From an uncultured Eubacteriales bacterium (GTDB taxonomy: Bacteria; Bacillota; Clostridia; Christensenellales; Aristaeellaceae), in the NCBI GenBank assembly GCA_902761755.1, contig CACWLP010000003.1, forward strand, positions 113,664 to 177,663: DNA of 64,000 bases. The letters are read 5' to 3'. A program made the position numbers and the translations under genes. Below, piece by piece: positions 1 to 64,000 of the stretch (position 1 is the stretch's first letter; each line of letters starts with the position of its first letter). The notes beneath the pieces were generated by a model. That model did not search any database. It was not told where the DNA came from and saw only the letters and a program-made list of their open reading frames with translations.

Positions 1-330
1 GCGCTGGGCCAGGGCCACCGCCTCGTTGATCACCACGGCGTCCGGCGTTTCCCGGAGATAGCAAAGCTCATAGGCTGCCACCCGGAGCACCGCCAGGTCC
101 ACCCGGGCGATCCTTTCCAGCGTCCAGCCCTTCAGGCAGGCGGCGATGGATGCGTCCAGCTCCTCCGCGTGGGCGGATACCCCGGACAGGATGCCGTCGA
201 TATAGGCCTGATCCTCTTCCTCGGGCGTAAACTCGATCAGGCCGCGCAGCGTTTCCTCCCCGCCGGCGCCGCCCAGCATATGTTCATAAGCCATCTGCAC
301 GGCTGCCGCCCGTGCCGCTTTACGAGCCAT
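1..330 (-). CDS. nusB: NusB family transcription antitermination factor (3' end outside window)
   Basis: NusB binds boxA RNA with NusE (S10) and supports antitermination of rRNA operons. The visible 110 codons start at an ATG (328-330) behind GGGGGGAG and run off the left edge in frame. The translated piece carries the all-helical NusB pattern: a basic start MARKAARAAAVQMAYE, then RVDLAVLRVAAYEL and a stretch close to DAVVINEAVALAQR, which is the most recognisable NusB signature. It is the last visible gene of the asp23-amaP-DUF2273-nusB operon, a common order in Firmicutes. The C-terminal portion is missing only because the window ends. Confidence 0.9.
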   Translation of the reverse strand, partial: MARKAARAAAVQMAYEHMLGGAGGEETLRGLIEFTPEEEDQAYIDGILSGVSAHAEELDASIAACLKGWTLERIARVDLAVLRVAAYELCYLRETPDAVVINEAVALAQR

Positions 331-351
331 GGGTATTGCTCCCCCCGTGTG

Positions 352-696
352 TCATTTGTCAGCATCCGCGTTTTCGCGGGCTTTCCTTGCTTCTTCCCTT
401 TCCCGTGCTTCCCGGATGGCCCGGGAAATTTCCTCGTTGGTTTCCTTATAAGGAACGGTGGATTTGGGCGGGAAAAGCCGGTTGATCCGGCTGCTGATGA
501 ATTCCTTCTTGTTTTTGACGCCGCCCAGGAAGCCGCCCAGCGCCATCAATACGGCGATGAGGAGCGTCTTCCAGAAGCCCAGCAGCAAATACAGCACGGC
601 CAGGATCATGGCCGTCACGGAAAAGGTGACGGCGCATTCCGGCGTGCCGATCCGGAACATGTTCCGGAGGAAGGAATCGGGACGGTTTTCATTCAT
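352..696 (-). CDS. DUF2273 small membrane protein of the Asp23 operon
   Basis: A 114-residue protein with a hydrophobic central part (about residues 18-60, probably two membrane spans, glycine-rich LGGFLGGVKNK) and a charged C-terminal tail rich in Arg and Glu. Size, topology and place beside amaP and asp23 match the DUF2273 family, usually found in Gram-positive alkaline-shock operons; its biochemical role is not known. The start at 696 is chosen because GGAGGA lies 6-7 bases upstream. An earlier in-frame ATG at 717 has no such site. The start overlaps the stop of amaP by 8 bases, suggesting translational coupling. Confidence 0.8.
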   Translation of the reverse strand: MNENRPDSFLRNMFRIGTPECAVTFSVTAMILAVLYLLLGFWKTLLIAVLMALGGFLGGVKNKKEFISSRINRLFPPKSTVPYKETNEEISRAIREAREREEARKARENADADK

Positions 697-1549
697 TGCG
701 GGTCTCCTCCGCATCATCAGCCGCTTCCTGTGCGGTTTCTTCTACGGTGTCTTCGGGGATTTCTTCCTCGGTTTCTTCTGCTGCCGGTTCCGCCGCAGGC
801 TCCCCGGCGGGAAGGGAGTGCTCCTCCGCGGGGGAAACGTCCGCTTCAGCTTCCTCAGCGGGAGCTTCTTCCGCCTTGGGCGGCTCCGGCATGTTGGCGG
901 CGGTTTCGGAGCGGCCGAAAATGCGCTGATGCAGCGGCAGCTTCGCCTTGGGCGCGGGCTTTTCCGCTTCCGCGGGGGCCGCTGCTTCCACGGCGGGCTC
1001 CGCCGCGGCGTCTGCCTGATCCGCCATCTCCGGGGCGGGCATCTGGGCGGTATCCACCGTGACGCGCACCTCGGTGATCTCGATGCCGGAGGAGGCGGAC
1101 AGATACTGCTTGATCTGCTTTTGCAGGGCGGCCACCGCCAGGGGGATGGAAATATTGTTGGCCAGGGCGATGTTCATATCCACGGTGACGCCGTCCCGGG
1201 TGTTGCGGATGCGCTGGGACACCACTTCGATCTCATCGTGCATATCGATGCACTTCTGCACCAGGCCCTCAATGGCCTTGATGGAGATGCGCAGCTCGCC
1301 GTTATCCGTACGCTGCACCACAAAGCCCTGGCGCTCCGCCCGGAGCTTCTGGGGGAATGCCAGCACATAAAGGCCGAAGAGCACCGTCAGCGAGCCCACG
1401 CCGATGCAGGCGATGCGCAGCCCCGGAGAGAGGGATTCGCTGATGGAGCCTGCGATCTGCAGCCCGGCCACGCCCAGCGCGGCCCCGGCGGCGATGGTCA
1501 GCAGCGCGCCGAAAAACAGCACCAGCCGATCGTAAAATTTCAGTTTCAT
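689..1549 (-). CDS. amaP: Alkaline shock response membrane anchor protein AmaP
   Basis: AmaP anchors Asp23 proteins at the cell membrane in Gram-positive bacteria. The 286-residue product has two N-terminal membrane spans (about residues 8-30 and 45-65), then the conserved cytoplasmic region with GFVVQRTDNGELRIS and a segment predicted to pair alternating strands and helices up to residue 170. After that comes a long low-complexity tail (about 180-286) rich in Ala, Glu and Pro. The tail is acidic and resembles that of the neighbouring Asp23 protein in composition. The gene follows asp23 by 23 bases and overlaps the DUF2273 gene, so the three are one transcription unit. Confidence 0.85.
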   Translation of the reverse strand: MKLKFYDRLVLFFGALLTIAAGAALGVAGLQIAGSISESLSPGLRIACIGVGSLTVLFGLYVLAFPQKLRAERQGFVVQRTDNGELRISIKAIEGLVQKCIDMHDEIEVVSQRIRNTRDGVTVDMNIALANNISIPLAVAALQKQIKQYLSASSGIEITEVRVTVDTAQMPAPEMADQADAAAEPAVEAAAPAEAEKPAPKAKLPLHQRIFGRSETAANMPEPPKAEEAPAEEAEADVSPAEEHSLPAGEPAAEPAAEETEEEIPEDTVEETAQEAADDAEETRNE

Positions 1550-1572
1550 TTGGGATCGCTCCTTTTCCTGGT

Positions 1573-2364
1573 TCAGCAGCGCTTCCTGCCGGGGGCCTTC
1601 TTTTGGGCCGGGGCCGGCTTGGCCGCGGGCTTGGGATCGGTTTCGGGCGCAGATTGCGGTGCGCCGTCCAGCTTTTCTTGTTCCGCCAGCGTTTCGGGAT
1701 CGAACTCGGCGTCCGGAACGTCCGCGGCGCCGTCGGCGGGGACGGGCGCTTCCGTGGGCGCGGGCTTTTCAGACTCCGCGGGCTTTTCCGCGGGGGCGGG
1801 CTTTTCAGGCTCAGCGGGCTTTTCCGCGGGCGCTTCCGCCTTGACGGGCTTTTCCGCCGGCGCGGGCTTTTCCTCCCGGACGGGAGGCTTGGTTTCCTTG
1901 GGCAGCTTTTCCTGCCGGGCAGGGGGCAGCACGCTGATCTTGGAGGCTTCCAGGTTCTTCTGATTGGCGCGCTTTTCCTGCTCGAAGCTGACGCCCTGCA
2001 CGTGCACGTCCACCCGGACCACATGCAGCCCCGTCAGGCTTTCCAGGGCGCGGCGCACGTTTTCCTGCACGTCGGCGGCCACCTTCTGGATGGGATGGCC
2101 GTATTCCACCACGATGAAAAGGTCCACAGCCGCTTCCTGGCTGCCCACTTCCACCTTGACGCCGCGGGTGATGTTCCGGTTGCGGCTGAGGATCTCGCTG
2201 ATGCCGCCGGTAACGCTCATGCCGGCGATGCCTTCGATCTCGCTGGCGGCTACGCCGGCGATGGTGGCGATCACTTCGTTGGCATAGCTGATGGTGCCGC
2301 CGTTTTGCAAATCAACATCCACCTTCACGGGGAGGTTATCCTTCCTTTGGGGTTTCTGCGCCAT
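1573..2364 (-). CDS. Asp23/Gls24 family envelope stress response protein
   Basis: Asp23 proteins coat the inner face of the membrane through AmaP and take part in cell-envelope stress response. Residues 15-130 form the Asp23 domain: GTISYANEVIATIAGVAASE, IEGIAGMSV, VDLFIVVEYG and the repeat-like VQENVRRALESLTGL are typical. The remainder (about 140-263) is a Pro-Ala-Glu-Lys tail with repeated PAEKP/AEKPA units, which makes the protein roughly twice the family's usual length. The ATG at 2362-2364 follows AAGGAGGTG by 6 bases. It is the first gene of the operon and has its own promoter at 2394-2422. Confidence 0.9.
   Translation of the reverse strand: MAQKPQRKDNLPVKVDVDLQNGGTISYANEVIATIAGVAASEIEGIAGMSVTGGISEILSRNRNITRGVKVEVGSQEAAVDLFIVVEYGHPIQKVAADVQENVRRALESLTGLHVVRVDVHVQGVSFEQEKRANQKNLEASKISVLPPARQEKLPKETKPPVREEKPAPAEKPVKAEAPAEKPAEPEKPAPAEKPAESEKPAPTEAPVPADGAADVPDAEFDPETLAEQEKLDGAPQSAPETDPKPAAKPAPAQKKAPGRKRC
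1745..1880 (-). repeat. Low-complexity PAEKP-type repeats in the Asp23 tail
   Basis: The coding region repeats a short Pro-Ala-Glu-Lys unit about eight times with small changes; on the plus strand it reads as repeats of GCGGGCTTTTCCGCGGG. The array is in frame and probably varies in length between strains by slippage. It encodes an extended flexible tail. Confidence 0.7.
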
Positions 2365-2393
2365 TCAAACGCACCTCCTTACTGGGATATTAT

Positions 2394-2422
2394 AGTATAG
2401 CAGATTTTCAGCGATTTGGCAA
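2394..2422 (-). promoter_or_regulatory. Promoter of the asp23-amaP-DUF2273-nusB operon
   Basis: On the minus strand TTGCCA (2417-2422) and TATACT (2394-2399) are separated by 17 bases, and a second TATAAT overlaps at 2389-2394. This fits a housekeeping sigma factor. The predicted leader is short and leads straight into AAGGAGGTG. Confidence 0.65.
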
Positions 2423-2433
2423 CTGTCCGCCGC

Positions 2434-3723
2434 TCAGGGCGTGATGCGGTTGGGGCCGCGGAAGAGGAACATGACTTCCTTGATGCTGATGCCCAGCAGC
2501 AGCATGGTCAGCCGGTCCACGCCCAAGCCAAAGCCGCCGTGAGGCGGGCAGCCGTAGCGGAAGAAATCCATGTAGAATTTCACGTCCTCGCCCAGGCCCT
2601 TTTCGTCGGCCTGCTTCCGCAGCTGCTCGTAGCGGTGCTCGCGCTGGGCGCCGGTGGTGATCTCCGTGCCGCGCCAGATCAGGTCGTACCCCAGGGGCAT
2701 GCCCTTTTCATCCCGCATGTGATAGAATGCGCGTTTTTCGGGGCCGTAATCGGTGACGAACAGGAATTCATGGCCGAACTTGTCCATGCTCAGCTTGGCG
2801 CACAGGCGCTCGGCGTCGGTGGTCAGATCGTTCTTTTCGCTGTCGTCCACGGTATAGCCGTAGCGCTCTTCCAATTCCCGGTACACGTCGCACAGCTTCA
2901 TTTCCGGGAAGGGCAGGGCGGGCACCACGGTTTCCAGCCCGTAGAGGGCCTGAATCTGCTCGCCGTATTTTTCTTTTACGTTTTTCAGCGCGTACTGAAG
3001 CAGCTCCGCCTCGAAAGCCATCACGTCCCGGAAGGAGGAAATGTAGCTCATTTCCACGTCGAAGCCGGTGAATTCGGTGGCGTGCTTGTTGGTGAAGGAT
3101 TTTTCGGCGCGGAACACGGGGCCCACCTCAAAGATGCGGTCGAAGCCCGCGGCCATGGCCATCTGCTTGTAGAACTGGGGGCTCTGGCTCAGGTACGCCT
3201 TGCGGTCGAAATACTTGAGCTCGAACACGTCGCTGCCGGATTCGCTGGCCGCGCCGATGAGCTTGGGGGTATGGATCTCCATGAACTGCCTCTCCAGGCA
3301 GAACTGGCGCAGGGAGGCCACCAGCTCGGTCTGGGCCTTGAAGATCAGCGTGTTCTTATCGCTGCGCAGGTCCACCCAGCGGTAGTCCATGCGGCTGTCG
3401 ATGGCGGCGTCCTTCGTCAGCGGCAGGGGCTCCGCCACGGAGAGGATCTCCATTTCCTCGGGCAGCATTTCCTTGCCGCCCATTTTCACGTATTCGTTTT
3501 CCACCACGGGGCCGATGCACGTGACCACGCTTTCCACCGTCAGCTGGTCCACAATGGCGGCCAGATCGGGGTGCTTTTCCTTTTCGATGGTGACCTGCAG
3601 CCGCCCCGTATGATCCCGGATTACGAGGAACGCCATGGTGCGCTTATTGCGCAGATTTTCCACAAAGCCCTGGATTTTGTTGGTTTCGCCGCAGACGACG
3701 CTGGCGATCAGGTTCCGTTCCAT
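2434..3723 (-). CDS. aspS: Aspartate--tRNA ligase, archaeal/eukaryal-type (AspS2)
   Basis: Class II aminoacyl-tRNA synthetase that charges tRNA with aspartate. The 429-residue length, absence of the roughly 100-residue GAD insertion of the usual bacterial enzyme, and the C-terminal FRGPNRITP place it in the compact archaeal-type group. The N-terminal OB fold (1-100) contains IQGFVENLRNK. Motif 2 is seen in FEVGPVFRAEKSFTNKH and motif 3 in GGFGLGVDRLTMLLLG. It follows hisS by 33 bases, the position normally held in Firmicutes by the bacterial-type aspS. Enzymes of this type in bacteria are often non-discriminating (they also charge tRNA-Asn, with GatCAB completing the job); whether this one is cannot be decided from the sequence alone. 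Confidence 0.92.
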   Translation of the reverse strand: MERNLIASVVCGETNKIQGFVENLRNKRTMAFLVIRDHTGRLQVTIEKEKHPDLAAIVDQLTVESVVTCIGPVVENEYVKMGGKEMLPEEMEILSVAEPLPLTKDAAIDSRMDYRWVDLRSDKNTLIFKAQTELVASLRQFCLERQFMEIHTPKLIGAASESGSDVFELKYFDRKAYLSQSPQFYKQMAMAAGFDRIFEVGPVFRAEKSFTNKHATEFTGFDVEMSYISSFRDVMAFEAELLQYALKNVKEKYGEQIQALYGLETVVPALPFPEMKLCDVYRELEERYGYTVDDSEKNDLTTDAERLCAKLSMDKFGHEFLFVTDYGPEKRAFYHMRDEKGMPLGYDLIWRGTEITTGAQREHRYEQLRKQADEKGLGEDVKFYMDFFRYGCPPHGGFGLGVDRLTMLLLGISIKEVMFLFRGPNRITP

Positions 3724-3756
3724 TTTGAATTCCTCTCCTTTTTACGCTGTGCTTGT

Positions 3757-4932
3757 TTACCGGATGATCAGATCCGCGATTTCCTTCGCCGCGCTTTCCA
3801 GCGGCAGCTCTTTTTCTTCCTTGGTCTGCATGTCCCGAAGCTTTACGACCCCGCGCGCGTATTCGTCGCCGCCCACGATGGCCACGTACCGGGCGGCGAT
3901 CTTGTCGGCGAATTTGAACTGGGCCTTGAGGCTGCGGCCCGCCAGGTCGCTGTCCGCCTTCACGCCCAGATCCCGCAGGGACTGGGCGAAGGCGAAGGCG
4001 GGGATCTTCATTTCCGTGCCCAGGTTCGCCACGTACACGTCGGTCACCGCGGGAGCGGGGGGAAGGAGATCCTGGTTGCGCAGCTCCATCAGGATCCTTT
4101 CCACGCCGATGCCGAAGCCCGCCGCGGGGGTGGCGGGGCCGCCCAGCTGCTCCACCAGCCCGTCGTACCGCCCGCCGCCGCACAGGGCCAGGCCCTCCCG
4201 GCCCGCCTGCATGATGATCTCGAACACTGTCTTGGTGTAGTAATCCAGCCCGCGGACGATGTGGGGGTCGATCTCAAAGGGGATTTGCCTGGCGGTCAGC
4301 AGAGACTGGAGCAGGGAAAAATGCTCCCGGCATTCGTCGCACAGGCAGTCCAGGATCAGCGGCGCGTCCTTCACGATCTGCTTGCATTTTTCTTCCTTGC
4401 AGTCCAGGATGCGCAGGGGATTCTTTTCAAAGCGGGCCCGGCAGGTTTCGCACATATCGCGGATGCGCTCGCCCAGGTAATTCTTCAGGGCCTGGTGGTA
4501 TTTGGGCCGGCATTCGGGGCAGCCGATGGAATTGATGTGCACCGTCAGGTTTTTCAGGCCCATTCCCGTGAGCAGGCCGAACAGGGTGGAGATCAGCTCC
4601 GCCTCCACCGTGGGCTCCTTGCCGCCGAAGCACTCCATGCCGAACTGGTGATGCTCCCGCAGCCTGCCGCTCTGGGGATTCTCATAGCGGAAGATGGGGG
4701 CGTTCAGATAATAGACCTTGCAGGGCAGGGCGTCCTGAAACAGATGGTTTTCAATGAAAGCGCGCACAGCCCCGGCGGTGCCCTCCGGCTTCAGGGTGAT
4801 GGAACGGCCGCCCTTGTCCTGGAAGGTGTACATTTCCTTCTGCACGATGTCCGTGGTGTCGCCCACGCCGCGCAGGAACAGCTCCGTGTGCTCGAACACG
4901 GGGGTGCGGATCTCCCGGTAGCCGGCCTCCAC
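3757..4932 (-). CDS. hisS: Histidine--tRNA ligase, main body (5' end out of frame)
   Basis: HisRS charges tRNA-His. This frame holds nearly all of the enzyme: motif 1 region REIRTPVFEHTELF, motif 2 region APIFRYENPQSGRLREHHQF, the two histidine-specific blocks (GLDYYTKTVFE and CGGGRYDGL) and the anticodon-binding domain (about 300-391). It lacks the first 30 or so residues. Its first possible start is a GTG at 4932 with no ribosome binding site. The missing start, MLTQAPKGTRDMLPQDAY, is found just upstream in another frame (4931-4994). Comparison with typical HisRS suggests about 10-12 codons plus a frame change were lost between the two. Either the assembly has an error or the gene is damaged. 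The T-box upstream is intact. Confidence 0.85.
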   Translation of the reverse strand: MEAGYREIRTPVFEHTELFLRGVGDTTDIVQKEMYTFQDKGGRSITLKPEGTAGAVRAFIENHLFQDALPCKVYYLNAPIFRYENPQSGRLREHHQFGMECFGGKEPTVEAELISTLFGLLTGMGLKNLTVHINSIGCPECRPKYHQALKNYLGERIRDMCETCRARFEKNPLRILDCKEEKCKQIVKDAPLILDCLCDECREHFSLLQSLLTARQIPFEIDPHIVRGLDYYTKTVFEIIMQAGREGLALCGGGRYDGLVEQLGGPATPAAGFGIGVERILMELRNQDLLPPAPAVTDVYVANLGTEMKIPAFAFAQSLRDLGVKADSDLAGRSLKAQFKFADKIAARYVAIVGGDEYARGVVKLRDMQTKEEKELPLESAAKEIADLIIR

Positions 4933-4994
4933 TGGAAAAGATAAGCGTCCTGGGGCAGCATGTCCCGGGTGCCCTTGGGGGCCTGTGTCAGCAT
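4931..4994 (-). pseudogene. hisS: Detached N-terminal fragment of hisS
   Basis: ATG at 4992-4994 follows AGGAGG by 6 bases and begins MLTQAPKGTRDMLPQDAY followed by LFQW, the standard HisRS N terminus. It then runs out of frame into nonsense relative to HisRS. The two frames differ by 62 bases from start to start (62 is 2 modulo 3), so a deletion whose length is 1 modulo 3, near 4930-4935, would explain the break. Confidence 0.75.
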
Positions 4995-5000
4995 AGAATC

Positions 5001-5238
5001 CCTCCTAAAAAAATACGCCCATGCCTGCGCATGGGACGAAGTCAACTTCGCGGTGCCACCCTGCTTGCGGGAATGATTCCCGCCGCTTTTGCCCGATAAC
5101 GCGGGGATGCGCCCGGAGGCATATCCGGGAGGGCTCGGGGGTGTCCCATCCGGGTCCCAGCGCGCGGCTTTCAGCCTGCGGCCGCGCTCTCTTTGCCTGG
5201 GAAAGCGGATTTCTTCCCGTCATGGCCCTGCAAATCGC
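5001..5238 (-). promoter_or_regulatory. T-box leader controlling hisS-aspS
   Basis: The minus strand carries the 14-base T-box consensus AGGGTGGCACCGCG at 5049-5062, followed by a terminator with stem CCCATGC/GCATGGG (5018-5035) and seven U residues that end at the AGGAGG of hisS. The stem I region contains the AGAGAG motif and a CTGAAAG element. A CAC (histidine) triplet at 5141-5143 in the distal part of stem I is the likely specifier codon, matching hisS as the regulated gene. Uncharged tRNA-His would stabilise the antiterminator and allow read-through into hisS and aspS. Confidence 0.9.
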
Positions 5239-5267
5239 ATTATATAAGGAAATGAATGGATTGTCAA
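5239..5267 (-). promoter_or_regulatory. Consensus promoter of the hisS T-box transcript
   Basis: TTGACA (5262-5267) and TATAAT (5239-5244) on the minus strand are separated by exactly 17 bases, a perfect sigma-A type promoter. The -35 box directly abuts the U-tract of the tex terminator. Confidence 0.85.
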
Positions 5268-5295
5268 GAAAAAAAGCGGGGGCCCGGCCCCGCCT
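5268..5295 (-). terminator. Intrinsic terminator of tex
   Basis: On the minus strand GCGGGG pairs with CCCCGC across a short loop and is followed by seven T residues, a few bases after the tex stop codon. Confidence 0.8.
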
Positions 5296-5299
5296 TTCG

Positions 5300-7450
5300 T
5301 TATGTTCTTCCCTTGACCATGGTCAGGGCGATGCGCTTTTTCTTTTCATCCACGCTCACCACCCAGACCTTCACCACGTCGCCCACCTTCACCGCCTCCG
5401 AGGGATGGCGGATGAAGCGGTCGGCCATGCGGGAAATGTGCACCAGGCCGTCCTGATGCACGCCGATATCCACGAAAGCGCCGAAGTCGATGACGTTGCG
5501 GACGGTGCCGGTGAGCTCCATGCCGGGGACGAGATCCTTGAAATCCAATACGTCCCGGCGCAGCACGGGGGCGGGCAGCTCGTCCCGGGGGTCCCGGCCG
5601 GGCTTTTGCAGCTCGGAGAGGATGTCGTTCAATGTGGGCAGGCCGATCCCCAATTCCCCAGCCAGCCTGTCCGTTCCGTATTCCTTCGCTTTCTGCACGA
5701 TCCCGGGCAGGCCGCCGTTTTTCATGTCCTTAAGCTCCAGCCCCAGGGCGGAGAGCAGCCCCTTCGCCGCTTCGTAGCTTTCGGGATGCACGCCGGTCCC
5801 GTCCAGGGGGTTCTTGCTGTCCCGCACCCGCAGGAAGCCGGCGCACTGCTCATAGGCCCGGGGGCCCAGCTTGGGCACCTTTTTCAGCGCCGCCCGGCTG
5901 GGGATGCCGTTTTCCTCCCGGTAAGCCACGATGCTCTGGGCCAGGGCCGGCCCGATGCCCGCCACGTGGGAGAGCAGCTCCGCCGACGCGGTGCTGACCT
6001 CCACGCCCACGGCGTTGACGCACTGCTCCACCACCCCGTCCAGGGCGGCGGCCAGTTCGTTCTGCTTCAGATCGTGCTGGTACTGCCCGACGCCGATGGA
6101 CTTGGGGTCGATCTTCACCAGCTCCGCCAGGGGATCCTGCATTCGGCGGGCGATGGAAACGGCGCTGCGCTCGGTGACGTCGAAGGTGGGAAATTCTTTG
6201 GCGGCGGCCTTGCTGGCGGAGTATACGGAGGCCCCGGCCTCGCTGACGATCACATAGGCGACCCCCGGCATATCGGGCAGCAGGGAGGCGATGAACTGCT
6301 CGCTTTCCCGGCTGGCGGTGCCGTTGCCGATGGCGATGGCGGTGACGCCGTATTTCTTCACAAAGCCCTTGATGAGCCGCGCCGCGGCGGCCTTCGCCGC
6401 GTCCTGGCCGGGAATGGTGAAGTGGCCCACGCCGGTATCCAGCACCTTGCCGTTCTCATCCACCACCGCCAGCTTGCAGCCGGTGCGGAACCCCGGGTCC
6501 ACCCCCAGGGTGACCTTGCCCTTGATGGGCGGCTGCATGAGCAGCTGGTGCAGGTTCTGGGAGAATACCCGGATGGCGCCTTCGTTGGCCCGGTCCGTCA
6601 GGGTGCTGCGGATCTCCCTTTCCAGGGAGGGGAAGAGCAGCCGGCTCCAGGCGTCGCCGCAGGCCGCTTCCACCTGGCCGGAGGCGGGGGCGCCGGGGCG
6701 CACGAAAGCGGCCCGGACCAGGGCCAGGGCCTTTTCATCCGGAACGGCCAGCGTCACCTTCAGGAAGCCTTCCCGTTCGCCCCGGTTCACCGCCAGCACC
6801 CGGTGGGGGGCCATTTTGGGCACCGCCTCGCGGTAATCGTAATACATGCTGTATACGCTGTCTTCGTCCTTGGCGGCCTTCGTTTCAACGACGCCCTCCC
6901 GCAGCAGCAGGGAACGCAGCCCGCCCCGCAGGGCCGCGTCGTCGCTGACGGATTCGGCGATGATGTCCCGGGCGCCGGAGAGGGCGCTTTCCGCGTCCGG
7001 CACGTCCTTTTCGGGATCCACGAATTTTGACGCTTCAGCCGCCACGTCTCCCTTGGGAAGCTGCAGAAGCAGCCACAGGGCCAGCGGCTCCAGCCCCCGC
7101 TCCTTCGCCACGGTGGCCCGGGTGCGCTTTTTGGGGCGGTAGGGGCGGTAAATATCCTCCAATTCCGCCAGGGTGGCGGCGGCGCCGAGGGCGGTTTTCA
7201 GCGCGTCCGTCAATACCCCTTGCTCCGTCAGGGCTTTTTCGATTTCCTCCCGGCGCTTTTCCAGGCCCCTTAAGTATTCCAGGCGCTCGGAAAGCTCCCG
7301 GAGCACCTGATCGTCCAGGGAGCCGGTCATTTCCTTGCGGTAGCGGGCGATGAAGGGGATGGTGTTGCCCGCGGCCAGCAGCTCCATTACGGCCCGGACC
7401 TGTTCGATCCGCAGGGAAAATTCCTTCGCAAGTACGGCGGCAAAATCCAT
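5300..7450 (-). CDS. tex: Tex family RNA-binding transcriptional accessory protein
   Basis: Tex is a conserved nucleic-acid-binding protein related to eukaryotic Spt6 and linked to transcription. The 716-residue product has the usual architecture: N-terminal helical region with ALLAAGNTIPFIARYRKEMTG-like sequence, a YqgF/RNase H-like domain (about 320-450) with GVDPGFRTGCKLAVVD, a helix-hairpin-helix region (VAGIGPALAQSIVAYREENG, about 500) and a C-terminal S1 RNA-binding domain (about 640-710, GTVRNVIDFGAFVDIGVHQ). The ATG follows AAGGAGGAA by about 10 bases. It is probably transcribed alone, since terminators flank it on both sides. Confidence 0.95.
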   Translation of the reverse strand: MDFAAVLAKEFSLRIEQVRAVMELLAAGNTIPFIARYRKEMTGSLDDQVLRELSERLEYLRGLEKRREEIEKALTEQGVLTDALKTALGAAATLAELEDIYRPYRPKKRTRATVAKERGLEPLALWLLLQLPKGDVAAEASKFVDPEKDVPDAESALSGARDIIAESVSDDAALRGGLRSLLLREGVVETKAAKDEDSVYSMYYDYREAVPKMAPHRVLAVNRGEREGFLKVTLAVPDEKALALVRAAFVRPGAPASGQVEAACGDAWSRLLFPSLEREIRSTLTDRANEGAIRVFSQNLHQLLMQPPIKGKVTLGVDPGFRTGCKLAVVDENGKVLDTGVGHFTIPGQDAAKAAAARLIKGFVKKYGVTAIAIGNGTASRESEQFIASLLPDMPGVAYVIVSEAGASVYSASKAAAKEFPTFDVTERSAVSIARRMQDPLAELVKIDPKSIGVGQYQHDLKQNELAAALDGVVEQCVNAVGVEVSTASAELLSHVAGIGPALAQSIVAYREENGIPSRAALKKVPKLGPRAYEQCAGFLRVRDSKNPLDGTGVHPESYEAAKGLLSALGLELKDMKNGGLPGIVQKAKEYGTDRLAGELGIGLPTLNDILSELQKPGRDPRDELPAPVLRRDVLDFKDLVPGMELTGTVRNVIDFGAFVDIGVHQDGLVHISRMADRFIRHPSEAVKVGDVVKVWVVSVDEKKKRIALTMVKGRT

Positions 7451-7481
7451 AACGATGATTCCTCCTTGATCGGAAAAACTG

Positions 7482-7507
7482 AAAAACGGGCCCGCGTACG
7501 GGCCCGT
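7482..7507 (-). terminator. Bidirectional-looking terminator between ricT and tex
   Basis: A perfect stem ACGGGCCCG/CGGGCCCGT with a 4-base loop is followed by T residues on the minus strand and preceded by A residues. It separates the darA-holB-ricT operon from tex. Confidence 0.8.
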
Positions 7508-7527
7508 AAAAAGGCGCGGCGGCGCGG

Positions 7528-8544
7528 TTATTCCTCTTCGCCGTCCGATTCCACGTCGGCCAGGGGCTCGTCTTCGCCGGCGATGTCCTCGATCTCAGCC
7601 AGGGCCTCGTCTTCGGAGATGCCCTCCTCGCCGGCGAACTCCTCCACGGATTCCTCGTCCGGCAGGTCGTTCTCCTCCTCGGGCAGGGGCTCCGCTTCCT
7701 CCGGCATGTCCGCCTTTTTCGCGGCGCGGGCCGGGGGAGACAGGCGCTGGACGTCGGCCAGGGGGTAATCCTTCTGCTCGTAGCTGTCGCCCTTGGGGAT
7801 GCGCACCCGGACGGTTTCTTTGAGGATGTTCAAATCCATGATGGTGCCGATGCCGTCCGGGGTGGCCACATCCCGGCCTACCCGGGGCATGCGCTTGCGG
7901 GTGCTTTCGTAATGATCCTCTTCATATTTGAGGCAGCACATCAGCCGCCCGCAGACCCCGGAAATCTTCGTGGGGTTCAGCGAGAGGCTCTGCTCCTTGG
8001 CCATTTTGATGGAAACGGGCTGGAAATCCCCCAGGAAAGAGGCGCAGCACACGGGACGGCCGCACATGCCCAGGCCGCCCATCATCTTCGCCTCGTCCCG
8101 CACGCCGATCTGGCGCAGCTCGATGCGGGTGTGGAACTGGGATGCCAGGTCCTTGACCAGGACGCGGAAATCCACCCGCTTGTCGGAGGTGAAATAAAAC
8201 AGGATCTTGGAATTGTCAAAGGTGTATTCGCAGCCCACCAGCTTCATCTGCAGCTTGTGCTCGGCGATTTTTTTCTGGCAGATCGCTATGGCGTCCTTTT
8301 CCTTGGCGCGGTTTTCCGCGTTGCGCTGGGCGTCCTCCGCCGTGGCGATGCGGATCACCTTTTTGAGGGGCGGGGTGATCAGATCATCGCTGACTTCCTT
8401 GACCCCCGTCACCACTTCGCCGTACTCCAGTCCGCGCACCGTTTCCACGATGACGGCGTCCCCCGCGGTGGGCCAGAAGGCCCCCGGGGCGAAATAATAC
8501 AGTTTTCCCGCGTTCTTGAAACGAACGCCGATTACGCTTGCCAT
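7528..8544 (-). CDS. ricT: PSP1 domain protein RicT (YaaT)
   Basis: RicT belongs to the RicA-RicF-RicT complex, which in Bacillus carries [4Fe-4S] clusters and affects RNA processing by RNase Y and sporulation. The 338-residue protein has the PSP1 core (about 60-210) with the six family cysteines: GMCGRPVCC (Cys161, 166, 167) and GVCGRLMCC (Cys198, 203, 204). The tail after residue 270 is acidic and low complexity. The start is ATG at 8542-8544 with GGAGGA upstream and gives the typical MASVIGVRFKNAG start. It overlaps the end of holB by 13 bases, as in the conserved darA-holB-ricT order. A YlbF-family partner is encoded at 44957-45352. Confidence 0.93.
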   Translation of the reverse strand: MASVIGVRFKNAGKLYYFAPGAFWPTAGDAVIVETVRGLEYGEVVTGVKEVSDDLITPPLKKVIRIATAEDAQRNAENRAKEKDAIAICQKKIAEHKLQMKLVGCEYTFDNSKILFYFTSDKRVDFRVLVKDLASQFHTRIELRQIGVRDEAKMMGGLGMCGRPVCCASFLGDFQPVSIKMAKEQSLSLNPTKISGVCGRLMCCLKYEEDHYESTRKRMPRVGRDVATPDGIGTIMDLNILKETVRVRIPKGDSYEQKDYPLADVQRLSPPARAAKKADMPEEAEPLPEEENDLPDEESVEEFAGEEGISEDEALAEIEDIAGEDEPLADVESDGEEE

Positions 8545-9506
8545 GTGCTTGCTTCCTCCGAAATCATCTGCAATAAGCCGTCTGATACCGCGGCCCACCC
8601 CACGTTGAAATACCGCTGCCGCCGGGCGGTGAGGATGGAATCCAGGATGCGCCGCAGGGAACGGGGCGCGGCGTTTTCCCAGCCCTCCGGGCGCTGCCGG
8701 CCCCGCAGCATGTCCCGGATCTCCTGCTCCAGAATGTCCAGCAGCCGGTCCCCCGCGTCCTTCTGATCCTTCAGCAGGGCGGAAGCGGAAGCCACGTCCC
8801 GCAGGGAGAAAACGGACAGGAAGCTGCGGCGCACCGTATCCCGGGCCGCCCAGTAGCTTTCGTCCTGTTCCATTTGCAGCGCGCGGCCCAGGCTGCCGTC
8901 GCAGTATCGGCTCAGATCCCGGGCGCGGGCGGGGGCGACGCCCCGGCGGAGCAGCTCCTTTTCGATCCTTTCTTCCGTCCAGGGAGCGATCCGGATGCAC
9001 CGGCACCGGGAGCGCACCGTGGGGAGCAGGGCGGTTTCCGCGTCCGCGGTCAGGAGAAAATACGTGTCCTCGGCGCCTTCCTCCAGGGTTTTGAGCAGGC
9101 AGTTCTGGGCCTGGGGCGTCATACGCTCGGCGTTGTCCAGCACCACCACCCGGCGGCCGCCCTCCAGGGAGTGGCGGGAGAGGGCGTCGATCATGCCCCG
9201 CAGGGCGTCGATCTTGATGGTTTTTTCCCGGGGCGCCGGCGCGGGGAACAGGGCGTCCGGGTGGGTGCGGCTGTCAAAGCGCCGACATTCCCGGCAGACG
9301 CCGCAGGGCCTGTCCTTTTCCGGCCCGGAGCACAGCAGCCCCTTGGCCAGCAGATGGGAAAGCGTTTTTTTCCCCACGCCCGCTTCTCCCGTCAGCAGCG
9401 TGGCGTGGGCCATGCGCCCTTCCCGGAAATCTCGGCACAGGGCAAGCAGGCTTTCGCTGCCCGCCGCGCAGGATTCCGGGGTCAGGCCCGTATCAGTATT
9501 TGACAA
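8532..9506 (-). CDS. holB: DNA polymerase III delta' subunit
   Basis: The delta' subunit is part of the clamp loader that places the sliding clamp on DNA. Residues 35-60 hold a Walker A-like site (LTGEAGVGKKTL), followed by a zinc-binding cysteine group (CSGPEKDRPCGVCRECRRF) and sensor 1 region LLPTVRSRC. A Walker B-type VVVLDNAERM lies near residue 120. The start is taken as TTG at 9506, because the family needs the residues before the P-loop and no ATG lies early enough. It overlaps darA by 14 bases. The 324 residues agree with family length. Confidence 0.92.
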   Translation of the reverse strand: MSNTDTGLTPESCAAGSESLLALCRDFREGRMAHATLLTGEAGVGKKTLSHLLAKGLLCSGPEKDRPCGVCRECRRFDSRTHPDALFPAPAPREKTIKIDALRGMIDALSRHSLEGGRRVVVLDNAERMTPQAQNCLLKTLEEGAEDTYFLLTADAETALLPTVRSRCRCIRIAPWTEERIEKELLRRGVAPARARDLSRYCDGSLGRALQMEQDESYWAARDTVRRSFLSVFSLRDVASASALLKDQKDAGDRLLDILEQEIRDMLRGRQRPEGWENAAPRSLRRILDSILTARRQRYFNVGWAAVSDGLLQMISEEASTWQA

Positions 9507-9822
9507 ATTGATCCACCGTCAGCACGAACACCGTGGCGCCGCCCACGGTGACTTCGATGGGGAAGGAGGCGTACATCCCGCCGCTGCCGCCCATGGTGAC
9601 GGGAGAAGCGGCGATCTGCGTGCGGCTCTTGCAGACCTTTTCGATGATGCCCATGGCCTCCTCCAGCCGGCTGTCGTCCACGCCCAGCAGCAGCGTGGTG
9701 TTGCCGGATTTGAGGAAACCGCCGGTGGTGGCCAGCTTGGTGGCGCTGAAGCCTTCGTCCAGAAGGGTGCCGATCAGATGATTCGCGTCCTCATCCTGAA
9801 CGATGGCGATGATCAGTTTCAT
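9493..9822 (-). CDS. darA: Cyclic-di-AMP receptor DarA (YaaQ/PstA)
   Basis: A PII-like protein that binds the second messenger c-di-AMP. The 109 residues MKLIIAIVQDEDANHL through VDQFVKY match the family almost end to end, including GFSATKLATTGGFLKSGNTTLLLGV and the glycine-rich GGSGGMY loop involved in nucleotide binding. The ATG at 9820-9822 follows AAAGGAG. A longer upstream reading (to 9861) lacks a ribosome binding site. It is the first gene of the darA-holB-ricT operon. Elsewhere this operon often also carries tmk and yaaR, which are absent here. Confidence 0.93.
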   Translation of the reverse strand: MKLIIAIVQDEDANHLIGTLLDEGFSATKLATTGGFLKSGNTTLLLGVDDSRLEEAMGIIEKVCKSRTQIAASPVTMGGSGGMYASFPIEVTVGGATVFVLTVDQFVKY

Positions 9823-9878
9823 GACTTCGCGCTCCTTTCTGCGCAAAATACAGGGAAACACCCCTGATACTTGCCGTT

Positions 9879-9907
9879 ATTATACATCATTTTTTCGCAA
9901 ATATCAA
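9879..9907 (-). promoter_or_regulatory. Promoter of darA-holB-ricT
   Basis: On the minus strand TTGATA (9902-9907) and TATAAT (9879-9884) are separated by 17 bases, about 57 bases before the darA start. It lies divergent to the plsX promoter. The GC-rich DNA between them (about 9908-9985) shows only a short CCGCC/GGCGG inverted repeat. Confidence 0.75.
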
Positions 9908-9989
9908 CCGGCAAGCGTCCGCCGCCGGGAAAAACCGGGCGGAGGGAGGCCCGCGGCGGTCCCGGCGGGGCGAAATGGGCGGACGGGGA

Positions 9990-10018
9990 TTGTCATTTTG
10001 AAAGGAATGTGATAAAAT
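9990..10018 (+). promoter_or_regulatory. Promoter of plsX-acpP-rnc-smc-ftsY
   Basis: TTGTCA (9990-9995) and TAAAAT (10013-10018) with a 17-base spacer lie about 40 bases before plsX. No FapR-like operator was recognised nearby. Confidence 0.65.
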
Positions 10019-10059
10019 GCTAAACGGTTCATGCTGGGACTTTGTAAGGAGTGAAAGGG

Positions 10060-11064
10060 ATGACCCACATTTATCTGGACGCCATGGGCGGCGATAACGC
10101 GCCGGTGTGCACCGTCGAGGGCGCAGTGGAAGCCCTGCGGGCGGATCCGGAATTGAAAATCACCCTGGGCGGCCCCAGGAACGAGATCGAAAAGCTGCTT
10201 TCCGGCACGGAGGACGTGCAGGACAGGCTGGACGTGGACGACTGCCCGGAAATCATCACCAACCACGACGCGCCGGTCATGGCCATCCGGCAGAAGAAAG
10301 GCAGCGCCCAGGTGAAGGGCATGCTGCTGGTGCGGGAAGGCGGGGCCGACGGCTTCGTTTCCGCGGGCAGCACCGGGGCGACGCTGGCGGGCGGCATGTT
10401 CCGCCTGGGCCGCATTTCCGGCGTGGAGAGGCCCGCCCTCGCGCCCATGCTGCCCAACGGAAAAGGCTTCTTCTGCCTGATCGACTGCGGCGCCAACGTG
10501 GACTGCCTGCCCGCGTACCTGCCCCAGTTCGGGGTGATGGGCGCGGCCTACGTGCGGGCGGTGCAGGGCGTAGAAAACCCCCGGGTGGGGCTGGTGAACA
10601 TCGGGGCGGAGGCCGAAAAAGGCAACGCGCTGTGCAAAGCGGCCTATCCGCTGATGGAGCAGGCGCCCTTCCATTTCGTGGGCAATATCGAGGGCCGGGA
10701 CATCACCGCCGATCTGGCCGACGTGGTGGTGTGCGACGGGTTTTCCGGCAATCTGATCCTCAAATTCATGGAGGGCGTGGCCGGCACCCTGATGGGCATG
10801 ATCAAAAAGGAGATCCTGGCCGATCCCCGCAGCAAGCTGGGCGGCCTGATGGCCAAGCCCGCTTTCCGCCGGGTGAAGAAGGCCATGGATTACACCGAAG
10901 TGGGCGGCGCGCCCCTGCTGGGCGTGCAGGGCGTGGTGGTGAAGGCCCACGGCTCCAGCAACGCCCACGCCATCGCCTGCGCCGTCCGCCAGGCCGCGCT
11001 CATGGCGCGCAAAAACCTGGTGGGCGCCATCGAAACGGAGATCTCCAGGCAGCTAAACGCCTGA
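10060..11064 (+). CDS. plsX: Phosphate acyltransferase PlsX
   Basis: PlsX converts acyl-ACP to acyl-phosphate at the start of phospholipid synthesis, feeding PlsY. The 334-residue protein begins THIYLDAMGGDNAP, the family hallmark, and contains SAGSTGATLAGG, LIDCGANVDC, and VVCDGFSGNLILKFMEG. ATG at 10060 is chosen because AAGGAG lies 8 bases upstream; the in-frame GTG at 10051 overlaps that site. It heads a fatty-acid and chromosome-maintenance operon common in Firmicutes, here lacking fapR, fabD and fabG between plsX and acpP. Confidence 0.95.
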   Translation: MTHIYLDAMGGDNAPVCTVEGAVEALRADPELKITLGGPRNEIEKLLSGTEDVQDRLDVDDCPEIITNHDAPVMAIRQKKGSAQVKGMLLVREGGADGFVSAGSTGATLAGGMFRLGRISGVERPALAPMLPNGKGFFCLIDCGANVDCLPAYLPQFGVMGAAYVRAVQGVENPRVGLVNIGAEAEKGNALCKAAYPLMEQAPFHFVGNIEGRDITADLADVVVCDGFSGNLILKFMEGVAGTLMGMIKKEILADPRSKLGGLMAKPAFRRVKKAMDYTEVGGAPLLGVQGVVVKAHGSSNAHAIACAVRQAALMARKNLVGAIETEISRQLNA

Positions 11065-11088
11065 TGATTCAAAAGGAGGAAAAGGATC

Positions 11089-11316
11089 ATGGTATTTGAA
11101 ACCGTAGCGAAAATGATCGCCAAGCAGCTGAAAATGGACGTAAGCGAAATCACCCCCGAAAAGCGCCTGGTGGAAGACCTCAAGGCCGACAGCGCCAACG
11201 TGATGGTGCTGATCATGGACCTGGAGGACGAATTCAACATGACGGTGGACGACGCCGCCATCAACACCCTGCGCACCGTGGGCGACGTGGTGAAATACAT
11301 CGAAGAAAACCAGTAA
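11089..11316 (+). CDS. acpP: Acyl carrier protein
   Basis: A 75-residue acidic four-helix carrier that holds growing acyl chains on a phosphopantetheine arm. The attachment site is the serine in LKADSANVMVLIMDLEDEF. The usual DSL reads DSA here, a tolerated change, and the rest of the recognition helix is normal. AGGAGGAAAAGG lies just before the ATG. The coaD gene at 23369-23875 makes the precursor of its cofactor. Confidence 0.93.
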   Translation: MVFETVAKMIAKQLKMDVSEITPEKRLVEDLKADSANVMVLIMDLEDEFNMTVDDAAINTLRTVGDVVKYIEENQ

Positions 11317-11333
11317 GATGCGTCCGTGATGCG

Positions 11334-11358
11334 GCGCGCTCACATCCTGTGGGCGCGC
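11334..11358 (+). other. Strong hairpin in the rnc leader
   Basis: GCGCGC-T-CACA pairs with TGTG-G-GCGCGC across a 3-base loop, giving 11 base pairs with one G-T pair. No T-tract follows, so it is not an ordinary terminator. It lies between acpP and rnc, and could be a cleavage site for RNase III itself, by analogy with rnc autoregulation in other bacteria. Confidence 0.5.
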
Positions 11359-11390
11359 TTGGCGTGTAAAGAGCGGAAAGGAGAAAGAGC

Positions 11391-12071
11391 ATGAAGGACA
11401 GGCGCACGCTGGAAGCGGGGCTGGGCTACACATTCCGCGATCCCGAGCTGCTGAGCCTGGCGCTGACCCATCCTTCCGCCGGGCGCAGGCACAACCAGCG
11501 GCTGGAGTTCCTGGGGGACGCGGTGCTGGAGCTGTGCGTCAGCGAAAAGATCTACGAGCAGCACCCCTCCATGCAGGAGGGGGCCATGACCCAGCTGCGG
11601 CAGAAGCTGGTGCGGGAAGAGCGATTGGCGGAAGCCGCCCAGTCCGTGGACCTGGGGAAGCATCTCGTCATGGACTGGGGGTGCGAATCCACCGGCGGAC
11701 GGGAAAACCCCTCCGTGCTGTGCGACGCCTTCGAGGCGGTGCTGGCGGCGGTGTACCTGGACGGCGGGCTGGACGCGGCCCGGGGCATGGTGCTGCGCCT
11801 GATCGGGGACTGCTCCGAAACGGGCGAAAGCGATTTCAAGAGCGAACTGCAGCAGGAGCTGCAGGCCGAGGGGCGCCCGGCGCCCGATTACGAAACGGTG
11901 GGCCAGTCCGGCCCGCCGCATGCGCCCGTCTTCACCGCGGCGGTGCTGCTGGAAGGCAGGGAGATCGCCCGGGGAGAGGGCACAAGCAAAAAACGCGCCG
12001 AGCAGGAGGCTGCCCGGAAAGCGTTGGAAATACTGCAGCGTTCGGGGGAAATAAAGGGGAATGCGCCTTAA
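11391..12071 (+). CDS. rnc: Ribonuclease III
   Basis: RNase III cuts double-stranded RNA in rRNA maturation and mRNA decay. Residues 1-145 form the catalytic domain with the signature HNQRLEFLGDAVLEL and the second acidic site in CDAFEAVLAAVYLDGG. Residues 155-222 form the double-stranded RNA-binding domain ending GTSKKRAEQEAARKALEIL. The 226 residues are normal for the family. AAAGGAG precedes the ATG. The 3' end overlaps the smc start by 11 bases. Confidence 0.95.
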   Translation: MKDRRTLEAGLGYTFRDPELLSLALTHPSAGRRHNQRLEFLGDAVLELCVSEKIYEQHPSMQEGAMTQLRQKLVREERLAEAAQSVDLGKHLVMDWGCESTGGRENPSVLCDAFEAVLAAVYLDGGLDAARGMVLRLIGDCSETGESDFKSELQQELQAEGRPAPDYETVGQSGPPHAPVFTAAVLLEGREIARGEGTSKKRAEQEAARKALEILQRSGEIKGNAP

Positions 12072-15000
12072 GAAACTGGAGATCCACGGGTTCAAATCCT
12101 TTGCCGACCGGACGGAGATCGTGTTCAATCAGGGCATCACGGGCATCGTGGGGCCCAACGGATCGGGGAAAAGCAACATCGGCGACGCGGTGCGCTGGGT
12201 GCTGGGAGAGCAGAGCGCCCGGGTGCTGCGCGGCGCCAGGATGGAGGATGTGATCTTCGGCGGCACGGCCAAACGCAAACAGGCCTCGTACTGCGAGGTC
12301 TCTTTGGTGTTCGACAACGAGGACGGCGCGCTGAAGACCTCCTACGCGGAGGTATTGGTGACCCGCCGGGTCTACCGCAACGGCGACAGCGATTATTTCC
12401 TCAATAAAACCGCCTGCCGCCTGAAGGACATCCTGGAATTGTTCCGGGATACCGGCATCGGCCGGGAGGGCTATTCCCTGATCGGCCAGGGCCGGATCGA
12501 CGAGATCCTCTCCGCCAAATCCGAGGACCGCCGGCAGGCCTTCGAGGAGGCCGCGGGCGTTATGACCTTCCGGGTGCGCAAGGAAGAAGCGGAAAGAAAG
12601 CTGGCCCGGACGAGGGACAACCTGACGCGGGTGCGGGATATCCTGGAGGAGCTGGCCGCCCGGGTGGAGCCGCTGGAAAAGCAATCCGCCGCGGCGAAGG
12701 AATACCTGGCCCTGGCGGAAAGGCTGCGGACGCTGGAAATCAATATTTTCCTGATCCGGCACGACAAGGTGAAGGACCGGATCGCCGGGCTGGATATGAA
12801 CCTGGAGGGGTTAAGGGACATTCTGCTGCACCACGAGGCGAGGCTCAATGAAAACGCCGCCGAACGGGAAAAGCTGGAGGAGGCCGTGGCCCTGCTGGAG
12901 GAGGAGCTCGCTTCCGCCCGGCAGGCGCATCTGAGCGCCAACGACGCGCTGTACGAGGCCCAGTCCGCCCGGGAGCGCACGGAGCACCTGATCCAGTCCA
13001 CCGGGGAAAACCTGGAGCGCATCGACGGGCAGATCGCGGAGAACACCCGGAAGCAGGAAGAGCTCAAAGCGCTGTTCGACCAGGGGAGAGAGGACGCCCG
13101 GGCCGGCACCGAAGCGCTGGAAAAGGCCCAGAAAGAGCTGGACGCCGAGCAGAAGCGCCTGGACGCCTGCGTCGCGGACGCCCAGGAAAAGGAAGAAACT
13201 CTGGACCGGCACAAGGCGGACATCCTGACCGCCATGAACCGCCTGGCCGACGCCAGGAACCAGCAGACGCGGCAGCAGGCCATCTGCGCCCAGATGAAGA
13301 GCCGCCTGGAGGAGATCCGCGCGGCGGTCCGGGAAGGCGAAGAGAAGCAGACCGGCCTGGTGGCCGCCCTGCGCAGCGCCGAAAAGCAGGCCGCCGAGGT
13401 GGACGCCGGGCTGGAAGCCCTTAAAAACGACGCGGCCCAGACCGAAGGAAAGCTGCGGGCGCTTACCGAAGAAACCCAGAAAACCGCGGAAAACGCCCAG
13501 AACCTGAATGTGAAATACCAGGGCGACGTCAGCCGGTACCGCCTGATGCAGGAAATGAGCCGGGAGATGGAGGGGTACAGCCAATCCGTGCGCAAAGCCC
13601 TGGCCTGGGCCGGCGGCGATCCCGCCGTGCGGGGCGTGGTGGCGCGGCTGATGCAGGTGCCCAAGGAACTGGAAACCGCCATCGACATGGTGCTGGGCGG
13701 GGCGCTGCAGAATATCGTCACGGAGGACGAGGAAACGGCCAAGCGGCTCATCGATTATCTGCGGCAGAACCGCCTGGGCCGGGCCACCTTCCTGCCCATG
13801 ACCAGCGTGAAGGGCCGCACGCTGAACGCGGAAGAAAAGCGGCTGCTTTCCATGCCCGGCTGCCTGGGGGTGGCCAGCGAGCTGATTTCCTATGATCCCC
13901 AGTACCGGGGCATCATGGAAAGCCTGCTGGGCCGCACCGTCATCGCCCGGGATCTGGACTGCGGCATCCCCATCATGCGGGCGGGTCATCACGCCTTCCG
14001 CCTGGTGACGCTGGAGGGCGACGTGATGCACTCCGGCGGCTCCATGACCGGCGGCACGGCCCAGAAGAGCGCCGTGAGCCTGCTGGGGCGGGAACGCGAG
14101 ATCAAGGATATGCGCGCCGCCTTAGAAAAAGAAAAGACGGAGCTGGCCGCCCTGCGGGATCGGCTGGTGCGGATGCAGGAAGAGCGCGAAGAGATGAAGC
14201 GGCTGCGCAACGAGGCCATGGAACGGGTGCATCAGGAAGAGATCGCCGTGGCCCGGGAGCAGGAGCGGGTGTTCAACGCCAGGGCGGAGCTCACCGCCGC
14301 TTCCGAGCAGCTGGAGCGCACTCGGGCCGCCGCGGAGCAGCTCACCGAGAGCATCGCCGAAATCGAGAGCGACCTGAAAAAAGCCCAGAGCATCGCGGAA
14401 ACCGAGAGCATCGACCGGGAGGCCATGGATCAGAAAACCGAAGCGCTGCAGAAGGCGCTGTTCGGGGCCCGGGAAAAGGCCGACGCCCAGCGGGATCTGG
14501 TGACGAAAATGCGCTTGCAGTACGCGGAGCTCACCTATGCCCTGGATACCCTGCGCCGGGACCGCACCCGGCGGGACCAGGAAATGGCGGCGCTGGAAAG
14601 CGGGCTGAAGAAGCTGCAGGAGGAAAAGCAGGCCCGGGAGGAAGCGGCGCGGCAGGCCCGGGAACTGCTCTCCGAGCAGGAACAGGCGTTTCACCGGCAG
14701 GAGGCGGCCGTGGCTGCGTGCCAGCGCCGGGTGGACGAATTGGAAGAAAAGCGCCAGGAAAAGAACGCCGCCCAGCGGGAGTGCGTGCGCCTGAGCGAGG
14801 AGATCCACAAGGCCTACGACGACGACAGCATGAAGCTTCACCGCACCGAGCTCAGCCGCGACCGGGCGGAAAACGACCTCAAGGTCATGACGGACCATAT
14901 TTTCAACACCTACGACCTCACCTACGCCGGGGCGGAGGAATTCCGCGCCGAAGGGCCCTTCGACCTGAGCGGCGGCGAAAAGGAAGCCGCCGTGCTGCGC

Positions 15001-15618
15001 ACCCGCATCCGGGAAATGGGGCCGGTGAACGTGGGGGCCATCGAGGAATACGCGGCCACGAAGGAACGGTACGACGGCCTGTGCGCCCAGGAAAGCGATC
15101 TGACCAAAGCGGAAGAGGACCTGGGGGGCCTGATCGCCCGGCTGCTGACCCAGATGGAAAGGCAGTTCGTGCAGGAATTCGCCAAGCTGGGCGGCTTTTT
15201 CAAGGAAACCTTCAGCCGGCTGTTCGGCGGAGGCCAGGCGGAACTGCGCCTGACCGACCCGGACGACGCGCTGAACTGCGGCATCGAGATCATCGCCCAG
15301 CCCCCGGGGAAGAAACTGCAGCTTTTGTCGCTGCTCTCCGGCGGCGAAAGGGCGCTGACGGCCATCGCCATCCTGTTCGCCATGCTCAAGCTCAAGCCCA
15401 CGCCCTTCTGCATCCTGGACGAGATCGAAGCGGCGCTGGACGAGGCGAACATCGGCTATTTCGCGGATTACCTGGCGGAGTACGCCAGAACCACCCAGTT
15501 CGTGGTGATCACCCACCGCAAGGGCACCATGGAGCGGTGCGACGCGCTTTACGGCGTGGCCATGCAGGAAAAGGGCGTCAGCAGCATGGTGTCGGTGAAC
15601 CTGCAGGATTTTGAATGA
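12061..15618 (+). CDS. smc: Chromosome segregation protein SMC
   Basis: SMC is the condensin ATPase that organises and segregates the chromosome with ScpA and ScpB. The 1185-residue protein has the N-terminal ATPase half with Walker A GPNGSGKSNIGDAVRWVLGE (about residues 32-51), two long coiled coils (about 170-500 and 660-1000), a glycine-bearing hinge between them (about 510-650) and the C-terminal half with signature LLSGGERALTAIAILFAM and Walker B FCILDEIEAALDEAN. ATG 12061 lies inside the end of rnc and follows GGGGGAAATAAAGGGG. Position between rnc and ftsY is conserved across Firmicutes. Confidence 0.97.
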   Translation: MRLKKLEIHGFKSFADRTEIVFNQGITGIVGPNGSGKSNIGDAVRWVLGEQSARVLRGARMEDVIFGGTAKRKQASYCEVSLVFDNEDGALKTSYAEVLVTRRVYRNGDSDYFLNKTACRLKDILELFRDTGIGREGYSLIGQGRIDEILSAKSEDRRQAFEEAAGVMTFRVRKEEAERKLARTRDNLTRVRDILEELAARVEPLEKQSAAAKEYLALAERLRTLEINIFLIRHDKVKDRIAGLDMNLEGLRDILLHHEARLNENAAEREKLEEAVALLEEELASARQAHLSANDALYEAQSARERTEHLIQSTGENLERIDGQIAENTRKQEELKALFDQGREDARAGTEALEKAQKELDAEQKRLDACVADAQEKEETLDRHKADILTAMNRLADARNQQTRQQAICAQMKSRLEEIRAAVREGEEKQTGLVAALRSAEKQAAEVDAGLEALKNDAAQTEGKLRALTEETQKTAENAQNLNVKYQGDVSRYRLMQEMSREMEGYSQSVRKALAWAGGDPAVRGVVARLMQVPKELETAIDMVLGGALQNIVTEDEETAKRLIDYLRQNRLGRATFLPMTSVKGRTLNAEEKRLLSMPGCLGVASELISYDPQYRGIMESLLGRTVIARDLDCGIPIMRAGHHAFRLVTLEGDVMHSGGSMTGGTAQKSAVSLLGREREIKDMRAALEKEKTELAALRDRLVRMQEEREEMKRLRNEAMERVHQEEIAVAREQERVFNARAELTAASEQLERTRAAAEQLTESIAEIESDLKKAQSIAETESIDREAMDQKTEALQKALFGAREKADAQRDLVTKMRLQYAELTYALDTLRRDRTRRDQEMAALESGLKKLQEEKQAREEAARQARELLSEQEQAFHRQEAAVAACQRRVDELEEKRQEKNAAQRECVRLSEEIHKAYDDDSMKLHRTELSRDRAENDLKVMTDHIFNTYDLTYAGAEEFRAEGPFDLSGGEKEAAVLRTRIREMGPVNVGAIEEYAATKERYDGLCAQESDLTKAEEDLGGLIARLLTQMERQFVQEFAKLGGFFKETFSRLFGGGQAELRLTDPDDALNCGIEIIAQPPGKKLQLLSLLSGGERALTAIAILFAMLKLKPTPFCILDEIEAALDEANIGYFADYLAEYARTTQFVVITHRKGTMERCDALYGVAMQEKGVSSMVSVNLQDFE

Positions 15619-15634
15619 CGGGAGGATACGCAGC

Positions 15635-16531
15635 ATGGGCTTTTTCCAGCGCTTGAAGCAGGGATTGAGCAAGACCCGGGGCGGGCTGACGGACAGGGTG
15701 GATTCCCTGGTGCAGTCCACGGAGAAGATCAACGAGGATTTTTACGACGAGCTTTCGGATATTCTGATCCTGGCGGACGTGGGCGTGGCGGCCACCACCG
15801 AAATCATCGACAGGCTGCGTGAACGGGTGAACCGGGAAAAGGTGAAGGACGGCGCCCGCGCCCGGGAGATCTTCAAGCAGATCCTGGTGGAGGAAATGAA
15901 TATTCCCCGGCCGGCGCTGCGCTGGCCCATGGTGATGTTCGTGGTGGGCGTCAACGGCGTCGGCAAAACCACCACCATCGGCAAGCTGGCCTTGCGCTTC
16001 CAGGAGATCGGCCGCACCGTGATGCTGGCGGCGGCGGATACCTTCCGGGCCGCGGCGGACGAGCAGCTGGCCGTGTGGGCGGAGCGGGCGAAGGTGCCCA
16101 TCGTCCGGGGCCAGGAGGGCGGCGATCCCGCCTCCGTGGTGTACGACGCGGTGCAGAGCGCCAAAGCGCGGAAGACCGATCTTCTGATCGTGGATACCGC
16201 CGGGCGGCTGCATAACAAAAAGAACCTGATGGACGAGCTGTCCAAAATGCGCCGGATCATCGACCGGGAATACCCCGAGGCGGAAATGCGCTGCATGCTG
16301 GTGCTGGACGCCACCACCGGCCAGAACGGCATCCAGCAGGCCAAGCAGTTCAAGGAAGCGGCGGAGATCAACGGCATCGTGCTGACCAAGCTGGACGGCA
16401 CCGCCAAGGGCGGCGTCGCCATCGCCATCCGCAAGGAGCTGAATATCCCCGTATGGTACATCGGCGTGGGCGAGGGCATCGATGATCTGCAGGCCTTCGA
16501 CGCCAAGGAATTCGTGGAGGCGCTGTTCTGA
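15635..16531 (+). CDS. ftsY: Signal recognition particle receptor FtsY
   Basis: FtsY is the SRP receptor GTPase that docks ribosome-nascent chain complexes to the membrane. The 298-residue protein is the compact form with only a short N-terminal region (MGFFQRLKQGLSKTRGG), lacking the long acidic A domain. The NG domain shows G1 GVNGVGKTTTIGKLA, DTFRAAADEQL, DTAGRLHNKKNLMDEL and TKLDGTAKGG. ATG 15635 is used since GGGAGG lies 9 bases upstream; an earlier TTG at 15611 would overlap smc. It is the last gene of its operon. Confidence 0.95.
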   Translation: MGFFQRLKQGLSKTRGGLTDRVDSLVQSTEKINEDFYDELSDILILADVGVAATTEIIDRLRERVNREKVKDGARAREIFKQILVEEMNIPRPALRWPMVMFVVGVNGVGKTTTIGKLALRFQEIGRTVMLAAADTFRAAADEQLAVWAERAKVPIVRGQEGGDPASVVYDAVQSAKARKTDLLIVDTAGRLHNKKNLMDELSKMRRIIDREYPEAEMRCMLVLDATTGQNGIQQAKQFKEAAEINGIVLTKLDGTAKGGVAIAIRKELNIPVWYIGVGEGIDDLQAFDAKEFVEALF

Positions 16532-16583
16532 ACAGGGCCGGGGATCGCTTCGCGCTGCGGCGGGAGCGATCCTCCTGTTTTTT
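16531..16583 (+). terminator. Terminator after ftsY
   Basis: Nested stems AACAGG/CCTGTT and GGATCGCT/AGCGATCC form a hairpin that begins at the ftsY stop codon and ends in TTTTTT. Confidence 0.85.
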
Positions 16584-16606
16584 CCGCCCCGGATAGCGGC
16601 AAATGC

Positions 16607-16634
16607 TTGTATTCCCCACAAGATGTGGTATAAT
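16607..16634 (+). promoter_or_regulatory. Probable promoter of the acetyltransferase-to-coaD gene run
   Basis: TTGTAT (16607-16612) and TATAAT (16629-16634) are spaced by 16 bases just after the ftsY terminator. The following genes down to the coiled-coil gene ending at 24522 are closely packed in the same direction. Confidence 0.5.
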
Positions 16635-16690
16635 ATAACAATGGGTGCGGAGGCGCCGCGCCCTGAACAAACGACGAGGTGCCGGCAAAA

Positions 16691-17221
16691 ATGAACCTGC
16701 TGCGGCTGTTTTCCCGGAAGCCCATGTTTTCCGACGGGGAGATCGATCTGGTGCTGTCCAATCAGGATGTGTCGGATCCCGATGCAGGCATCGAGGACGG
16801 GTATCTGTTCTGCATCTACCCCGCGGGCACCCGGGATTACGCCGGCTACGTGAGCCTGCGGCTGGGGGAAAGCCCGGCGCTGTATTACCTGGGCCACATC
16901 GGCTACCGGATCGAGGAAAGCCACCGGGGCCGGGGCTATGCGGAGAAGGCCTGCCGCCTGCTGCTGCCGCTGCTGGGCAGGCTGCATCTGGGCAGCGTGG
17001 TGATCACCGCCAATGTGGAAAACGCGCCGTCGCGCCGCACGGCGGAAAAGCTGGGCTGCGCCCTGGAGCGCATCGCGCCGGTGCCGCCGGAATACCGGCT
17101 GATCTGCAGCGGGGCGACGCAGAAGTGCCGCTATATCTGGCGCATGGCGGGTCCGGCGGCGGCATACAATAATCCGATGAGGAGCACGGGAGGGGAAAAT
17201 ATTGATTGCCAGGGGCGCTGA
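16691..17221 (+). CDS. GNAT family N-acetyltransferase
   Basis: Predicted acetyl-CoA-dependent acetyltransferase of unknown substrate. The 176-residue protein has the acetyl-CoA-binding signature HRGRGYAEKAC (R/Q-x-x-G-x-A type, about residues 79-89) following the strand LGHIGYRIEE, and a later asparagine-containing TANVENAPSRRTAEKLG helix typical of the fold. ATG at 16691 follows GAGGTG by 9 bases; a GTG at 16679 is inside that site. The end overlaps the next gene by 20 bases. Confidence 0.8.
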   Translation: MNLLRLFSRKPMFSDGEIDLVLSNQDVSDPDAGIEDGYLFCIYPAGTRDYAGYVSLRLGESPALYYLGHIGYRIEESHRGRGYAEKACRLLLPLLGRLHLGSVVITANVENAPSRRTAEKLGCALERIAPVPPEYRLICSGATQKCRYIWRMAGPAAAYNNPMRSTGGENIDCQGR

Positions 17222-17969
17222 CATCCATGTGGAACAAAAGGGCACCGCGGGGCCGCAGGTGCTGCTTTTGCATGGGTGGGGATGCTCCTGCCGGCATTTC
17301 GACCCCATCGTGCGGGAAATGGAAAAGGATTACCGGCTGACGGCCATCGATTTTCCCGCCCACGGGCAGTCCGGCCGCCCGCCGGAGCCCTGGGGCGTGA
17401 GCGAGTTTGCGGACTGCGTTCGGGACGTCATGGCGCAGACCAGCATCGCGCCCTGCGATATCATCGCCCATTCCTTCGGCGCCCGGGTGGCCCTGCGCCT
17501 GGCGGCGGACAGCCCGGAAATGGTGAACCGGCTGGTGATCACCGGCGGGGCGGGCCTGCGCAAGCCCCGCACCGAGGAGCAGGAAAAACGCAGCGCCGCT
17601 TATCAGAAGAAAAAGCGCGTGCTGCTGGGGCTCGGGAAGGTGCCGCTGGCGGGGGCGCTGGCGGATAAGGCGATGAGAGCGCTGCAGCGGAAATACGGCT
17701 CGCCCGATTACAACGCCCTGGACGACGAAATGAAGAAAACCTTCGTGAAGGTGGTTTCGGAGGATCTGCGGCCGCTGCTGCCCAAGGTGCGGGCGTCCAC
17801 GCTGCTGATCTGGGGGGAAAAGGATACCGAAACCCCCCTGTGGATGGGGCAGGCCATGGAAAAGGAGATCCCCGACGCGGGCCTGGTGGTTTTTGAAAAC
17901 GACGATCATTTCGCTTATCTGCATCAGTGGCCCCGGTTCGTGAAGATCGTACGGGCATTTTTGACATGA
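17202..17969 (+). CDS. Alpha/beta fold hydrolase
   Basis: A 255-residue hydrolase of the alpha/beta superfamily with unknown substrate. The oxyanion region LLHGWGCSCRHFD, the nucleophile elbow AHSFGARVAL (serine nucleophile), a late aspartate in IWGEKDTETPL and histidine in ENDDHFAYLH form the expected catalytic set. TTG at 17202 is taken as start because GGGAGGGG lies about 7 bases upstream and the sequence begins directly with the expected N-terminal strands. It is coupled to the acetyltransferase gene by overlap and followed 16 bases later by the MurF-like gene. Confidence 0.8.
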   Translation: MIARGADIHVEQKGTAGPQVLLLHGWGCSCRHFDPIVREMEKDYRLTAIDFPAHGQSGRPPEPWGVSEFADCVRDVMAQTSIAPCDIIAHSFGARVALRLAADSPEMVNRLVITGGAGLRKPRTEEQEKRSAAYQKKKRVLLGLGKVPLAGALADKAMRALQRKYGSPDYNALDDEMKKTFVKVVSEDLRPLLPKVRASTLLIWGEKDTETPLWMGQAMEKEIPDAGLVVFENDDHFAYLHQWPRFVKIVRAFLT

Positions 17970-17985
17970 AGGAGGCGGCGGAGCG

Positions 17986-19623
17986 ATGGACTGGCTGATG
18001 CTGTACTGGCTTCCCTGCCTGTGCATGGCCGCGGGGATGATCCTTTCCGCCCGGCGGCTGACCCATTATTTCCAGCTGGAAAGCTATCAGTTCCAGGGCT
18101 ATTTCAGGACCCTGCGCCGCCAATGGAAGCGGGCGGCGCTGCCCTGCGTTGCGCTGGCGGCCGGATTTGCCGGGCTGTACGCCCTGCTGGCCTACGGCAT
18201 CGCCGCGGGCCGGGAGATGAACGGCGAAAGGGCGTGGAGCGCGGGCCGGGTGCTGCTGGCGGCGCTGATCAGCGCTTCGTTCACCGGCATGGGCTGGGCG
18301 GTGCGGAAGCTGTCCATGGCCCGGCAGGAAAAGAAAAAGTTCGCCCTCACCGCCCGGATGAAACGGCTGTACGGGGCGCTGGTGACCCTGCTGCTGGCGC
18401 TGATGCTGATCCTGTTCTGCGCGGCGCGCAGGGAGACGGCGGGGATCTTCTTCGCCGCGTCCGCGGCGCTGCTGCCGCTGACCGTGGCCCTCGCCGGGGC
18501 GCTCATCTGGCCGGTGGAGCGGCTGATATTCCACCTGTACTTCCGGGATGCGGAAAAGAAGATCCTGAAAAACGACCGGCTGATCCGCATCGGCATCACC
18601 GGCAGCTACGGCAAAACCAGCACCAAATTCATCCTGGCGGATCTCCTTTCCCAGAAATACAACGTGCTGGCCACCCCGGCATCCTTCAACACCCCCATGG
18701 GCGTCACCCGGATCATCCGGGAGCGGCTGACCCCCGCCCATCAGGTGTTCATCGGGGAGATGGGCGCCCGGCACGTGGGGGAAATCAAAGAGCTGAGCCG
18801 CCTGGTGCATCCCCAGATCGGCATCCTTACCGCCGTGGGGCCTCAGCACCTGGACACGTTCAGGACCCTGGAGCGCATCAAAAAAACCAAGTACGAGCTG
18901 ATCGAGGCGCTGCCGGAGGACGGGCTTTCCGTTTTCCTGGACGACGGGGATATCGTGACGGGCCTGTACCAGCGCACGAAGAAAGCCCGGCTGCTGGCCG
19001 GGAAGGAAGGCGCGGACGCCTGGGCGACGGACGTGGCCGTATCCCCCCAGGGAAGCAGCTTCACATTGCACCTGAAGGAATGGGAGCCGATCGAATGCCA
19101 GACGCAGCTGCTGGGCGAGCATAACATCCGCAATATCCTGCTGTGCGCCCTGGTGGCCAAATACCTGGGGCTCACGCCGGAGCAGATCCGCCGGGGCATC
19201 CTGAACTTAAGGCCCGTGGAGCACCGGCTGCAGCTGATGAAAACCGGGGGCGGCGTCACGGTGATCGACGACGCGTTCAACACCAATCCCCGGTCCAGCA
19301 AGGAAGCGCTGAAGGTGCTTTCCTCCTTCCCGGGGCGGCACGTGATCGTGACCCCCGGCATGGTGGAGCTGGGAGCGGAGGAAGATCAGTACAACGAAGA
19401 TTTCGGGAAAGCCATGGCCAAGCACGTGGATATCGCCGTGCTGGTGGGCAGACGGCATACCGCGCCCATCCGGAAAGGGATGCTGGAGGCCGGATTCCCG
19501 GAAAGCGCCATTTTCACCGTGGGCAGCCTGCAGGAGGCGGTGGGCACCGTCAATTCCCTGATCCTGCCCGGGGATACCGTGATGTATGAAAACGATCTGC
19601 CCGATCATTACAGCGAGCAGTGA
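17986..19623 (+). CDS. MurF-like Mur ligase with N-terminal membrane domain
   Basis: Mur ligases add amino acids to the peptidoglycan precursor; MurF adds D-Ala-D-Ala to the UDP-MurNAc tripeptide. From about residue 200 this 545-residue protein is MurF-like: P-loop GITGSYGKTS (203-212), FNTPMGVTRIIRE, EMGARHVGEIKEL, AVGPQHLDTF, the GEHNIRNILLC central motif and VIDDAFNTNPRS. The usual MurF N-terminal substrate domain is absent; instead residues 1-180 hold about five membrane spans. Position directly before ddl and alr supports a role in D-Ala-D-Ala use. The membrane anchor and missing domain leave the exact substrate open. Confidence 0.82.
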   Translation: MDWLMLYWLPCLCMAAGMILSARRLTHYFQLESYQFQGYFRTLRRQWKRAALPCVALAAGFAGLYALLAYGIAAGREMNGERAWSAGRVLLAALISASFTGMGWAVRKLSMARQEKKKFALTARMKRLYGALVTLLLALMLILFCAARRETAGIFFAASAALLPLTVALAGALIWPVERLIFHLYFRDAEKKILKNDRLIRIGITGSYGKTSTKFILADLLSQKYNVLATPASFNTPMGVTRIIRERLTPAHQVFIGEMGARHVGEIKELSRLVHPQIGILTAVGPQHLDTFRTLERIKKTKYELIEALPEDGLSVFLDDGDIVTGLYQRTKKARLLAGKEGADAWATDVAVSPQGSSFTLHLKEWEPIECQTQLLGEHNIRNILLCALVAKYLGLTPEQIRRGILNLRPVEHRLQLMKTGGGVTVIDDAFNTNPRSSKEALKVLSSFPGRHVIVTPGMVELGAEEDQYNEDFGKAMAKHVDIAVLVGRRHTAPIRKGMLEAGFPESAIFTVGSLQEAVGTVNSLILPGDTVMYENDLPDHYSEQ

Positions 19624-19635
19624 AGGGAGGCAGCA

Positions 19636-20847
19636 ATGAGCAAGATCCAGCTGGGCGTCATCTTCGGCAGCCGCACCTGCGAGCACGAGGTGGCCATCAT
19701 CAGCGCGGTGCAGCTGATGCGGAATGTGAACCGGGAGAAATATGACGTGATCCCCATTTATATCAGCCAGCGGGGCGAATGGTTCACCGGCGCGCCTCTG
19801 ATGGATATCCACACCTATACGCCCTTTGATCCCTTTACGAAGGGCATCGTGCCCGTGCACCTGGACCTGACGGCGGGCAGCGGCGCGCTTTTGCATTACG
19901 TGCCCCCGAAGGGGCTGCTGGGCGGCGGCAGGGAAGAGGTGGTGGCCCGGCTGGACGTGGTGATCCCCGTGATGCACGGCCTCCACGGGGAGGACGGCTC
20001 CGTGCAGGGCGTTCTGGAACTGGCGGGCATCCCTTACAGTTCCACCGGCATCACCGGCTCCGCCGTGGGCATGGACAAGATCGTCATGAAACGGTTTTTC
20101 GCCGGCTGCGGCTTTCCCATCCTGCCGGACGTCGCATTGACCCGCGCCCAGTTCGAGCACGACACCGAGGCCGCCATGAACCGGGTGGAAGAAAAGCTGC
20201 CCTATCCCGTGTTCGTCAAGCCCGCGTGCCTGGGCTCCTCCATCGGCGTAAGCCGTGCGGACGACCGCAAGGCGCTGCGGGAGGCGCTGTCCCTGGCCTT
20301 TTCCTACGACCGGCGGGTGCTGGTGGAAAAGGGGCTGGACCGGCCTATCGAGGTGAACTGCTCCGTGGTGGGCTACGACGGGGAAAGGAAGCCGTCGGTG
20401 CTGGAAATGCCCAACGCAGGGGAAGGATTCCTGGATTTTTCGGAAAAATACCTGGCCGGCAGCGGGAGCAGCAAGGGCATGGCGAGCCTCAAGCGCATCG
20501 TGCCCGCCCCCATCGGGGAGAAGCTGACGAAGGAACTGCAGGAGCTGTCCCTGCGCATTTTCGACGCCATGGACTGCAAGGGCGTGGTGCGCATCGACTA
20601 TATGCTGGACCGGAACAGCGACGACTATTTCATCACCGAGATCAACACCATTCCCGGCTCCCTGGCCTATTACCTGTGGGCGGAAACGGATCTCAAATAC
20701 GACGCGCTGATCGACGAAATGGTGGAATGCGCCTTCCGCGCCCAGCGGGAAAAGGAGCGCAATTCCTTCGCCTACGTTTCGGATATCCTCTCCGGCGTGC
20801 AGCTGGGCGGGAAAACCGGGAAAATGGGCGGAAAAATGAAGCTGTGA
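19636..20847 (+). CDS. ddl: D-alanine--D-alanine ligase family protein
   Basis: ATP-grasp ligase expected to join two D-alanines for peptidoglycan. The N terminus GVIFGSRTCEHEVAIISA, the MHGLHGEDGSVQGVLELAGIPYSSTG block, KPACLGSSIGVSRA and the metal-binding EINTIPGS are Ddl features. At 403 residues it is longer than typical Ddl (about 310-370). The final substrate loop reads NTIPGSLAYYLW in place of the usual NTxPGxTxxS, so the specificity could differ. It sits between the MurF-like gene and alr, 12 bases after the former, which supports the assignment. Confidence 0.85.
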   Translation: MSKIQLGVIFGSRTCEHEVAIISAVQLMRNVNREKYDVIPIYISQRGEWFTGAPLMDIHTYTPFDPFTKGIVPVHLDLTAGSGALLHYVPPKGLLGGGREEVVARLDVVIPVMHGLHGEDGSVQGVLELAGIPYSSTGITGSAVGMDKIVMKRFFAGCGFPILPDVALTRAQFEHDTEAAMNRVEEKLPYPVFVKPACLGSSIGVSRADDRKALREALSLAFSYDRRVLVEKGLDRPIEVNCSVVGYDGERKPSVLEMPNAGEGFLDFSEKYLAGSGSSKGMASLKRIVPAPIGEKLTKELQELSLRIFDAMDCKGVVRIDYMLDRNSDDYFITEINTIPGSLAYYLWAETDLKYDALIDEMVECAFRAQREKERNSFAYVSDILSGVQLGGKTGKMGGKMKL

Positions 20848-20866
20848 CGGCCGGAAGGAGAAGCAG

Positions 20867-21982
20867 ATGCAGTATCGCGGTACCTACATCCGGGTGGACC
20901 TGAGCGCCATTGAGGAAAACACCAGGGCGCTGCGCGCGTCCATCGGGGATACGCCCCACATGCTGGCGGTGGTAAAAGCCAACGGCTACGGCCACGGGCT
21001 GGTGAAGGTGGCCCGGGCGGCGCTGGAAAACGGCGCGGACTGGCTGGGCGTGGCGATCCCCGAGGAGGGCGAGGCCCTGCGCAGCGCCGGCATCGGCGCG
21101 CCCATCCTGGTGCTGGGCGCGGTGAACGGGCGCGGCGCCCAGGCCAGCGTCCGCTTTTCGCTGACCCAGGCGGTGTTCGATGCCGAACGGGTGCGCTGTC
21201 TGGAAAAGGCGGCGGCGGAAATGGACACCGTCGCACGGGTGCATATCAAGTGCGATACCGGCATGGGCCGCATCGGGGTCAGGACGGAAGCGGAGCTCAA
21301 CGCCGTGCTGGAGGAAATCAGGCGTTCGCCCCACGTGCGCCTCACCGGGGCGTTCACCCACTTTGCCGACGCGGACGGCGAGGGGGAGGCGTATTCCCTT
21401 TCCCAGATCCAAAAATTCGACCGGATGCGGGCGCTGCTGCCCCCGGGGATCATCTGCCACGCGGCGGCCAGCGCCGCGGCGGTGCGCTATCCCCAAGCCA
21501 GGTATCAGATGGTGCGGCAGGGGATCTCCCTCTACGGCTGCCCGACCATCCCCACGGAGATCCCCCTGCGGCCGGCCCTGTCCTGGCACACGGAGATCGC
21601 TTATGTGAAAACCGTGGAAAAGGGTGAATGCGTCAGCTACGGCTGCACCTTCCGGGCGGAAAAGGAAACCCGGGTGGCCACGCTGCCCGTGGGCTACGGC
21701 GACGGATACCACCGGGCGCTCTCCGGCAAGGCGCAGGTGCTGATCGGAGGAAAGCGCTGCCCGGTGATCGGCCGGGTGTGCATGGACCAGATCATGGCGG
21801 ACGTGACCGAGGTGCCGGCGAGGGATTGTCAGATCGGCGCTCCGGTGGTATTATTGGGAAGACAGGGCAAAGAGGAGATCCCTGCGGAGGAGATCGCCGC
21901 ATGGGCCGGCACCATCAGCTATGAAATGCTGCTGGCCGCCACCGCCCGGGTGCCGATCCTTTACGTCAACGGAAACGAATAA
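20867..21982 (+). CDS. alr: Alanine racemase
   Basis: PLP enzyme converting L-alanine to D-alanine for peptidoglycan. The 371-residue protein carries the cofactor lysine in AVVKANGYGHGLV, substrate-binding RVHIKCDTGMGRIGV, and the second catalytic tyrosine region VSYGCTFRAEKETRVATLPVGYGDGYHRAL. The C-terminal beta domain contains RVCMDQIMADVT. It is 19 bases downstream of ddl, which uses its product. Confidence 0.96.
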   Translation: MQYRGTYIRVDLSAIEENTRALRASIGDTPHMLAVVKANGYGHGLVKVARAALENGADWLGVAIPEEGEALRSAGIGAPILVLGAVNGRGAQASVRFSLTQAVFDAERVRCLEKAAAEMDTVARVHIKCDTGMGRIGVRTEAELNAVLEEIRRSPHVRLTGAFTHFADADGEGEAYSLSQIQKFDRMRALLPPGIICHAAASAAAVRYPQARYQMVRQGISLYGCPTIPTEIPLRPALSWHTEIAYVKTVEKGECVSYGCTFRAEKETRVATLPVGYGDGYHRALSGKAQVLIGGKRCPVIGRVCMDQIMADVTEVPARDCQIGAPVVLLGRQGKEEIPAEEIAAWAGTISYEMLLAATARVPILYVNGNE

Positions 21983-22006
21983 GGCGCGGAAAGAAAAAGG
22001 GTTGCG

Positions 22007-22810
22007 ATGGAGAAGAAAAACGGCAGAAAACAAAAAAAGCCCCTGGTGTACAAGCCGTATCTGAAGGGAAGCTGGAGCTGGAAGACGATCCTGCTCCGGG
22101 CGCTGCGCGTGGTGGGCTTCTACGGGATGTTCGCGGTGGCGTTCCTGCTGATGGGGTTTGCGCTCCAGATCGAAATCACGGCGCTGCGCTGGGCGGTGAA
22201 CCTGTTCGTGACGGCGGTGTGCGTGCTGGTGGTGTACTCCTCCGGCGCGTCCGACGGCGTGCGGGAAGTGGTGCAGGGGGAGATCGCCTGGGGACAGAAG
22301 GAAAAAGGGAAGCCCGTGGCTGCGGACGATCTGCGCAAATGCTACAATCCCGTCAAGGGCTATCTGGTGTTCGCCTGCGCCGCCGCGGTGCTGCTGGCGC
22401 TGGCGATTCCCCACGCCCTGACCGCCCAGAAGCAGATCTACACCCTGCAGCCGCTGCCCGACTGGGTGGAGGGATACCGGGGGCATGAGGAAATCACGGC
22501 CCCGCTTTCCTATTATCAGCGGGAATACAGCCTCACCGCGGGCGCCGTGGTGCAGATCATCGTTCGGATGGCGATCTATCCCTTCGTCAGCGCCGCGGCG
22601 CTGGACAGCAAGGACGCCATGCTGCTGGTGGACAGGCTGAGCCCGCTGCTGATCCTGCTGCCCGCCCTGGGCTATCCTGTGGGATACCTGACCGGGCCCC
22701 GGAAGCGCGCGGCGGTGCACGGGGATATTTCCGCCAATAACCGCCGCCGGATCCGCCGGGAAAAGAAGGCCCGGGAAGCCCGGAAAGAAAAAAGGAACGA
22801 GTTGATTTGA
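22007..22810 (+). CDS. Hypothetical integral membrane protein
   Basis: A 267-residue protein not recognised as a named family. The N terminus is strongly basic (MEKKNGRKQKKPLVYK), followed by about four to five hydrophobic spans (near residues 28-50, 55-76, 118-140, 184-200 and 213-232), and the C terminus is again very basic (RRRIRREKKAREARKEKR). Both tails are therefore likely cytoplasmic. A short loop with ADDLRKCYNPVKGY lies between the spans. It is transcribed between alr and rsmD with 24- and 4-base gaps; nothing in the sequence gives its function. Confidence 0.7.
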   Translation: MEKKNGRKQKKPLVYKPYLKGSWSWKTILLRALRVVGFYGMFAVAFLLMGFALQIEITALRWAVNLFVTAVCVLVVYSSGASDGVREVVQGEIAWGQKEKGKPVAADDLRKCYNPVKGYLVFACAAAVLLALAIPHALTAQKQIYTLQPLPDWVEGYRGHEEITAPLSYYQREYSLTAGAVVQIIVRMAIYPFVSAAALDSKDAMLLVDRLSPLLILLPALGYPVGYLTGPRKRAAVHGDISANNRRRIRREKKAREARKEKRNELI

Positions 22811-22814
22811 CCGT

Positions 22815-23372
22815 ATGCGGATCATTGCGGGGGAGATGCGCTCCCGGCGTCTGAAGGCCCCGGCGGGGATGGACACCCGCCCCACCGCGGACCGGGTGAA
22901 GGAAGCGCTGTTCAGCATCCTGGGGGCGCGGGTGTACGGCGCAAGGGTGCTGGACCTGTACGCAGGCAGCGGCGCCCTGGCCCTGGAAGCGCTGAGCAGG
23001 GGCGCGGAATACGCCGTGCTGTGCGACTGCGGCCGGGAAGCCTGCCGGGTGATCCGGGAAAACATTGCGGACCTGGGATGCGAACAAAGGGCGCGTCTGA
23101 TGCAGATGCGGGACACGGCGGCCCTGGAGACGCTGAAAAAGAACGGGGAGAGCTTCGATCTGATTTTCCTGGATCCGCCTTACCGCATGGATACCGCTCC
23201 GGTGTGCGCCGCCATTGCAGAAATGGGGCTGCTGCGGGCGGAGGGCGTGATCGTGGCGGAGCACGGGCGGGAGACGCCCCCCGGCGTATCCGCGCCCCTG
23301 ACGCTTTTCGACCGCAGACAGTACGGCGCGGCGGGGCTGAGCTTTTACCGCCAGAGGGAGGATGACCCATGA
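22815..23372 (+). CDS. rsmD: 16S rRNA (guanine(966)-N2)-methyltransferase RsmD
   Basis: Methylates G966 of 16S rRNA (E. coli numbering). The 185 residues start MRIIAGEMRSRRLKAP with the RPTADRVKEALFSIL block typical of RsmD, the SAM-binding LDLYAGSGALALEALSRG and catalytic FLDPPYRMD. ATG 22815 lies close to the previous stop. The end overlaps coaD by 4 bases (ATGA), a pairing conserved in many bacteria. Confidence 0.93.
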   Translation: MRIIAGEMRSRRLKAPAGMDTRPTADRVKEALFSILGARVYGARVLDLYAGSGALALEALSRGAEYAVLCDCGREACRVIRENIADLGCEQRARLMQMRDTAALETLKKNGESFDLIFLDPPYRMDTAPVCAAIAEMGLLRAEGVIVAEHGRETPPGVSAPLTLFDRRQYGAAGLSFYRQREDDP

Positions 23373-23875
23373 AGGAATCTGTCTGCCTCTTTCCCGGCAG
23401 CTTCGATCCGGTGACAAACGGCCATATGGACGTGATCCGCCGGGCGGCGAAGATCTTCGACCGGGTGATCGTGGGCGTTCTGCACAATCCGGACAAGCAG
23501 GGCCTGTTTTCCGTGGAGCAGCGCGTGGCGATGCTGAAAAAAGCCTGTGCGGACATTCCCCAGGCGGAGGTGATCGCCTACGGCGGGCTGCTGGCGGATC
23601 TGACCCGGGAAAAGAATATCCGGGTGGTGATCCGGGGCGTCCGGGGAACGGGCGATCTGGAAAGCGAAACGGCCATGGCCCGGATCAACGGGCAGCTGGA
23701 CCCGGGGCTGGAAACGCTGCTTTTGCCCGCGTCGCCGGGCTGCGGGGAGATCAGCGCCAGCATGGTGCGTCAATTGGCGCAGTTCGGGGCGGATCTGAAG
23801 CCGTACGTGCCCCGCGCTGTGCTGCGGGATATCAGAAAAATGTACGCGGCAAACCGAAAAACTGGGGAGGAATGA
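23369..23875 (+). CDS. coaD: Phosphopantetheine adenylyltransferase
   Basis: Catalyses the fourth step of coenzyme A synthesis. The 168 residues contain the nucleotidyltransferase motif FPGSFDPVTNGHMDVI and the C-terminal SASMVRQLAQFGADLKPYVP typical for CoaD. The middle region reads VRGTGDLESETAMARINGQL, slightly diverged from the usual. Start is coupled to rsmD, and GGGAGG precedes the ATG. Confidence 0.93.
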   Translation: MKESVCLFPGSFDPVTNGHMDVIRRAAKIFDRVIVGVLHNPDKQGLFSVEQRVAMLKKACADIPQAEVIAYGGLLADLTREKNIRVVIRGVRGTGDLESETAMARINGQLDPGLETLLLPASPGCGEISASMVRQLAQFGADLKPYVPRAVLRDIRKMYAANRKTGEE

Positions 23876-23877
23876 AG

Positions 23878-24522
23878 ATGTCAAGCAAGGAACTGGGCGT
23901 GTATGATCTTCTGGACCGGCTGGAGATCCTGGTGGAAAACGCCAAAACGATCCCGCTGTACGGACGCATCGTGATGGACCGGGAGGAATGCAACTCCCTG
24001 ATCCGCAAGATCCGGGACAGCATCCCCACCGATGTGCAGTCGGCCAAAGAGCTGCTGAATATGGAAGGCCAGATCATCAGCGACAGCCGCAAGCAGGCGG
24101 AAGGCATGCTGCGGGAGGCCAACGCCACCGCGCGGCAGACCATTGAAAACGCGGAAACCTCTGCGCGGCAGACCATCGAAAGCGCCAACGCCAAGCTGTT
24201 TGAGGCCAACAACAACGCCGATCTCACCATGAAAAACGCCGCCGACCAGGCCAACGCCATGGTCGCCGACGCTCAAGCCAGGGCCAACGCCATCATTGCC
24301 GACGCCCAGACCCGCGCCCAGCAGATGGTGGCGGACAGCGAGATCGTGGCCCGCGCCACGGCTCAGGCCCAGGATATGCTGGACAGCGCCCACCGGGAGT
24401 GCGAAGCCTACGCCGCCCGGGCCCACGAGGAGGTCAACGCCCTGATGGACCAAGCGGACGCGGCCCTGGCCCAGCAGATGGACGCCCTGCGGGCGCTGAG
24501 GCAGGATCTGAGCGGGCAGTAA
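23878..24522 (+). CDS. Coiled-coil protein of unknown function downstream of coaD
   Basis: A 214-residue protein with a short conserved-looking head (SSKELGVYDLLDRLEILVENA, then PLYGRIVMDREE) and a long alanine-rich coiled coil from about residue 70 to the end. The coil has near repeats such as ARQTIENAE/ARQTIESAN and IADAQTRAQQMVADSE, resembling ATP synthase subunit B or V-type subunit H stalks in composition. Similar genes follow coaD in clostridia and are sometimes annotated as ATPase. Head and coil could suit a DivIVA- or stalk-like scaffold, but that is inference. ATG 23878 is used, 7 bases after GGGGAGG; the ATG at 23872 is too close. Confidence 0.75.
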   Translation: MSSKELGVYDLLDRLEILVENAKTIPLYGRIVMDREECNSLIRKIRDSIPTDVQSAKELLNMEGQIISDSRKQAEGMLREANATARQTIENAETSARQTIESANAKLFEANNNADLTMKNAADQANAMVADAQARANAIIADAQTRAQQMVADSEIVARATAQAQDMLDSAHRECEAYAARAHEEVNALMDQADAALAQQMDALRALRQDLSGQ

Positions 24523-24580
24523 AACAATCGGCTTCCGGGCGGGGATCCCATACGTTTTTCCGCCCGGCGCAAAAAATAGC

Positions 24581-24609
24581 TTGACACGGGACGGCCTTAT
24601 GGATATACT
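24581..24609 (+). promoter_or_regulatory. Promoter of rpmH
   Basis: TTGACA (24581-24586) and TATACT (24604-24609) with a 17-base spacer lie about 85 bases before rpmH. Just upstream, CCGGGCGG and CCGCCCGG (about 24535-24568) form an inverted repeat that may end the preceding transcript, though no T-tract follows. No DnaA box was recognised. Confidence 0.75.
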
Positions 24610-24694
24610 ATAATGGCTGTTTTGTGGTACTATTTGCTCAAAACGCATCAATCCATGCCTCTGGCATGTGCAATAAAAAGGAGTTGTAACGGTT

Positions 24695-24829
24695 ATGAAA
24701 CGCACTTATCAGCCCAAGAAACGCCAGCGCAACAAGGTGCACGGCTTCCGTGCCCGCATGAGCACCAAGAACGGCCGCCGGGTGCTTTCCCGCCGCAGGA
24801 ACCGCGGCCGGAAGGAACTGACGGTCTGA
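24695..24829 (+). CDS. rpmH: Ribosomal protein bL34
   Basis: The 44-residue product begins [19 protein letters not shown] and continues [13 protein letters not shown], an almost invariant L34 sequence. AAAGGAG lies upstream of the ATG. It starts the rpmH-rnpA-yidD-yidC-jag group that in most Firmicutes sits beside the replication origin next to dnaA; here the genes upstream are unrelated, so the origin is not visible. Confidence 0.97.
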
Positions 24830-24864
24830 CCGGCCGGCGATCCGGTTTTTCTTGCCTGGCTTAG

Positions 24865-24912
24865 CCCGCCCCCGACGCTTGCCAACGCGCATGGACCCGT
24901 GGGGCGGGTTTT
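24865..24912 (+). terminator. Hairpin with T-tract between rpmH and rnpA
   Basis: CCCGCCCC (24865-24872) pairs with GGGGCGGG (24901-24908) followed by TTTT. It probably lowers read-through from the highly expressed rpmH into rnpA, as is common at this junction. Confidence 0.6.
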
Positions 24913-24947
24913 GCTGTAAAAGGCGGGAAAGAAAAGAGGAAAGCGGC

Positions 24948-25286
24948 ATGGAAAAGCAGCACCGGCTACGGAAAAACGGGCAGTTCCGATACGTCTACAA
25001 AAAAGGCAAAGGAACGGCCTGCCGGGAAATGTCGGTGGGATTCGTGAAAGGCCCGAAGCTGCTGGCCGGCTTCGCGGTGAGCAAGAAAATCGGCAACGCG
25101 GTGACGCGGAACCTGGTCAAGCGCCGGCTGCGGGAAGCGTTCCGGGCGGAAATGCCGCATCTCAAAAGCGGGCTGTACGTGGTGACGGCCCGGGAAGCGG
25201 CTGCCCAGGCCGATTTTTCCAGGCTGAGCGCATCGCTCCGGTATCTGCTCAAGAAGCAGGGCCTTTATCGGGAAGAAACGGCATGA
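24948..25286 (+). CDS. rnpA: Ribonuclease P protein component
   Basis: Protein subunit of RNase P, which matures tRNA 5' ends. The 112-residue basic protein has [15 protein letters not shown] and the RNR-type motif [20 protein letters not shown] 24948 follows AGAGGA; the longer frame upstream from 24852 overlaps the hairpin and is not used. It overlaps yidD by 4 bases. Confidence 0.94.
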
Positions 25287-25543
25287 AGCGTATCCTGCTT
25301 GCCCTGATCCGGTTTTACCGGCGGCGGATCAGCCCCGGAAAACGGCCCTGCTGCCGCTTCGTGCCCACGTGCTCGGAGTATGCCCAAACGGCGATCCAGC
25401 GCTTCGGCGCCGTCCGGGGCACGGCCCTGGCCGTCCGGCGCATCGCCCGCTGCCGCCCCGGCTGCCCGGGCGGGTATGATCCCGTGCCGGAGGGGCCCAG
25501 CACCATCGTGAGGAGGGACGAAAACAATTGTTCGCAGCGATAG
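25283..25543 (+). CDS. yidD: Membrane protein insertion efficiency factor YidD
   Basis: YidD assists YidC-dependent membrane insertion. The 86 residues carry the family core [31 protein letters not shown] and [13 protein letters not shown] with conserved cysteines. It starts within the end of rnpA and overlaps yidC by 16 bases. Confidence 0.94.
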
Positions 25544-26568
25544 GTAATTTTTTGTACGGTGTTCTCGAAGGCATCAACGGCGTGGTGCAGAATTACGGCG
25601 TATCCATCATCATCTTCACCATCCTGATGCGCCTGATCTGCCTGCCTTTTGACTACAAAAGCCGCAAAGGCATGCGGAAAATGTCCGCGGTGCAGCCCAA
25701 AATCGCTGCGCTGCAGAAAAAGTATCAGAACGATCCCAAGAAGCTGCAGCAGAAGCAAGCCGAGCTCATGCGCAAGGAAGGGTACAACCCCCTGTCCGGC
25801 TGTCTGCCCCTGCTGCTGACCTGGCCGCTGATGATCGCCATGTTCGCCGCCATGCGCAGCATCGCCAACGAGCAGATCGCCCGGCAGACGTTCGCGTACC
25901 TGGCGGGGGAAACCGACGCGATCCGGCCCGCGGAGCATTTTCTGTGGATTAAAAACATCTGGATGACGGATTCGCCCTTTACCCCCATCGTGCCGAACAT
26001 GCAGTCCCTGCAGCTGCTGGGACAGGACGTGTGGCAGAAGGCGTTCGGCGTGCTGAGCGAAGGGCAGATCGAGGTGCTGAAGGAGCTTGGCATCACGATC
26101 GACTCCTTTGCCACGAAGGAAAGCACCCAGGCTGCGGTGAATGTCATCATGACGAAGCTGGGCAGTCTGGACGTCTATCAGGCGGCCATCGAATGGGTGC
26201 CCGGCTGGAAAGAGATCCCGATACTCATCAATACGCTGCGGTTGTATAAGCAGTGGAACGGATTGCTGATCCTGCCCGTCGTCGCCGGCGTCGCCCAGGT
26301 GCTGCAGACCAAGTACAACCCCCAGATGAAGGAACAGCAGAACGTGCAGCCCGCCAACGGCCAGGGGAAGGGCATGGGCAACTTCATGAAGTATTTCTTC
26401 CCCATCCTCTCCGTCTATTTCTGCCTCTCCTCCAATGCCGGCTTCGCCCTGTACTGGGTCACCTCCACGGCGGTAATGTGGGTGCAGAGCATCATTCTGA
26501 CCAAGGTATTTGAAAAGCAGGAAGCGAAAAAAGCCGAAACCGTGAATGTAGAAGGGTCTGTGAAATAA
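25528..26568 (+). CDS. yidC: Membrane protein insertase YidC/Oxa1 family
   Basis: Inserts proteins into the cytoplasmic membrane. The 346-residue protein lacks a lipoprotein signal and begins at TTG 25528 (AGGAGG 11 bases upstream) with a membrane span, followed by the cytoplasmic hairpin [23 protein letters not shown] and [22 protein letters not shown]. An inserted segment of about 100 residues (about 120-230) lies before the last spans, larger than in B. subtilis SpoIIIJ. The C-terminal spans include the typical [13 protein letters not shown]. It overlaps jag by one base. Confidence 0.93.
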
Positions 26569-27509
26569 TGAAAGAATTTGAAGTATCCGCCCGCACCATC
26601 GAGGAAGCGATCTCCCAGGGCTTGGAGCAGCTGGGCGTATCCATTTCCGACGTCACCGTGGATGTGATTGAAGAAGGCAGCAAGGGCCTCTTCGGGCTGT
26701 TCGGCTCCCGCCCCGCGAAGGTGAAGCTGACCCTCAAGGGCGACGAAGCCAGCGACGAGGATATGGCCCACGCCATCCTGGCCGACGCCATGAAGGAAGA
26801 AACCCCCAAGGAAAAGAAGCAGCCGAAGCAGGAAAAGCCCGCCGAAAAGAAGCAGGAGCCCAAAAAGGCGAAAGCCCCCAAGCAGGAAAAGGCCCCCAAG
26901 ACGGAGGAAGCGAAAGCGGAAGCCGAGGCGAAGCCTGAACAGGCGAAGGCCGAAGAGAAGGCCGAAAAGCCCCAGAAAGCCCGCAAGCCCCGGGAAAAGA
27001 AGGAGCCCAAGGAACGGCCCGAGCCCAAGGAGATCGTGCCCGCCGAGCAGGCGGACCGGGATACCGCTGCGGGCAAGGCCCAGGAATTCCTGCAGAACCT
27101 GACGAAGCTGATGAACGTGCCGGTCTCCGTGGCGGTGGCCACCGACGAAGAAGGCAACGTGCGGGTGAACATGGAAGGGGACACCCTGGGCATCCTTATC
27201 GGCCGCCGGGGGGAGACCCTGGACGCGCTGCAGTACCTCACCAGCCTGCAGGTGAACAAGGGCCAGAATACCTACACCCGGGTCACCCTGGACACCGAGG
27301 GCTACCGCGCCAAGCGGGAGGACGCCCTGGTGCGCCTGGCCAACCGCATGGCCAATCAGGCCCAGCGCACCGGCCGCAAGGTCAGCCTGGAGCCCATGAA
27401 CCCCTACGAGCGCAGGATCCTCCACAGCGCGCTGCAGGATCATCCCGCCGTCACCACCCATTCCGAGGGCGAAGAGCCAAACCGGCACGTGGTGATCACG
27501 CTGAAATAA
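26568..27509 (+). CDS. khpB: RNA-binding protein KhpB (Jag/SpoIIIJ-associated)
   Basis: A regulator of cell elongation and division that binds RNA with KhpA. Domains in order: Jag-N (about 1-52, EFEVSARTIEEAISQGLEQL and GLFGLFGSRPAKV), a charged linker (about 70-165) rich in Lys, Glu, Pro and Ala, a KH domain (about 170-240, ILIGRRGETLDALQYLTSLQ) and an R3H domain (about 245-310, MNPYERRILHSALQDHPAVTTHSEGEEP). The linker is much longer than in B. subtilis Jag. Conserved placement directly after yidC supports the assignment. Confidence 0.94.
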   Translation: MKEFEVSARTIEEAISQGLEQLGVSISDVTVDVIEEGSKGLFGLFGSRPAKVKLTLKGDEASDEDMAHAILADAMKEETPKEKKQPKQEKPAEKKQEPKKAKAPKQEKAPKTEEAKAEAEAKPEQAKAEEKAEKPQKARKPREKKEPKERPEPKEIVPAEQADRDTAAGKAQEFLQNLTKLMNVPVSVAVATDEEGNVRVNMEGDTLGILIGRRGETLDALQYLTSLQVNKGQNTYTRVTLDTEGYRAKREDALVRLANRMANQAQRTGRKVSLEPMNPYERRILHSALQDHPAVTTHSEGEEPNRHVVITLK

Positions 27510-27525
27510 GATTTTGCCGAATGAA

Positions 27526-27559
27526 AAAGCAGCCCGGGAAACAGACGGGCTGCTTTTTT
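27526..27559 (+). terminator. Terminator after khpB
   Basis: GCAGCCCG pairs with CGGGCTGC and is followed by TTTTTT, ending the rpmH-khpB group. Confidence 0.9.
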
Positions 27560-27612
27560 CGTGAAAATCCTTACGAAATTCTTAAAAATACAAAAAATAT
27601 TCGGAAATCGCA

Positions 27613-27641
27613 TTGACATTCCGGGGGAAAGCCGTTATACT
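27613..27641 (+). promoter_or_regulatory. Promoter of the uracil permease transcript
   Basis: TTGACA (27613-27618) and TATACT (27636-27641) are separated by 17 bases; transcription would start near 27648, about 165 bases before the gene. Confidence 0.8.
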
Positions 27642-27647
27642 TTGCAA

Positions 27648-27745
27648 GGTTCATCCGGGCGGCGGCAAGGCCGGAAAGATGCGACGAAAACGCTTTTGCT
27701 TGCAGCAAGGGCCCTGCCGAAAAAGGCAAGGCCCTTTTTTCCTGG
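27648..27745 (+). promoter_or_regulatory. Attenuator-like leader with intrinsic terminator before uraA
   Basis: The leader ends with a clear terminator: AAGGGCC-TGCC pairs with GGCA-GGCCCTT (27706-27738), then TTTTTT. Upstream sequence has smaller hairpins (CCGG/CCGG near 27657-27676, GCG/CGC near 27681-27693, CTTG/CAAG near 27698-27708), and the last overlaps the terminator's 5' arm, allowing an alternative fold. The PyrR-binding loop consensus was not seen, so the signal is unknown. A pyrimidine signal is likely from the gene controlled. Confidence 0.6.
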
Positions 27746-27811
27746 AATGAACGCATCAAACGCCTATCGGCGCGCAAGCGCTGATAATATTTTGATAGGG
27801 GGACAGTACAG

Positions 27812-29251
27812 ATGAAACTGGTCTACGACATTGCAGACAAGCCGCCAATCAAAAAGAATCTGGTGTACGCCTTCCAGCAGCTGCTGGCCATCATGGCGGC
27901 CACGCTGCTGGTGCCCATCCTGGTGAACGTGAATTCCGGCAAAGACCTCATGAGCCAGCCCGCCGCGCTGCTGGGCGCCGGCGTCGGCACGCTGTTTTAC
28001 CTGTTCATGACCAAGCAGAAGAGCCCCGTGTTCCTGGGGTCCTCCTTCGCTTTCATCAGCCCCCTGGTGGGCGCGGTGTCCTTCGGCTTCCTGGGCATCT
28101 TCCTGGGCGCGTTGTTCGCGGGCCTGGTGTACGTGATCATCGCCCTGATCATCAAGAAGACCGGCTCCGCTTGGGTGAACAAGCTGCTGCCCCCCGTGGT
28201 CATCGGCCCCACCGTGGCCCTGATCGGTCTTTCCCTGTGCGGCAGCGCCGTGACCAACCTGATCAACGGCAACGGCAACCAGACCATCCTGAACCTGACG
28301 GGCTTCGCCGGGGGCGAGCTGAACGTGAGCAATTTCCTGGCCGGGATCACCAAGTACGAAGGCGTTGAAAACATCAGCACCAACTACTACAGCCTGGTGC
28401 ACATCGCCGTGGGTCTGTTCGCCTTCTTTATGACGGTGTGGGCCTCCGTGAAGGGCAGCAAGGGCATGAAGCTGATCCCCTTCATCATCGGTATCGTCAG
28501 CGCCTACGTGGTGGGCCTGGGCCTGACCCTCATCGGCAACGCCGCCAACGTGGACGCCCTGAAAGTCATCAACCTCTCCGCCTTCGACAAGATGCAGATC
28601 CTGGAAGTGCCCAAGTTCACCTTCCTGGGCATGTTCGAGGAAGGCGCCTCCAAATTTGAAAACTTCGGCCAGGTGTTCAACGTGTTCATGCTCTTCGCGC
28701 CGGTGGCCTTCGTGGTGCTGGCCGAGCACATCGCCGACCATAAGAACCTGGGCTCCATCATCAACCGCGACCTGATCACCGATCCCGGCCTGGACCGCAC
28801 CCTCATCGGCGACGGCGTGGGCAGCATCATCGGCTCCTTCTTCGGCGGCTGCCCCAACACCACCTACGGCGAATCCGTGGGCTGCGTGGCCATCACGGGC
28901 AACGCCTCCGTGAGCACCATCTTCATCGCGGCCATCTACTGCATCGTGCTCAGCTTCTTCGGTCCTTTCACCGCGTTCGTCAATTCCATCCCCTCCTGCA
29001 TCACCGGCGGCGTGTGCATCGCGCTCTACGGCTTCATCGCGGTCAGCGGCCTCAAGATGCTGCAGCCTGTGGACCTCAATGACAATCGGAACCTGTTCGT
29101 TGTGGCCGCCATCCTGGTGACCGGCATCGGCGGGCTGACGCTGAACCTGGGCCCCATCACCATCTCCTCCATCGCCACCGCCCTGATCCTGGGCGTGCTG
29201 GTGAACGTGATCTTCAACAAGCGTTCCGCCAAGGAAAACGCCGCGGAATAA
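27812..29251 (+). CDS. uraA: Uracil permease, NCS2 family (UraA-like)
   Basis: Proton-driven nucleobase transporter in the cytoplasmic membrane. The 479-residue protein is hydrophobic through about 12-14 spans and contains QQLLAIMAATLLVPI, the substrate site AEHIADHKNLGSII and PNTTYGESVGCVAITGNAS, which is the uracil-type version of the NCS2 signature rather than the xanthine type. The ATG follows GGGGGACA. It stands alone behind its own promoter and attenuator-like leader. Confidence 0.9.
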   Translation: MKLVYDIADKPPIKKNLVYAFQQLLAIMAATLLVPILVNVNSGKDLMSQPAALLGAGVGTLFYLFMTKQKSPVFLGSSFAFISPLVGAVSFGFLGIFLGALFAGLVYVIIALIIKKTGSAWVNKLLPPVVIGPTVALIGLSLCGSAVTNLINGNGNQTILNLTGFAGGELNVSNFLAGITKYEGVENISTNYYSLVHIAVGLFAFFMTVWASVKGSKGMKLIPFIIGIVSAYVVGLGLTLIGNAANVDALKVINLSAFDKMQILEVPKFTFLGMFEEGASKFENFGQVFNVFMLFAPVAFVVLAEHIADHKNLGSIINRDLITDPGLDRTLIGDGVGSIIGSFFGGCPNTTYGESVGCVAITGNASVSTIFIAAIYCIVLSFFGPFTAFVNSIPSCITGGVCIALYGFIAVSGLKMLQPVDLNDNRNLFVVAAILVTGIGGLTLNLGPITISSIATALILGVLVNVIFNKRSAKENAAE

Positions 29252-29287
29252 GCGCTGAAAAAACCTGAAAAAACTTTCAATTACCCG

Positions 29288-29316
29288 TTTACAAACCGCG
29301 TCTGTCATGTTACAAT
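29288..29316 (+). promoter_or_regulatory. Promoter of rpsO
   Basis: TTTACA (29288-29293) and TACAAT (29311-29316) with 17 bases between them lie about 115 bases before rpsO. Confidence 0.7.
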
Positions 29317-29322
29317 GATAGG

Positions 29323-29429
29323 CGTGGTTTTTAGAACCGCCTGCCAGGATCGGCGATACCCCAACGCCCTTCTTAGTTCGCGGCGATTGAAGAAAGGGGC
29401 CGCCACACCCCCATAAGGAGGAAGACACC
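29323..29429 (+). promoter_or_regulatory. Probable S15 autoregulatory leader
   Basis: The rpsO 5' leader contains CTTAGTTCGCGGCGATTGAAG flanked by CCCTT and AAGGG that pair, a pattern like that of Gram-positive rpsO leaders where S15 binds its own mRNA. An upstream arm (GGCG…CGCC near 29322-29343) could complete a multi-branched fold. Confidence 0.5.
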
Positions 29430-29693
29430 ATGGACAAGGAAATGAAAGCCCAGATCATGCAGACCTATGCCCGCCACGAAGGCGACACCGGGTCTCCCGA
29501 AGTGCAGGTGGCGCTGCTCACCGAGCGCATCAACCACCTCAACGAGCACCTCAAGCTCAACAAGAAGGATCACCATTCCCGGCGCGGCCTGCTGCTGATG
29601 GTCGGCCAGCGCCGCGGCCTGCTCGACTATCTCAAGAAGACGGATATCGAGCGTTACCGTGATCTGATTGCCAAGCTGGGTCTGCGCAAGTAA
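29430..29693 (+). CDS. rpsO: Ribosomal protein uS15
   Basis: An 87-residue 30S subunit protein. The sequence includes [41 protein letters not shown] and [16 protein letters not shown], all hallmark S15 segments. AGGAGGAAG precedes the ATG. The pair rpsO-pnp is widely conserved. Confidence 0.98.
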
Positions 29694-29702
29694 GGCGCAT
29701 GG

Positions 29703-29742
29703 GGCTATCGGCTGGAAGGATTCAGCCGATAGCCTTTTGTTT
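29703..29742 (+). terminator. Terminator between rpsO and pnp
   Basis: GGCTATCGGCTG pairs perfectly with CAGCCGATAGCC across an 8-base loop, followed by TTTTGTTT. It probably ends most rpsO transcripts, with some read-through into pnp. Confidence 0.9.
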
Positions 29743-29801
29743 CAGCCGTCCGGCAGGGGCCGGAGGGCAAGTGAGTGTTGTGAGGAGAAGGAGAAAGAAA
29801 A

Positions 29802-31952
29802 ATGGATTACAAAGCGTATTCAATGGAATTTGCGGGCCGCACCCTGACGCTGGAATTCGGCAAGTACGCCCAGCAGGCCGGCGGCAGCTGCCTGGTCCGC
29901 TACGGCGACACCGCGGTGCTGGTGAATGCCACCGCGTCGGACAAGCCCCGGGAGGGCGTGGATTTCTTCCCCCTGACGGTGGACTTTGAAGAAAAGCAGT
30001 ATTCCGTGGGCAAGATCCCCGGCGGCTTCATCAAGCGGGAAGGCCGCCCCACCGAAAAGGCGACCCTGACCTGCCGCCTCATCGACCGGCCGCTGCGCCC
30101 CCTGTTCAACAAGGGCATGCGCAACGACGTGCAGGTGGTGGCCCAGACCCTGAGCGTGGACCCCAACACCCCGCCGGAATTCCCGGCGATGCTGGGCTCC
30201 TCCATCGCCCTGATGGTGAGCAACATCCCCTGGGGCGGCCCCACCGCCGCCGTGATCGTGGCCCGGGTGAACGGTGAATTCGTCATCAACCCCGACGAAG
30301 CCCAGGAAGCGGCCTCCGATATGCACGTCACCGTGGCGGGCACCAAGGACGCCATCATGATGGTGGAAGCCGGCGCCAAGGAAGTCAGCGAAGACGCCAT
30401 GATGGACGCCATCCTCTACGGCCATCAGTTCATCAAGCAGCTGGTGGAATTCCAGGAGAAGATCACCGCCGAGATCGGCAAGCCCAAGTCCGAATTCCCG
30501 CTGATCACCACCGGGGACGACGTGAAGGCTGCTGTGCGGGAATACGCCCTGGAAAAGTGCGAATATATTTATTCCACCTATGTGCGCAAGGAACGCCAGG
30601 CCCGGGACGCCGAGGTGTCCGCCGACGTGGCGGCCCACTTTGCGGATATCTTCCCCGGCCGGGAAAACGAAGTGGCCGACGCCCTGTATTACCTGGGCAA
30701 GGAAGTCATGCGCCGCAAGATCCTGGATCAGGGCATCCGCCCCGACGGCCGGAAGGTGGACGAAGTGCGGCCCATCTGGTGCGAAGTGGGCGTGCTGCCC
30801 CGCACCCACGGCAGCGCCGTCTTTACCCGCGGCGAAACCCAGGCCCTGACCATCACCACCCTGGGCATGGTCAGCGAAGCGCAGCAGCTGGATGGCCTGT
30901 CCAACGAGGACAGCAAGCGCTACATGCACCAGTACAACATGCCCTCCTACGCCACCGGCGAAGCGGGCCGCCTGCGCAGCCCCAACCGCCGCGAGATCGG
31001 CCACGGCGCCCTGGCGGAGCGCGCATTGGTGCCCGTGATCCCCTCCGAAGCGGAATTCCCCTACGCGCTGCGCCTGGTATCCGAGATCCTGGGCAGCAAC
31101 GGCTCTTCCTCCATGGCTTCCGTGTGCGGCAGCACCCTCAGCCTCATGGATGCGGGCGTGCCCATTCACGCGCCGGTGGCCGGCGTGGCCATGGGCCTGA
31201 TCCAGGATCCTGAAACCGGCAAGATCGAGGTGCTCACCGACATCCAGGGCCTGGAAGACTTCCTGGGCGACATGGACTTTAAGGTGGCCGGCACCCAGAA
31301 CGGCATCACCGCCATCCAGATGGATATCAAGATCAAGGGCATCAACCGCGAGATCCTTTCCCGGGCGCTGAGCCAGGCGCTCAAGGGCCGGCTGCACATC
31401 CTGGGCATCATGCTGGAGACCATCGGCCGTCCCCGGGAGAACCTGAGCAAGTACGCCCCCAAGATCATCACCTTCTCCATCAATCCCGAAAAGATCGCCG
31501 AGGTCATCGGCCCCCGGGGCAAGATGATCAACAAGATCATCGACGAAACCGGCGTCAAGATCGACATCGAGGACGACGGAAGGGTGTTCATCGCCACCGC
31601 CGATCAGGAAGCCGCCGACAAGGCGAAAGCCATTATCCTGGGCATCGCCAAGGACATCGAAGTGGGCGACGTGTTCACCGGCAAGGTGGTGCGCATCATG
31701 AACTTCGGCGCCTTCGTGGAGCTGGTGGGCGGCAAGGACGGCATGATCCACATTTCCAAGCTGGATAACAAGCGCGTGGAAAAGGTGGAAGACGTGGTGA
31801 AGGTGGGCGACGAACTGGAGGTTAAGGTCTGCGAGATCGACGCCCAGGGCCGCATCAACCTGATCCGCAACGACATCACCTACGACAACCCCAATTTCAC
31901 CCGCTCCGCGCCCGCCGTATCCCGGCCCCCGCGCAGGGACGGCCGGAAATAA
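29802..31952 (+). CDS. pnp: Polynucleotide phosphorylase
   Basis: 3'-5' phosphorolytic exoribonuclease of the mRNA decay machinery. The 716 residues comprise two RNase PH cores (about 1-210 and 300-540) with [20 protein letters not shown] and [16 protein letters not shown], a KH domain (about 555-615, [20 protein letters not shown]) and an S1 domain (about 620-690, [18 protein letters not shown]). Catalytic aspartates lie in [28 protein letters not shown] precedes the ATG. Confidence 0.97.
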
Positions 31953-31966
31953 GCCCTGATAAAACG

Positions 31967-32008
31967 GAAACACAGGGGGGAAGCTAAATGCATCCCCTCT
32001 GTTTTCAA
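31967..32008 (+). terminator. Terminator between pnp and the M16 peptidase gene
   Basis: ACA followed by six G pairs with CCCCTCTGT (nine pairs, one G-T), followed by TTTTC. The next ribosome binding site follows directly. Confidence 0.7.
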
Positions 32009-32022
32009 TCAAGGAGCAGGCA

Positions 32023-33267
32023 ATGGAGAAATTTATCCTGGACAATGGGCTGACCGTGCTGGTGGAGGAAATGCCGTCCCTGCGCTCCGTATCCATCGGG
32101 GCGTGGGTGAAGGCGGGGAGCATGCTGGAAACCCCCGGGGAAAACGGCCTTTCCCATTTTATGGAACATATGGCCTTCAAGGGCACGCGCAAGCGCACCG
32201 CCCGGCAGATCGCCGAGGAAATGGACTGCATCGGCGGGCAGCTCAACGCCGCCACCAGCAAGCTGTGCACGAATTACTACGCCAAGGTCATCGACGAGGA
32301 CCTGCCCCTGGCGGCGGATATCCTTTCGGACATCGTGTGCGATCCCGCCCTGGATGAAAAAGAGCTGGATAAGGAGAGGGGCGTGGTGCTGGAGGAAATC
32401 GCCATGGTGGAGGACACGCCGGAGGAAGTGGTGTTCGACGTGCTGGCCGAGGCGGTGTTCGGAGAGCAGTCCCTGGGCCAGAGCATCCTGGGCCCGGCGG
32501 ACAGGATCGCCGCCTATACGGCGGAGGATCTGCGCGCTTTCCGCAGGCGGCATTACGGCCCCAAAAACGCTGTGGTGGCCATGGCGGGCAATGTGACCGC
32601 CGGGCGCGCCCGGGAGCTGGCGGAACAGTATTTCGGCGCGTGGCAGGGCGCGGAAGGGGAGGAATACCCCGACGCCCAGGCCATCCCCGCGCCCCGGAAA
32701 CTGGCCCGGGACAAGGATACGGAGCAGGTGCACCTGTGCCTGTCCTTCCGGTCCCACGAGATGGGCAGCGAGCTGGTTTATCCCACCGCGGTGCTCAACA
32801 ACATCCTGGGGGGCGGCATGTCCTCCCGGCTGTTCCAGCGCATCCGGGAGGAGCTGGGCATGGCCTATTCCGTGTATTCCGGGCCCAGCAGCTATCCCCA
32901 CTGCGGGGAATTCACCATCTATGCCGCCACCAGCCCCCGGCACTGCAAAACGGTGCTGGAGCAGATCAACCTTGAAATCTCGAAGCTCATGGAGGGCGGG
33001 ATTACCCAGAAGGAATTCCAAATGAGCAAAGCCCAGCTGAAGGGCAGCTTCATCCTGGGGCTGGAGAGCGCCTACAGCCGCATGAGCGCCCTGGGGCACA
33101 ACCAGATCCTTCTGAACCGGGTGATCCCTCCGGAAGAGACCATTGCCGCCATTGAAAAGGTGACGATGGACGACGCCATGGACGCGGCGAAGCGCATCCT
33201 GACGGGGCCGAGGGCCTATGCCGTGGTGGGCCGGAAGGCGGAAAAATACTTAAGCGCCATCGGCTGA
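32023..33267 (+). CDS. M16 family zinc metallopeptidase (YmxG-like)
   Basis: Predicted zinc peptidase of the pitrilysin/processing-peptidase family. The inverted zinc motif HFMEH (His45, Glu48, His49) is followed by the more distant glutamate in LEEIAMVEDTPEE. The 414 residues cover both M16 halves, with GGGMSSRLFQRIREELGMAYSVYS in the second, inactive half. Genes of this type follow pnp in many Firmicutes. No signal peptide is seen, so it is likely cytoplasmic. AAGGAGCAGGCA precedes the ATG. Confidence 0.9.
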   Translation: MEKFILDNGLTVLVEEMPSLRSVSIGAWVKAGSMLETPGENGLSHFMEHMAFKGTRKRTARQIAEEMDCIGGQLNAATSKLCTNYYAKVIDEDLPLAADILSDIVCDPALDEKELDKERGVVLEEIAMVEDTPEEVVFDVLAEAVFGEQSLGQSILGPADRIAAYTAEDLRAFRRRHYGPKNAVVAMAGNVTAGRARELAEQYFGAWQGAEGEEYPDAQAIPAPRKLARDKDTEQVHLCLSFRSHEMGSELVYPTAVLNNILGGGMSSRLFQRIREELGMAYSVYSGPSSYPHCGEFTIYAATSPRHCKTVLEQINLEISKLMEGGITQKEFQMSKAQLKGSFILGLESAYSRMSALGHNQILLNRVIPPEETIAAIEKVTMDDAMDAAKRILTGPRAYAVVGRKAEKYLSAIG

Positions 33268-33288
33268 CGGCGTGAAAGCGAGGAGAGC

Positions 33289-34476
33289 ATGAAACGATTC
33301 TGGATCTGCCTGGCGGTATTGCTGGCGCTGCTGAGCCTGTCCGCCCTGGCCGAGGAAGCCGCCGATATCACGCCCCAGTGCGGCATCCGGGTATCGCATT
33401 ACGGCAAAGACAAAGAAAAGATGCTGGATAACGGCACCATGACCATGTGGTATCAGCCGGAGGCCAACGCCTGGGTGGAGGTGACCTGCCCGGAGGGATC
33501 GCCTGCCCAGGGCGTGTTCATCCGCTGGGGGAAAAAGCCCATCGACACGGTGATCCAGGTGCCGGGAGAGGACAAGGAATGGCAGACGGCGCTGGAGCAC
33601 GAAGGCATGTATTTCAACGAATACATTGCTTTTGACGAGCCGCTGGAAAAATTCCGCATCCGGCCCCTGGCGAAGCAGGATCAATTCGCCATCATCAAGC
33701 TGCAGGTGCTGGGGGAGGGCGAGGTGCCGGACTGGGTGGAGCGCTGGCAGCCCTTCGAGGGCAAGGCGGACATGATGGTATTGGTGGCCCACGCCGACGA
33801 CGAACTGCTCTATATGGGCGGCGTGATCCCCTATTACAGCGGGCAGATGGGCAAGAAAGTGATCGTGGTGTACATCGCCCAGATGAACGGGTTTCGGAAT
33901 GTGGAATTGCTGGACGGGCTGTGGCACTGCGGGGTGCGTTCTTACCCGGAAATGCCCACCAGCAAATTTAAGGATCAATGGTGCACGGGGCTGAAAAAAT
34001 GCCTGAGCATCTGGAATGAAGAAAAGCTGCTGTCCTACGTGACGGAGCTGATCCGCAAATACCAGCCCGACGTGATCGTGACCCACGACGTGAACGGCGA
34101 ATACGGCCACGGGGCGCACAAGGCCTGCTCCTATGCGGTGCAGAAGTGCATCCTGAAAGCCGCAGATCCATCCCAATACCCGGATTCCGCGGCGCAGTAC
34201 GGCGCCTGGCAGGTGAAGAAGGCGTACCTGCATCTCTACGAAAGCGAGCTGGGCATGCTGGATTTCGATTGGCGGCAGCCCCTGGAGGCTTTCGGCGGCA
34301 AGACCGCCTTTGAGATCACCGACGAGGCGTTCAAGATGCACCGCAGCCAGGCGGCCTCCGGCAAGTACAAGGTGGAGGACTTTGGAAAATACGACAATTC
34401 CCTGTTCGGGCTGTTCTATTCCGCCGTGGGGAACGATACGCCCGGAGTGAACGATATGTTTGAGCACCTTGAGTAA
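33289..34476 (+). CDS. Secreted PIG-L family deacetylase
   Basis: Predicted zinc-dependent N-deacetylase (LmbE/PIG-L family). The signal peptide (MKRFWICLAVLLALLSLSALAE) is followed by a beta-rich domain of about 130 residues without a recognised family, then the PIG-L domain: zinc motif AHADDE (167-172), MGGVIPYYS, a later TCAC-coded histidine motif THDVNGEYGHGAHK (about 262-275) supplying the remaining ligands. PIG-L proteins deacetylate N-acetylated sugars, and export suggests an envelope or external glycan substrate; that part is inference. The ATG follows GAGGAGAGC. The gene ends just before a multi-hairpin repeat. Confidence 0.82.
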   Translation: MKRFWICLAVLLALLSLSALAEEAADITPQCGIRVSHYGKDKEKMLDNGTMTMWYQPEANAWVEVTCPEGSPAQGVFIRWGKKPIDTVIQVPGEDKEWQTALEHEGMYFNEYIAFDEPLEKFRIRPLAKQDQFAIIKLQVLGEGEVPDWVERWQPFEGKADMMVLVAHADDELLYMGGVIPYYSGQMGKKVIVVYIAQMNGFRNVELLDGLWHCGVRSYPEMPTSKFKDQWCTGLKKCLSIWNEEKLLSYVTELIRKYQPDVIVTHDVNGEYGHGAHKACSYAVQKCILKAADPSQYPDSAAQYGAWQVKKAYLHLYESELGMLDFDWRQPLEAFGGKTAFEITDEAFKMHRSQAASGKYKVEDFGKYDNSLFGLFYSAVGNDTPGVNDMFEHLE

Positions 34477-34490
34477 AAAACGCATCAAAA

Positions 34491-34519
34491 AACGCCGTAC
34501 GCGAAGTACGGCGTTTTAA
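34491..34519 (-). terminator. Terminator facing the epimerase gene (H0)
   Basis: The stem AACGCCGTAC/GTACGGCGTT is followed on the minus strand by six T residues (34485-34490 as A on plus), so it is a strong terminator for transcripts that come from the epimerase and cross the whole element. On the plus strand only four T residues follow. Confidence 0.65.
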
Positions 34520-34765
34520 ATTGTTGACAAAATGCTTTGGGGAAGTATGAAGGGGCCTAGCCCCTTCATCAACAATCCGCAGGACCGGGTTTGCCGGTCC
34601 GAGGAGCGGTCCTTGACCGCTTCCTATATCAATTTATGACCGTAAAAAGAGCATTTCCGGGCATACTTGCTCGGAAATGCCTTTTTACAATAAATTGATG
34701 TGTCGAAGGAAAGGACGGTTTTCCGGCCTTTCCTTCACAGGGTGTCGACAAAGTCGACACCCTGA

Positions 34766-34794
34766 AACGCCGTACGCGAAGTACGGCGTTTTTT
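34766..34794 (+). terminator. Terminator facing the PIG-L gene (H7)
   Basis: Same stem as H0, here followed by TTTTTT on the plus strand. A transcript from the PIG-L gene would cross H0-H6 and end here, with the whole element as its 3' UTR. Confidence 0.65.
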
Positions 34795-34800
34795 GATGCA

Positions 34801-35817
34801 TCAAAGGCCCCGGATGGCATCCTCCGCCTGCTCCATGGCGGCGATTACCGCGTCGGAGAACCGGTCGAACTCCGGGTCTTCCGTCTGCAGTTCCGGGTGG
34901 CTGAGGAAGTAAGCCACGCATTCCCGGGCGGCCTGATCGAAGCGCTTGCGGGGCGGCAGGGAAGGCACCAGGCGGTGCAGCAGGCTGTTGTCAAAAATCA
35001 CGGTGTTGGATTTGTCGCCGATCAGCGCGCCTTCAAAATCGTACTTTTTGCATTTGGCCAGTATTTCGGAGGGCACGAAGCAGGGGCGGTATTCCGCGCC
35101 CGCAGCTTTTGCCACCGCTTCCATGATCTGGTTCCAGGTGAGCAGCTCCTCGCCGGTGATCTGCACGGCCTGGCCGACGGCGTGGGGGTTTCCCATGAGG
35201 CCGACGAAGGCCGGGGCGAAATCGTCGCTGTGGAGCACGGCCCAAAGGCTGCTGCCGTCCCCGGGCATCAGCACCTTTTTGCCCTCCATCATCCGCTTGA
35301 GCACCTGCCAGGGGCCCTTGTCCCCGTGGATGGCCAGGGGCAGGGAACGCCAATTAAAGGTATGGCTGGGGCGCACCACGGTGACGGGGAAGCCCTCCTT
35401 CCGGTAAGCGTCAAAGAGGATCTCCTCGCAGAAAATCTTGTTGCGGGAGTATTCCCAATAGGGGTTTGATAAGGTGGTGCCCTCGGTGATCACCGGGGAG
35501 GAGAGGGGCTTTTGATAGGCGGAAGCGGAGCTGATGAAGATATACTGATCCACCATGCCGGCGAACAGACGGATATCCCGCTTCACCTGCTCCGGCACGA
35601 AGGCGATGAAATCCGCCGCCACGTCGAAGCGGCGGTTTACCAGGGCTTTCTTTACGGCGCTTTCGTCGTTCACGTCCAGGGCAAGGATCTCCGCGCCGGG
35701 CACGTCGGCGGCCCGGGTGCCGCGGTTGATCAGCGTCACCTCCCACCCCTGACGGAGAAGCAGGCGGGTGATGGAGGTGCTGATCACGCCGGTGCCGCCG
35801 ATAAACAACGCTTTCAT
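34801..35817 (-). CDS. NAD-dependent epimerase/dehydratase family protein (extended SDR)
   Basis: A 338-residue Rossmann-fold protein of the extended short-chain dehydrogenase family. The dinucleotide site is FIGGTGVISTSITRLL at the N terminus, and the catalytic pair is in EYSRNK (Tyr-x-x-x-Lys) following SSASAYQKP. The C-terminal half, with NWRSLPLAIHGD and VFDNS-type sequence, resembles nucleotide-sugar epimerases, but the substrate is unknown. ATG 35815-35817 follows GGGAGGAACC; the longer frame to 36483 overlaps the next gene and is not used. Possible promoter: TTGTTC (35875-35880) and TACAAT (35851-35856). Confidence 0.85.
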   Translation of the reverse strand: MKALFIGGTGVISTSITRLLLRQGWEVTLINRGTRAADVPGAEILALDVNDESAVKKALVNRRFDVAADFIAFVPEQVKRDIRLFAGMVDQYIFISSASAYQKPLSSPVITEGTTLSNPYWEYSRNKIFCEEILFDAYRKEGFPVTVVRPSHTFNWRSLPLAIHGDKGPWQVLKRMMEGKKVLMPGDGSSLWAVLHSDDFAPAFVGLMGNPHAVGQAVQITGEELLTWNQIMEAVAKAAGAEYRPCFVPSEILAKCKKYDFEGALIGDKSNTVIFDNSLLHRLVPSLPPRKRFDQAARECVAYFLSHPELQTEDPEFDRFSDAVIAAMEQAEDAIRGL

Positions 35818-35894
35818 ACTGGTTCCTCCCTTTTTCGTTTGCTCGGTATCATTGTACAGCATGGGCCGGACGGGGAACAAGGGGGAAAAAACTG

Positions 35895-37139
35895 TCAGGC
35901 GAGGGCGCCGGAGCGGAGCATTTTCTCCAGCGCGCTTTGCAGCGCCAGCTTTCCGTGGGCGTAGGTGAGCCCGCCCTGGAGATAGACCGTATAGGGTTCG
36001 CGCATGGGGGCGTCGGCGGAAAGCTCGATGCTGGCGCCGGAAACGAAGGTGCCCGCCGCCATGATCACCTGATCGGCGTAGCCCGGCATGTCCCAGGGCT
36101 CGGGTACGGCGCTGCCGTCGATGGGGGAGGCCGCCTGGATGCCCTGCACGAAGGCGATCAGCCTGTCCGGCGCGCCCATTTCGATGGCCTGGATGATGTC
36201 CGCCCGGGGGGCGTCGAAGGCCGGGGTGGTTTTCATGCCCAACAGTTCGAACACGCGGGCGGAGAGCACCGCGGTCTTGACCGCCTGGGTGACGGTGTGC
36301 GGGGCCATGAACAGGCCCTGATAGAAGGGTTGGTAGCTGGCGGCGTAGCTGCCCACCTCCCGGCCCAGGCCGGGGGCGGTGAGCCGGGATTCGATGCGGG
36401 AAATGGCACGCTCCGTGCCCGCCAGGTACGCGCCGGTGGGCGCCAGGCCGCCGCCTGGATTCTTGATCAGGGACCCCACGCACACGTCCGCGCCAAAATG
36501 GGTGGGCTCCCGGTCGGACAGGAATTCGCCGTAGCAGTTGTCCACCATGATAAAGATATCCGGGCGCTTTTCATGCACGGCGGCGATCAGCGGCGCCATG
36601 TCCTCCGGGCGCAGGGAGGCGCGCCAGGCGTAGCCCCGGCTGCGCTGAATGAGGATCACCCGCGTGTTTTCCCGGATAGCGGAGAGCACCCCGGGCACGT
36701 CCAGCTTCGTCTGATCCTCCGCCATTTCCGCCTGGGAATAGGAAACGCCCATTTCCCTGAGATTTCCCGGGGCGTTCCCGGTAAGGCCGATCACCGTTTC
36801 CATGGTATCGTAAGGCGCGCCGGCGGCGGAGAGAAGATGATCCCCGGGCCGCAGAAGCCCGAACAGGCACAGGGAAAGGGCCGCGGTGCCGCAGGCCACG
36901 GCGGGGCGCACGATGGCGCTTTCCGCGCCGAAGAGCCGGGCGAACACCTTTTCCAGCTTGTCCCTGCCGATGTCGTCGTAGCCGTAGCCGGTGGTGGGGG
37001 CAAAATGGCGCTGGGCGATGTCCTCCGCATGGAAGGCATCCAGCACGCGGCGGGTGTTTTTGATCTCGTTTTCCTCCAGGGCGGCGAATATGGGCTGGCA
37101 GTCCGCTTCCGCCCGGGCGATGAGAGAGAGAATATCCAT
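35895..37139 (-). CDS. Methionine gamma-lyase/YnbB-like PLP enzyme ('aluminium resistance' family)
   Basis: A 414-residue type I fold PLP enzyme. The cofactor lysine lies in GSLIKNPGGGLAPTGAY, preceded by VDNCYGEF and VGSLI typical of this group. The N terminus RHFAPTTGYGYDDIGRD is the hallmark of the YnbB family, annotated variously as aluminium resistance protein or methionine gamma-lyase; its actual substrate is not settled. Its place directly beside miaA and near mutL and mutS is conserved in Firmicutes (ynbB lies near hfq-miaA in Bacillus). The stop lies against the miaA stop side with no gap (37140). Confidence 0.88.
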   Translation of the reverse strand: MDILSLIARAEADCQPIFAALEENEIKNTRRVLDAFHAEDIAQRHFAPTTGYGYDDIGRDKLEKVFARLFGAESAIVRPAVACGTAALSLCLFGLLRPGDHLLSAAGAPYDTMETVIGLTGNAPGNLREMGVSYSQAEMAEDQTKLDVPGVLSAIRENTRVILIQRSRGYAWRASLRPEDMAPLIAAVHEKRPDIFIMVDNCYGEFLSDREPTHFGADVCVGSLIKNPGGGLAPTGAYLAGTERAISRIESRLTAPGLGREVGSYAASYQPFYQGLFMAPHTVTQAVKTAVLSARVFELLGMKTTPAFDAPRADIIQAIEMGAPDRLIAFVQGIQAASPIDGSAVPEPWDMPGYADQVIMAAGTFVSGASIELSADAPMREPYTVYLQGGLTYAHGKLALQSALEKMLRSGALA

Positions 37140-38060
37140 TTATTCCTCCGTTGCTTCTTGGATGATTTTTGCGATCAGGGGCTCCGCGGGCGCTCCCGGC
37201 TGCCAGGGCAGCCAGCGGATGCGCCCGTCCCGTTTGAACCAGGTGAGCTGCCGCTTGGCGAAATGCCGGGTGCGCAGCTTGATGAGGGAAACGGCGTCCG
37301 CAAGCGGCGCGCCAGCCAGCGCCACCGGGGCCAATTCCTTGTACCCCAGGCCCTGCATGCTCTGGGCGTCGGGGGACAGGCCGCCTTCCAGCAGGGCGCG
37401 CACCTCGTCCATGAGCCCTGCGGCCATCATTTCGTCCACCCGCCGGTCCACCCGGGCGTAAAGCGCGTCCCGGGGCAGATCGACGGCGTAGAGCAGAAAA
37501 TCGTAGGGCGCGTCTTCGGGCCCGGGCATTTTTTGGGCGGAAAGGGGCGTGCCGGTGAGCTCGTATACCTCCAGGGCCCGGATCACCCGGCGCAGATCGT
37601 TGGGGTGCAGCTTTTCCGCCGAAGCGGGGTCCACCGCCCACAGCCGGCCGTGGACAGCTTTCGCCCCTTCCGCGTCCGCCAGCGCGTGGTATTTTTTCCG
37701 GATTGCTTCATCCCCGCCCACCGCGCCGAAATCCAGGGGCAGGGACAGGGATTGCAGATACAGCCCCGTGCCGCCCACCAGCAGGGGCGTACGGATCTTT
37801 TCAATGGCCCGCCGGGCGTCGGAAGCGTACTGGGACACGGAATATTCCTGATCCGGCGAAAGAAAATCCAGCATATGGTGGGGCACCGAAGCCCTCTCCG
37901 CGGGGGTGGGCTTGGCGGTGCCGATGTCCATGCCCCGGTAGATCTGCATGGAATCCATGCAGACGATTTCCGCGCCCAGGGCTTTGGCCACGGGGAGGGA
38001 AAGGGCGGTTTTGCCGCTGGCGGTGGGGCCCACGATGCCAATGACGCGCTTCTTTTTCAT
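37140..38060 (-). CDS. miaA: tRNA dimethylallyltransferase
   Basis: MiaA adds a dimethylallyl group to A37 of tRNAs reading UNN codons; MiaB (45357-46766) then methylthiolates it. The 306 residues contain the P-loop GPTASGKTALSL (residues 10-21), DSMQIYRGMDIGTAKP, HHMLDFLSPDQEYSVSQY, LVGGTGLYLQSL and the tRNA-binding LRRVIRALEVYELTG. Start ATG at 38058-38060 overlaps the mutL stop (ATGA). Confidence 0.95.
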   Translation of the reverse strand: MKKKRVIGIVGPTASGKTALSLPVAKALGAEIVCMDSMQIYRGMDIGTAKPTPAERASVPHHMLDFLSPDQEYSVSQYASDARRAIEKIRTPLLVGGTGLYLQSLSLPLDFGAVGGDEAIRKKYHALADAEGAKAVHGRLWAVDPASAEKLHPNDLRRVIRALEVYELTGTPLSAQKMPGPEDAPYDFLLYAVDLPRDALYARVDRRVDEMMAAGLMDEVRALLEGGLSPDAQSMQGLGYKELAPVALAGAPLADAVSLIKLRTRHFAKRQLTWFKRDGRIRWLPWQPGAPAEPLIAKIIQEATEE

Positions 38061-40000
38061 TGCTGGATCCTGCGGAAACGCTTTTCCAGTTCGGTGCGGG
38101 TGAGCTGCACCATGAGGGGCCGGCCGTGGGGGCAGGTGGGGGTGACCTTCTGATCCACGATATCCCGGATCAGCTGGCAAACGCTGTCCTCCGGCAGCTT
38201 TTCGCCGCCCTTCACGGCGTGCTTGCAGGCCATCTGGATCACCCGGCCGGTGCGGTCCGCCGGGGTGCTGGAGGGATTGGCGATCAGTTCGTCCAGCGCG
38301 TCCAGCAGGCATTTTTCCGCCTGGGGCTGGCCCAGGATGATGGGCACGCCCCGCAGCTGCACCGTGCCGTCCCCGAAGGGGGAAAGATCAAAGCCAGCCT
38401 TTTCAAGCGTTTCCGCGTTTTCTTCATAGCAGGCGTATTCAGCCTTGGAAAGGGGAACGGCCAAAGGCACCAGCAGGGCCTGGGACGCCGGGGCGGAGGC
38501 GGTTTCCCGCATGAATTTTTCATACAGCAGCCGTTCGTGCACCGCGTGCTGATCGGCCAGGATCAGCAGGTTCCCATATTCCATGAGGATATAGGTATCG
38601 AACGCCACGCCGATGACCCGAAGCGGCTTTTGGGAAAAGGCCTGGGCCACCGGGGCGGCCTCCACCTGCTGGGCAGGCTCCGGGGCGGGCTGGGCCTGCT
38701 CAATCGGTTTCCGGGGCGGCAGGAGGGACGCGCCGCTGTCCCGCAGGGCGGCCGGGGCCGGCCTGCTCATCGCGGGCGGGACCTGGGGCCGGGGCCGGTC
38801 CTGCGGGGGAACGGGCGGGGCGAAGGCGGGCAGGGCCCCGTCCTCCGTGAAGGCGGAAAGCCGCTGATCGAGGGACGGAGGAACGGCCGGGGCGTTTTCC
38901 GGCGCGGGAACGGGCTCGCTGACCCGGATGGGCGCGGGCGGCGGCGCGGAGGCCGGGGCGGCGCTTTCCGGCTGCAGATACAACGGCGGGATGGGCGGCG
39001 CTTCGTTGGTTTTTTCCAGGGCCTCGAATATGATCGTTTCCACCGCCTCCCGCACGCCCCGCTCGTCCTGGAAACGCACCTCCCACTTGTTGGGGTGCAC
39101 GTTCACGTCGGCGCTTTCAAAGGGCATGGTGAGATGCAGTACGCACAGGGGGAACCGCCCGATCATCACCCGCTGGCGGCAGGCGGTCTCCAAAGCGGAG
39201 GAAAGCAGGGGGCTGCGCATGGCGCGGCCGTTCAAAAAGAAATGCTCGTGGCTGCGGTTGCCCCGGCTGGCGTCGCCCACGCCCACGAAGCCGGAGAGCA
39301 CCACGCCGTTCATGCTGCCCTCGATCCTGGTGAGCAGTTTCAGCGTGTCTGCGCCGTAAACGCTCATCACCGCGCTGTCCAGCTTTCCGTCCCCGGGGCT
39401 GAAATACACCAGCTTTCCGTCCGCCATGAACCGGAAGGAAACGGCGGGGTGGCTCAGGATCAGCCGGGCCATGAGATCGCTGACCGCGGCGGTTTCCGCG
39501 GCGGGCTTTTTGAGGAATTTCCGGCGCACCGGGGCGTTGAAAAACAGATCCTTCACCGTAAAGGTGGTGCCTTCGGGGCAGGCGGCCTCCCGGATTTCCA
39601 GGATCTCGCCCCCCTCGTTGCGCACGGTGAGGCCCGTGTCTTCGCCCCGTGCCCGGGTTTGGCAATTCAGGCGGGAGACGGCGGCGATGGAGGCCAGGGC
39701 CTCGCCCCGGAACCCCAGGGACTTGACGCCGTAGAGGTCTTCGGCGGTGCGGATCTTGCTGGTGGCGTGGCGGGCGAAGGCCAAACGGATATCGGAGGGC
39801 CGGATGCCGCTGCCGTTATCCGCCACCCGGAAGGAGGCAAGGCCCCCTTCTTTGATATCCACGGTGACGGCGGTGGCCCCGGCGTCCATGCTGTTCTCCA
39901 CCAGTTCCTTGATGGCTGCGGCGGGCTTTTCCACCACCTCGCCCGCGGCGATCTGGCCGATCACCTCGGGGGGCAGCTGACGGATGGGTCGTAATTCCAT
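38057..40000 (-). CDS. mutL: DNA mismatch repair protein MutL
   Basis: MutL links mismatch recognition by MutS to strand removal. The 647-residue protein has the GHKL ATPase (about 1-330) with IAAGEVVEKPAAAIKELVENSMDAGA and FRGEALASIAAVS, a proline-rich linker (about 340-450), and the C-terminal dimer domain with the endonuclease motif DQHAVHERLLYE (about residue 480) and CPHGRPLMVQL near the end. The motif indicates a nicking-type MutL, expected in bacteria lacking MutH. ATG 40000 is chosen since GAGGTG lies 9 bases upstream. In this strand mutL is separated from mutS by the DUF262 gene. Confidence 0.96.
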   Translation of the reverse strand: MELRPIRQLPPEVIGQIAAGEVVEKPAAAIKELVENSMDAGATAVTVDIKEGGLASFRVADNGSGIRPSDIRLAFARHATSKIRTAEDLYGVKSLGFRGEALASIAAVSRLNCQTRARGEDTGLTVRNEGGEILEIREAACPEGTTFTVKDLFFNAPVRRKFLKKPAAETAAVSDLMARLILSHPAVSFRFMADGKLVYFSPGDGKLDSAVMSVYGADTLKLLTRIEGSMNGVVLSGFVGVGDASRGNRSHEHFFLNGRAMRSPLLSSALETACRQRVMIGRFPLCVLHLTMPFESADVNVHPNKWEVRFQDERGVREAVETIIFEALEKTNEAPPIPPLYLQPESAAPASAPPPAPIRVSEPVPAPENAPAVPPSLDQRLSAFTEDGALPAFAPPVPPQDRPRPQVPPAMSRPAPAALRDSGASLLPPRKPIEQAQPAPEPAQQVEAAPVAQAFSQKPLRVIGVAFDTYILMEYGNLLILADQHAVHERLLYEKFMRETASAPASQALLVPLAVPLSKAEYACYEENAETLEKAGFDLSPFGDGTVQLRGVPIILGQPQAEKCLLDALDELIANPSSTPADRTGRVIQMACKHAVKGGEKLPEDSVCQLIRDIVDQKVTPTCPHGRPLMVQLTRTELEKRFRRIQQ

Positions 40001-40038
40001 AAATTGATTCACCTCAAGATTAAAATATACAAGATGAA

Positions 40039-42081
40039 TTACATTTTTTTATTATCAAGTATTTGCTCTATATAGCTAAGTACTGTCCATATATCTTCAT
40101 TATTTGTTAATTTCATTCTACATTTTCCTATTCCCCAATGTCCTTTTTCAGTTATATCCTCTAAACTGTCATTTGGTGTAAGCTTTTCAAGATTTGTATT
40201 TAGAGTAATCCACATATAGGACTGGCAAGGAACAACGGAAAGAATGATTTTTTTATCTTTAATGAAATTTATCCAATTTTTCTTTAGCTCCTCGAATATA
40301 TATGGATCATATTCTTTTATCATTTCACTTAACTGATTATACACTTCTTCTATTTGATCATCCATTATCCTCCATGCACTGGCAGAAATATCTTGATTAT
40401 ACTTTTCCGGTAATGGCCATATTTTTAGAGCTTCTAAAGCCATTGCATTTGAACGTTTTCTGATTTCATTACTTGTCCAATCAGAATAATTTGCAATTTC
40501 TCTGGTAATCATGTATCCCGATTTTGCGTATATTGTTTTTTTCTTCTCAAATGGATTATTTGACGCTTCTGAGTTAAGCTTCGTTAAGGTAAGATTACCA
40601 ATTCTGTGAGTATATTCTCTGTATGAATTATCATGGATTTTAAGTAAATGCTCTTGCCATTTTTCTGGCTCTTGAGGTAAAATGTGTTCTATTGTTACAT
40701 TATCAGGTTCAACGACTTCTTTTGAAACTTTTCTTTCAAATTTGTAAAGGATATATCTTAACATCTGTGGCTTAAACTCCAAGAACATATCTTTTGTTTC
40801 AAAAGCATTTTGAAACTCCCTATCTTTTGGAAATCGATAACTTCCTTGACCACTATTCAATGCATCCCATACACGGGATATAAAAGGAACGGAAGAGTCT
40901 CCACGATCAAAATACTGAATAGCAAGAGCAAAAAATTGGTTTGCAATGCTTCCTTTAAAAATCCGAACTCGAAGCACATATGAAATGCATGCTCTTACAG
41001 CAAGTAACATATCTTCATCGCTTATTATTCCCCGTTCTTGAACATATAATAAGTGCATTAAAAATATGGCAACCTGTTCAGCACTTAGTTCATAAATCAG
41101 CTCATTAATTGCTTTATCTAATTCGGTTAATGCATTATTATTTACGATTTTCTTATATATTGTAGAAAAATGGTACATATCCGCTAATAATCTTTCTGTT
41201 CCATTATTTGCTTTGTTTTCAGGGGGAAAATAAATCTTATAGCAATCGTATAGTGTATTCCTATTAATTTTACCACTACGCCGATGAATGTTTATACTAT
41301 CTGATTTTCGCTTCATAATCAAATAATGAACCATATATTGTTCCATTAGTTTTGATCCGACGTTTTTTTCTATTTGTAACCAATAGTTTTTATATAGTTT
41401 TGTTTGTTGATTTCCTTTAAGATCCATAAGCAAATAGTTTCGTAACAGATCAGTATTTGTAAGTGATTTTCCTGTAGAATTCATACTCTCAAATACTTCT
41501 TGGGGGTCTTCAGTTGTAAGGCAAACATCAATTATTTCCAACTTAAATATTGCGCTGTATAAACTTTGAAGTGTAGAAGAGGACTGTTCAATCCTATCCT
41601 TAAAGAAACTATAGTTTCTATAAACATTACTATTTTTTTCAGTTGTGCTAAAAGCATCTTCTAAAAAATCTTGTTGCATGATTATTTTTTCAAATATAGA
41701 CTGATCAGATTCAACTTGCTTCAGTTTCATTTTTGGCTGATCATCAAATCCAGTATTTACCAAAAATCCATTTCTGATTTGTTTTTTAAATTTGTCATCA
41801 TCTGTAGAATCATACAATGCTTTTAGAAACAACATCACACTTGTAATACGCTGCTGTCCATCAATAATGTTATAATATGGTTCAGTTGCAGTACCAATAG
41901 ATACATACACAATCGAACCTATGAAATGATCCTTTTGAGTGTTGGTAATTGTTTCTATATCAGAAAAAAGCTGTTGACAGTTTTCTGTATCCCAAGAGTA
42001 ATTTCTTTGATAAACAGGAATATTGAATTCAGCATCACTAAGTTTTAGAAAAGGGGCCAGGTACGCATCGTGAGCTCTCAT
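40039..42081 (-). CDS. DUF262-DUF1524 restriction-type protein (GmrSD-like)
   Basis: Single 680-residue protein with DUF262 (GmrS-like) motifs IPVYQRNYSW (21-30) and IIDGQQRIT (72-80), a DUF1524 HNH-type nuclease region with TIEHILPQEP (about 463-472) and GNLTLTKLNSEASNNPFEKKK, and a C-terminal domain of about 85 residues resembling DUF5655 (GHWGIGKCRMKL). GmrSD-type enzymes cut modified phage DNA, using nucleotides through the DUF262 part. Its DNA is strikingly AT-rich and sits 32 bases after mutS and 38 bases before mutL, both of which are intact. This marks a recent acquisition into the mutSL interval. GGAGGA precedes the ATG. It appears to act alone: no methylase lies nearby. Confidence 0.88.
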   Translation of the reverse strand: MRAHDAYLAPFLKLSDAEFNIPVYQRNYSWDTENCQQLFSDIETITNTQKDHFIGSIVYVSIGTATEPYYNIIDGQQRITSVMLFLKALYDSTDDDKFKKQIRNGFLVNTGFDDQPKMKLKQVESDQSIFEKIIMQQDFLEDAFSTTEKNSNVYRNYSFFKDRIEQSSSTLQSLYSAIFKLEIIDVCLTTEDPQEVFESMNSTGKSLTNTDLLRNYLLMDLKGNQQTKLYKNYWLQIEKNVGSKLMEQYMVHYLIMKRKSDSINIHRRSGKINRNTLYDCYKIYFPPENKANNGTERLLADMYHFSTIYKKIVNNNALTELDKAINELIYELSAEQVAIFLMHLLYVQERGIISDEDMLLAVRACISYVLRVRIFKGSIANQFFALAIQYFDRGDSSVPFISRVWDALNSGQGSYRFPKDREFQNAFETKDMFLEFKPQMLRYILYKFERKVSKEVVEPDNVTIEHILPQEPEKWQEHLLKIHDNSYREYTHRIGNLTLTKLNSEASNNPFEKKKTIYAKSGYMITREIANYSDWTSNEIRKRSNAMALEALKIWPLPEKYNQDISASAWRIMDDQIEEVYNQLSEMIKEYDPYIFEELKKNWINFIKDKKIILSVVPCQSYMWITLNTNLEKLTPNDSLEDITEKGHWGIGKCRMKLTNNEDIWTVLSYIEQILDNKKM

Positions 42082-42113
42082 TATTTATCCTCCCATATAC
42101 TGTTTAAATGAAA

Positions 42114-44711
42114 TTACAGCTTCATTGCTTTTTCTTTGAGCACAAACAGCTTGTTCAGCGCGTCGATGGGGGTCATGGCCATGACGTCCAGGGAACGGAT
42201 TTCCTCCACGAATTCCGTTTTCTGGTATTCCATCAGGTCCACCTGCTCGTTTTTCTTTTTGTGGCCGGCCCCCAGGATGTTCTGCCCGATGGTGACGTTG
42301 TTCACCTGGTTGACCTCCAGCCGGGCCTGGATCTCCTGGGCCCGGGCCACCACGGGCCGGGGCACCCCGGCCAGATGGGCCACGTAGACGCCGAAGGATT
42401 TGTCCGCGCCGCCGGGGACGATCTTGCGCAGGAAGATCACTTCCTCGCCGTGCTCCTTGACGGACACGCAGAAATTGTTGACCCCCTCCAGGTGGCCTTC
42501 CAATTCGGAAAGCTCGTGGTAATGGGTGGCGAACAGGGTTTTGGCGCCGGATTTTTTCTTGTCCGCCAGGTATTCCACCGCCGCCCAGGCGATGGAGAGG
42601 CCGTCGAAAGTGGAGGTGCCCCGGCCGATCTCGTCCAGGATCACCAGGGACCTGTCCGTGGCGTTGCGCAGGATATAGGCCATTTCGCTCATTTCCACCA
42701 TGAAGGTGCTTTGCCCCGTGGCCAGATCGTCGGAAGCGCCCACCCGGGTGAATACCCCGTCCACCAGGCAGATGCTCGCCTCCCGGGCGGGGACGAAGGA
42801 GCCCATGTGGGCCATCAGCGTGATCAGGGCCACCTGGCGCATGTAGGTGCTTTTGCCCGCCATGTTGGGGCCGGTGATGATCTGCATGCGGTGGGTGTCG
42901 CCGTCCATGTGGGTGTCGTTGGGCACGAAGGCCATGTCCGGCATGGAGGCTTCCACCACGGGGTGGCGGCCGTCTTTGATGTCGATGACCCCGTCCTGGG
43001 TGATCTGCGGGCGCACGTAATGCCGCAGCATGGCCACCCGGGCCAGGGACAAAAGGGCGTCCAGAGTCTTGTATGCCAGGGCGGTGGACTGCAGCCGGCC
43101 CATATTGTCGCTGATTTGGGCGCGGATGTCCTCGAACAGCTGCAATTCCAGCTTGGCCGCCTGCTCCTGGGCGCCCACCAGCTTGCTTTCGATGGCGCGC
43201 AGCTCGTCGGTGGTGAAGCGCTCGCTGTTGGTGAGGGTCTGCCGCCGCTGATAGCGCAGGGGCACCAGATCGTAATTGGATTTGGTGACCTCGATGTAAT
43301 AGCCGAACACCCGGTTGTACTGGATGCGCAGGTTCTTGATGCCGGTTTCTTCGCGCTCTTTGGCCTCCAGGTCCATCAGCCACTGCTTGCCCTCGGTGGA
43401 GGCCCGGCGCAGCTCGTCCAGCTGTTCGCTGTAGCCCGCACGGATGATATTCCCGTCGGAGAGGAGCAGCGGCGCGTCCGGGGAAATGCCCCGCAGCAGC
43501 AGGTCGTTCAGCTCCGGCAGGGGGTCCAGCAGATCCCCGAGGAAGGAAAGGGCGTCGCCCGGCACGCTGCCCAGCAGGGACAGCACCTGAGGCGCCCGCT
43601 CCAGGGAACGCTGGAGGGAGAGGCAGTCCCGGGCGTTCAGGGTATGGTAAGATACTTTGGAGAGCAGCCGTTCCATGTCGTAGACGTGGGCGAGCTGATC
43701 CCGCAGGTTCTGGGCCAATACCGGCTGGCCGAACAGGGCTTCCACGGCGGCGAGGCGGGCCTCGATCTTGGCCTTGGAGATCAGCGGCCGTTCCACCCAG
43801 GAGCGCAGCAGCCGCCCGCCCATGGCGGTGACGGTCTCGTCCAGGATGGACAGGAGGGACCCTTTCGCGCTGCGGCCCCGGATGGTTTCGGTCAATTCCA
43901 GGTTCCGCCGCGTGGCGCTGTCCAGGGGCATCAGATCGCCCTTTTCCTGGATGCGCAGGCGGGAGATATGCTGGAGGGAATTTTTCTGGGTTTCATTGAG
44001 ATACCGCATCAGCGCCCCGGCGGCGCAGGCGGCGGCCGAAAGGGACTGGTCCAGCCCCAGGGCGATCAGGGAACTGACGCCGAAATGGGAAAGCAGCGTT
44101 TCCCGGGCGTTCTGGCTCTGGTAGGCGGCGGCGCCGTAGTTCCGGCAGACGAGCGAAGTGCAGCTCTGCACGGCGTCCGGGCTGTTGGTGATGATTTCTC
44201 CGGGGCTCAGGGAATCCAGGGCGGATTTGATCGCCTGGGGTGAATTGTCCGTCTGCTGAACGAAAAACTCGCCGGTGGATACGTCGCAGGCGGCGACGCC
44301 GCAGCGGCGGCCCGCCACGCAGACGGAGCAGAGGAAATTATTGCGCTTTTCCCCGATGACGGCGGAATCGGTGAGGGTGCCGGCGGAAACGATGCGGATC
44401 ACGTCCCGGTCCACCAGGCCCTTGGCCAGGGCCGGATCCTGCATCTGCTCGCCGATGGCCACCCGGTAGCCCTTTTCCACCAGCCGGGCCACGTAGGCGT
44501 CCACCGCGTGGAAGGGCACGCCGCACATGGGGGCGCGCTCCTGCAATCCGCAGTCCTTGCCCGTCAGGGTCAGTTCCAGCTCACGGCTGGCGGTGAGGGC
44601 GTCCTCGAAAAACATTTCGTAAAAATCGCCCACGCGGAAGAACAGCAGCGTATCCGGGTTCTGGGCCTTCAGCTGCATGTATTGCTGCATCATGGGGGAA
44701 AGGGTAGCCAT
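42114..44711 (-). CDS. mutS: DNA mismatch repair protein MutS
   Basis: Recognises mismatches. The 865 residues include the mismatch-binding domain with GDFYEMF (Phe-x-Glu motif, about residue 30), the clamp region, the ATPase with Walker A GPNMAGKSTYMRQ (about 615), DELATGQSTFMVEMSE-like signature, EIGRGTSTFDG and the final HHE-type C terminus. It starts at ATG 44711 preceded by AAAGGAG. On its 5' side lies a copy of the multi-hairpin element, which separates it from ylbF. Confidence 0.96.
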   Translation of the reverse strand: MATLSPMMQQYMQLKAQNPDTLLFFRVGDFYEMFFEDALTASRELELTLTGKDCGLQERAPMCGVPFHAVDAYVARLVEKGYRVAIGEQMQDPALAKGLVDRDVIRIVSAGTLTDSAVIGEKRNNFLCSVCVAGRRCGVAACDVSTGEFFVQQTDNSPQAIKSALDSLSPGEIITNSPDAVQSCTSLVCRNYGAAAYQSQNARETLLSHFGVSSLIALGLDQSLSAAACAAGALMRYLNETQKNSLQHISRLRIQEKGDLMPLDSATRRNLELTETIRGRSAKGSLLSILDETVTAMGGRLLRSWVERPLISKAKIEARLAAVEALFGQPVLAQNLRDQLAHVYDMERLLSKVSYHTLNARDCLSLQRSLERAPQVLSLLGSVPGDALSFLGDLLDPLPELNDLLLRGISPDAPLLLSDGNIIRAGYSEQLDELRRASTEGKQWLMDLEAKEREETGIKNLRIQYNRVFGYYIEVTKSNYDLVPLRYQRRQTLTNSERFTTDELRAIESKLVGAQEQAAKLELQLFEDIRAQISDNMGRLQSTALAYKTLDALLSLARVAMLRHYVRPQITQDGVIDIKDGRHPVVEASMPDMAFVPNDTHMDGDTHRMQIITGPNMAGKSTYMRQVALITLMAHMGSFVPAREASICLVDGVFTRVGASDDLATGQSTFMVEMSEMAYILRNATDRSLVILDEIGRGTSTFDGLSIAWAAVEYLADKKKSGAKTLFATHYHELSELEGHLEGVNNFCVSVKEHGEEVIFLRKIVPGGADKSFGVYVAHLAGVPRPVVARAQEIQARLEVNQVNNVTIGQNILGAGHKKKNEQVDLMEYQKTEFVEEIRSLDVMAMTPIDALNKLFVLKEKAMKL

Positions 44712-44740
44712 TTACATACTCCTTTACACAACAAAGATCA

Positions 44741-44968
44741 ACTGATCTGCCAGATGCGTCGAAGGCTGGCTAAGCCTTCGACTGAAATCCGCAGCGGCGG
44801 CATGTACGCCGCGAGGAGCAGTCAGAATGACTGCTTCCTCTATCAATTCCTGGCCGTAAAATGAGCGTTTTCGCTTGCGAAAATGCCATTTTACAAGGAA
44901 TTGATGGATCGAATGAAAGGACGATTGATCGGCCTTTCATTCGCAGGGGTGCAGCTTTAGCTGCACCC
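44741..44968. repeat. Multi-hairpin intergenic element, copy 2
   Basis: This gap between mutS and ylbF repeats the layout of the 34484-34797 element: H1 GTCGAAGGCT/AGCCTTCGAC (44758-44782), H2 GCGGCG/CGCCGC (44794-44812), H3 AGGAGCAGTC/GACTGCTTCCT (44814-44839), H4 with arms TATCAATTCCTGG and GGAATTGATG (44841-44906), H5 GAATGAAAGG/CCTTTCATTC (44911-44942) and H6 GGGTGCAGC/GCTGCACCC (44947-44968). Conserved islands include AATCCGCAG, GAGGAGC, TATCAATT, CCGTAAAA, AAATGCC, TTTTACAA and GAAAGGACG. The stop codon of ylbF lies in the H6 loop. H7 is not present; its place is taken by ylbF coding sequence. Confidence 0.85.
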
Positions 44969-45352
44969 GGAGCAGGCGGAGCAGTTGCCGGAGCAGCCGC
45001 CCTGGCTGCCGCCGGGATTCAGCACGGAGGACAGCTCCGCGTTCACCTGGGCCATCATGTCGGAAAAGGCCTTGCGGGATTTCTGCAGGGCCTGGTAAAG
45101 GGGCTGCGCCTTGATCTGCTCCAGCACGGTTTCCAGTTCCCGGGAAAGCTCGCCGATCTTATCGAAATCCGGCTCCTTGCGCAGCGTGGCGTCCTCCACC
45201 TGGCGGTGGATCTCGTCGTACTGGGCGAAGAGGCCCTTGAGGAGCTCGTCCTGGCCCGCGGCGTCCTCGGTGGCCCGCATGGAAATGTATTCGGGGGACA
45301 GGGAAATGACCCGGGCCAGTTCCTTGGCCTTATCGGTGACCTGCTGACTCAT
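44957..45352 (-). CDS. YlbF/YmcA (RicA/RicF) family protein with Cys-rich tail
   Basis: Members of this family form the RicA-RicF-RicT complex with RicT (ricT, 7528-8544). The 131-residue protein is helical (about 1-110) and ends GGSQGGCSGNCSACSGCS with four cysteines (120, 124, 127, 130), likely [4Fe-4S] ligands, as for the cysteine tails known in RicA and RicF. Only one family member is seen in the window, so whether it plays the A or F part is unclear. In Bacillus ymcA also lies between miaB and mutS. The last three codons (Gly-Cys-Ser) are the 5' arm of hairpin H6 of the repeat that follows. Confidence 0.85.
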   Translation of the reverse strand: MSQQVTDKAKELARVISLSPEYISMRATEDAAGQDELLKGLFAQYDEIHRQVEDATLRKEPDFDKIGELSRELETVLEQIKAQPLYQALQKSRKAFSDMMAQVNAELSSVLNPGGSQGGCSGNCSACSGCS

Positions 45353-45356
45353 TTTT

Positions 45357-46766
45357 TCATTCTCCTTCGATGATTTGTCCTTTTAATGTGGTTTTGCCGG
45401 CGCCGGTGATCCGCACCGGCACGATTTTGCCGATGAGGGCGGGATCGCCGGGGAAATTCACGCTGATGTTCCGGCTGCACTTGCCGGTGAGCTGATTTTC
45501 GCTGCGGCGGGAGAGGCCGGCGACCAGCACGGATTCGCGCTTGCCGATCATTTCCGCAAAACGCTTCTGCGTCATTTCCTCCTGGAGGGCGATGAGGCGC
45601 TCGATGCGCTCGGTGGCCAGGGCGGGGTCGATGCGGCCGGGCATTTCCGCGGCCCGGGTGTTCACCCGGGGGGAATAGATGAAGGTGAAAGCGCTGTCAT
45701 ACCCGACCTGGCGCACCAGATCCATGGTGTCCTCGAAATCCAGGTCCGTTTCCCCGGGGAAGGCCACGATCAGATCCGTGGTGAGGCCCACGTCCGGGGC
45801 GGCCCGGCGGATTTTTTCCACCTTTTCCAGATAGGCTTCCCGGGTGTAGCGCCGGTTCATGGCGGAAAGGATCGCGTTGCTGCCGGACTGGACGGGCAGG
45901 TGCAGATGGCGGCAGAGCACGGGGTTTTCCGCATATTCCGCGATCAGCTCGTCGGACAGGTCCTTGGGATGGCTGGTCATGAAGCGGATACGGGGGATGC
46001 CGGTGCGGGATACCCGGCGCAGCAATTCAGGGAAGCTGACGCCGCCGGGCATATCGTTTCCGTAGGAATTCACGTTCTGCCCCAGCAGCATGATTTCCTG
46101 AACGCCCCGCGCCTGCAGCCCTTCCACTTCCCGGAGGATATCGTCCGCGCTGCGGCTGCGCTCCCGGCCCCGGACGTAGGGCACGATGCAGTAGGAGCAG
46201 AAATTGTTGCAGCCGTACATGATGGTGACGTAGCTCTGGAAGGGGGATTCCCGGCGGATGGGCAGCCCCTCCGCCAGGACGGTCTGCTCCTCCGGCACGG
46301 CCACCACCCGGCGGCGGGTATCCACCGCCCGGTAAAGCAATTCCGGCAGCCGGTGAATATTTCCGGTGCCGAAGGCCAGATCCACGAAGGGATACTGGTG
46401 CAGGATCTTTTCGGCCATGCCCGGCTCCTGCACCATGCAGCCGCAGACGCCGATGAGCATTTCGGGCCGTTCCTTTTTGATTTCCTTGAGCCAGGTCACG
46501 TTGCCCAGGGCTTTGCGCTCGGCGTTATCCCGGATGCAGCAGGTGTTGTGCAGCACGAAGTCCGCTTCCTCCCGGGCGGGCGCCGCCGTCATGCCCATGT
46601 CCTCCAGCATGCCCGCCAGCTTCTCCGAATCGTGGGCGTTCATCTGGCAGCCGTAGGTGACGATGTGATAAGTGCGGGGCCGGCCCGGCAGGGAATGGAA
46701 TTCCCGGGCGAAGCGCTTCTGCGCTTCCAGTTCCTCCTGGGTAATGCGGATCAGTTCGTCTCTCAT
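45357..46766 (-). CDS. miaB: tRNA-2-methylthio-N6-dimethylallyladenosine synthase
   Basis: Radical SAM enzyme adding a methylthio group to the MiaA product at A37. Three parts of the 469-residue protein fit the family: the UPF0004 domain with VTYGCQMNAHDSE, CCIRDNAERK and GVCGCM (second cluster cysteines), the radical SAM domain with YGCNNFCSYCIVPYVRGRERSR, and a C-terminal TRAM domain (about 400-465). ATG 46764-46766 overlaps the rng stop by 4 bases. The longer frame to 47108 is not used. Confidence 0.95.
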   Translation of the reverse strand: MRDELIRITQEELEAQKRFAREFHSLPGRPRTYHIVTYGCQMNAHDSEKLAGMLEDMGMTAAPAREEADFVLHNTCCIRDNAERKALGNVTWLKEIKKERPEMLIGVCGCMVQEPGMAEKILHQYPFVDLAFGTGNIHRLPELLYRAVDTRRRVVAVPEEQTVLAEGLPIRRESPFQSYVTIMYGCNNFCSYCIVPYVRGRERSRSADDILREVEGLQARGVQEIMLLGQNVNSYGNDMPGGVSFPELLRRVSRTGIPRIRFMTSHPKDLSDELIAEYAENPVLCRHLHLPVQSGSNAILSAMNRRYTREAYLEKVEKIRRAAPDVGLTTDLIVAFPGETDLDFEDTMDLVRQVGYDSAFTFIYSPRVNTRAAEMPGRIDPALATERIERLIALQEEMTQKRFAEMIGKRESVLVAGLSRRSENQLTGKCSRNISVNFPGDPALIGKIVPVRITGAGKTTLKGQIIEGE

Positions 46767-47851
46767 TGGCTTTCCTCGGTTTTCTTTCTTGTCAGTTCCA
46801 TGAGGCCCAGGGACGTGAAGCCGTGGATCACGGTTTTCACCGGGTCGTCGGCCAGGGCGGCGCGCATTTCCTCCGTAACGGCGGCGCGGCTGCCCTCCGA
46901 CTGCATATCCACGAAATCCACGATGACGATGCCGCCCAGCCCCCGCAGCCGCATCAGGCGGGCGATCTCCCGGGCCGCCTCCCGGTTCAGCTTCAGGAAG
47001 GTGCTTTCCGCGCCGGCCTTTCCGCCGGTGAATTTGCCGCTGTTCACGTCGATCACGGTCATGGCTTCGGTCCTGTCGATCACCAGGAAGCCGCCGCAGT
47101 CCAGCCACACCTTCCGCTGGAGGGATTTTTCCCGTTTGGCCCGGACGGAATAAAGATCAAAAGGATGTTCGCAGGCTTCCACGGGAACGGGCGGATCCTG
47201 GATCGCTTCGGGATCGTCCGTCAAGATCCGGTCCACCTGTCCGTGCTCGTCCCGCAGCAGCCGCCGCAGGGCGTCTATCCGGTCTTCCGCCAGGCCGGGG
47301 GCGGCCATGTGACCGGCACGGGTCAGGACGGCGGCCCACCTTTCGGCCAGGGCGGAGATCTCTTCCCGGATCATGTCTTCCGGCGCTCCGGCGCTCTCCA
47401 GGCGCATCACCAGGCCGCAGCCGTCCTCCTTCAGCCTGTCGGCCAGGGCCAGCAGGCGTTTCCTTTCCGTTTCGTCCTCCACCCGCTTGGAAACGGCGCA
47501 GCGATGGGAAAAGGGGGTCAGGATCACGTACCGGCCGGCCAGGGAAATATCCTGCGTCAGATAAGGGGCCTTGCCGCCCACGGGAGGCTTTTTCACCTGG
47601 ACCAGGAACCGGTCGCCGGACCGGGGCTTTTCTTTGCATTCGGAAAAGGGGAGGAAGCCCGTCTGCTCCCCGCCCAGGCGGACGAAGCAGGCCTCCATGC
47701 CCTTCACCATCCGCTCCGCCTCCGCCAGATAGATCTGCTCGGCCTCGGCTTTTCCCGGCGTTTCGGTGATGAACGCCATCAGGCGGCTGCCGTCCAGGAG
47801 GGCGATCTCCCGCACCCCATCCCGGTTTTCTATCAGGATCTGCTTGCTCAT
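46763..47851 (-). CDS. rng: Ribonuclease E/G family protein (short form)
   Basis: Endoribonuclease that cuts single-stranded RNA in rRNA maturation and mRNA decay. The S1-type domain (about 30-115) is followed by the catalytic core with VLTRAGHMA, VWLDCGGFLVIDRTEAMTVIDVNSGKFTGG and GIVIVDFVDM, where the aspartates bind the catalytic metal. At 362 residues it ends soon after LGLMELTRKKTEESQ, so the zinc-link (CPxCxG) and small C-terminal domain of RNase G are missing. ATG 47849-47851 overlaps the stop of the preceding gene. The unusual overlap with miaB (no rplU-rpmA) differs from many Firmicutes. Confidence 0.88.
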   Translation of the reverse strand: MSKQILIENRDGVREIALLDGSRLMAFITETPGKAEAEQIYLAEAERMVKGMEACFVRLGGEQTGFLPFSECKEKPRSGDRFLVQVKKPPVGGKAPYLTQDISLAGRYVILTPFSHRCAVSKRVEDETERKRLLALADRLKEDGCGLVMRLESAGAPEDMIREEISALAERWAAVLTRAGHMAAPGLAEDRIDALRRLLRDEHGQVDRILTDDPEAIQDPPVPVEACEHPFDLYSVRAKREKSLQRKVWLDCGGFLVIDRTEAMTVIDVNSGKFTGGKAGAESTFLKLNREAAREIARLMRLRGLGGIVIVDFVDMQSEGSRAAVTEEMRAALADDPVKTVIHGFTSLGLMELTRKKTEESQ

Positions 47852-48510
47852 AGGGCCTCCAAGGGCACGAGCGCCCCGTCCTTTTCGCCCAGCAGCGCCG
47901 TCCGGGTGATCAGCGCCCGGGGCCGGGGCAGGCCCGAAAAAGCGAAGAGGGAATCCAGCAGCAGATCCGGCTTGCAAGTGGCCTTTTCGCACAGGGCCAG
48001 CGTCATGCGCAGGACGCCGCCGGTCAGGGAAAGATCATAAATCATGGGCCGCAGATCGCAGTCTTTCAGGCCGGATTTGGTTTTGCGCACGGCGGGGATC
48101 TCCTTCTGCGCCAGGAATTCTTCGATGGCGGCGGACAGCCCTTCCGGGATCGCTTCCATCTTCGCCTCGTATACGGCGGCGGAAAGCAGCGCCATGGGGG
48201 CGGGATGGCGGTCGTCCACGCCGCGCGCTTCCAGGCAGGGCAGATCCGGCGGCAGGGCGGAGGAGAGCTTCTGCAGGAACGCTTCCGCGGTCATTTCCTC
48301 CGAAAGGGGCACCTCCATGATTTCCCTTCTGCCGGGCATCCCCACGGACAGGGGCGCGGCGAAGGACAAAAGGATATGGGGATTGAACCCCTGGGAATAG
48401 CACAGCGGCAGCCCGCTGCGGCGCAGGGCCCGCTGCATGGCGCGCATCAGATCCAGATGCCCGATGTGGCGCAGCCGGGGGGCTTTTTCAAACACGACGA
48501 TCATCTTCAT
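47848..48510 (-). CDS. TIGR03936/DUF2344 radical SAM-associated protein
   Basis: A 220-residue protein of the family that accompanies the TIGR03960 radical SAM gene in clostridia, here 11 bases upstream. It begins with VFEKAPRLRHIGHLDLMRAMQRALRRSGLPLCYSQGFNPHI, a conserved block of this family. Its function is not known. The close coupling to the radical SAM gene and to RNase G hints at an RNA-related role, which is inference. Confidence 0.85.
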   Translation of the reverse strand: MKMIVVFEKAPRLRHIGHLDLMRAMQRALRRSGLPLCYSQGFNPHILLSFAAPLSVGMPGRREIMEVPLSEEMTAEAFLQKLSSALPPDLPCLEARGVDDRHPAPMALLSAAVYEAKMEAIPEGLSAAIEEFLAQKEIPAVRKTKSGLKDCDLRPMIYDLSLTGGVLRMTLALCEKATCKPDLLLDSLFAFSGLPRPRALITRTALLGEKDGALVPLEAL

Positions 48511-48521
48511 GGCGATCCCCC

Positions 48522-50423
48522 TCAGTCGAACAGCGGCGCGGACGTTTTGTCCGTATCCTTAAGGGGCGGATGCTTCACCCAGTCGCACACGCCCCAGGTG
48601 TGCAGCCCGCAGCCGTTGCAGCCCCGCCGGCAGTCCCGGGTGGTTTGGGCGGCTTTGGCTTTTTCGTTTTCTTTTCTCAGGTATTCCTGGCTCACCCCGG
48701 CGTCGATGAACTGCCAGGGCAGCAATTCCTCATAAGGCCGCTCCCGGTACGCGTAAAAATCCGGGGTCAGGCCGCAGTCTTCAAAAGCGCCCAGCCACTG
48801 ATCGAATTTGAAATACTCGTTCCAGCTGTCCAGCCGGCAGCCCCGTTTCCAGGCGGCGTAAATCACGTCGCCCATCCGCCGGTCGCCCCGGGATACGCAG
48901 GCTTCCAGCATGGAAAGCTGGCTCTCGTGCCAGTTGAAATTGACGCATTTGATTTTGAGGTACTGCCGCAGCTTCGCCTGCTTTTCATGGACCTGGTCAA
49001 TGGTATCCTGGGCGGCCCACTGGAAGGGCGTGAAGGGCTTGGGCACGAATACGGAGGCGCTGGCCGTCACCTTGACGCCGTTCTTGCTGCGCTGTTCCTT
49101 GGGCAGGGCGTAATAGGCGTCCACCACCTTTTTGGCCAGATGCCCGATGCCCTGCAGATCCTCGTCCGTTTCCGTGGGCAGGCCCATCATGAAGTACAGC
49201 TTCACGCTGCTCCAGCCGCACTCGAAGGCGTCGGTGACGGAGCGGATCAGATCCTCCTCCGTGACGCCCTTGTTGATCACGTCCCGCAGGCGCTGGGTGC
49301 CCGCTTCCGGCGCCAGGGTGAGGCCGGAGCGCTTCACCTGCTGGGTTTCTTCCAGGGATTGCTTGACGATGCTGTCGATGCGCATGCTGGGCAGGGACAC
49401 GCTGACCCGCTTTTCCCGGTAGCGGTCCATGAGCGCCTGGATCAGCTGCGGCAGGCAGGTGAAATCCCCGGAGGAGAGGGAGGAAAGGCTCATTTCCTCA
49501 TAGCCGGTGGACTGCTGCAGCTTATCCGCCAGCTCCATCAGCCTTTCCATGCTGCGCTCCCGCACCGGGCGGTACAGCATCCCCGCCTGGCAGAAACGGC
49601 ACCCCCGGGTGCAGCCCCGCATGATTTCCAGCACCATCCGGTCGTGGACGATCTCGGTGTAGGGGACGGGGATGGCTTCGGGGTACACGGCGGCGGAAAG
49701 ATCCTTCACCACCCGTTTTTTTACCGATGCAGGCGCGACGGGATCATTGGGCGCAAAGGATTTCAGCGTGCCGTCCCCGTTGTAGGATACGTCGTAAAGT
49801 GAGGGAACGTACACGCCCTCCAAACGGGCAAGACTGCGGAAAATCTCCTTGCGGGAAAGGCCTTCGGCCCGGCCGTCCCGGATCACGTCGATGAGCTCGT
49901 GCATCACGTCCTCCCCGTCGCCGATCATGAAGGCGTCCACGAAGGGAGTAAGGGGCTCGGGGTTGAAGGCGCAGGGGCCGCCGGCCACCACGATGGGGTC
50001 GGCTTCGGCCCGGTCTTTGGCGAAAACGGCGATATGGCCCAGATCCAGCATCTCCAGGATGTTGGTGTAGCTCATTTCATATTGCAGGGTAAAGCCCACG
50101 ATCTCATATTCGCTGAGGGCATGGCGGCTTTCCAGGCCGAACAGGGGCAGGCTTTCCTCCCGCATCCGGTCCGCCATGTCGGCCCCGGGCATAAACACCC
50201 GTTCGCACACGGCGTCGGGCCTGCCGTTGATGAGATAATACAGGATCTTCATGCCCAGATGGCTCATGCCGATCTCGTAGGTGTCCGGGAAGCAGAAGGC
50301 GAAATGGGTTTTCACGCTGTCCCAGGGCTTGACGGTGGCGTTCATTTCCCCGCCGATGTACCGCGCGGGCTTCTGCACCTCTTCCAGCAGGCGTTCCAGG
50401 CGTGCGTTTTCCGTGTCGTTCAA
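48522..50423 (-). CDS. TIGR03960 family B12-binding-like radical SAM protein
   Basis: A 633-residue radical SAM protein with an N-terminal B12-binding-like domain. The cluster-binding site is RGCTRGCRFCQAGMLYRP (Cys-x3-Cys-x2-Cys), and the C terminus has a further cysteine group DCRRGCNGCGLHTWGVC. The reaction and substrate are unknown. TTG 50423 is used because AGGAGG lies 8 bases upstream and the reading from there is LNDTENARLERLLEEV; an ORF start at 50495 lies upstream of the promoter's -10 box. It starts the strand that runs to ylbF. Confidence 0.88.
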   Translation of the reverse strand: MNDTENARLERLLEEVQKPARYIGGEMNATVKPWDSVKTHFAFCFPDTYEIGMSHLGMKILYYLINGRPDAVCERVFMPGADMADRMREESLPLFGLESRHALSEYEIVGFTLQYEMSYTNILEMLDLGHIAVFAKDRAEADPIVVAGGPCAFNPEPLTPFVDAFMIGDGEDVMHELIDVIRDGRAEGLSRKEIFRSLARLEGVYVPSLYDVSYNGDGTLKSFAPNDPVAPASVKKRVVKDLSAAVYPEAIPVPYTEIVHDRMVLEIMRGCTRGCRFCQAGMLYRPVRERSMERLMELADKLQQSTGYEEMSLSSLSSGDFTCLPQLIQALMDRYREKRVSVSLPSMRIDSIVKQSLEETQQVKRSGLTLAPEAGTQRLRDVINKGVTEEDLIRSVTDAFECGWSSVKLYFMMGLPTETDEDLQGIGHLAKKVVDAYYALPKEQRSKNGVKVTASASVFVPKPFTPFQWAAQDTIDQVHEKQAKLRQYLKIKCVNFNWHESQLSMLEACVSRGDRRMGDVIYAAWKRGCRLDSWNEYFKFDQWLGAFEDCGLTPDFYAYRERPYEELLPWQFIDAGVSQEYLRKENEKAKAAQTTRDCRRGCNGCGLHTWGVCDWVKHPPLKDTDKTSAPLFD

Positions 50424-50465
50424 AGGGGGCGTCCTCCTGTGAGAATAATAAAATTCCAACAATAA

Positions 50466-50494
50466 ATTATACCATCGCATCCCCGCTTTGTCCA
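50466..50494 (-). promoter_or_regulatory. Promoter of the radical SAM-to-mutS strand
   Basis: TGGACA (50489-50494) and TATAAT (50466-50471) with 17 bases between them lie on the minus strand 43 bases before the TTG start. Confidence 0.65.
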
Positions 50495-50547
50495 TCCCCG
50501 GCGGCCAGAAAAACGGGCTGGCGCGGCGCGGTTTTTTCCGCCGCGTA

Positions 50548-50576
50548 TTGACATTCCCGCCGCGGCGTGGTATCCT
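50548..50576 (+). promoter_or_regulatory. Promoter of iscS-iscU
   Basis: TTGACA (50548-50553) and TATCCT (50571-50576) with a 17-base spacer. A dyad CCTA-N9-TAGG at 50591-50607 lies just past the predicted start site, a place typical for a repressor such as an Rrf2/IscR-type regulator; that part is speculative. Confidence 0.65.
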
Positions 50577-50661
50577 TTGCTGCGGATAATCCTATTGGAA
50601 TGGTAGGAAAATCGGGCGCAGCCCGAAGCCGCCTTTCAGAAAGGCAAAGGAGATACACGCA

Positions 50662-51840
50662 ATGGACCGGATCTACATGGACAACGCCGCCACCACCGCC
50701 GTATGCCCGGAGGCGCTTTCCGCCATGCTTCCCTGTTTCGGGGAGGTGTTCGGCAACGCCAGCAGCATCCACGGGGACGGGCGGAAGGCGCGGAAATACC
50801 TGGAGGACGCCCGGAAAACGGTGGCGGCCTGCCTGAATGCAAAGCCCCAGGAAATCTATTTCACCTCCGGCGGCTCGGAAAGCGACAACTGGGCCGTGAA
50901 GGGCGCTGCCTTCGCCAACCGGGAAAAGGGCAATCACATCATCACGACACAGATCGAGCACCACGCGGTGCTGCATACCTGCCAGTGGCTGGAAAAGCAG
51001 GGGTTCGAGGTGACGTACCTGCCGGTGGACGAATACGGCCTGGTGGATCCCAAGGCCGTTGAGGCAGCGATCACGGACAGAACGATCCTGATTACCGTGA
51101 TGGCGGCCAACAACGAAATCGGCACCCTGGAGCCGGTGGCGGAGATCGGGAAGATCGCCAAAGCCCATAAGATCCTGTTCCATACCGACGCCGTGCAGGC
51201 CGTGGGGGCCGTGCCGGTGGACGTGAACGCCTGGGGAGTGGACATGCTTTCCCTTTCCGGCCACAAGTTCCACGGGCCCAAGGGCATCGGCGCCCTGTAC
51301 GTCCGCACGGGGTCCAGGGTGGATACCTTCCTGCACGGCGGCGCCCAGGAACGGGGCAGGCGGGCGTCCACGGAAAACGTGCCCGGAGCCGTCGGCATGG
51401 CGGCGGCACTGAAAAAGGCTGTGGAAAACCTGGAAGAAAACGGCATGCGGATGATTGATCTTAGGGACAGGCTGATCCGCGGCATCCTGGAGAGCGTTCC
51501 CTACGCCCGGCTGAACGGGCATCCCCTCATGCGGCTGCCGGGAAACGTGAACGTATCCATCCCCTACGTGGAAGGGGAAGCGCTGCTTTTGCGGCTGGAC
51601 CTGGCGGGGGTGTCCGCCTCCTCTGGCTCCGCCTGCACCAGCGGATCGCTGGATCCCAGCCACGTGCTGCTGGCCATCGGCCTTCCTCACGAGATCGCCC
51701 ACGGCAGCCTGCGGCTGACGCTGACGGATACCAGCACCGGGGAAGAAGTGGACGAAGTGCTGCGGCTGCTGCCGCCCATCGTGGAAACGCTGCGGGGCAT
51801 GTCGCCCATGTACGACGATTTTTTGAACGGGCAGAAATGA
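50662..51840 (+). CDS. iscS: Cysteine desulfurase, IscS/NifS type
   Basis: PLP enzyme that takes sulfur from cysteine for Fe-S assembly and thio-modifications. The 392-residue protein has DNAATTAVCPE at the start, the PLP lysine in SLSGHKFHGPKGIGALYV, and the catalytic cysteine in SSGSACTSGSLDPSHVL. AAAGGAGAT precedes the ATG. It is 62 bases upstream of iscU, its partner. Confidence 0.96.
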   Translation: MDRIYMDNAATTAVCPEALSAMLPCFGEVFGNASSIHGDGRKARKYLEDARKTVAACLNAKPQEIYFTSGGSESDNWAVKGAAFANREKGNHIITTQIEHHAVLHTCQWLEKQGFEVTYLPVDEYGLVDPKAVEAAITDRTILITVMAANNEIGTLEPVAEIGKIAKAHKILFHTDAVQAVGAVPVDVNAWGVDMLSLSGHKFHGPKGIGALYVRTGSRVDTFLHGGAQERGRRASTENVPGAVGMAAALKKAVENLEENGMRMIDLRDRLIRGILESVPYARLNGHPLMRLPGNVNVSIPYVEGEALLLRLDLAGVSASSGSACTSGSLDPSHVLLAIGLPHEIAHGSLRLTLTDTSTGEEVDEVLRLLPPIVETLRGMSPMYDDFLNGQK

Positions 51841-51902
51841 GCCGCAGGCCGGAAATGTAAACAAACGGGCCGGAAAATGAAGAACAGGAAGGAAAAACGG
51901 CT

Positions 51903-52286
51903 ATGTACAGCGAAAAAGTAATGGATCATTTCGCCAACCCCCGGAACGTGGGCGAGATCGAGAACGCCGACGGCGTAGGCACCGTGGGCAACGCCAAATG
52001 CGGCGATATCATGCGGATGTATCTGAAGGTGGAGAACGGGATCATCCAGGATGTGAAATTCAAGACCTTCGGCTGCGGCGCGGCCATCGCCACCTCCTCC
52101 ATGGCCACGGAAATGGTGAAGGGCAAGACGCTCAAGGAAGCCCTGGCCCTGACCAACAAGGCCGTGATGGAAGCCCTGGACGGGCTGCCGCCGGTGAAGG
52201 TGCACTGCTCCCTGCTGGCGGAGGAAGCCATTCACGCGGCGGTGGAGGACTATCTGAAAAACCACCCGGAGGAAAGGATCGACTGA
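51903..52286 (+). CDS. iscU: Fe-S cluster assembly scaffold IscU/NifU
   Basis: Scaffold on which iron and the sulfur delivered by IscS are built into clusters. The 127 residues hold the three conserved cysteines in [26 protein letters not shown] and [14 protein letters not shown], and the aspartate after the first (CGD). GGAAGG precedes the ATG at 51903. Together with the upstream iscS it forms a minimal ISC pair; the Rrf2 regulator gene often found with it is absent. Confidence 0.95.
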
Positions 52287-52314
52287 GCTTCTTCCGGCGT
52301 GGAAAGGAGATACC

Positions 52315-54099
52315 ATGCCGGACGTACACGGAAACCTCCAGGGCATCCGGGACAGCGAAATCAGCGAACTGAAAGCGCTGTACGACTGTCCCTTTGAATG
52401 GAACGAATTTGCGCCGCGCGAGCTGCTGACGGAGCTTGCGCGGCATTCGTGCGCTTTGAACCGGGAAATCGCGGTGTATGTGAGCCGGGACGGGGACGTA
52501 CTGGACGTGACGGTGGGGGACATCGACAACGTGCCGCTCAAGGACCTGCACCTGCGCCGCAACAGCCGCCGGCTGTCCTGCGTGCGCTGCATCCACACCC
52601 ATCCCGGCGGATCGCCGCGGCTGAGCGACGTGGACATCGCGGCTCTGCGGTCCTTGATGCTGGACAGCATGTGCGCTGTGGGCGTGGATGAAAACGGCAG
52701 GATCACCGGGGTCAGCGCCGCGTTCCTGACGGAAAAGAAGGCCGGCGTCCCCGGGGTGGAGGAAACGGAGATTTATCCCCTGAATAAGCTGCCCCAGGAA
52801 AAATGGATGGAGGAGATCCGCATTTCCGACGGGCGGGTCATGCAGGGGGAGGACGCCGAAGGCGCGGACGCGCCGGAAAGGGCGCTGCTGGTGGGGATCG
52901 ATACGGAAAAATCCCTGGACGAGCTGGCCGCCCTGGCCGAATCCGCCGGCGCCGCGGTGGTGGGCCGCAGCTTCCAGAAGCGGCCCAAGCCCGATACCGC
53001 CACCTTCGTGGGCAGCGGAAAGGCGCAGGAACTGCAGCTGGACGCCCAGGCGCTGGAGGCGGACGTGGTGATCTTCGACGACGAGCTCACCGGGGCCCAG
53101 ACGCGGAACCTGGAGGAGATCATCGGCGTCAAGGTGATCGACCGGACCACCCTGATCCTGGATATTTTCGCCCAGCGGGCAAAATCCGGCGAGGGCAAGC
53201 TGCAGGTGCAGCTGGCCCAGCTCAAATACCGCGCCGGGCGGCTGCTGGGCCAGGGGCTGATCCTCTCCCGTTTGGGAGGCGGCATCGGCACCCGGGGCCC
53301 CGGCGAAACCAAATTGGAAATCGACCGGCGGCGGATCCGGGAGCAGATCACCCAGCTGAAAAAGGAATTGGACGAGCTTCGGCGGCAGCGGCAGCTGCGG
53401 CGGAAAAACCGGGAGAAGAACGCCATCCCGGTGGCGGCCTTGGTGGGCTATACCAACACCGGGAAATCCACCCTGCTCAACACCGTTACCGGGGCGGGGG
53501 TCTATGCGGAAAACAAGCTGTTCGCCACCCTGGACGCCGTGAGCCGCCGGGTGGAGATGCCGGACGGCGGGGAATACCTGCTGGTGGACACGGTGGGCTT
53601 TATCAGCAAGCTGCCCCACGACCTGGTGGAGGCTTTCAAATCCACCCTGGAGGAAGCGGCCCTGGCGGACCTGCTGATCATCGTGTCCGACGCGTCCAGC
53701 CCGGACATGCTCTTCCAGCACAAGGTGGTGGAGGAGGTGCTCTCCCAGATCGGGGCGGACACCCAGCCCAGGATCGACGTGATGAACAAGTGCGATCTGT
53801 GGGATCAGGCGGACGAACTGCAGACCACCCTGGTGCCCGGGGCGATCCACATTTCCGCCCGTACCGGCATGGGGCTGGACGCGCTGAACGCCGCCATCGC
53901 CGGGGAGCTGCGGAAAACGGAGCAGAAAATGACGCTGCTGATTCCCTTCGCGCAGCACGGCGTGGTGAACGAGGTGCGCAAACGGGGCCGGGTGCTGGAG
54001 GAGAAATACGAGGACGAGGGCACCCGGGTGACGGCGATGCTGCCCCTGGACGCCGCCGGGCAGCTGGCGGCCAAATACCCGGATATGATCCGGGACTGA
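52315..54099 (+). CDS. hflX: GTPase HflX with N-terminal JAMM/RadC-like domain
   Basis: HflX is a ribosome-associated GTPase that splits stalled or hibernating ribosomes. Residues 190-594 form the usual HflX core: the helical ND1 domain with HNA-like [19 protein letters not shown] and [10 protein letters not shown]2 coil with [20 protein letters not shown]1 [15 protein letters not shown] (about 376-390), [15 protein letters not shown] and NKCDL. The first 190 residues are extra. They contain [14 protein letters not shown] (His94, His96, Ser104, Asp107), which fits the metal motif H-x-H-P-x6-S-x2-D of RadC and JAMM proteins, with Glu51 as a possible partner. Many clostridial HflX proteins are long, and I do not know this motif to be described for them. 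Confidence 0.92.
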
Positions 54100-54112
54100 A
54101 AAAGGAGCAATC

Positions 54113-54787
54113 ATGGCGGCGAAACTGTTGTCGCTGCTGCTGGCCCTGATGGCGCTGGGCGGCGGCACCCTGGAGCGGTATGCGGATGAAATGAGCCTGG
54201 GGGGCAACCTGTTCCTGGTGAACAGGACGTATCCCGTCGCCCGGGATTACGTGCCCCGGGACCTGACGGCGCCGAAGGTGCAGGGCGGCGGGGAAGCCAC
54301 CATGATGCGCCGGGAAGCCGCGGAGGCGCTGGAAGCCCTGTTCGCCGCGGCCCGGGACGAGGCGGGATATACGCTGATCGCCGTATCCGGCTACCGCAGC
54401 TACGGCCGCCAGGCCGCCATCCACGAAAGAAAAGTGAAGGCCGTGGGGAAGAAGGCGGCGCTGCGGGTATCGGCCCCGCCGGGCTGCAGCGAGCATCAGC
54501 TGGGCCTGGCGATGGACCTGGGGTGCAAGGGGCATACGGAGCTCACGGCGGCCTTCGGAAAAACGCCGGAGGGCGCCTGGGTGCGGGACAACTGCTGGCG
54601 CTTCGGCTTCATCGTCCGCTATCAGGCGGAATGGGAGCCCGTCACGGGCTATGCGGACGAGCCCTGGCACATCCGGTACGTGGGCCGGGAGCACGCGCAA
54701 AGGATCCATGAAATGGAGATCCCCCTGGAATACTACGTCGCTCAGCTGCGGGAAGCGCAGCTTACGTACCTGAGCGAGAAGGAATGA
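54113..54787 (+). CDS. VanY-type D-alanyl-D-alanine carboxypeptidase (M15B), first copy
   Basis: Zinc peptidase that trims the terminal D-Ala from peptidoglycan stem peptides. The 224 residues begin with a short signal-like stretch (MAAKLLSLLLALMALGGG), and the M15B site is complete: GYRSY, CSEHQLGLAMDLG (His and Asp ligands), and DEPWHIRYVG (Glu, His). It is 13 bases after hflX and followed directly by a second VanY gene, so the two share a transcript. Confidence 0.9.
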   Translation: MAAKLLSLLLALMALGGGTLERYADEMSLGGNLFLVNRTYPVARDYVPRDLTAPKVQGGGEATMMRREAAEALEALFAAARDEAGYTLIAVSGYRSYGRQAAIHERKVKAVGKKAALRVSAPPGCSEHQLGLAMDLGCKGHTELTAAFGKTPEGAWVRDNCWRFGFIVRYQAEWEPVTGYADEPWHIRYVGREHAQRIHEMEIPLEYYVAQLREAQLTYLSEKE

Positions 54788-54792
54788 ATGCA

Positions 54793-55593
54793 ATGCGCAG
54801 ACTGATGACGCTTTTCCTGGCGGCGGCCCTGCTGATGCCGCTTCTGGCTGCGGCGGAGGGCATGCCGGAATGGGAATATCCCCTGGCGCCGGAGATCCTC
54901 CGGGACGTGGACCAGTACCTGACCCTTACCAACCGGAAAACCCTGCTGGATAAAAAATACGTGCCGGAGGACCTGGTGAGGATGACGGTGCGCAGCACCG
55001 TGGACGATCCCCTGCGCAAGGAAGCGAACGAAGCTCTGACGGAAATGTTTCTGGCGGCGGAAGAAGCGGGATATACGCTGTATGTGAAATCCGGCTACCG
55101 CAGCTACCAGACCCAGCGCACCATGTACAACAACCGGCTGGAAAAGAATCACGGCCGGGACGACGGCCTGGTGGCCTATCCCGGCTCCAGCGACCATCAG
55201 ACCGGTCTGGGCGTGGATATCCTCAACTACGAATGGACCCAGAAGGACGGCATGAACTATCGGTTTGCCGCCACCGCAGAGGCCCAGTGGATGGACGCCC
55301 ACTGCCAGGAATACGGCTTCATCCTGCGTTACATGGAAGACAAGGAAGATGTAACCGGCATAAAATTCGAGCCCTGGCATTTCCGCTATGTGGGCCGGGA
55401 AGCCGCCGCCTACATCATGGAAAACCATCTGTCTCTGGAGGAATTCACGGAGGAATGGCAGGCGTATCTGGCCGGCTGGGAAGCGGCGGGCGGGGATTTT
55501 TTGCGCCTGCTGCACGACCGCGCCCGGCTCAACCCCGTGACGGTGATCGGCGTGGGGGACGACGGGGAAGAGGAGCTTTCGATTTACTACTGA
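54793..55593 (+). CDS. VanY-type D-alanyl-D-alanine carboxypeptidase (M15B), second copy
   Basis: A 266-residue paralogue of the preceding gene with a clear signal peptide (MRRLMTLFLAAALLMPLLAAAEG). The active site is again present: GYRSYQTQ, SSDHQTGLGVDIL and EPWHFRYVG. ATG 54793 is used, since AAGGA at 54779-54783 is 9 bases away; the ATG at 54784 touches that site. The tandem copies are diverged, so the duplication is not recent. A C-terminal extension of about 60 residues with NPVTVIGVGDDGEEELSIYY is not part of the domain. Confidence 0.9.
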   Translation: MRRLMTLFLAAALLMPLLAAAEGMPEWEYPLAPEILRDVDQYLTLTNRKTLLDKKYVPEDLVRMTVRSTVDDPLRKEANEALTEMFLAAEEAGYTLYVKSGYRSYQTQRTMYNNRLEKNHGRDDGLVAYPGSSDHQTGLGVDILNYEWTQKDGMNYRFAATAEAQWMDAHCQEYGFILRYMEDKEDVTGIKFEPWHFRYVGREAAAYIMENHLSLEEFTEEWQAYLAGWEAAGGDFLRLLHDRARLNPVTVIGVGDDGEEELSIYY

Positions 55594-55611
55594 TTTTGGG
55601 AGTGAGCGCAG

Positions 55612-56730
55612 GTGCTGTCGCTGCGGGAAAAACTGAATGCGGCGGCCCCACGGAAGACGGAGCCGGAAAAAGCGCGGGCGCAGGACTGCCTGATCAAGGA
55701 GTTCTGCGTGCCGCTGTGTTCGTTTGCCCTGGCGGAGGAAATCTGCGCCGAATCCCTCCGGCTCGTGCAGGGCGGGGAAATGCCCGGATGCCGCCGGGAG
55801 GATATTTTATTCCTGGACACGGAAACCACGGGGCTCAGTCATGGGGCCGGCACGGTGGCGTTCCTGCTGGGCGTGGGCTTTTTTACGGACGCGGGCTTTA
55901 CCGTGCGCCAGTACCTGATGCGGGATTACGACGAGGAAATCTTCCTGCTGCAGCACGCGGCGGAGGAGATCCGGAACAAAAAAATGCTGTGCACCTTCAA
56001 CGGCGCCACCTTCGATCTGCCGCTGCTGGAGGCGCGGTTCATCCTGCACAGGATGCGCTCCGCGCTGCCCGCCCGGCCTCATCTGGATCTGCTGCCCGCC
56101 AGCCGCCGGGTGTGGAAGCTGCGGCTGAAGAAATGCAATCTCACCAGCCTGGAAGCGGCGGTGCTGGGCGCGGAGCGGGTGGACGATCTGCCGGGGGCGC
56201 TGGTGCCGGAAAGGTATTTCCGTTTTCTGGAGAGCGGGGATTTTTCCGTGCTGGAGGACGTGCTGGAGCATAACGGCCAGGACATCGTATCCCTGGCGCA
56301 TATCCTGGACCGGCTGATCCGCCTGCACGACCGCCCCCTGGAGGAAGCCAGGGAGGCGGAGGACCTCTACAGCCTGGGGCGGATCTATGAAAAACGGGGG
56401 AAAACGGAAGGCGCCCGGATGTGCTACCGGGCGGCGGACCGGGGCACGGTATCGGCCCTGGCCCGGGGAAAGATTGCGGAAAGCTACCGCCGGGCCGGCC
56501 AATGGGACGAGGCGGAAGGCGTATACCTGCAAATGATCCGGGATCGGCAGGGCGGCGTTTATCCTCTGGTGGCCCTGGCAAAAATCCGGGAGCATAAAAA
56601 GAGGGATATCCCCGCCGCCATCGAATATACCCAGCAGGCCATCCAGCAGGCGGCGGACCGGGACGACGGGGAAATGCAGGCGCTTCAGAAGCGGTTTGCC
56701 CGGCTGATGAACAAAGCGAGGAGGAAATGA
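55612..56730 (+). CDS. YprB-type RNase H-like domain protein with TPR tail
   Basis: A 372-residue protein of the YprB family. The exonuclease-like domain (about 60-245) has FLDTETTG (Asp69, Glu71), CTFNGATFDLPLLEARF and HNGQDIVSLAHIL, the three-site pattern of DnaQ-like nucleases. Residues 255-372 are helical repeats of TPR type (DLYSLGRIYEKRGKTEGA, IAESYRRAGQWDEAEGVYL). GTG 55612 follows GGGAGTG. It is followed by a TPR protein gene after 3 bases. No substrate is known. Confidence 0.85.
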   Translation: MLSLREKLNAAAPRKTEPEKARAQDCLIKEFCVPLCSFALAEEICAESLRLVQGGEMPGCRREDILFLDTETTGLSHGAGTVAFLLGVGFFTDAGFTVRQYLMRDYDEEIFLLQHAAEEIRNKKMLCTFNGATFDLPLLEARFILHRMRSALPARPHLDLLPASRRVWKLRLKKCNLTSLEAAVLGAERVDDLPGALVPERYFRFLESGDFSVLEDVLEHNGQDIVSLAHILDRLIRLHDRPLEEAREAEDLYSLGRIYEKRGKTEGARMCYRAADRGTVSALARGKIAESYRRAGQWDEAEGVYLQMIRDRQGGVYPLVALAKIREHKKRDIPAAIEYTQQAIQQAADRDDGEMQALQKRFARLMNKARRK

Positions 56731-56733
56731 AAC

Positions 56734-57435
56734 ATGGGATTTTTGGATGGATTCAAAGCCCGGAAGGCGCTGATGCTGCACCAGAAGGGGCATCCGGAGG
56801 AAGCGCTGCCGGAATATGAAAAGCTGTATGAAAGCGGGTTTGTTTCCGCTGCTTATATGCTGCCTTACGCCGTGCTCTTGCTGCGCAAGGGCGGGGAAGA
56901 AAACTATCTCAAGGTGAAGGAGATCCTGAAAAAAGCCGAAAAAGCGCCGGATATGCGGCCCGACAGGCGGCAGGAGCTGCTGATGGATTACGCCGTGGCC
57001 CAGTACAAGCTGGGGGAAATGGAAAAGGCGCTGAACCTCCTGGAGGCCAGCCACCGCAAATCCCCCTGCGGCATCACCTACCAGGCCCTGGGCTTCCTTT
57101 ACATCGAGGCCGGGGACAAGGAGAAAGCCCTGAGCTACAACCTGGAAGCCCTGGAATACGACGACGAGGACCCGGTGGTGCTGGACAATCTGGGGCAGAC
57201 CTATTACCGCCTGTATGGCGACAAGGAAAAGGCCAAGGAATATTTCGACAAGGCCCACGAGATCAAGGACACCCAGATCGACACGCTGTATTTCCTTTCC
57301 CGGTACGATCTGGAGGCGGGAAACAGGGAAGCCGCGCTGGAAAAGCTGAAAACCGCGGCGGAGGGCCGCTTCTCGCCCCTCAATTACGCCACCAAGGAAA
57401 TGGTGGAACAGGAAATCGCCGCGCTGGAAAAATGA
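56734..57435 (+). CDS. Tetratricopeptide repeat protein
   Basis: A 233-residue soluble protein made up of TPR helices, for example DYAVAQYKLGEMEKALNLLEAS, CGITYQALGFLYIEAGDKEK and VVLDNLGQTYYRLYGDKEK. No signal peptide or membrane span is seen. It probably acts as a protein-binding scaffold, perhaps with the upstream YprB protein that also ends in TPR helices. Confidence 0.8.
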   Translation: MGFLDGFKARKALMLHQKGHPEEALPEYEKLYESGFVSAAYMLPYAVLLLRKGGEENYLKVKEILKKAEKAPDMRPDRRQELLMDYAVAQYKLGEMEKALNLLEASHRKSPCGITYQALGFLYIEAGDKEKALSYNLEALEYDDEDPVVLDNLGQTYYRLYGDKEKAKEYFDKAHEIKDTQIDTLYFLSRYDLEAGNREAALEKLKTAAEGRFSPLNYATKEMVEQEIAALEK

Positions 57436-57442
57436 GCGCTTA

Positions 57443-57477
57443 CGCGGGGCCGGATCAGGCGGCCCCGCGTTTTTTTG
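57443..57477 (+). terminator. Terminator after the TPR gene
   Basis: CGCGGGGCC pairs with GGCCCCGCG across a 9-base loop and is followed by TTTTTTT, ending the iscS-to-TPR gene run. Confidence 0.92.
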
Positions 57478-57552
57478 AAATTATTTGCTTTTGACTGCAA
57501 CAAATCAGCGCCTTTGTACGTCAGAATGGATGAAGAAAGGAAGGGGATGCGG

Positions 57553-59136
57553 ATGCGCAGGCTTTTGACGCTGATCCTGGCGCTGGCGCTTCTGTCGGCG
57601 CTGCCGGGAGCGGCCCGGGCCGAATACGACGGCTTGATGGAGGAAGACCGGGCGCTGTTTGAAAAATGGTGCGTGCCGGAGGGGGACGCCCTGACCGTGC
57701 GGGAAGGCCTCCGGCTGCTGGGCAGCTATGCGCCGGATTATCTCTATGACCCCGAAAAGGAAGACTGGGATTTGATCGAGGATCCCGAAGCGGAGAAGCT
57801 GTTTGAGGAGAACGAATCGCTGTCGTTTTACGGGGACGAGATCTCCTTCAGCCGCATCCGTTTGCCCGAAAGCCTGGAGATCATCGGATCCGAAGCCTTT
57901 TCAGGTCTGCATTTCACGGAATTCACCCTGCCCAGGGGACTGAAAAAAGTGTGCTCGTTTGCGTTCTATGCCTGCCGGTTCGACGTGTTCCGCATCGAGG
58001 CGGAGCTGCCCTGGGAGCAGCTGTGGTTCGGGATCCTCGACTGTACGGTGAAGGCCTGGGAGGTGCCGGAGGATCATCCGCTGTATACGGTCATCGACGG
58101 CGCGCTGTATACCAGGGACGGAAAGACGCTGCTGAATTACCCCAACGGCAGGACCGACGCCCACTGGGACGTGCCGGCGGGGACGGAGCGGATCGCCTCC
58201 CACGCCATCTGCAACGAGAACCTGAAAACGGTTTCCCTGCCTGTGGGATTGCAGGCCCTGGAGGACTATGCCTTCGCCGGGTGCACCCGCTTGCAGGCCG
58301 TGGCATTGCCGCTGACGGTGAAGGAAATCGGCGATTGCGTATTCAGCGAATGCGTGTCGCTGGAACTGGTGTCCCTGCCGGAGGGCCTGGAGGCGGACCG
58401 GAACGAAAACTGGGCGAAGTATTACGCGGACGATAAGATCTTCCGCGGTGACAACGGGGATACCTGGGCAAACGGCGATCCTTATGACGAATCAACCATA
58501 GAAGGATACTTAAGGGGATACTATAAACCCGCCAGGCTCCTGGGCGGCGGCGAAATGGTGCCGGTCTACAACAAAAATGACGAAATCGCGTTTTACCTGC
58601 CGGACGGGTATGTGGTGGTGGCCATGGAGTCGGTCAACGGGCGCTGCCAGATCGAGGACTGCTTTGAAAGTACGGTCCTGGGCTGGGTGGACCTGGCCAG
58701 CGTGCGCCTCATCAGCAACGAAACGCTGTATTTCTACAACAAGGCTGTGCTGAAAGACGTTCGGGACGAGGACCAGCGGCGCGTCTGGGCAGGGGACGAT
58801 TTTTTGTATGAAGCCGACCTGAACGGGCCCTTGATCACGCTGTACTGGAACGATTACAGCGACAGCGTGACCGTGCCGCTTTCGGATGTGGAGATGTACC
58901 GCAATCCGGACGGGCCGGATGGAGAATACGGCATCGCGGTGAGCGAGGATGTTTATACGGCCATCCCGCTGAAAGACGCCCCGGGAGGCGCGGAAATAGA
59001 TGCCATATACAGCGGGGATCAGGTGAAGGTGCTGGAGGAAAAGGACGGCTTTGTCCGCGTCAGCACCGGGATCGTGGAGGGCTGGCTGCCCCAGGAAAAC
59101 TATCAATCTGTACCGAAGGTAAAGGAGGGAAACTGA
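57553..59136 (+). CDS. Secreted protein with BspA-like leucine-rich repeats and C-terminal SH3-like domain
   Basis: A 527-residue protein exported by the signal peptide MRRLLTLILALALLSALPGAARA. Residues about 85-290 hold BspA/LRR_5-type repeats (RLPESLEIIGSEAFSGL, LPRGLKKVCSFAFYAC, LPVGLQALEDYAFAGC, LPLTVKEIGDCVFSEC). The end has an SH3-like segment (AIPLKDAPGGAEIDAIYSGDQVKVLEEKDG). Such repeats occur in surface proteins of gut clostridia that bind host or other cells, but no ligand can be inferred. ATG 57553 follows AAGGGG by 6-7 bases. A TTGACT (57491) without a good -10 box lies upstream. It is followed after one base by the PstS-like gene. Confidence 0.78.
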   Translation: MRRLLTLILALALLSALPGAARAEYDGLMEEDRALFEKWCVPEGDALTVREGLRLLGSYAPDYLYDPEKEDWDLIEDPEAEKLFEENESLSFYGDEISFSRIRLPESLEIIGSEAFSGLHFTEFTLPRGLKKVCSFAFYACRFDVFRIEAELPWEQLWFGILDCTVKAWEVPEDHPLYTVIDGALYTRDGKTLLNYPNGRTDAHWDVPAGTERIASHAICNENLKTVSLPVGLQALEDYAFAGCTRLQAVALPLTVKEIGDCVFSECVSLELVSLPEGLEADRNENWAKYYADDKIFRGDNGDTWANGDPYDESTIEGYLRGYYKPARLLGGGEMVPVYNKNDEIAFYLPDGYVVVAMESVNGRCQIEDCFESTVLGWVDLASVRLISNETLYFYNKAVLKDVRDEDQRRVWAGDDFLYEADLNGPLITLYWNDYSDSVTVPLSDVEMYRNPDGPDGEYGIAVSEDVYTAIPLKDAPGGAEIDAIYSGDQVKVLEEKDGFVRVSTGIVEGWLPQENYQSVPKVKEGN

Positions 59137-59137
59137 C

Positions 59138-60181
59138 ATGATGAAGAAATTGCTTTGCATCCTGGTATCGCTTTTGCTGCTTTCCGCGCCTGCGCTGGCC
59201 GAAAACCCCGACACCGGCTCCTGGAGCCAGATCAACCAGGCGGTGGGAAAGGATGAAAACTGGCAGCGGTTCGCTGAGGGGAATGAGTTCCATTTGGGGG
59301 AAACCATGGAGAAGCAGTACGGCGACGAAACGGTTTCCGTGGCGGATTACGGCACCTATCCCAGCATGGACGGCAGCACCGTCTGCGTGCCCATGGCCAT
59401 GGAACTGGCCCGGCAGTGGCTGGGGCTTCCGGAGGAGGACATGAACGGATTCGTGAACTTCTCCACCACGCTCTACGCCTATGACCGGCTGATCGAGGGC
59501 AAACCGAATCCTCTTTCCACCGTCAAAAGCCAGGGGATCATGATGGACGACGCCCATCCCATCGACCTGGTGCTGGCCACCTATCCCAACGCCGACGAGC
59601 GCCAGGCCGCGGCGGACGCGGGGGTGGAACTGGTGTACGTGCCCTTCTGCTGCGACGCCTTCATCTTCATGGTGAACGATCAGAACCCCGTGGACAGCCT
59701 GACGGTGCGGCAGATCCGGGAGATCTATACCGGCCAGGTGCTGTCCTGGAGCCAGGTGGGCGGGGAGGAAAGGCCCCTGGACGCCTATCAGCGGCCCCAC
59801 GGCAGCGGCAGCCAGACGGCCATGGAGGAAATGGTGATGCAGGGCCTGCAGATGAGCAACGTCACCGAAGCCTATATCTCCGACGGCATGGCCGACGCCA
59901 TCCGGCAGGTGGGCAATTACGATAACGGCCCCAGCGCCATCGGCTACAGCTATCTGTATTACGTGAACGAATTGGTGGAAAGCGGCGGCATCAAGGTGCT
60001 TGCCATCGACGGCATCGCCCCCACGGACGAAAACCTGCAGTCCGGCACCTATCCCTTTACGGTGAATTATTTTGCCGTGTACCGCAAGGGCGATGAGAAC
60101 ACGGAAGCCTTCGTGAATTGGCTGGTCAGCGACGCGGGCCAGCAGGCCGTGCGCCAGGCGGGGTACGTGCCGCTGAAGTAA
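59138..60181 (+). CDS. PstS-like periplasmic substrate-binding protein
   Basis: Probable phosphate-type binding protein of the PBP superfamily. The 347 residues start with the signal peptide MMKKLLCILVSLLLLSAPALA-EN; no lipobox cysteine is seen, so the protein may be released or held by partners. Domain features include VYVPFCCDAFIFMVND, LTVRQIREIYTGQVLSWSQVGG and RPHGSGSQTAMEEMV, which match the PstS ligand loops. No ABC permease or ATPase genes lie nearby, so the protein may have a sensing or orphan role. Confidence 0.82.
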   Translation: MMKKLLCILVSLLLLSAPALAENPDTGSWSQINQAVGKDENWQRFAEGNEFHLGETMEKQYGDETVSVADYGTYPSMDGSTVCVPMAMELARQWLGLPEEDMNGFVNFSTTLYAYDRLIEGKPNPLSTVKSQGIMMDDAHPIDLVLATYPNADERQAAADAGVELVYVPFCCDAFIFMVNDQNPVDSLTVRQIREIYTGQVLSWSQVGGEERPLDAYQRPHGSGSQTAMEEMVMQGLQMSNVTEAYISDGMADAIRQVGNYDNGPSAIGYSYLYYVNELVESGGIKVLAIDGIAPTDENLQSGTYPFTVNYFAVYRKGDENTEAFVNWLVSDAGQQAVRQAGYVPLK

Positions 60182-60197
60182 CCGGCATAGAAAAATG

Positions 60198-60253
60198 AAA
60201 ACGGGCCATGCTAATTCCGTCAAAAAGGAGGAGAAAAGCATGGCTCGTTTTTT
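60198..60253 (+). promoter_or_regulatory. Long hairpin holding the start codon of the DacF-type gene
   Basis: AAAACGGGCCATGCT (60198-60212) and AGCATGGCTCGTTTT (60237-60251) pair over 15 positions with one G-T pair. The 24-base loop shows AAGGAGGAG, and the ATG (60240) lies in the 3' arm, which is followed by TTTTTT (60248-60253). It could end the upstream transcript, block the start codon, or both. Confidence 0.65.
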
Positions 60254-61412
60254 GCGTGGGATCGGGATTCTTCTGTGCGTGTGCCTGGGGTGGATCTGGA
60301 CGGCGCCGGCAGCCTGCGCCGCTTCGCCGCTGGAGGAGGGCGTCCCTGTGACGCTCACCGCCCCCAGCGCCATTCTGACAGAGGCAGACAGCGGCGCGGT
60401 GATCTTTGAAAAGAACGCCGACGACCGGCGGCCCGCCGCGTCCATCACCAAGCTCATGACCATCCTGATCGTGCTGGAAAAGCTGGAGGCAGGGGAAATC
60501 GGCCTGGAGGACAAAATCACCGTATCTACCGCGGCGGCGGCCCAGCCGGGCAGCCAGGCGTTCCTGGACGCAGGAGCGACATATCCTCTCAAGGATCTGC
60601 TCAAATCCGCCGTGATCGCCAGCGCCAACGACAGCGCCGCCGCCCTGGCGGAGCACGTGGCCGGAACGGAAGGGGCGTTCGTGGCGCTGATGAACGGAAA
60701 AGCGGAGGAAATGGGCCTGAGGAACACCTGTTACGTCAACTGCACGGGTCTGCCCGCCCAGGGGCAGTACACCTGCGCCCGGGACGTGGCGGCCATTTCC
60801 CGGGAGGTGGCGAAGCATCCGCTGTATTTCACCTATTCCTCCACCTGGCTGGATACCCTGACCCACCCCTCCGGCCGGGTGACGGACCTGACCAATACCA
60901 ATCGCCTGGTGCGGTTTTACCGGGACTGCGACGGCTTCAAAACCGGCAGCACCGAGGAAGCGAAATACTGCCTGAGCGCCACGGCGGAGAAAAACGGCAT
61001 GCGGCTGATCGCGGTGGTGCTGGGCGTGCCCAGCAGCCAGACCCGCTTCGACGAGGCCCGGGCCATGATGGATTGGGGCTTTTCCGCTTTCAGCCGGGTG
61101 GAGGTGGCCAAGGCGGGGGACTGGACCGGCGATACCGTGCCGGTGAAGCTGGGGGCCAGGGACAGCGTGGAAGCGGCCATGGAAAAGGGGATCAGCATGC
61201 TGCTGCGGCCCGGGGAAAAGGAAAAGCTCACCATGCAGACGGACCTGGTGGAATCCGTGACGGCGCCGGTTCGCCCCGGACAGGAGCTGGGCACGGTGCG
61301 CATCCTGCTGGGGGGCCGGGTGGTGGCCCAGGTAAAAGCGGTGGCGGCCAGGGAAGTGCGGATGCCGGGGCTGCTGGAGGGCTTTTTCAGGCTGCTGGAG
61401 AACTGGCGCTGA
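60240..61412 (+). CDS. D-alanyl-D-alanine carboxypeptidase, DacF/PBP5 type (S11)
   Basis: Penicillin-binding serine peptidase that removes the terminal D-Ala of stem peptides. The 390-residue protein has a signal peptide (MARFLRGIGILLCVCLGWIW) and the three active-site motifs SITK, SAN and KTG (PAASITKLMTIL, SANDSAAAL, GFKTGSTEEAKYC). The C-terminal part (about 285-375) is the beta-rich PBP5 domain ending in an amphipathic MPGLLEGFFRLLENW helix that would bind the membrane. ATG 60240 follows AAGGAGGAG by 6 bases; an upstream ATG at 60195 is not favoured. Confidence 0.9.
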   Translation: MARFLRGIGILLCVCLGWIWTAPAACAASPLEEGVPVTLTAPSAILTEADSGAVIFEKNADDRRPAASITKLMTILIVLEKLEAGEIGLEDKITVSTAAAAQPGSQAFLDAGATYPLKDLLKSAVIASANDSAAALAEHVAGTEGAFVALMNGKAEEMGLRNTCYVNCTGLPAQGQYTCARDVAAISREVAKHPLYFTYSSTWLDTLTHPSGRVTDLTNTNRLVRFYRDCDGFKTGSTEEAKYCLSATAEKNGMRLIAVVLGVPSSQTRFDEARAMMDWGFSAFSRVEVAKAGDWTGDTVPVKLGARDSVEAAMEKGISMLLRPGEKEKLTMQTDLVESVTAPVRPGQELGTVRILLGGRVVAQVKAVAAREVRMPGLLEGFFRLLENWR

Positions 61413-61485
61413 ATCCGGGGAAGAACAGACCGGATGTCATAAAATTTCTTAAGATTCACGAAAATGTAAAAAATCTGAAATATTA

Positions 61486-61514
61486 TTGACAAAATAGAAG
61501 AAAAATAATACAAT
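61486..61514 (+). promoter_or_regulatory. Promoter of the VanW gene
   Basis: TTGACA (61486-61491) and TACAAT (61509-61514) with a 17-base spacer stand in an AT-rich gap. The transcript would start near 61521, so the GTG at 61554 with GAAGGGAGG upstream is more likely than the ATG at 61530. Confidence 0.8.
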
Positions 61515-61553
61515 TAAATAGAATCGGGTATGTTTAGAAGGGAGGCGCGGCCT

Positions 61554-63155
61554 GTGCGGGGGAAAAACGAGCGGTTTACGCCGGCGCGGCCCGCTTATCC
61601 CGACGATCCTGCGGAGATGGCACAGCGCAGCCAGGAGGACTGGGCAGACTACCCGGATATGGTGTATCAGGCCCAGGAAGCGGAGGAGGAAGCCTTTCTG
61701 AATCCGCCCGCCATACCGCCTGAAACGCCGGCTTACAGCGCCCGCCGCCGGATGAACGGGGGCTGGGCGCTGACGGCGCTGATATGCCTGGGGCTTTTGT
61801 GCCTGATGGTTTATTCGGTGATCTCCCTGCGCAAGCCCTACGATACGTTCCGGCAGAAGGCCGCGAAGGTGAACCAGGACGTGATCGCCCAGGGAATCTA
61901 TGTGGACGGCGTCCATGTGGGCGGCAAGACGAAGGAACAGGCGGCCCAGGCCCTGGGCGGCGCCCTGACCGTGTACGGGGGATTGCAGATCGTTATCAGG
62001 GTGGACGATGAAACCTGGGTGGTGTCGGACCGGGAGCTGCCTCTGGAGCGCAATACCGACGCGGTGCTGGACACCGCCTACGCCGTGGGCCGCCAGGGAT
62101 CGCGGGACACCCTGGCCACCCGGGTGACGCCCTTTGAATACCGCTACCGGCATCTGTACCATACCGCGGCATCGCCGGTGGAGCTCCACACGGTGGTGAC
62201 CTACGATCCGGAAAAGGTGCGGGAATTGGCGGGGGTGATCGAGAACCGGATCAACCGGGATCCGGTCGACGCGCAGGTAGCCACCTTCGATTATGAAACC
62301 CGGACCTTCACCTTCCAGCCGGAGCAGCCGGGACGGAAGATCGACGGCAACAGCCTCTACAATCAGCTGATCTCCGCTCTGGACCGGCGGGATTACCGGG
62401 GGAAGATCGTGATGAATAGTCAGCCGATCCCCGCCAAAGTGACGGCGCAGCAGCTGGCGGATTCCTTTTCCCTGATCTCCACCTATACCACCCAGACCAC
62501 CGCGGACGGCAACCGGAACAACAACGTGAACCTGGCCGCCAACGCCGTGACAAACAAGGTCGTCATGCCCGGGGAAACCTTTTCCTTCAATCAGGCCACG
62601 GGCCAGCGCACGGCGGAGAAAGGGTATCTGCCTGCGGCGGCCATCCTGGGGGGCGCCACGGTGGACGAGATCGGCGGAGGCGTGTGCCAGGTGAGCAGCA
62701 CGCTGTTCAACGCCGCGGCCATGGCGGATATGACCATCCTGAAACGTACGCCCCACACCTGGCCCAGCAATTACGTGGAAAAGGGCCGGGATGCCACGGT
62801 GAACTGGCCCACCCTGGATTTTGCCTTCTGCAACGACCGGGACACCCCTGTTTTCATCGTGGCGTATTACCGGCAGCGGGAGTGTACGGTGGAAATCTAC
62901 GGCTGCAGCCTGGGAAGCGGGAATTCCATCACGCTGGAAACCCAGCTGATCTCCGTGACGGAGCCGCCTGTGGAAGCCATCTACGAGCAGAACCCGGAAT
63001 TGCCGCCCGGCACGGTGCAGGAGAAAAAGAAGCCCCGGACGGGATACGTGGTGGATACCTACCGGGTATACCGGCACAACGGCGTGGAATACAGACGGGA
63101 GAAACTGTGCACATCCAATTACCAGATGATCCAGCAGGTGATCGAGTACAACTGA
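61554..63155 (+). CDS. VanW family protein, membrane-anchored
   Basis: A 533-residue protein with an acidic cytoplasmic N terminus (about 1-65), one membrane span (about 70-91) and a large outer part. Residues about 105-330 resemble the peptidoglycan-binding YoaR-type domain, and about 335-490 form the VanW domain with FSFNQATGQRTAEKGYLPAAAI, GGGVCQVSSTLFNAA and GRDATVNWP. VanW proteins often occur with vancomycin-type operons but also alone; their reaction is unknown. It starts with GTG as explained at its promoter. The TetR gene follows 18 bases later. Confidence 0.88.
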   Translation: MRGKNERFTPARPAYPDDPAEMAQRSQEDWADYPDMVYQAQEAEEEAFLNPPAIPPETPAYSARRRMNGGWALTALICLGLLCLMVYSVISLRKPYDTFRQKAAKVNQDVIAQGIYVDGVHVGGKTKEQAAQALGGALTVYGGLQIVIRVDDETWVVSDRELPLERNTDAVLDTAYAVGRQGSRDTLATRVTPFEYRYRHLYHTAASPVELHTVVTYDPEKVRELAGVIENRINRDPVDAQVATFDYETRTFTFQPEQPGRKIDGNSLYNQLISALDRRDYRGKIVMNSQPIPAKVTAQQLADSFSLISTYTTQTTADGNRNNNVNLAANAVTNKVVMPGETFSFNQATGQRTAEKGYLPAAAILGGATVDEIGGGVCQVSSTLFNAAAMADMTILKRTPHTWPSNYVEKGRDATVNWPTLDFAFCNDRDTPVFIVAYYRQRECTVEIYGCSLGSGNSITLETQLISVTEPPVEAIYEQNPELPPGTVQEKKKPRTGYVVDTYRVYRHNGVEYRREKLCTSNYQMIQQVIEYN

Positions 63156-63173
63156 CGAAGGGAGAAATGCTCC

Positions 63174-63869
63174 ATGCTCAAGGGCGATCTGCGCAAGCAG
63201 GCCATCGTGGATACCGCGGAAACGCTGTTCTTTGAAAAGGGCTATGCCGGGGCCACCATTCAGGATTTCCTGGACCGGCTGAATTGCAGCAAGGGCAGCT
63301 TTTACCACCATTACGAATCCAAGCTGCAGGTGCTCACCGAGCTGTGCCGGCAGAAGGCGGAGAAGGGCTTTGCCGCGTTCCAGGCCCAGGTGTACGACGA
63401 CAATCTGGACCGGCTCAACGGCCTGATCTATTACGCCATGCCCTTCCGGGACGGGGAGGAGGGCACGCTGTCGCTGCTGCTGCCCCTGATCGGGCTCAGC
63501 GACGGGCGGGTGGTGCTGGACGCCATGCTGGACGCGCAGAAGAAGCTGTTTTTCCCGGAAATGGAAAAGCTGCTGGAATTCCTGCGGGCCCGGGGGGATT
63601 TCCATTACACGAAGGCGCTGCTGCCGGAATTGCTGTGGGACAGCTACACCGCCGTGTACATGCGGCTCATGGAGGAAGCGGCCTTCATTCGCCAGGGCGG
63701 CGGCACCGGCGGGGTCACGCTGATCCTGGAAGCGGAGAGATTTTTGTGGGAGCGGCTGCTGGACGCGCCCTTTGCCAGCATGGAGCTGATCCGGGCGGAC
63801 GAGGTGCTGCGGGTGATCGGCCATGCGGTGAACCGCCTGAAATACCAGGAGACCCCGGAGGCCCAGTGA
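63174..63869 (+). CDS. TetR/AcrR family transcriptional regulator
   Basis: A 231-residue DNA-binding repressor. The HTH region (about 10-55) has AIVDTAETLFFEKGYAGATIQDFLDRLNCSKGSFYHHYESK, a clear TetR pattern with the FYHHY recognition helix end. The rest is an all-helical ligand-binding part with no hint of the ligand. GAAGGGAG precedes the ATG. It follows the VanW gene closely, and may regulate it or something to the right of the window. A multi-hairpin repeat copy follows 6 bases after the stop. Confidence 0.88.
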   Translation: MLKGDLRKQAIVDTAETLFFEKGYAGATIQDFLDRLNCSKGSFYHHYESKLQVLTELCRQKAEKGFAAFQAQVYDDNLDRLNGLIYYAMPFRDGEEGTLSLLLPLIGLSDGRVVLDAMLDAQKKLFFPEMEKLLEFLRARGDFHYTKALLPELLWDSYTAVYMRLMEEAAFIRQGGGTGGVTLILEAERFLWERLLDAPFASMELIRADEVLRVIGHAVNRLKYQETPEAQ

Positions 63870-63874
63870 TCTGT

Positions 63875-64000
63875 GAAATGCCCGGCATAGACCCAGGCAT
63901 TTCAGGGTGTCGACAAAGTCGACACCCTGCCATCGAAAGCCAGCGAAAGCAGTCTTTCGATGGGAACATCAATTTCTTGTAAAATGGCAGTTCCGGCATA
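63875..64000. repeat. Multi-hairpin intergenic element, copy 3 (cut by window end)
   Basis: Read on the minus strand this repeats the right half of the other two copies: H4 right arm CATTTTACAAGAAATTGATG (63967-63988), H5 CCATCGAAAG/CTTTCGATGG (63930-63963), H6 CAGGGTGTCGAC/GTCGACACCCTG (63903-63929, identical to copy 1) and H7 GAAATGCC/GGCATTTC (63875-63903). H7 differs from copy 1 H7 by paired changes. The H4 apex and H1-H3 lie beyond the window. Confidence 0.8.

Follow-up and report, generated by a model that had tools for sequence, protein, structure and literature searches.

Duplicated terminator hairpins flank a geneless multi-hairpin repeat that is very probably derived from the IS1182 family

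A multi-hairpin repeat found in intergenic gaps of an uncultured Eubacteriales bacterium is very probably a non-autonomous, MITE-like derivative of the IS1182 family, inserted at terminator cruciforms and joined at the 5' feet of the hairpin. We assign it to this family because its ends match those of IS1182 transposons and because both are bordered by duplications of the same kind. The element measures about 250 bp and has no transposase gene: the longest frames within the copy at 34518-34764 encode 35 aa, and frames of 39, 63 and 78 aa extend beyond its right end. The original prediction had allowed for a mobile non-coding element, an option borne out by the ends, the target-site duplications and an exact empty site; its remark that no named family fits is superseded, since ends and duplications place the element among IS1182-family derivatives. 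What was an unexplained covarying repeat becomes a defined mobile family with a likely parent, and poses a puzzle of its own: throughout a genus, a geneless transposon has retained an interior that folds and covaries.

The window, that is, the whole stretch of 64 kb analysed here, is the final part of contig C3 in an incomplete genome (G000; 2.2 Mb in 46 contigs, 73% complete). Three gaps in the window had been predicted to share one order of hairpins. Gaps 1 (34484-34797) and 2 (44741-44968) do so, with fold z scores of -14.7 and -10.8, respectively, against shuffled sequence, and they have the hairpin order, the unpaired islands and the paired stem changes in common, just as predicted. Gap 3 (63875-64000) departs from the scheme, as it is inverted and truncated at the contig end. 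Gap 1 is a complete copy. Behind a PIG-L-domain gene (33289-34476) the host terminator hairpin appears for the first time (34490-34517); this left copy is an exact 28-nt direct repeat of 34765-34792. Adjoining this duplication is the left end of the element (34518-34535, plus strand, as are all features up to the right end), which comparison with other copies identifies as a diverged form of CAGACTGTCGACAAAGTGC. The fold then predicts hairpin H2 (ATGAAGGGGC/GCCCCTTCAT, 34547-34569), where other copies have the stems ATGAAGG or TCGAAGG, and it is followed by the unpaired island TCCGCAG (34576-34582), a hairpin (34582-34600) with stem sequences quite different between copies, and the hairpin GAGGAGC..GCTTCCT (34601-34625), the covarying inner stem of which is helix 1 of the covariation analysis. 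Helices 2 and 3 are the covarying stems of a long hairpin with a GRCC bulge, ATCAATTT..AAATTGATG (34628-34700). After a further predicted hairpin, GAAGGAAAGG/CCTTTCCTTC (34705-34736), comes the right end (34738-34764), a 27-nt palindrome that is an inverted relative of the left end and recurs identically at 63903-63929. The right copy of the terminator hairpin (34765-34792), then a T tract, completes the arrangement.

The second copy of the body (44758-44968, plus strand) fills most of gap 2, between a ylbF-like gene (44957-45352, minus strand), whose frame end is overlapped by the last hairpin, and mutS (42114-44711, minus strand). The covariance model described below matches it at C3:158451-158569. 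It has no recognisable left end, and no duplicated hairpin was detected around it, the best direct repeat being 9 nt. This copy separates the ylbF-like gene from mutS, the start of which is just downstream on the minus strand; lying directly before that start, it may therefore affect mutS expression. Gap 3 consists of a terminator hairpin (63875-63902) and the right end and part of the body of a third copy (63903-64000, minus strand, thus opposite to gap 1), which is truncated because the window stops at the contig end. The end of contig C4 (locus L015) carries the left part of a copy and a hairpin that differs from that of gap 3 at two positions. Since the terminator hairpins are nearly identical and the two parts appear to make up one element, this copy is probably where contigs C3 and C4 meet.

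The outermost hairpins, H1 and H7, are two copies of the host terminator and lie outside the element. Indeed, complete copies are flanked by two copies of one hairpin, and this hairpin varies from site to site. The two forms of H7, AACGCC/GGCGTT and AATGCC/GGCATT, had been read as one covarying helix; they turn out to be different host terminators, each duplicated by insertion. Our copy set comprised 87 distinct copies (84 unique cores, 82 of them aligned), among which 73 had both flanks and could be searched for duplications with a direct-repeat score cut-off of 14. Direct repeats across the flanks were found in 35/73, versus 0/73 when the left flank was shuffled once (highest score, 11); the other 38, gap 2 included, had no clear duplication. 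The left repeat lies 52-64 nt upstream of the core in 33 of these 35 copies, and the right repeat 55-76 nt past it in 30. For the hairpin and polarity analyses we used the 33 repeats scoring 16 or more, which are 17-44 nt long. In 24/33 the centre of the repeat lies no more than 2 nt from the best local hairpin, and the median hairpin score is 12 versus 6 for shuffled sequence; scores of 8-10, found at some targets, occur in the shuffled controls as well (maximum, 10). Duplication length is weakly correlated with hairpin span (0.29). Many of the repeats are preceded by A tracts and followed by T tracts, like intrinsic terminators, and relative to the element their polarity is the same in 8 cases, opposite in 12 and undecided in 13.

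One filled site can be set beside its exact empty counterpart. At locus L179 (G014 record), CGCATCCGGGAAGGATGCGC stands on either side of the copy. In the sister species G007 the flanks share a 20-base overlap consisting of that hairpin alone, and the 99 bases that end with the left hairpin copy are identical in both. For gap 1 itself the comparison used G009, where the ortholog of the upstream gene has 80% protein identity; behind it there is a single terminator hairpin, of different sequence, and the element is absent. A second empty-site query, with L131, was not clean, other sequence being present between the matched flanks.

The IS1182 family was first suggested by its palindromic targets and was then tested. 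IS catalogues give long, variable direct repeats for this family. IS1202, which makes long duplications, was set aside as a candidate parent once IS1182 fitted. At E <= 0.001, the transposase domain PF13751 was detected in 11/29 genomes of the genus, at 13 places (over the cut-off in 9/29), compared with 29/29 for the element itself; none was detected in the source genome, which is 73% complete. Both ends were found at only two of these 13 loci, L231 in G020 and L232 in G043, with the ends CAGACCATCGGCAAAGTCCC and CAGACCATCAACAAAGTCCC. The duplications bordering these two transposons are perfect palindromes, 22 and 33 nt long, and their proteins score 358 and 431 bits against the IS1182 model NF033551 of NCBIfam (cut-off, 270), the L231 frame being shorter at its start. 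The terminal inverted repeat of the element, CAGACTGTCGACAAAGTCCC at L179, matches both CAGACCATCGGCAAAGTCCC and CAGACCATCAACAAAGTCCC; the left end in gap 1 has diverged. No hairpin duplication was seen at the other 11 transposase loci, several of which are fragments or stop at contig ends; one of these 11, L234, showed a single matching right end. A scan of viral sequences for the transposase confirmed nothing.

Moreover, eight of eight IS1182 elements on plasmids (L268-L275) have hairpin duplications of 18-30 nt and similar ends. Their hosts are Bacillus (two), Brevibacillus, Alkalihalophilus, Sutcliffiella, Salinivibrio, Aminobacter and Rhizobium; they were picked by host, hence non-randomly, with their flanks still unseen, from 40 listed among 1813 records, and they do not amount to a family survey because every one was retrieved through its similarity to the L232 protein. 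The IS1182 insertion sequences (these eight with L231 and L232) thus resemble the element in their ends, CAG..TG/CA....AAA, and in the duplication of a whole terminator-like hairpin. They differ from it in being about 1.5 kb long with a DDE transposase, whereas the element is geneless and has a conserved multi-hairpin body.

We infer that insertion involves mobilisation in trans, a cruciform and a particular strand chemistry. An IS1182 transposase supplied in trans would bind the CAGACTGTCGACAAAG-like ends of the element; the target would be a palindrome in cruciform extrusion, in the typical case a gene's intrinsic terminator; and joining at the 5' feet of the hairpin would duplicate the whole stem-loop. 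The place of insertion, the duplications and their hairpin nature, the exact empty site, the shared ends and the like behaviour of the two IS1182 elements of the genus and the eight from plasmids are seen directly in the sequences. In the cruciform model proposed in PMC5678879, the stem-loop is lost when strands join at its 3' feet, whereas joining at the 5' feet (pathway b) would duplicate it. The present data fit the 5'-feet route as it is given there, and so supply natural cases, with duplication of the whole hairpin, for one pathway of that model. IS1272 is described in PMC4923244 as entering hairpins, terminators among them, and deleting part of them. Like our element, IS1272/TnSha1 belongs to the IS1182 family and inserts, with no preference for sequence, into stem-loops, of which several are confirmed terminators; unlike it, according to PMC4923244 and PMC5678879, it removes the stem-loop and makes no duplication. 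Stem-loop loss of this type is not what the duplicated copies show: the hairpin is kept and doubled at the L179/G007 site and in 35/73 copies. According to work cited in these two papers, some IS1182 members target palindromes, and PMC9208149 has IS1182 over-represented between convergent genes. For the relative ISPse1, 4-bp repeats are given in PMC3281130. Our searches of the open-licence literature turned up neither a duplication of whole terminators by IS1182 nor a multi-hairpin IS1182 MITE. Insertion into terminators that are rebuilt in the process may explain the dozens of copies.

The inner body was compared across copies in a MAFFT alignment of the core, made on sequence, with the structure taken from the same alignment; it replaced a regular-expression parse of the long hairpin that had covered 61/84 cores. 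Across the 39 pairs in 82 distinct cores, pairing holds in 98.2% of cells, versus 83.4% after shuffling, and 23/39 pairs are changed on both sides, versus 15.2 in the shuffles. The covariation score is 0.392 against 0.122, and none of 500 shuffles scored as high; with partners shifted by 1-3 columns, 40-50% of cells pair. Near-invariant unpaired islands and paired stem changes, proposed from a few gaps, accordingly extend over the 82 copies, and the comparison with shuffles gives strong covariation. TCCGCAG is preserved in 78 of the cores, the GRCC bulge in 79 and GCTTCC in 80. The shuffles and column slides leave the relatedness of the copies in place, and kinship is evident: the nearest neighbour of a core came from the same genome in 22/45 cases (shuffled mean, 4.0), a count lowered because some genomes carry two labels; for this test 52/82 rows were assigned to genomes by hand and 45 were used. 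Mobility alone does not explain so conserved an interior. Selection on structure, as originally proposed, finds support here for the inner body, with the proviso that arm copying or hairpin exchange may contribute.

How far such copying could account for the body without selection can be judged from the changes themselves. If one palindrome arm were rewritten from the other by template switching, or whole hairpins were exchanged, paired stem changes would arise directly. On a tree of the copies, which may recombine, double changes from one Watson-Crick pair to another number 116, versus 64 one-sided departures (28 to G-U, 11 to A-C, 25 other), and one pair in the GAGGAGC hairpin is AU in 41 cores and GC in 40, without an intermediate. 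Yet arm copying should erase asymmetric bulges, and GRCC is retained in 79/82 cores, as is GCTTCC opposite GAGGAGC in 80/82; the near-invariant islands lie outside the stems altogether. We consider copying without selection possible but somewhat unlikely as the whole account; selection on the folded strand and arm copying or hairpin exchange may both contribute.

Doubtful, in our judgement, is a structured non-coding RNA family, in which the body would be transcribed and act as RNA, mobility being secondary. The near-invariant islands and bulges and the covarying stems would suit it, as would the strand bias: at paired positions of the plus strand, G-U outnumbers A-C by 59 to 14 cells (32 to 12 with one pair removed) and by 28 to 11 among changes inferred on the tree, and the plus strand folds better in 62/84 cores, the minus strand in 21/84. 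However, the wobble excess would fit single-stranded DNA too, the copies on the tree may recombine, and the terminators occur in either polarity, which makes steady co-transcription unlikely. The Rfam comparison that had been suggested gave no match in the window at the gathering score; at E values up to 1 there were five weak matches, all far below their gathering scores.

We think it most likely that the body, folded as a single strand of DNA or RNA, works for the element itself, either in its transposition or in its maintenance, and that it is not a fixed part of host transcripts; a steady role in such transcripts is disfavoured because the element has no fixed polarity to the terminator. 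A stronger form of this is that a transposon aimed at terminators carries the body as a functional, folded cargo, either RNA or single-stranded DNA, under genus-wide selection with its own bulges and islands; the family would then be more than a decayed IS, namely a structured nucleic acid that is mobile. We put this forward tentatively, as a prospect that deserves weight though we would not expect it to hold. If it were true, an element that inserts into terminators and restores them would be able to spread at little cost, perhaps with tuned read-through.

REP/BIME elements are short palindromes that are not known for target-site duplication. Such an element, linked to a RAYT transposase, had been offered as an option and would be repeated, palindromic and intergenic like the present one, but it is highly improbable because the present element has IS1182-like terminal repeats and a duplicated target on either side. 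Equally improbable is that the flanking hairpins are part of the element and were equalised by gene conversion without any insertion into terminators. Both copies are indeed palindromic and keep a fixed distance to the core, but they vary by site, agree with the sister species' empty site at the same locus and are duplicated in the same way around IS1182 transposons. The BOX and RUP elements are set apart by description, their ends and targets differing from those of our element. They are nevertheless small dispersed intergenic repeats like it, in Streptococcus pneumoniae (PMC3049150). IS1182 MITEs are already in print: MITEPye1 of Paracoccus yeei (PMC11578231) is likewise non-autonomous, intergenic and foldable, with IS1182-like terminal repeats. 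It is 159 bp long and 96-100% identical between copies, with 1-3 per chromosome and 4-bp direct repeats (PMC11578231), and the present family differs in its duplications (hairpins of 17-44 nt), copy number (2 to 66 matches per genome), diverged covarying body and genus-wide range.

A covariance model built on the 127-position core, the kind of search proposed originally for further copies, found 37 matches in the source genome and matches in 29/29 genomes of the genus, so that the first ground named for rejecting the original observation, a lack of further copies, does not apply; high per-genome counts may be low estimates because 119 candidates were scored per genome. With stricter filters, none of the 150 other genomes in an order-wide sample of 151 matched, eight of those listed being from other genera of the same family. 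BLAST gave 64 matching places in the source genome, self-hits of palindromes included, with at least 17 repeat places at a contig start or end. It matched 24/24 other genus members searched and, outside the genus, gave one weak match (G040, 6e-5). An exact core pattern occurs in at least 111 stretches of named records; among the matches listed, the titles are of metagenome-assembled Clostridia, Clostridiales or uncultured Christensenellaceae bacteria, and the stated habitats are ruminant rumen, reticulum, colon or rectum. The element was not found in the phage and plasmid DNA collections. Searching IMG/VR contigs with one exact pattern returned a single core (IMGVR_UViG_3300021387_000748; L228:4197-4322).

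Longer elements with matching ends were sought in the fetched loci, where four somewhat longer copies had a repeat-to-repeat spacing of 357-471; three matches at 1992-6574 in L217 had unconvincing ends. Extra hairpin blocks are present within copies L004 and L005 (in both, downstream of the core match), L011 and L086; the H2 loop, for instance, can contain AAAAATATGCC..GGCATATTTTT. They look like the outcome of hairpin insertion or exchange. L079 holds a tandem pair of element cores (1216-1633) with an 83-nt exact direct repeat at a spacing of 335. Inserts between L106 and L110 and in L101, at first taken for the element, proved to be another repeat. This other intergenic inverted repeat (L106, about 2733-2883; L101, about 2760-2890; L235, about 1220-1400) consists of short units that resemble GAGTTGAGA or GTGGAGAGTGAAG and have complementary arms; where two close species are compared at one such place, only one of them has it. 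In L006 (1539-1647 and 1706-2048), a copy of the element lies about 60 nt upstream of the tmRNA gene identified by ARAGORN.
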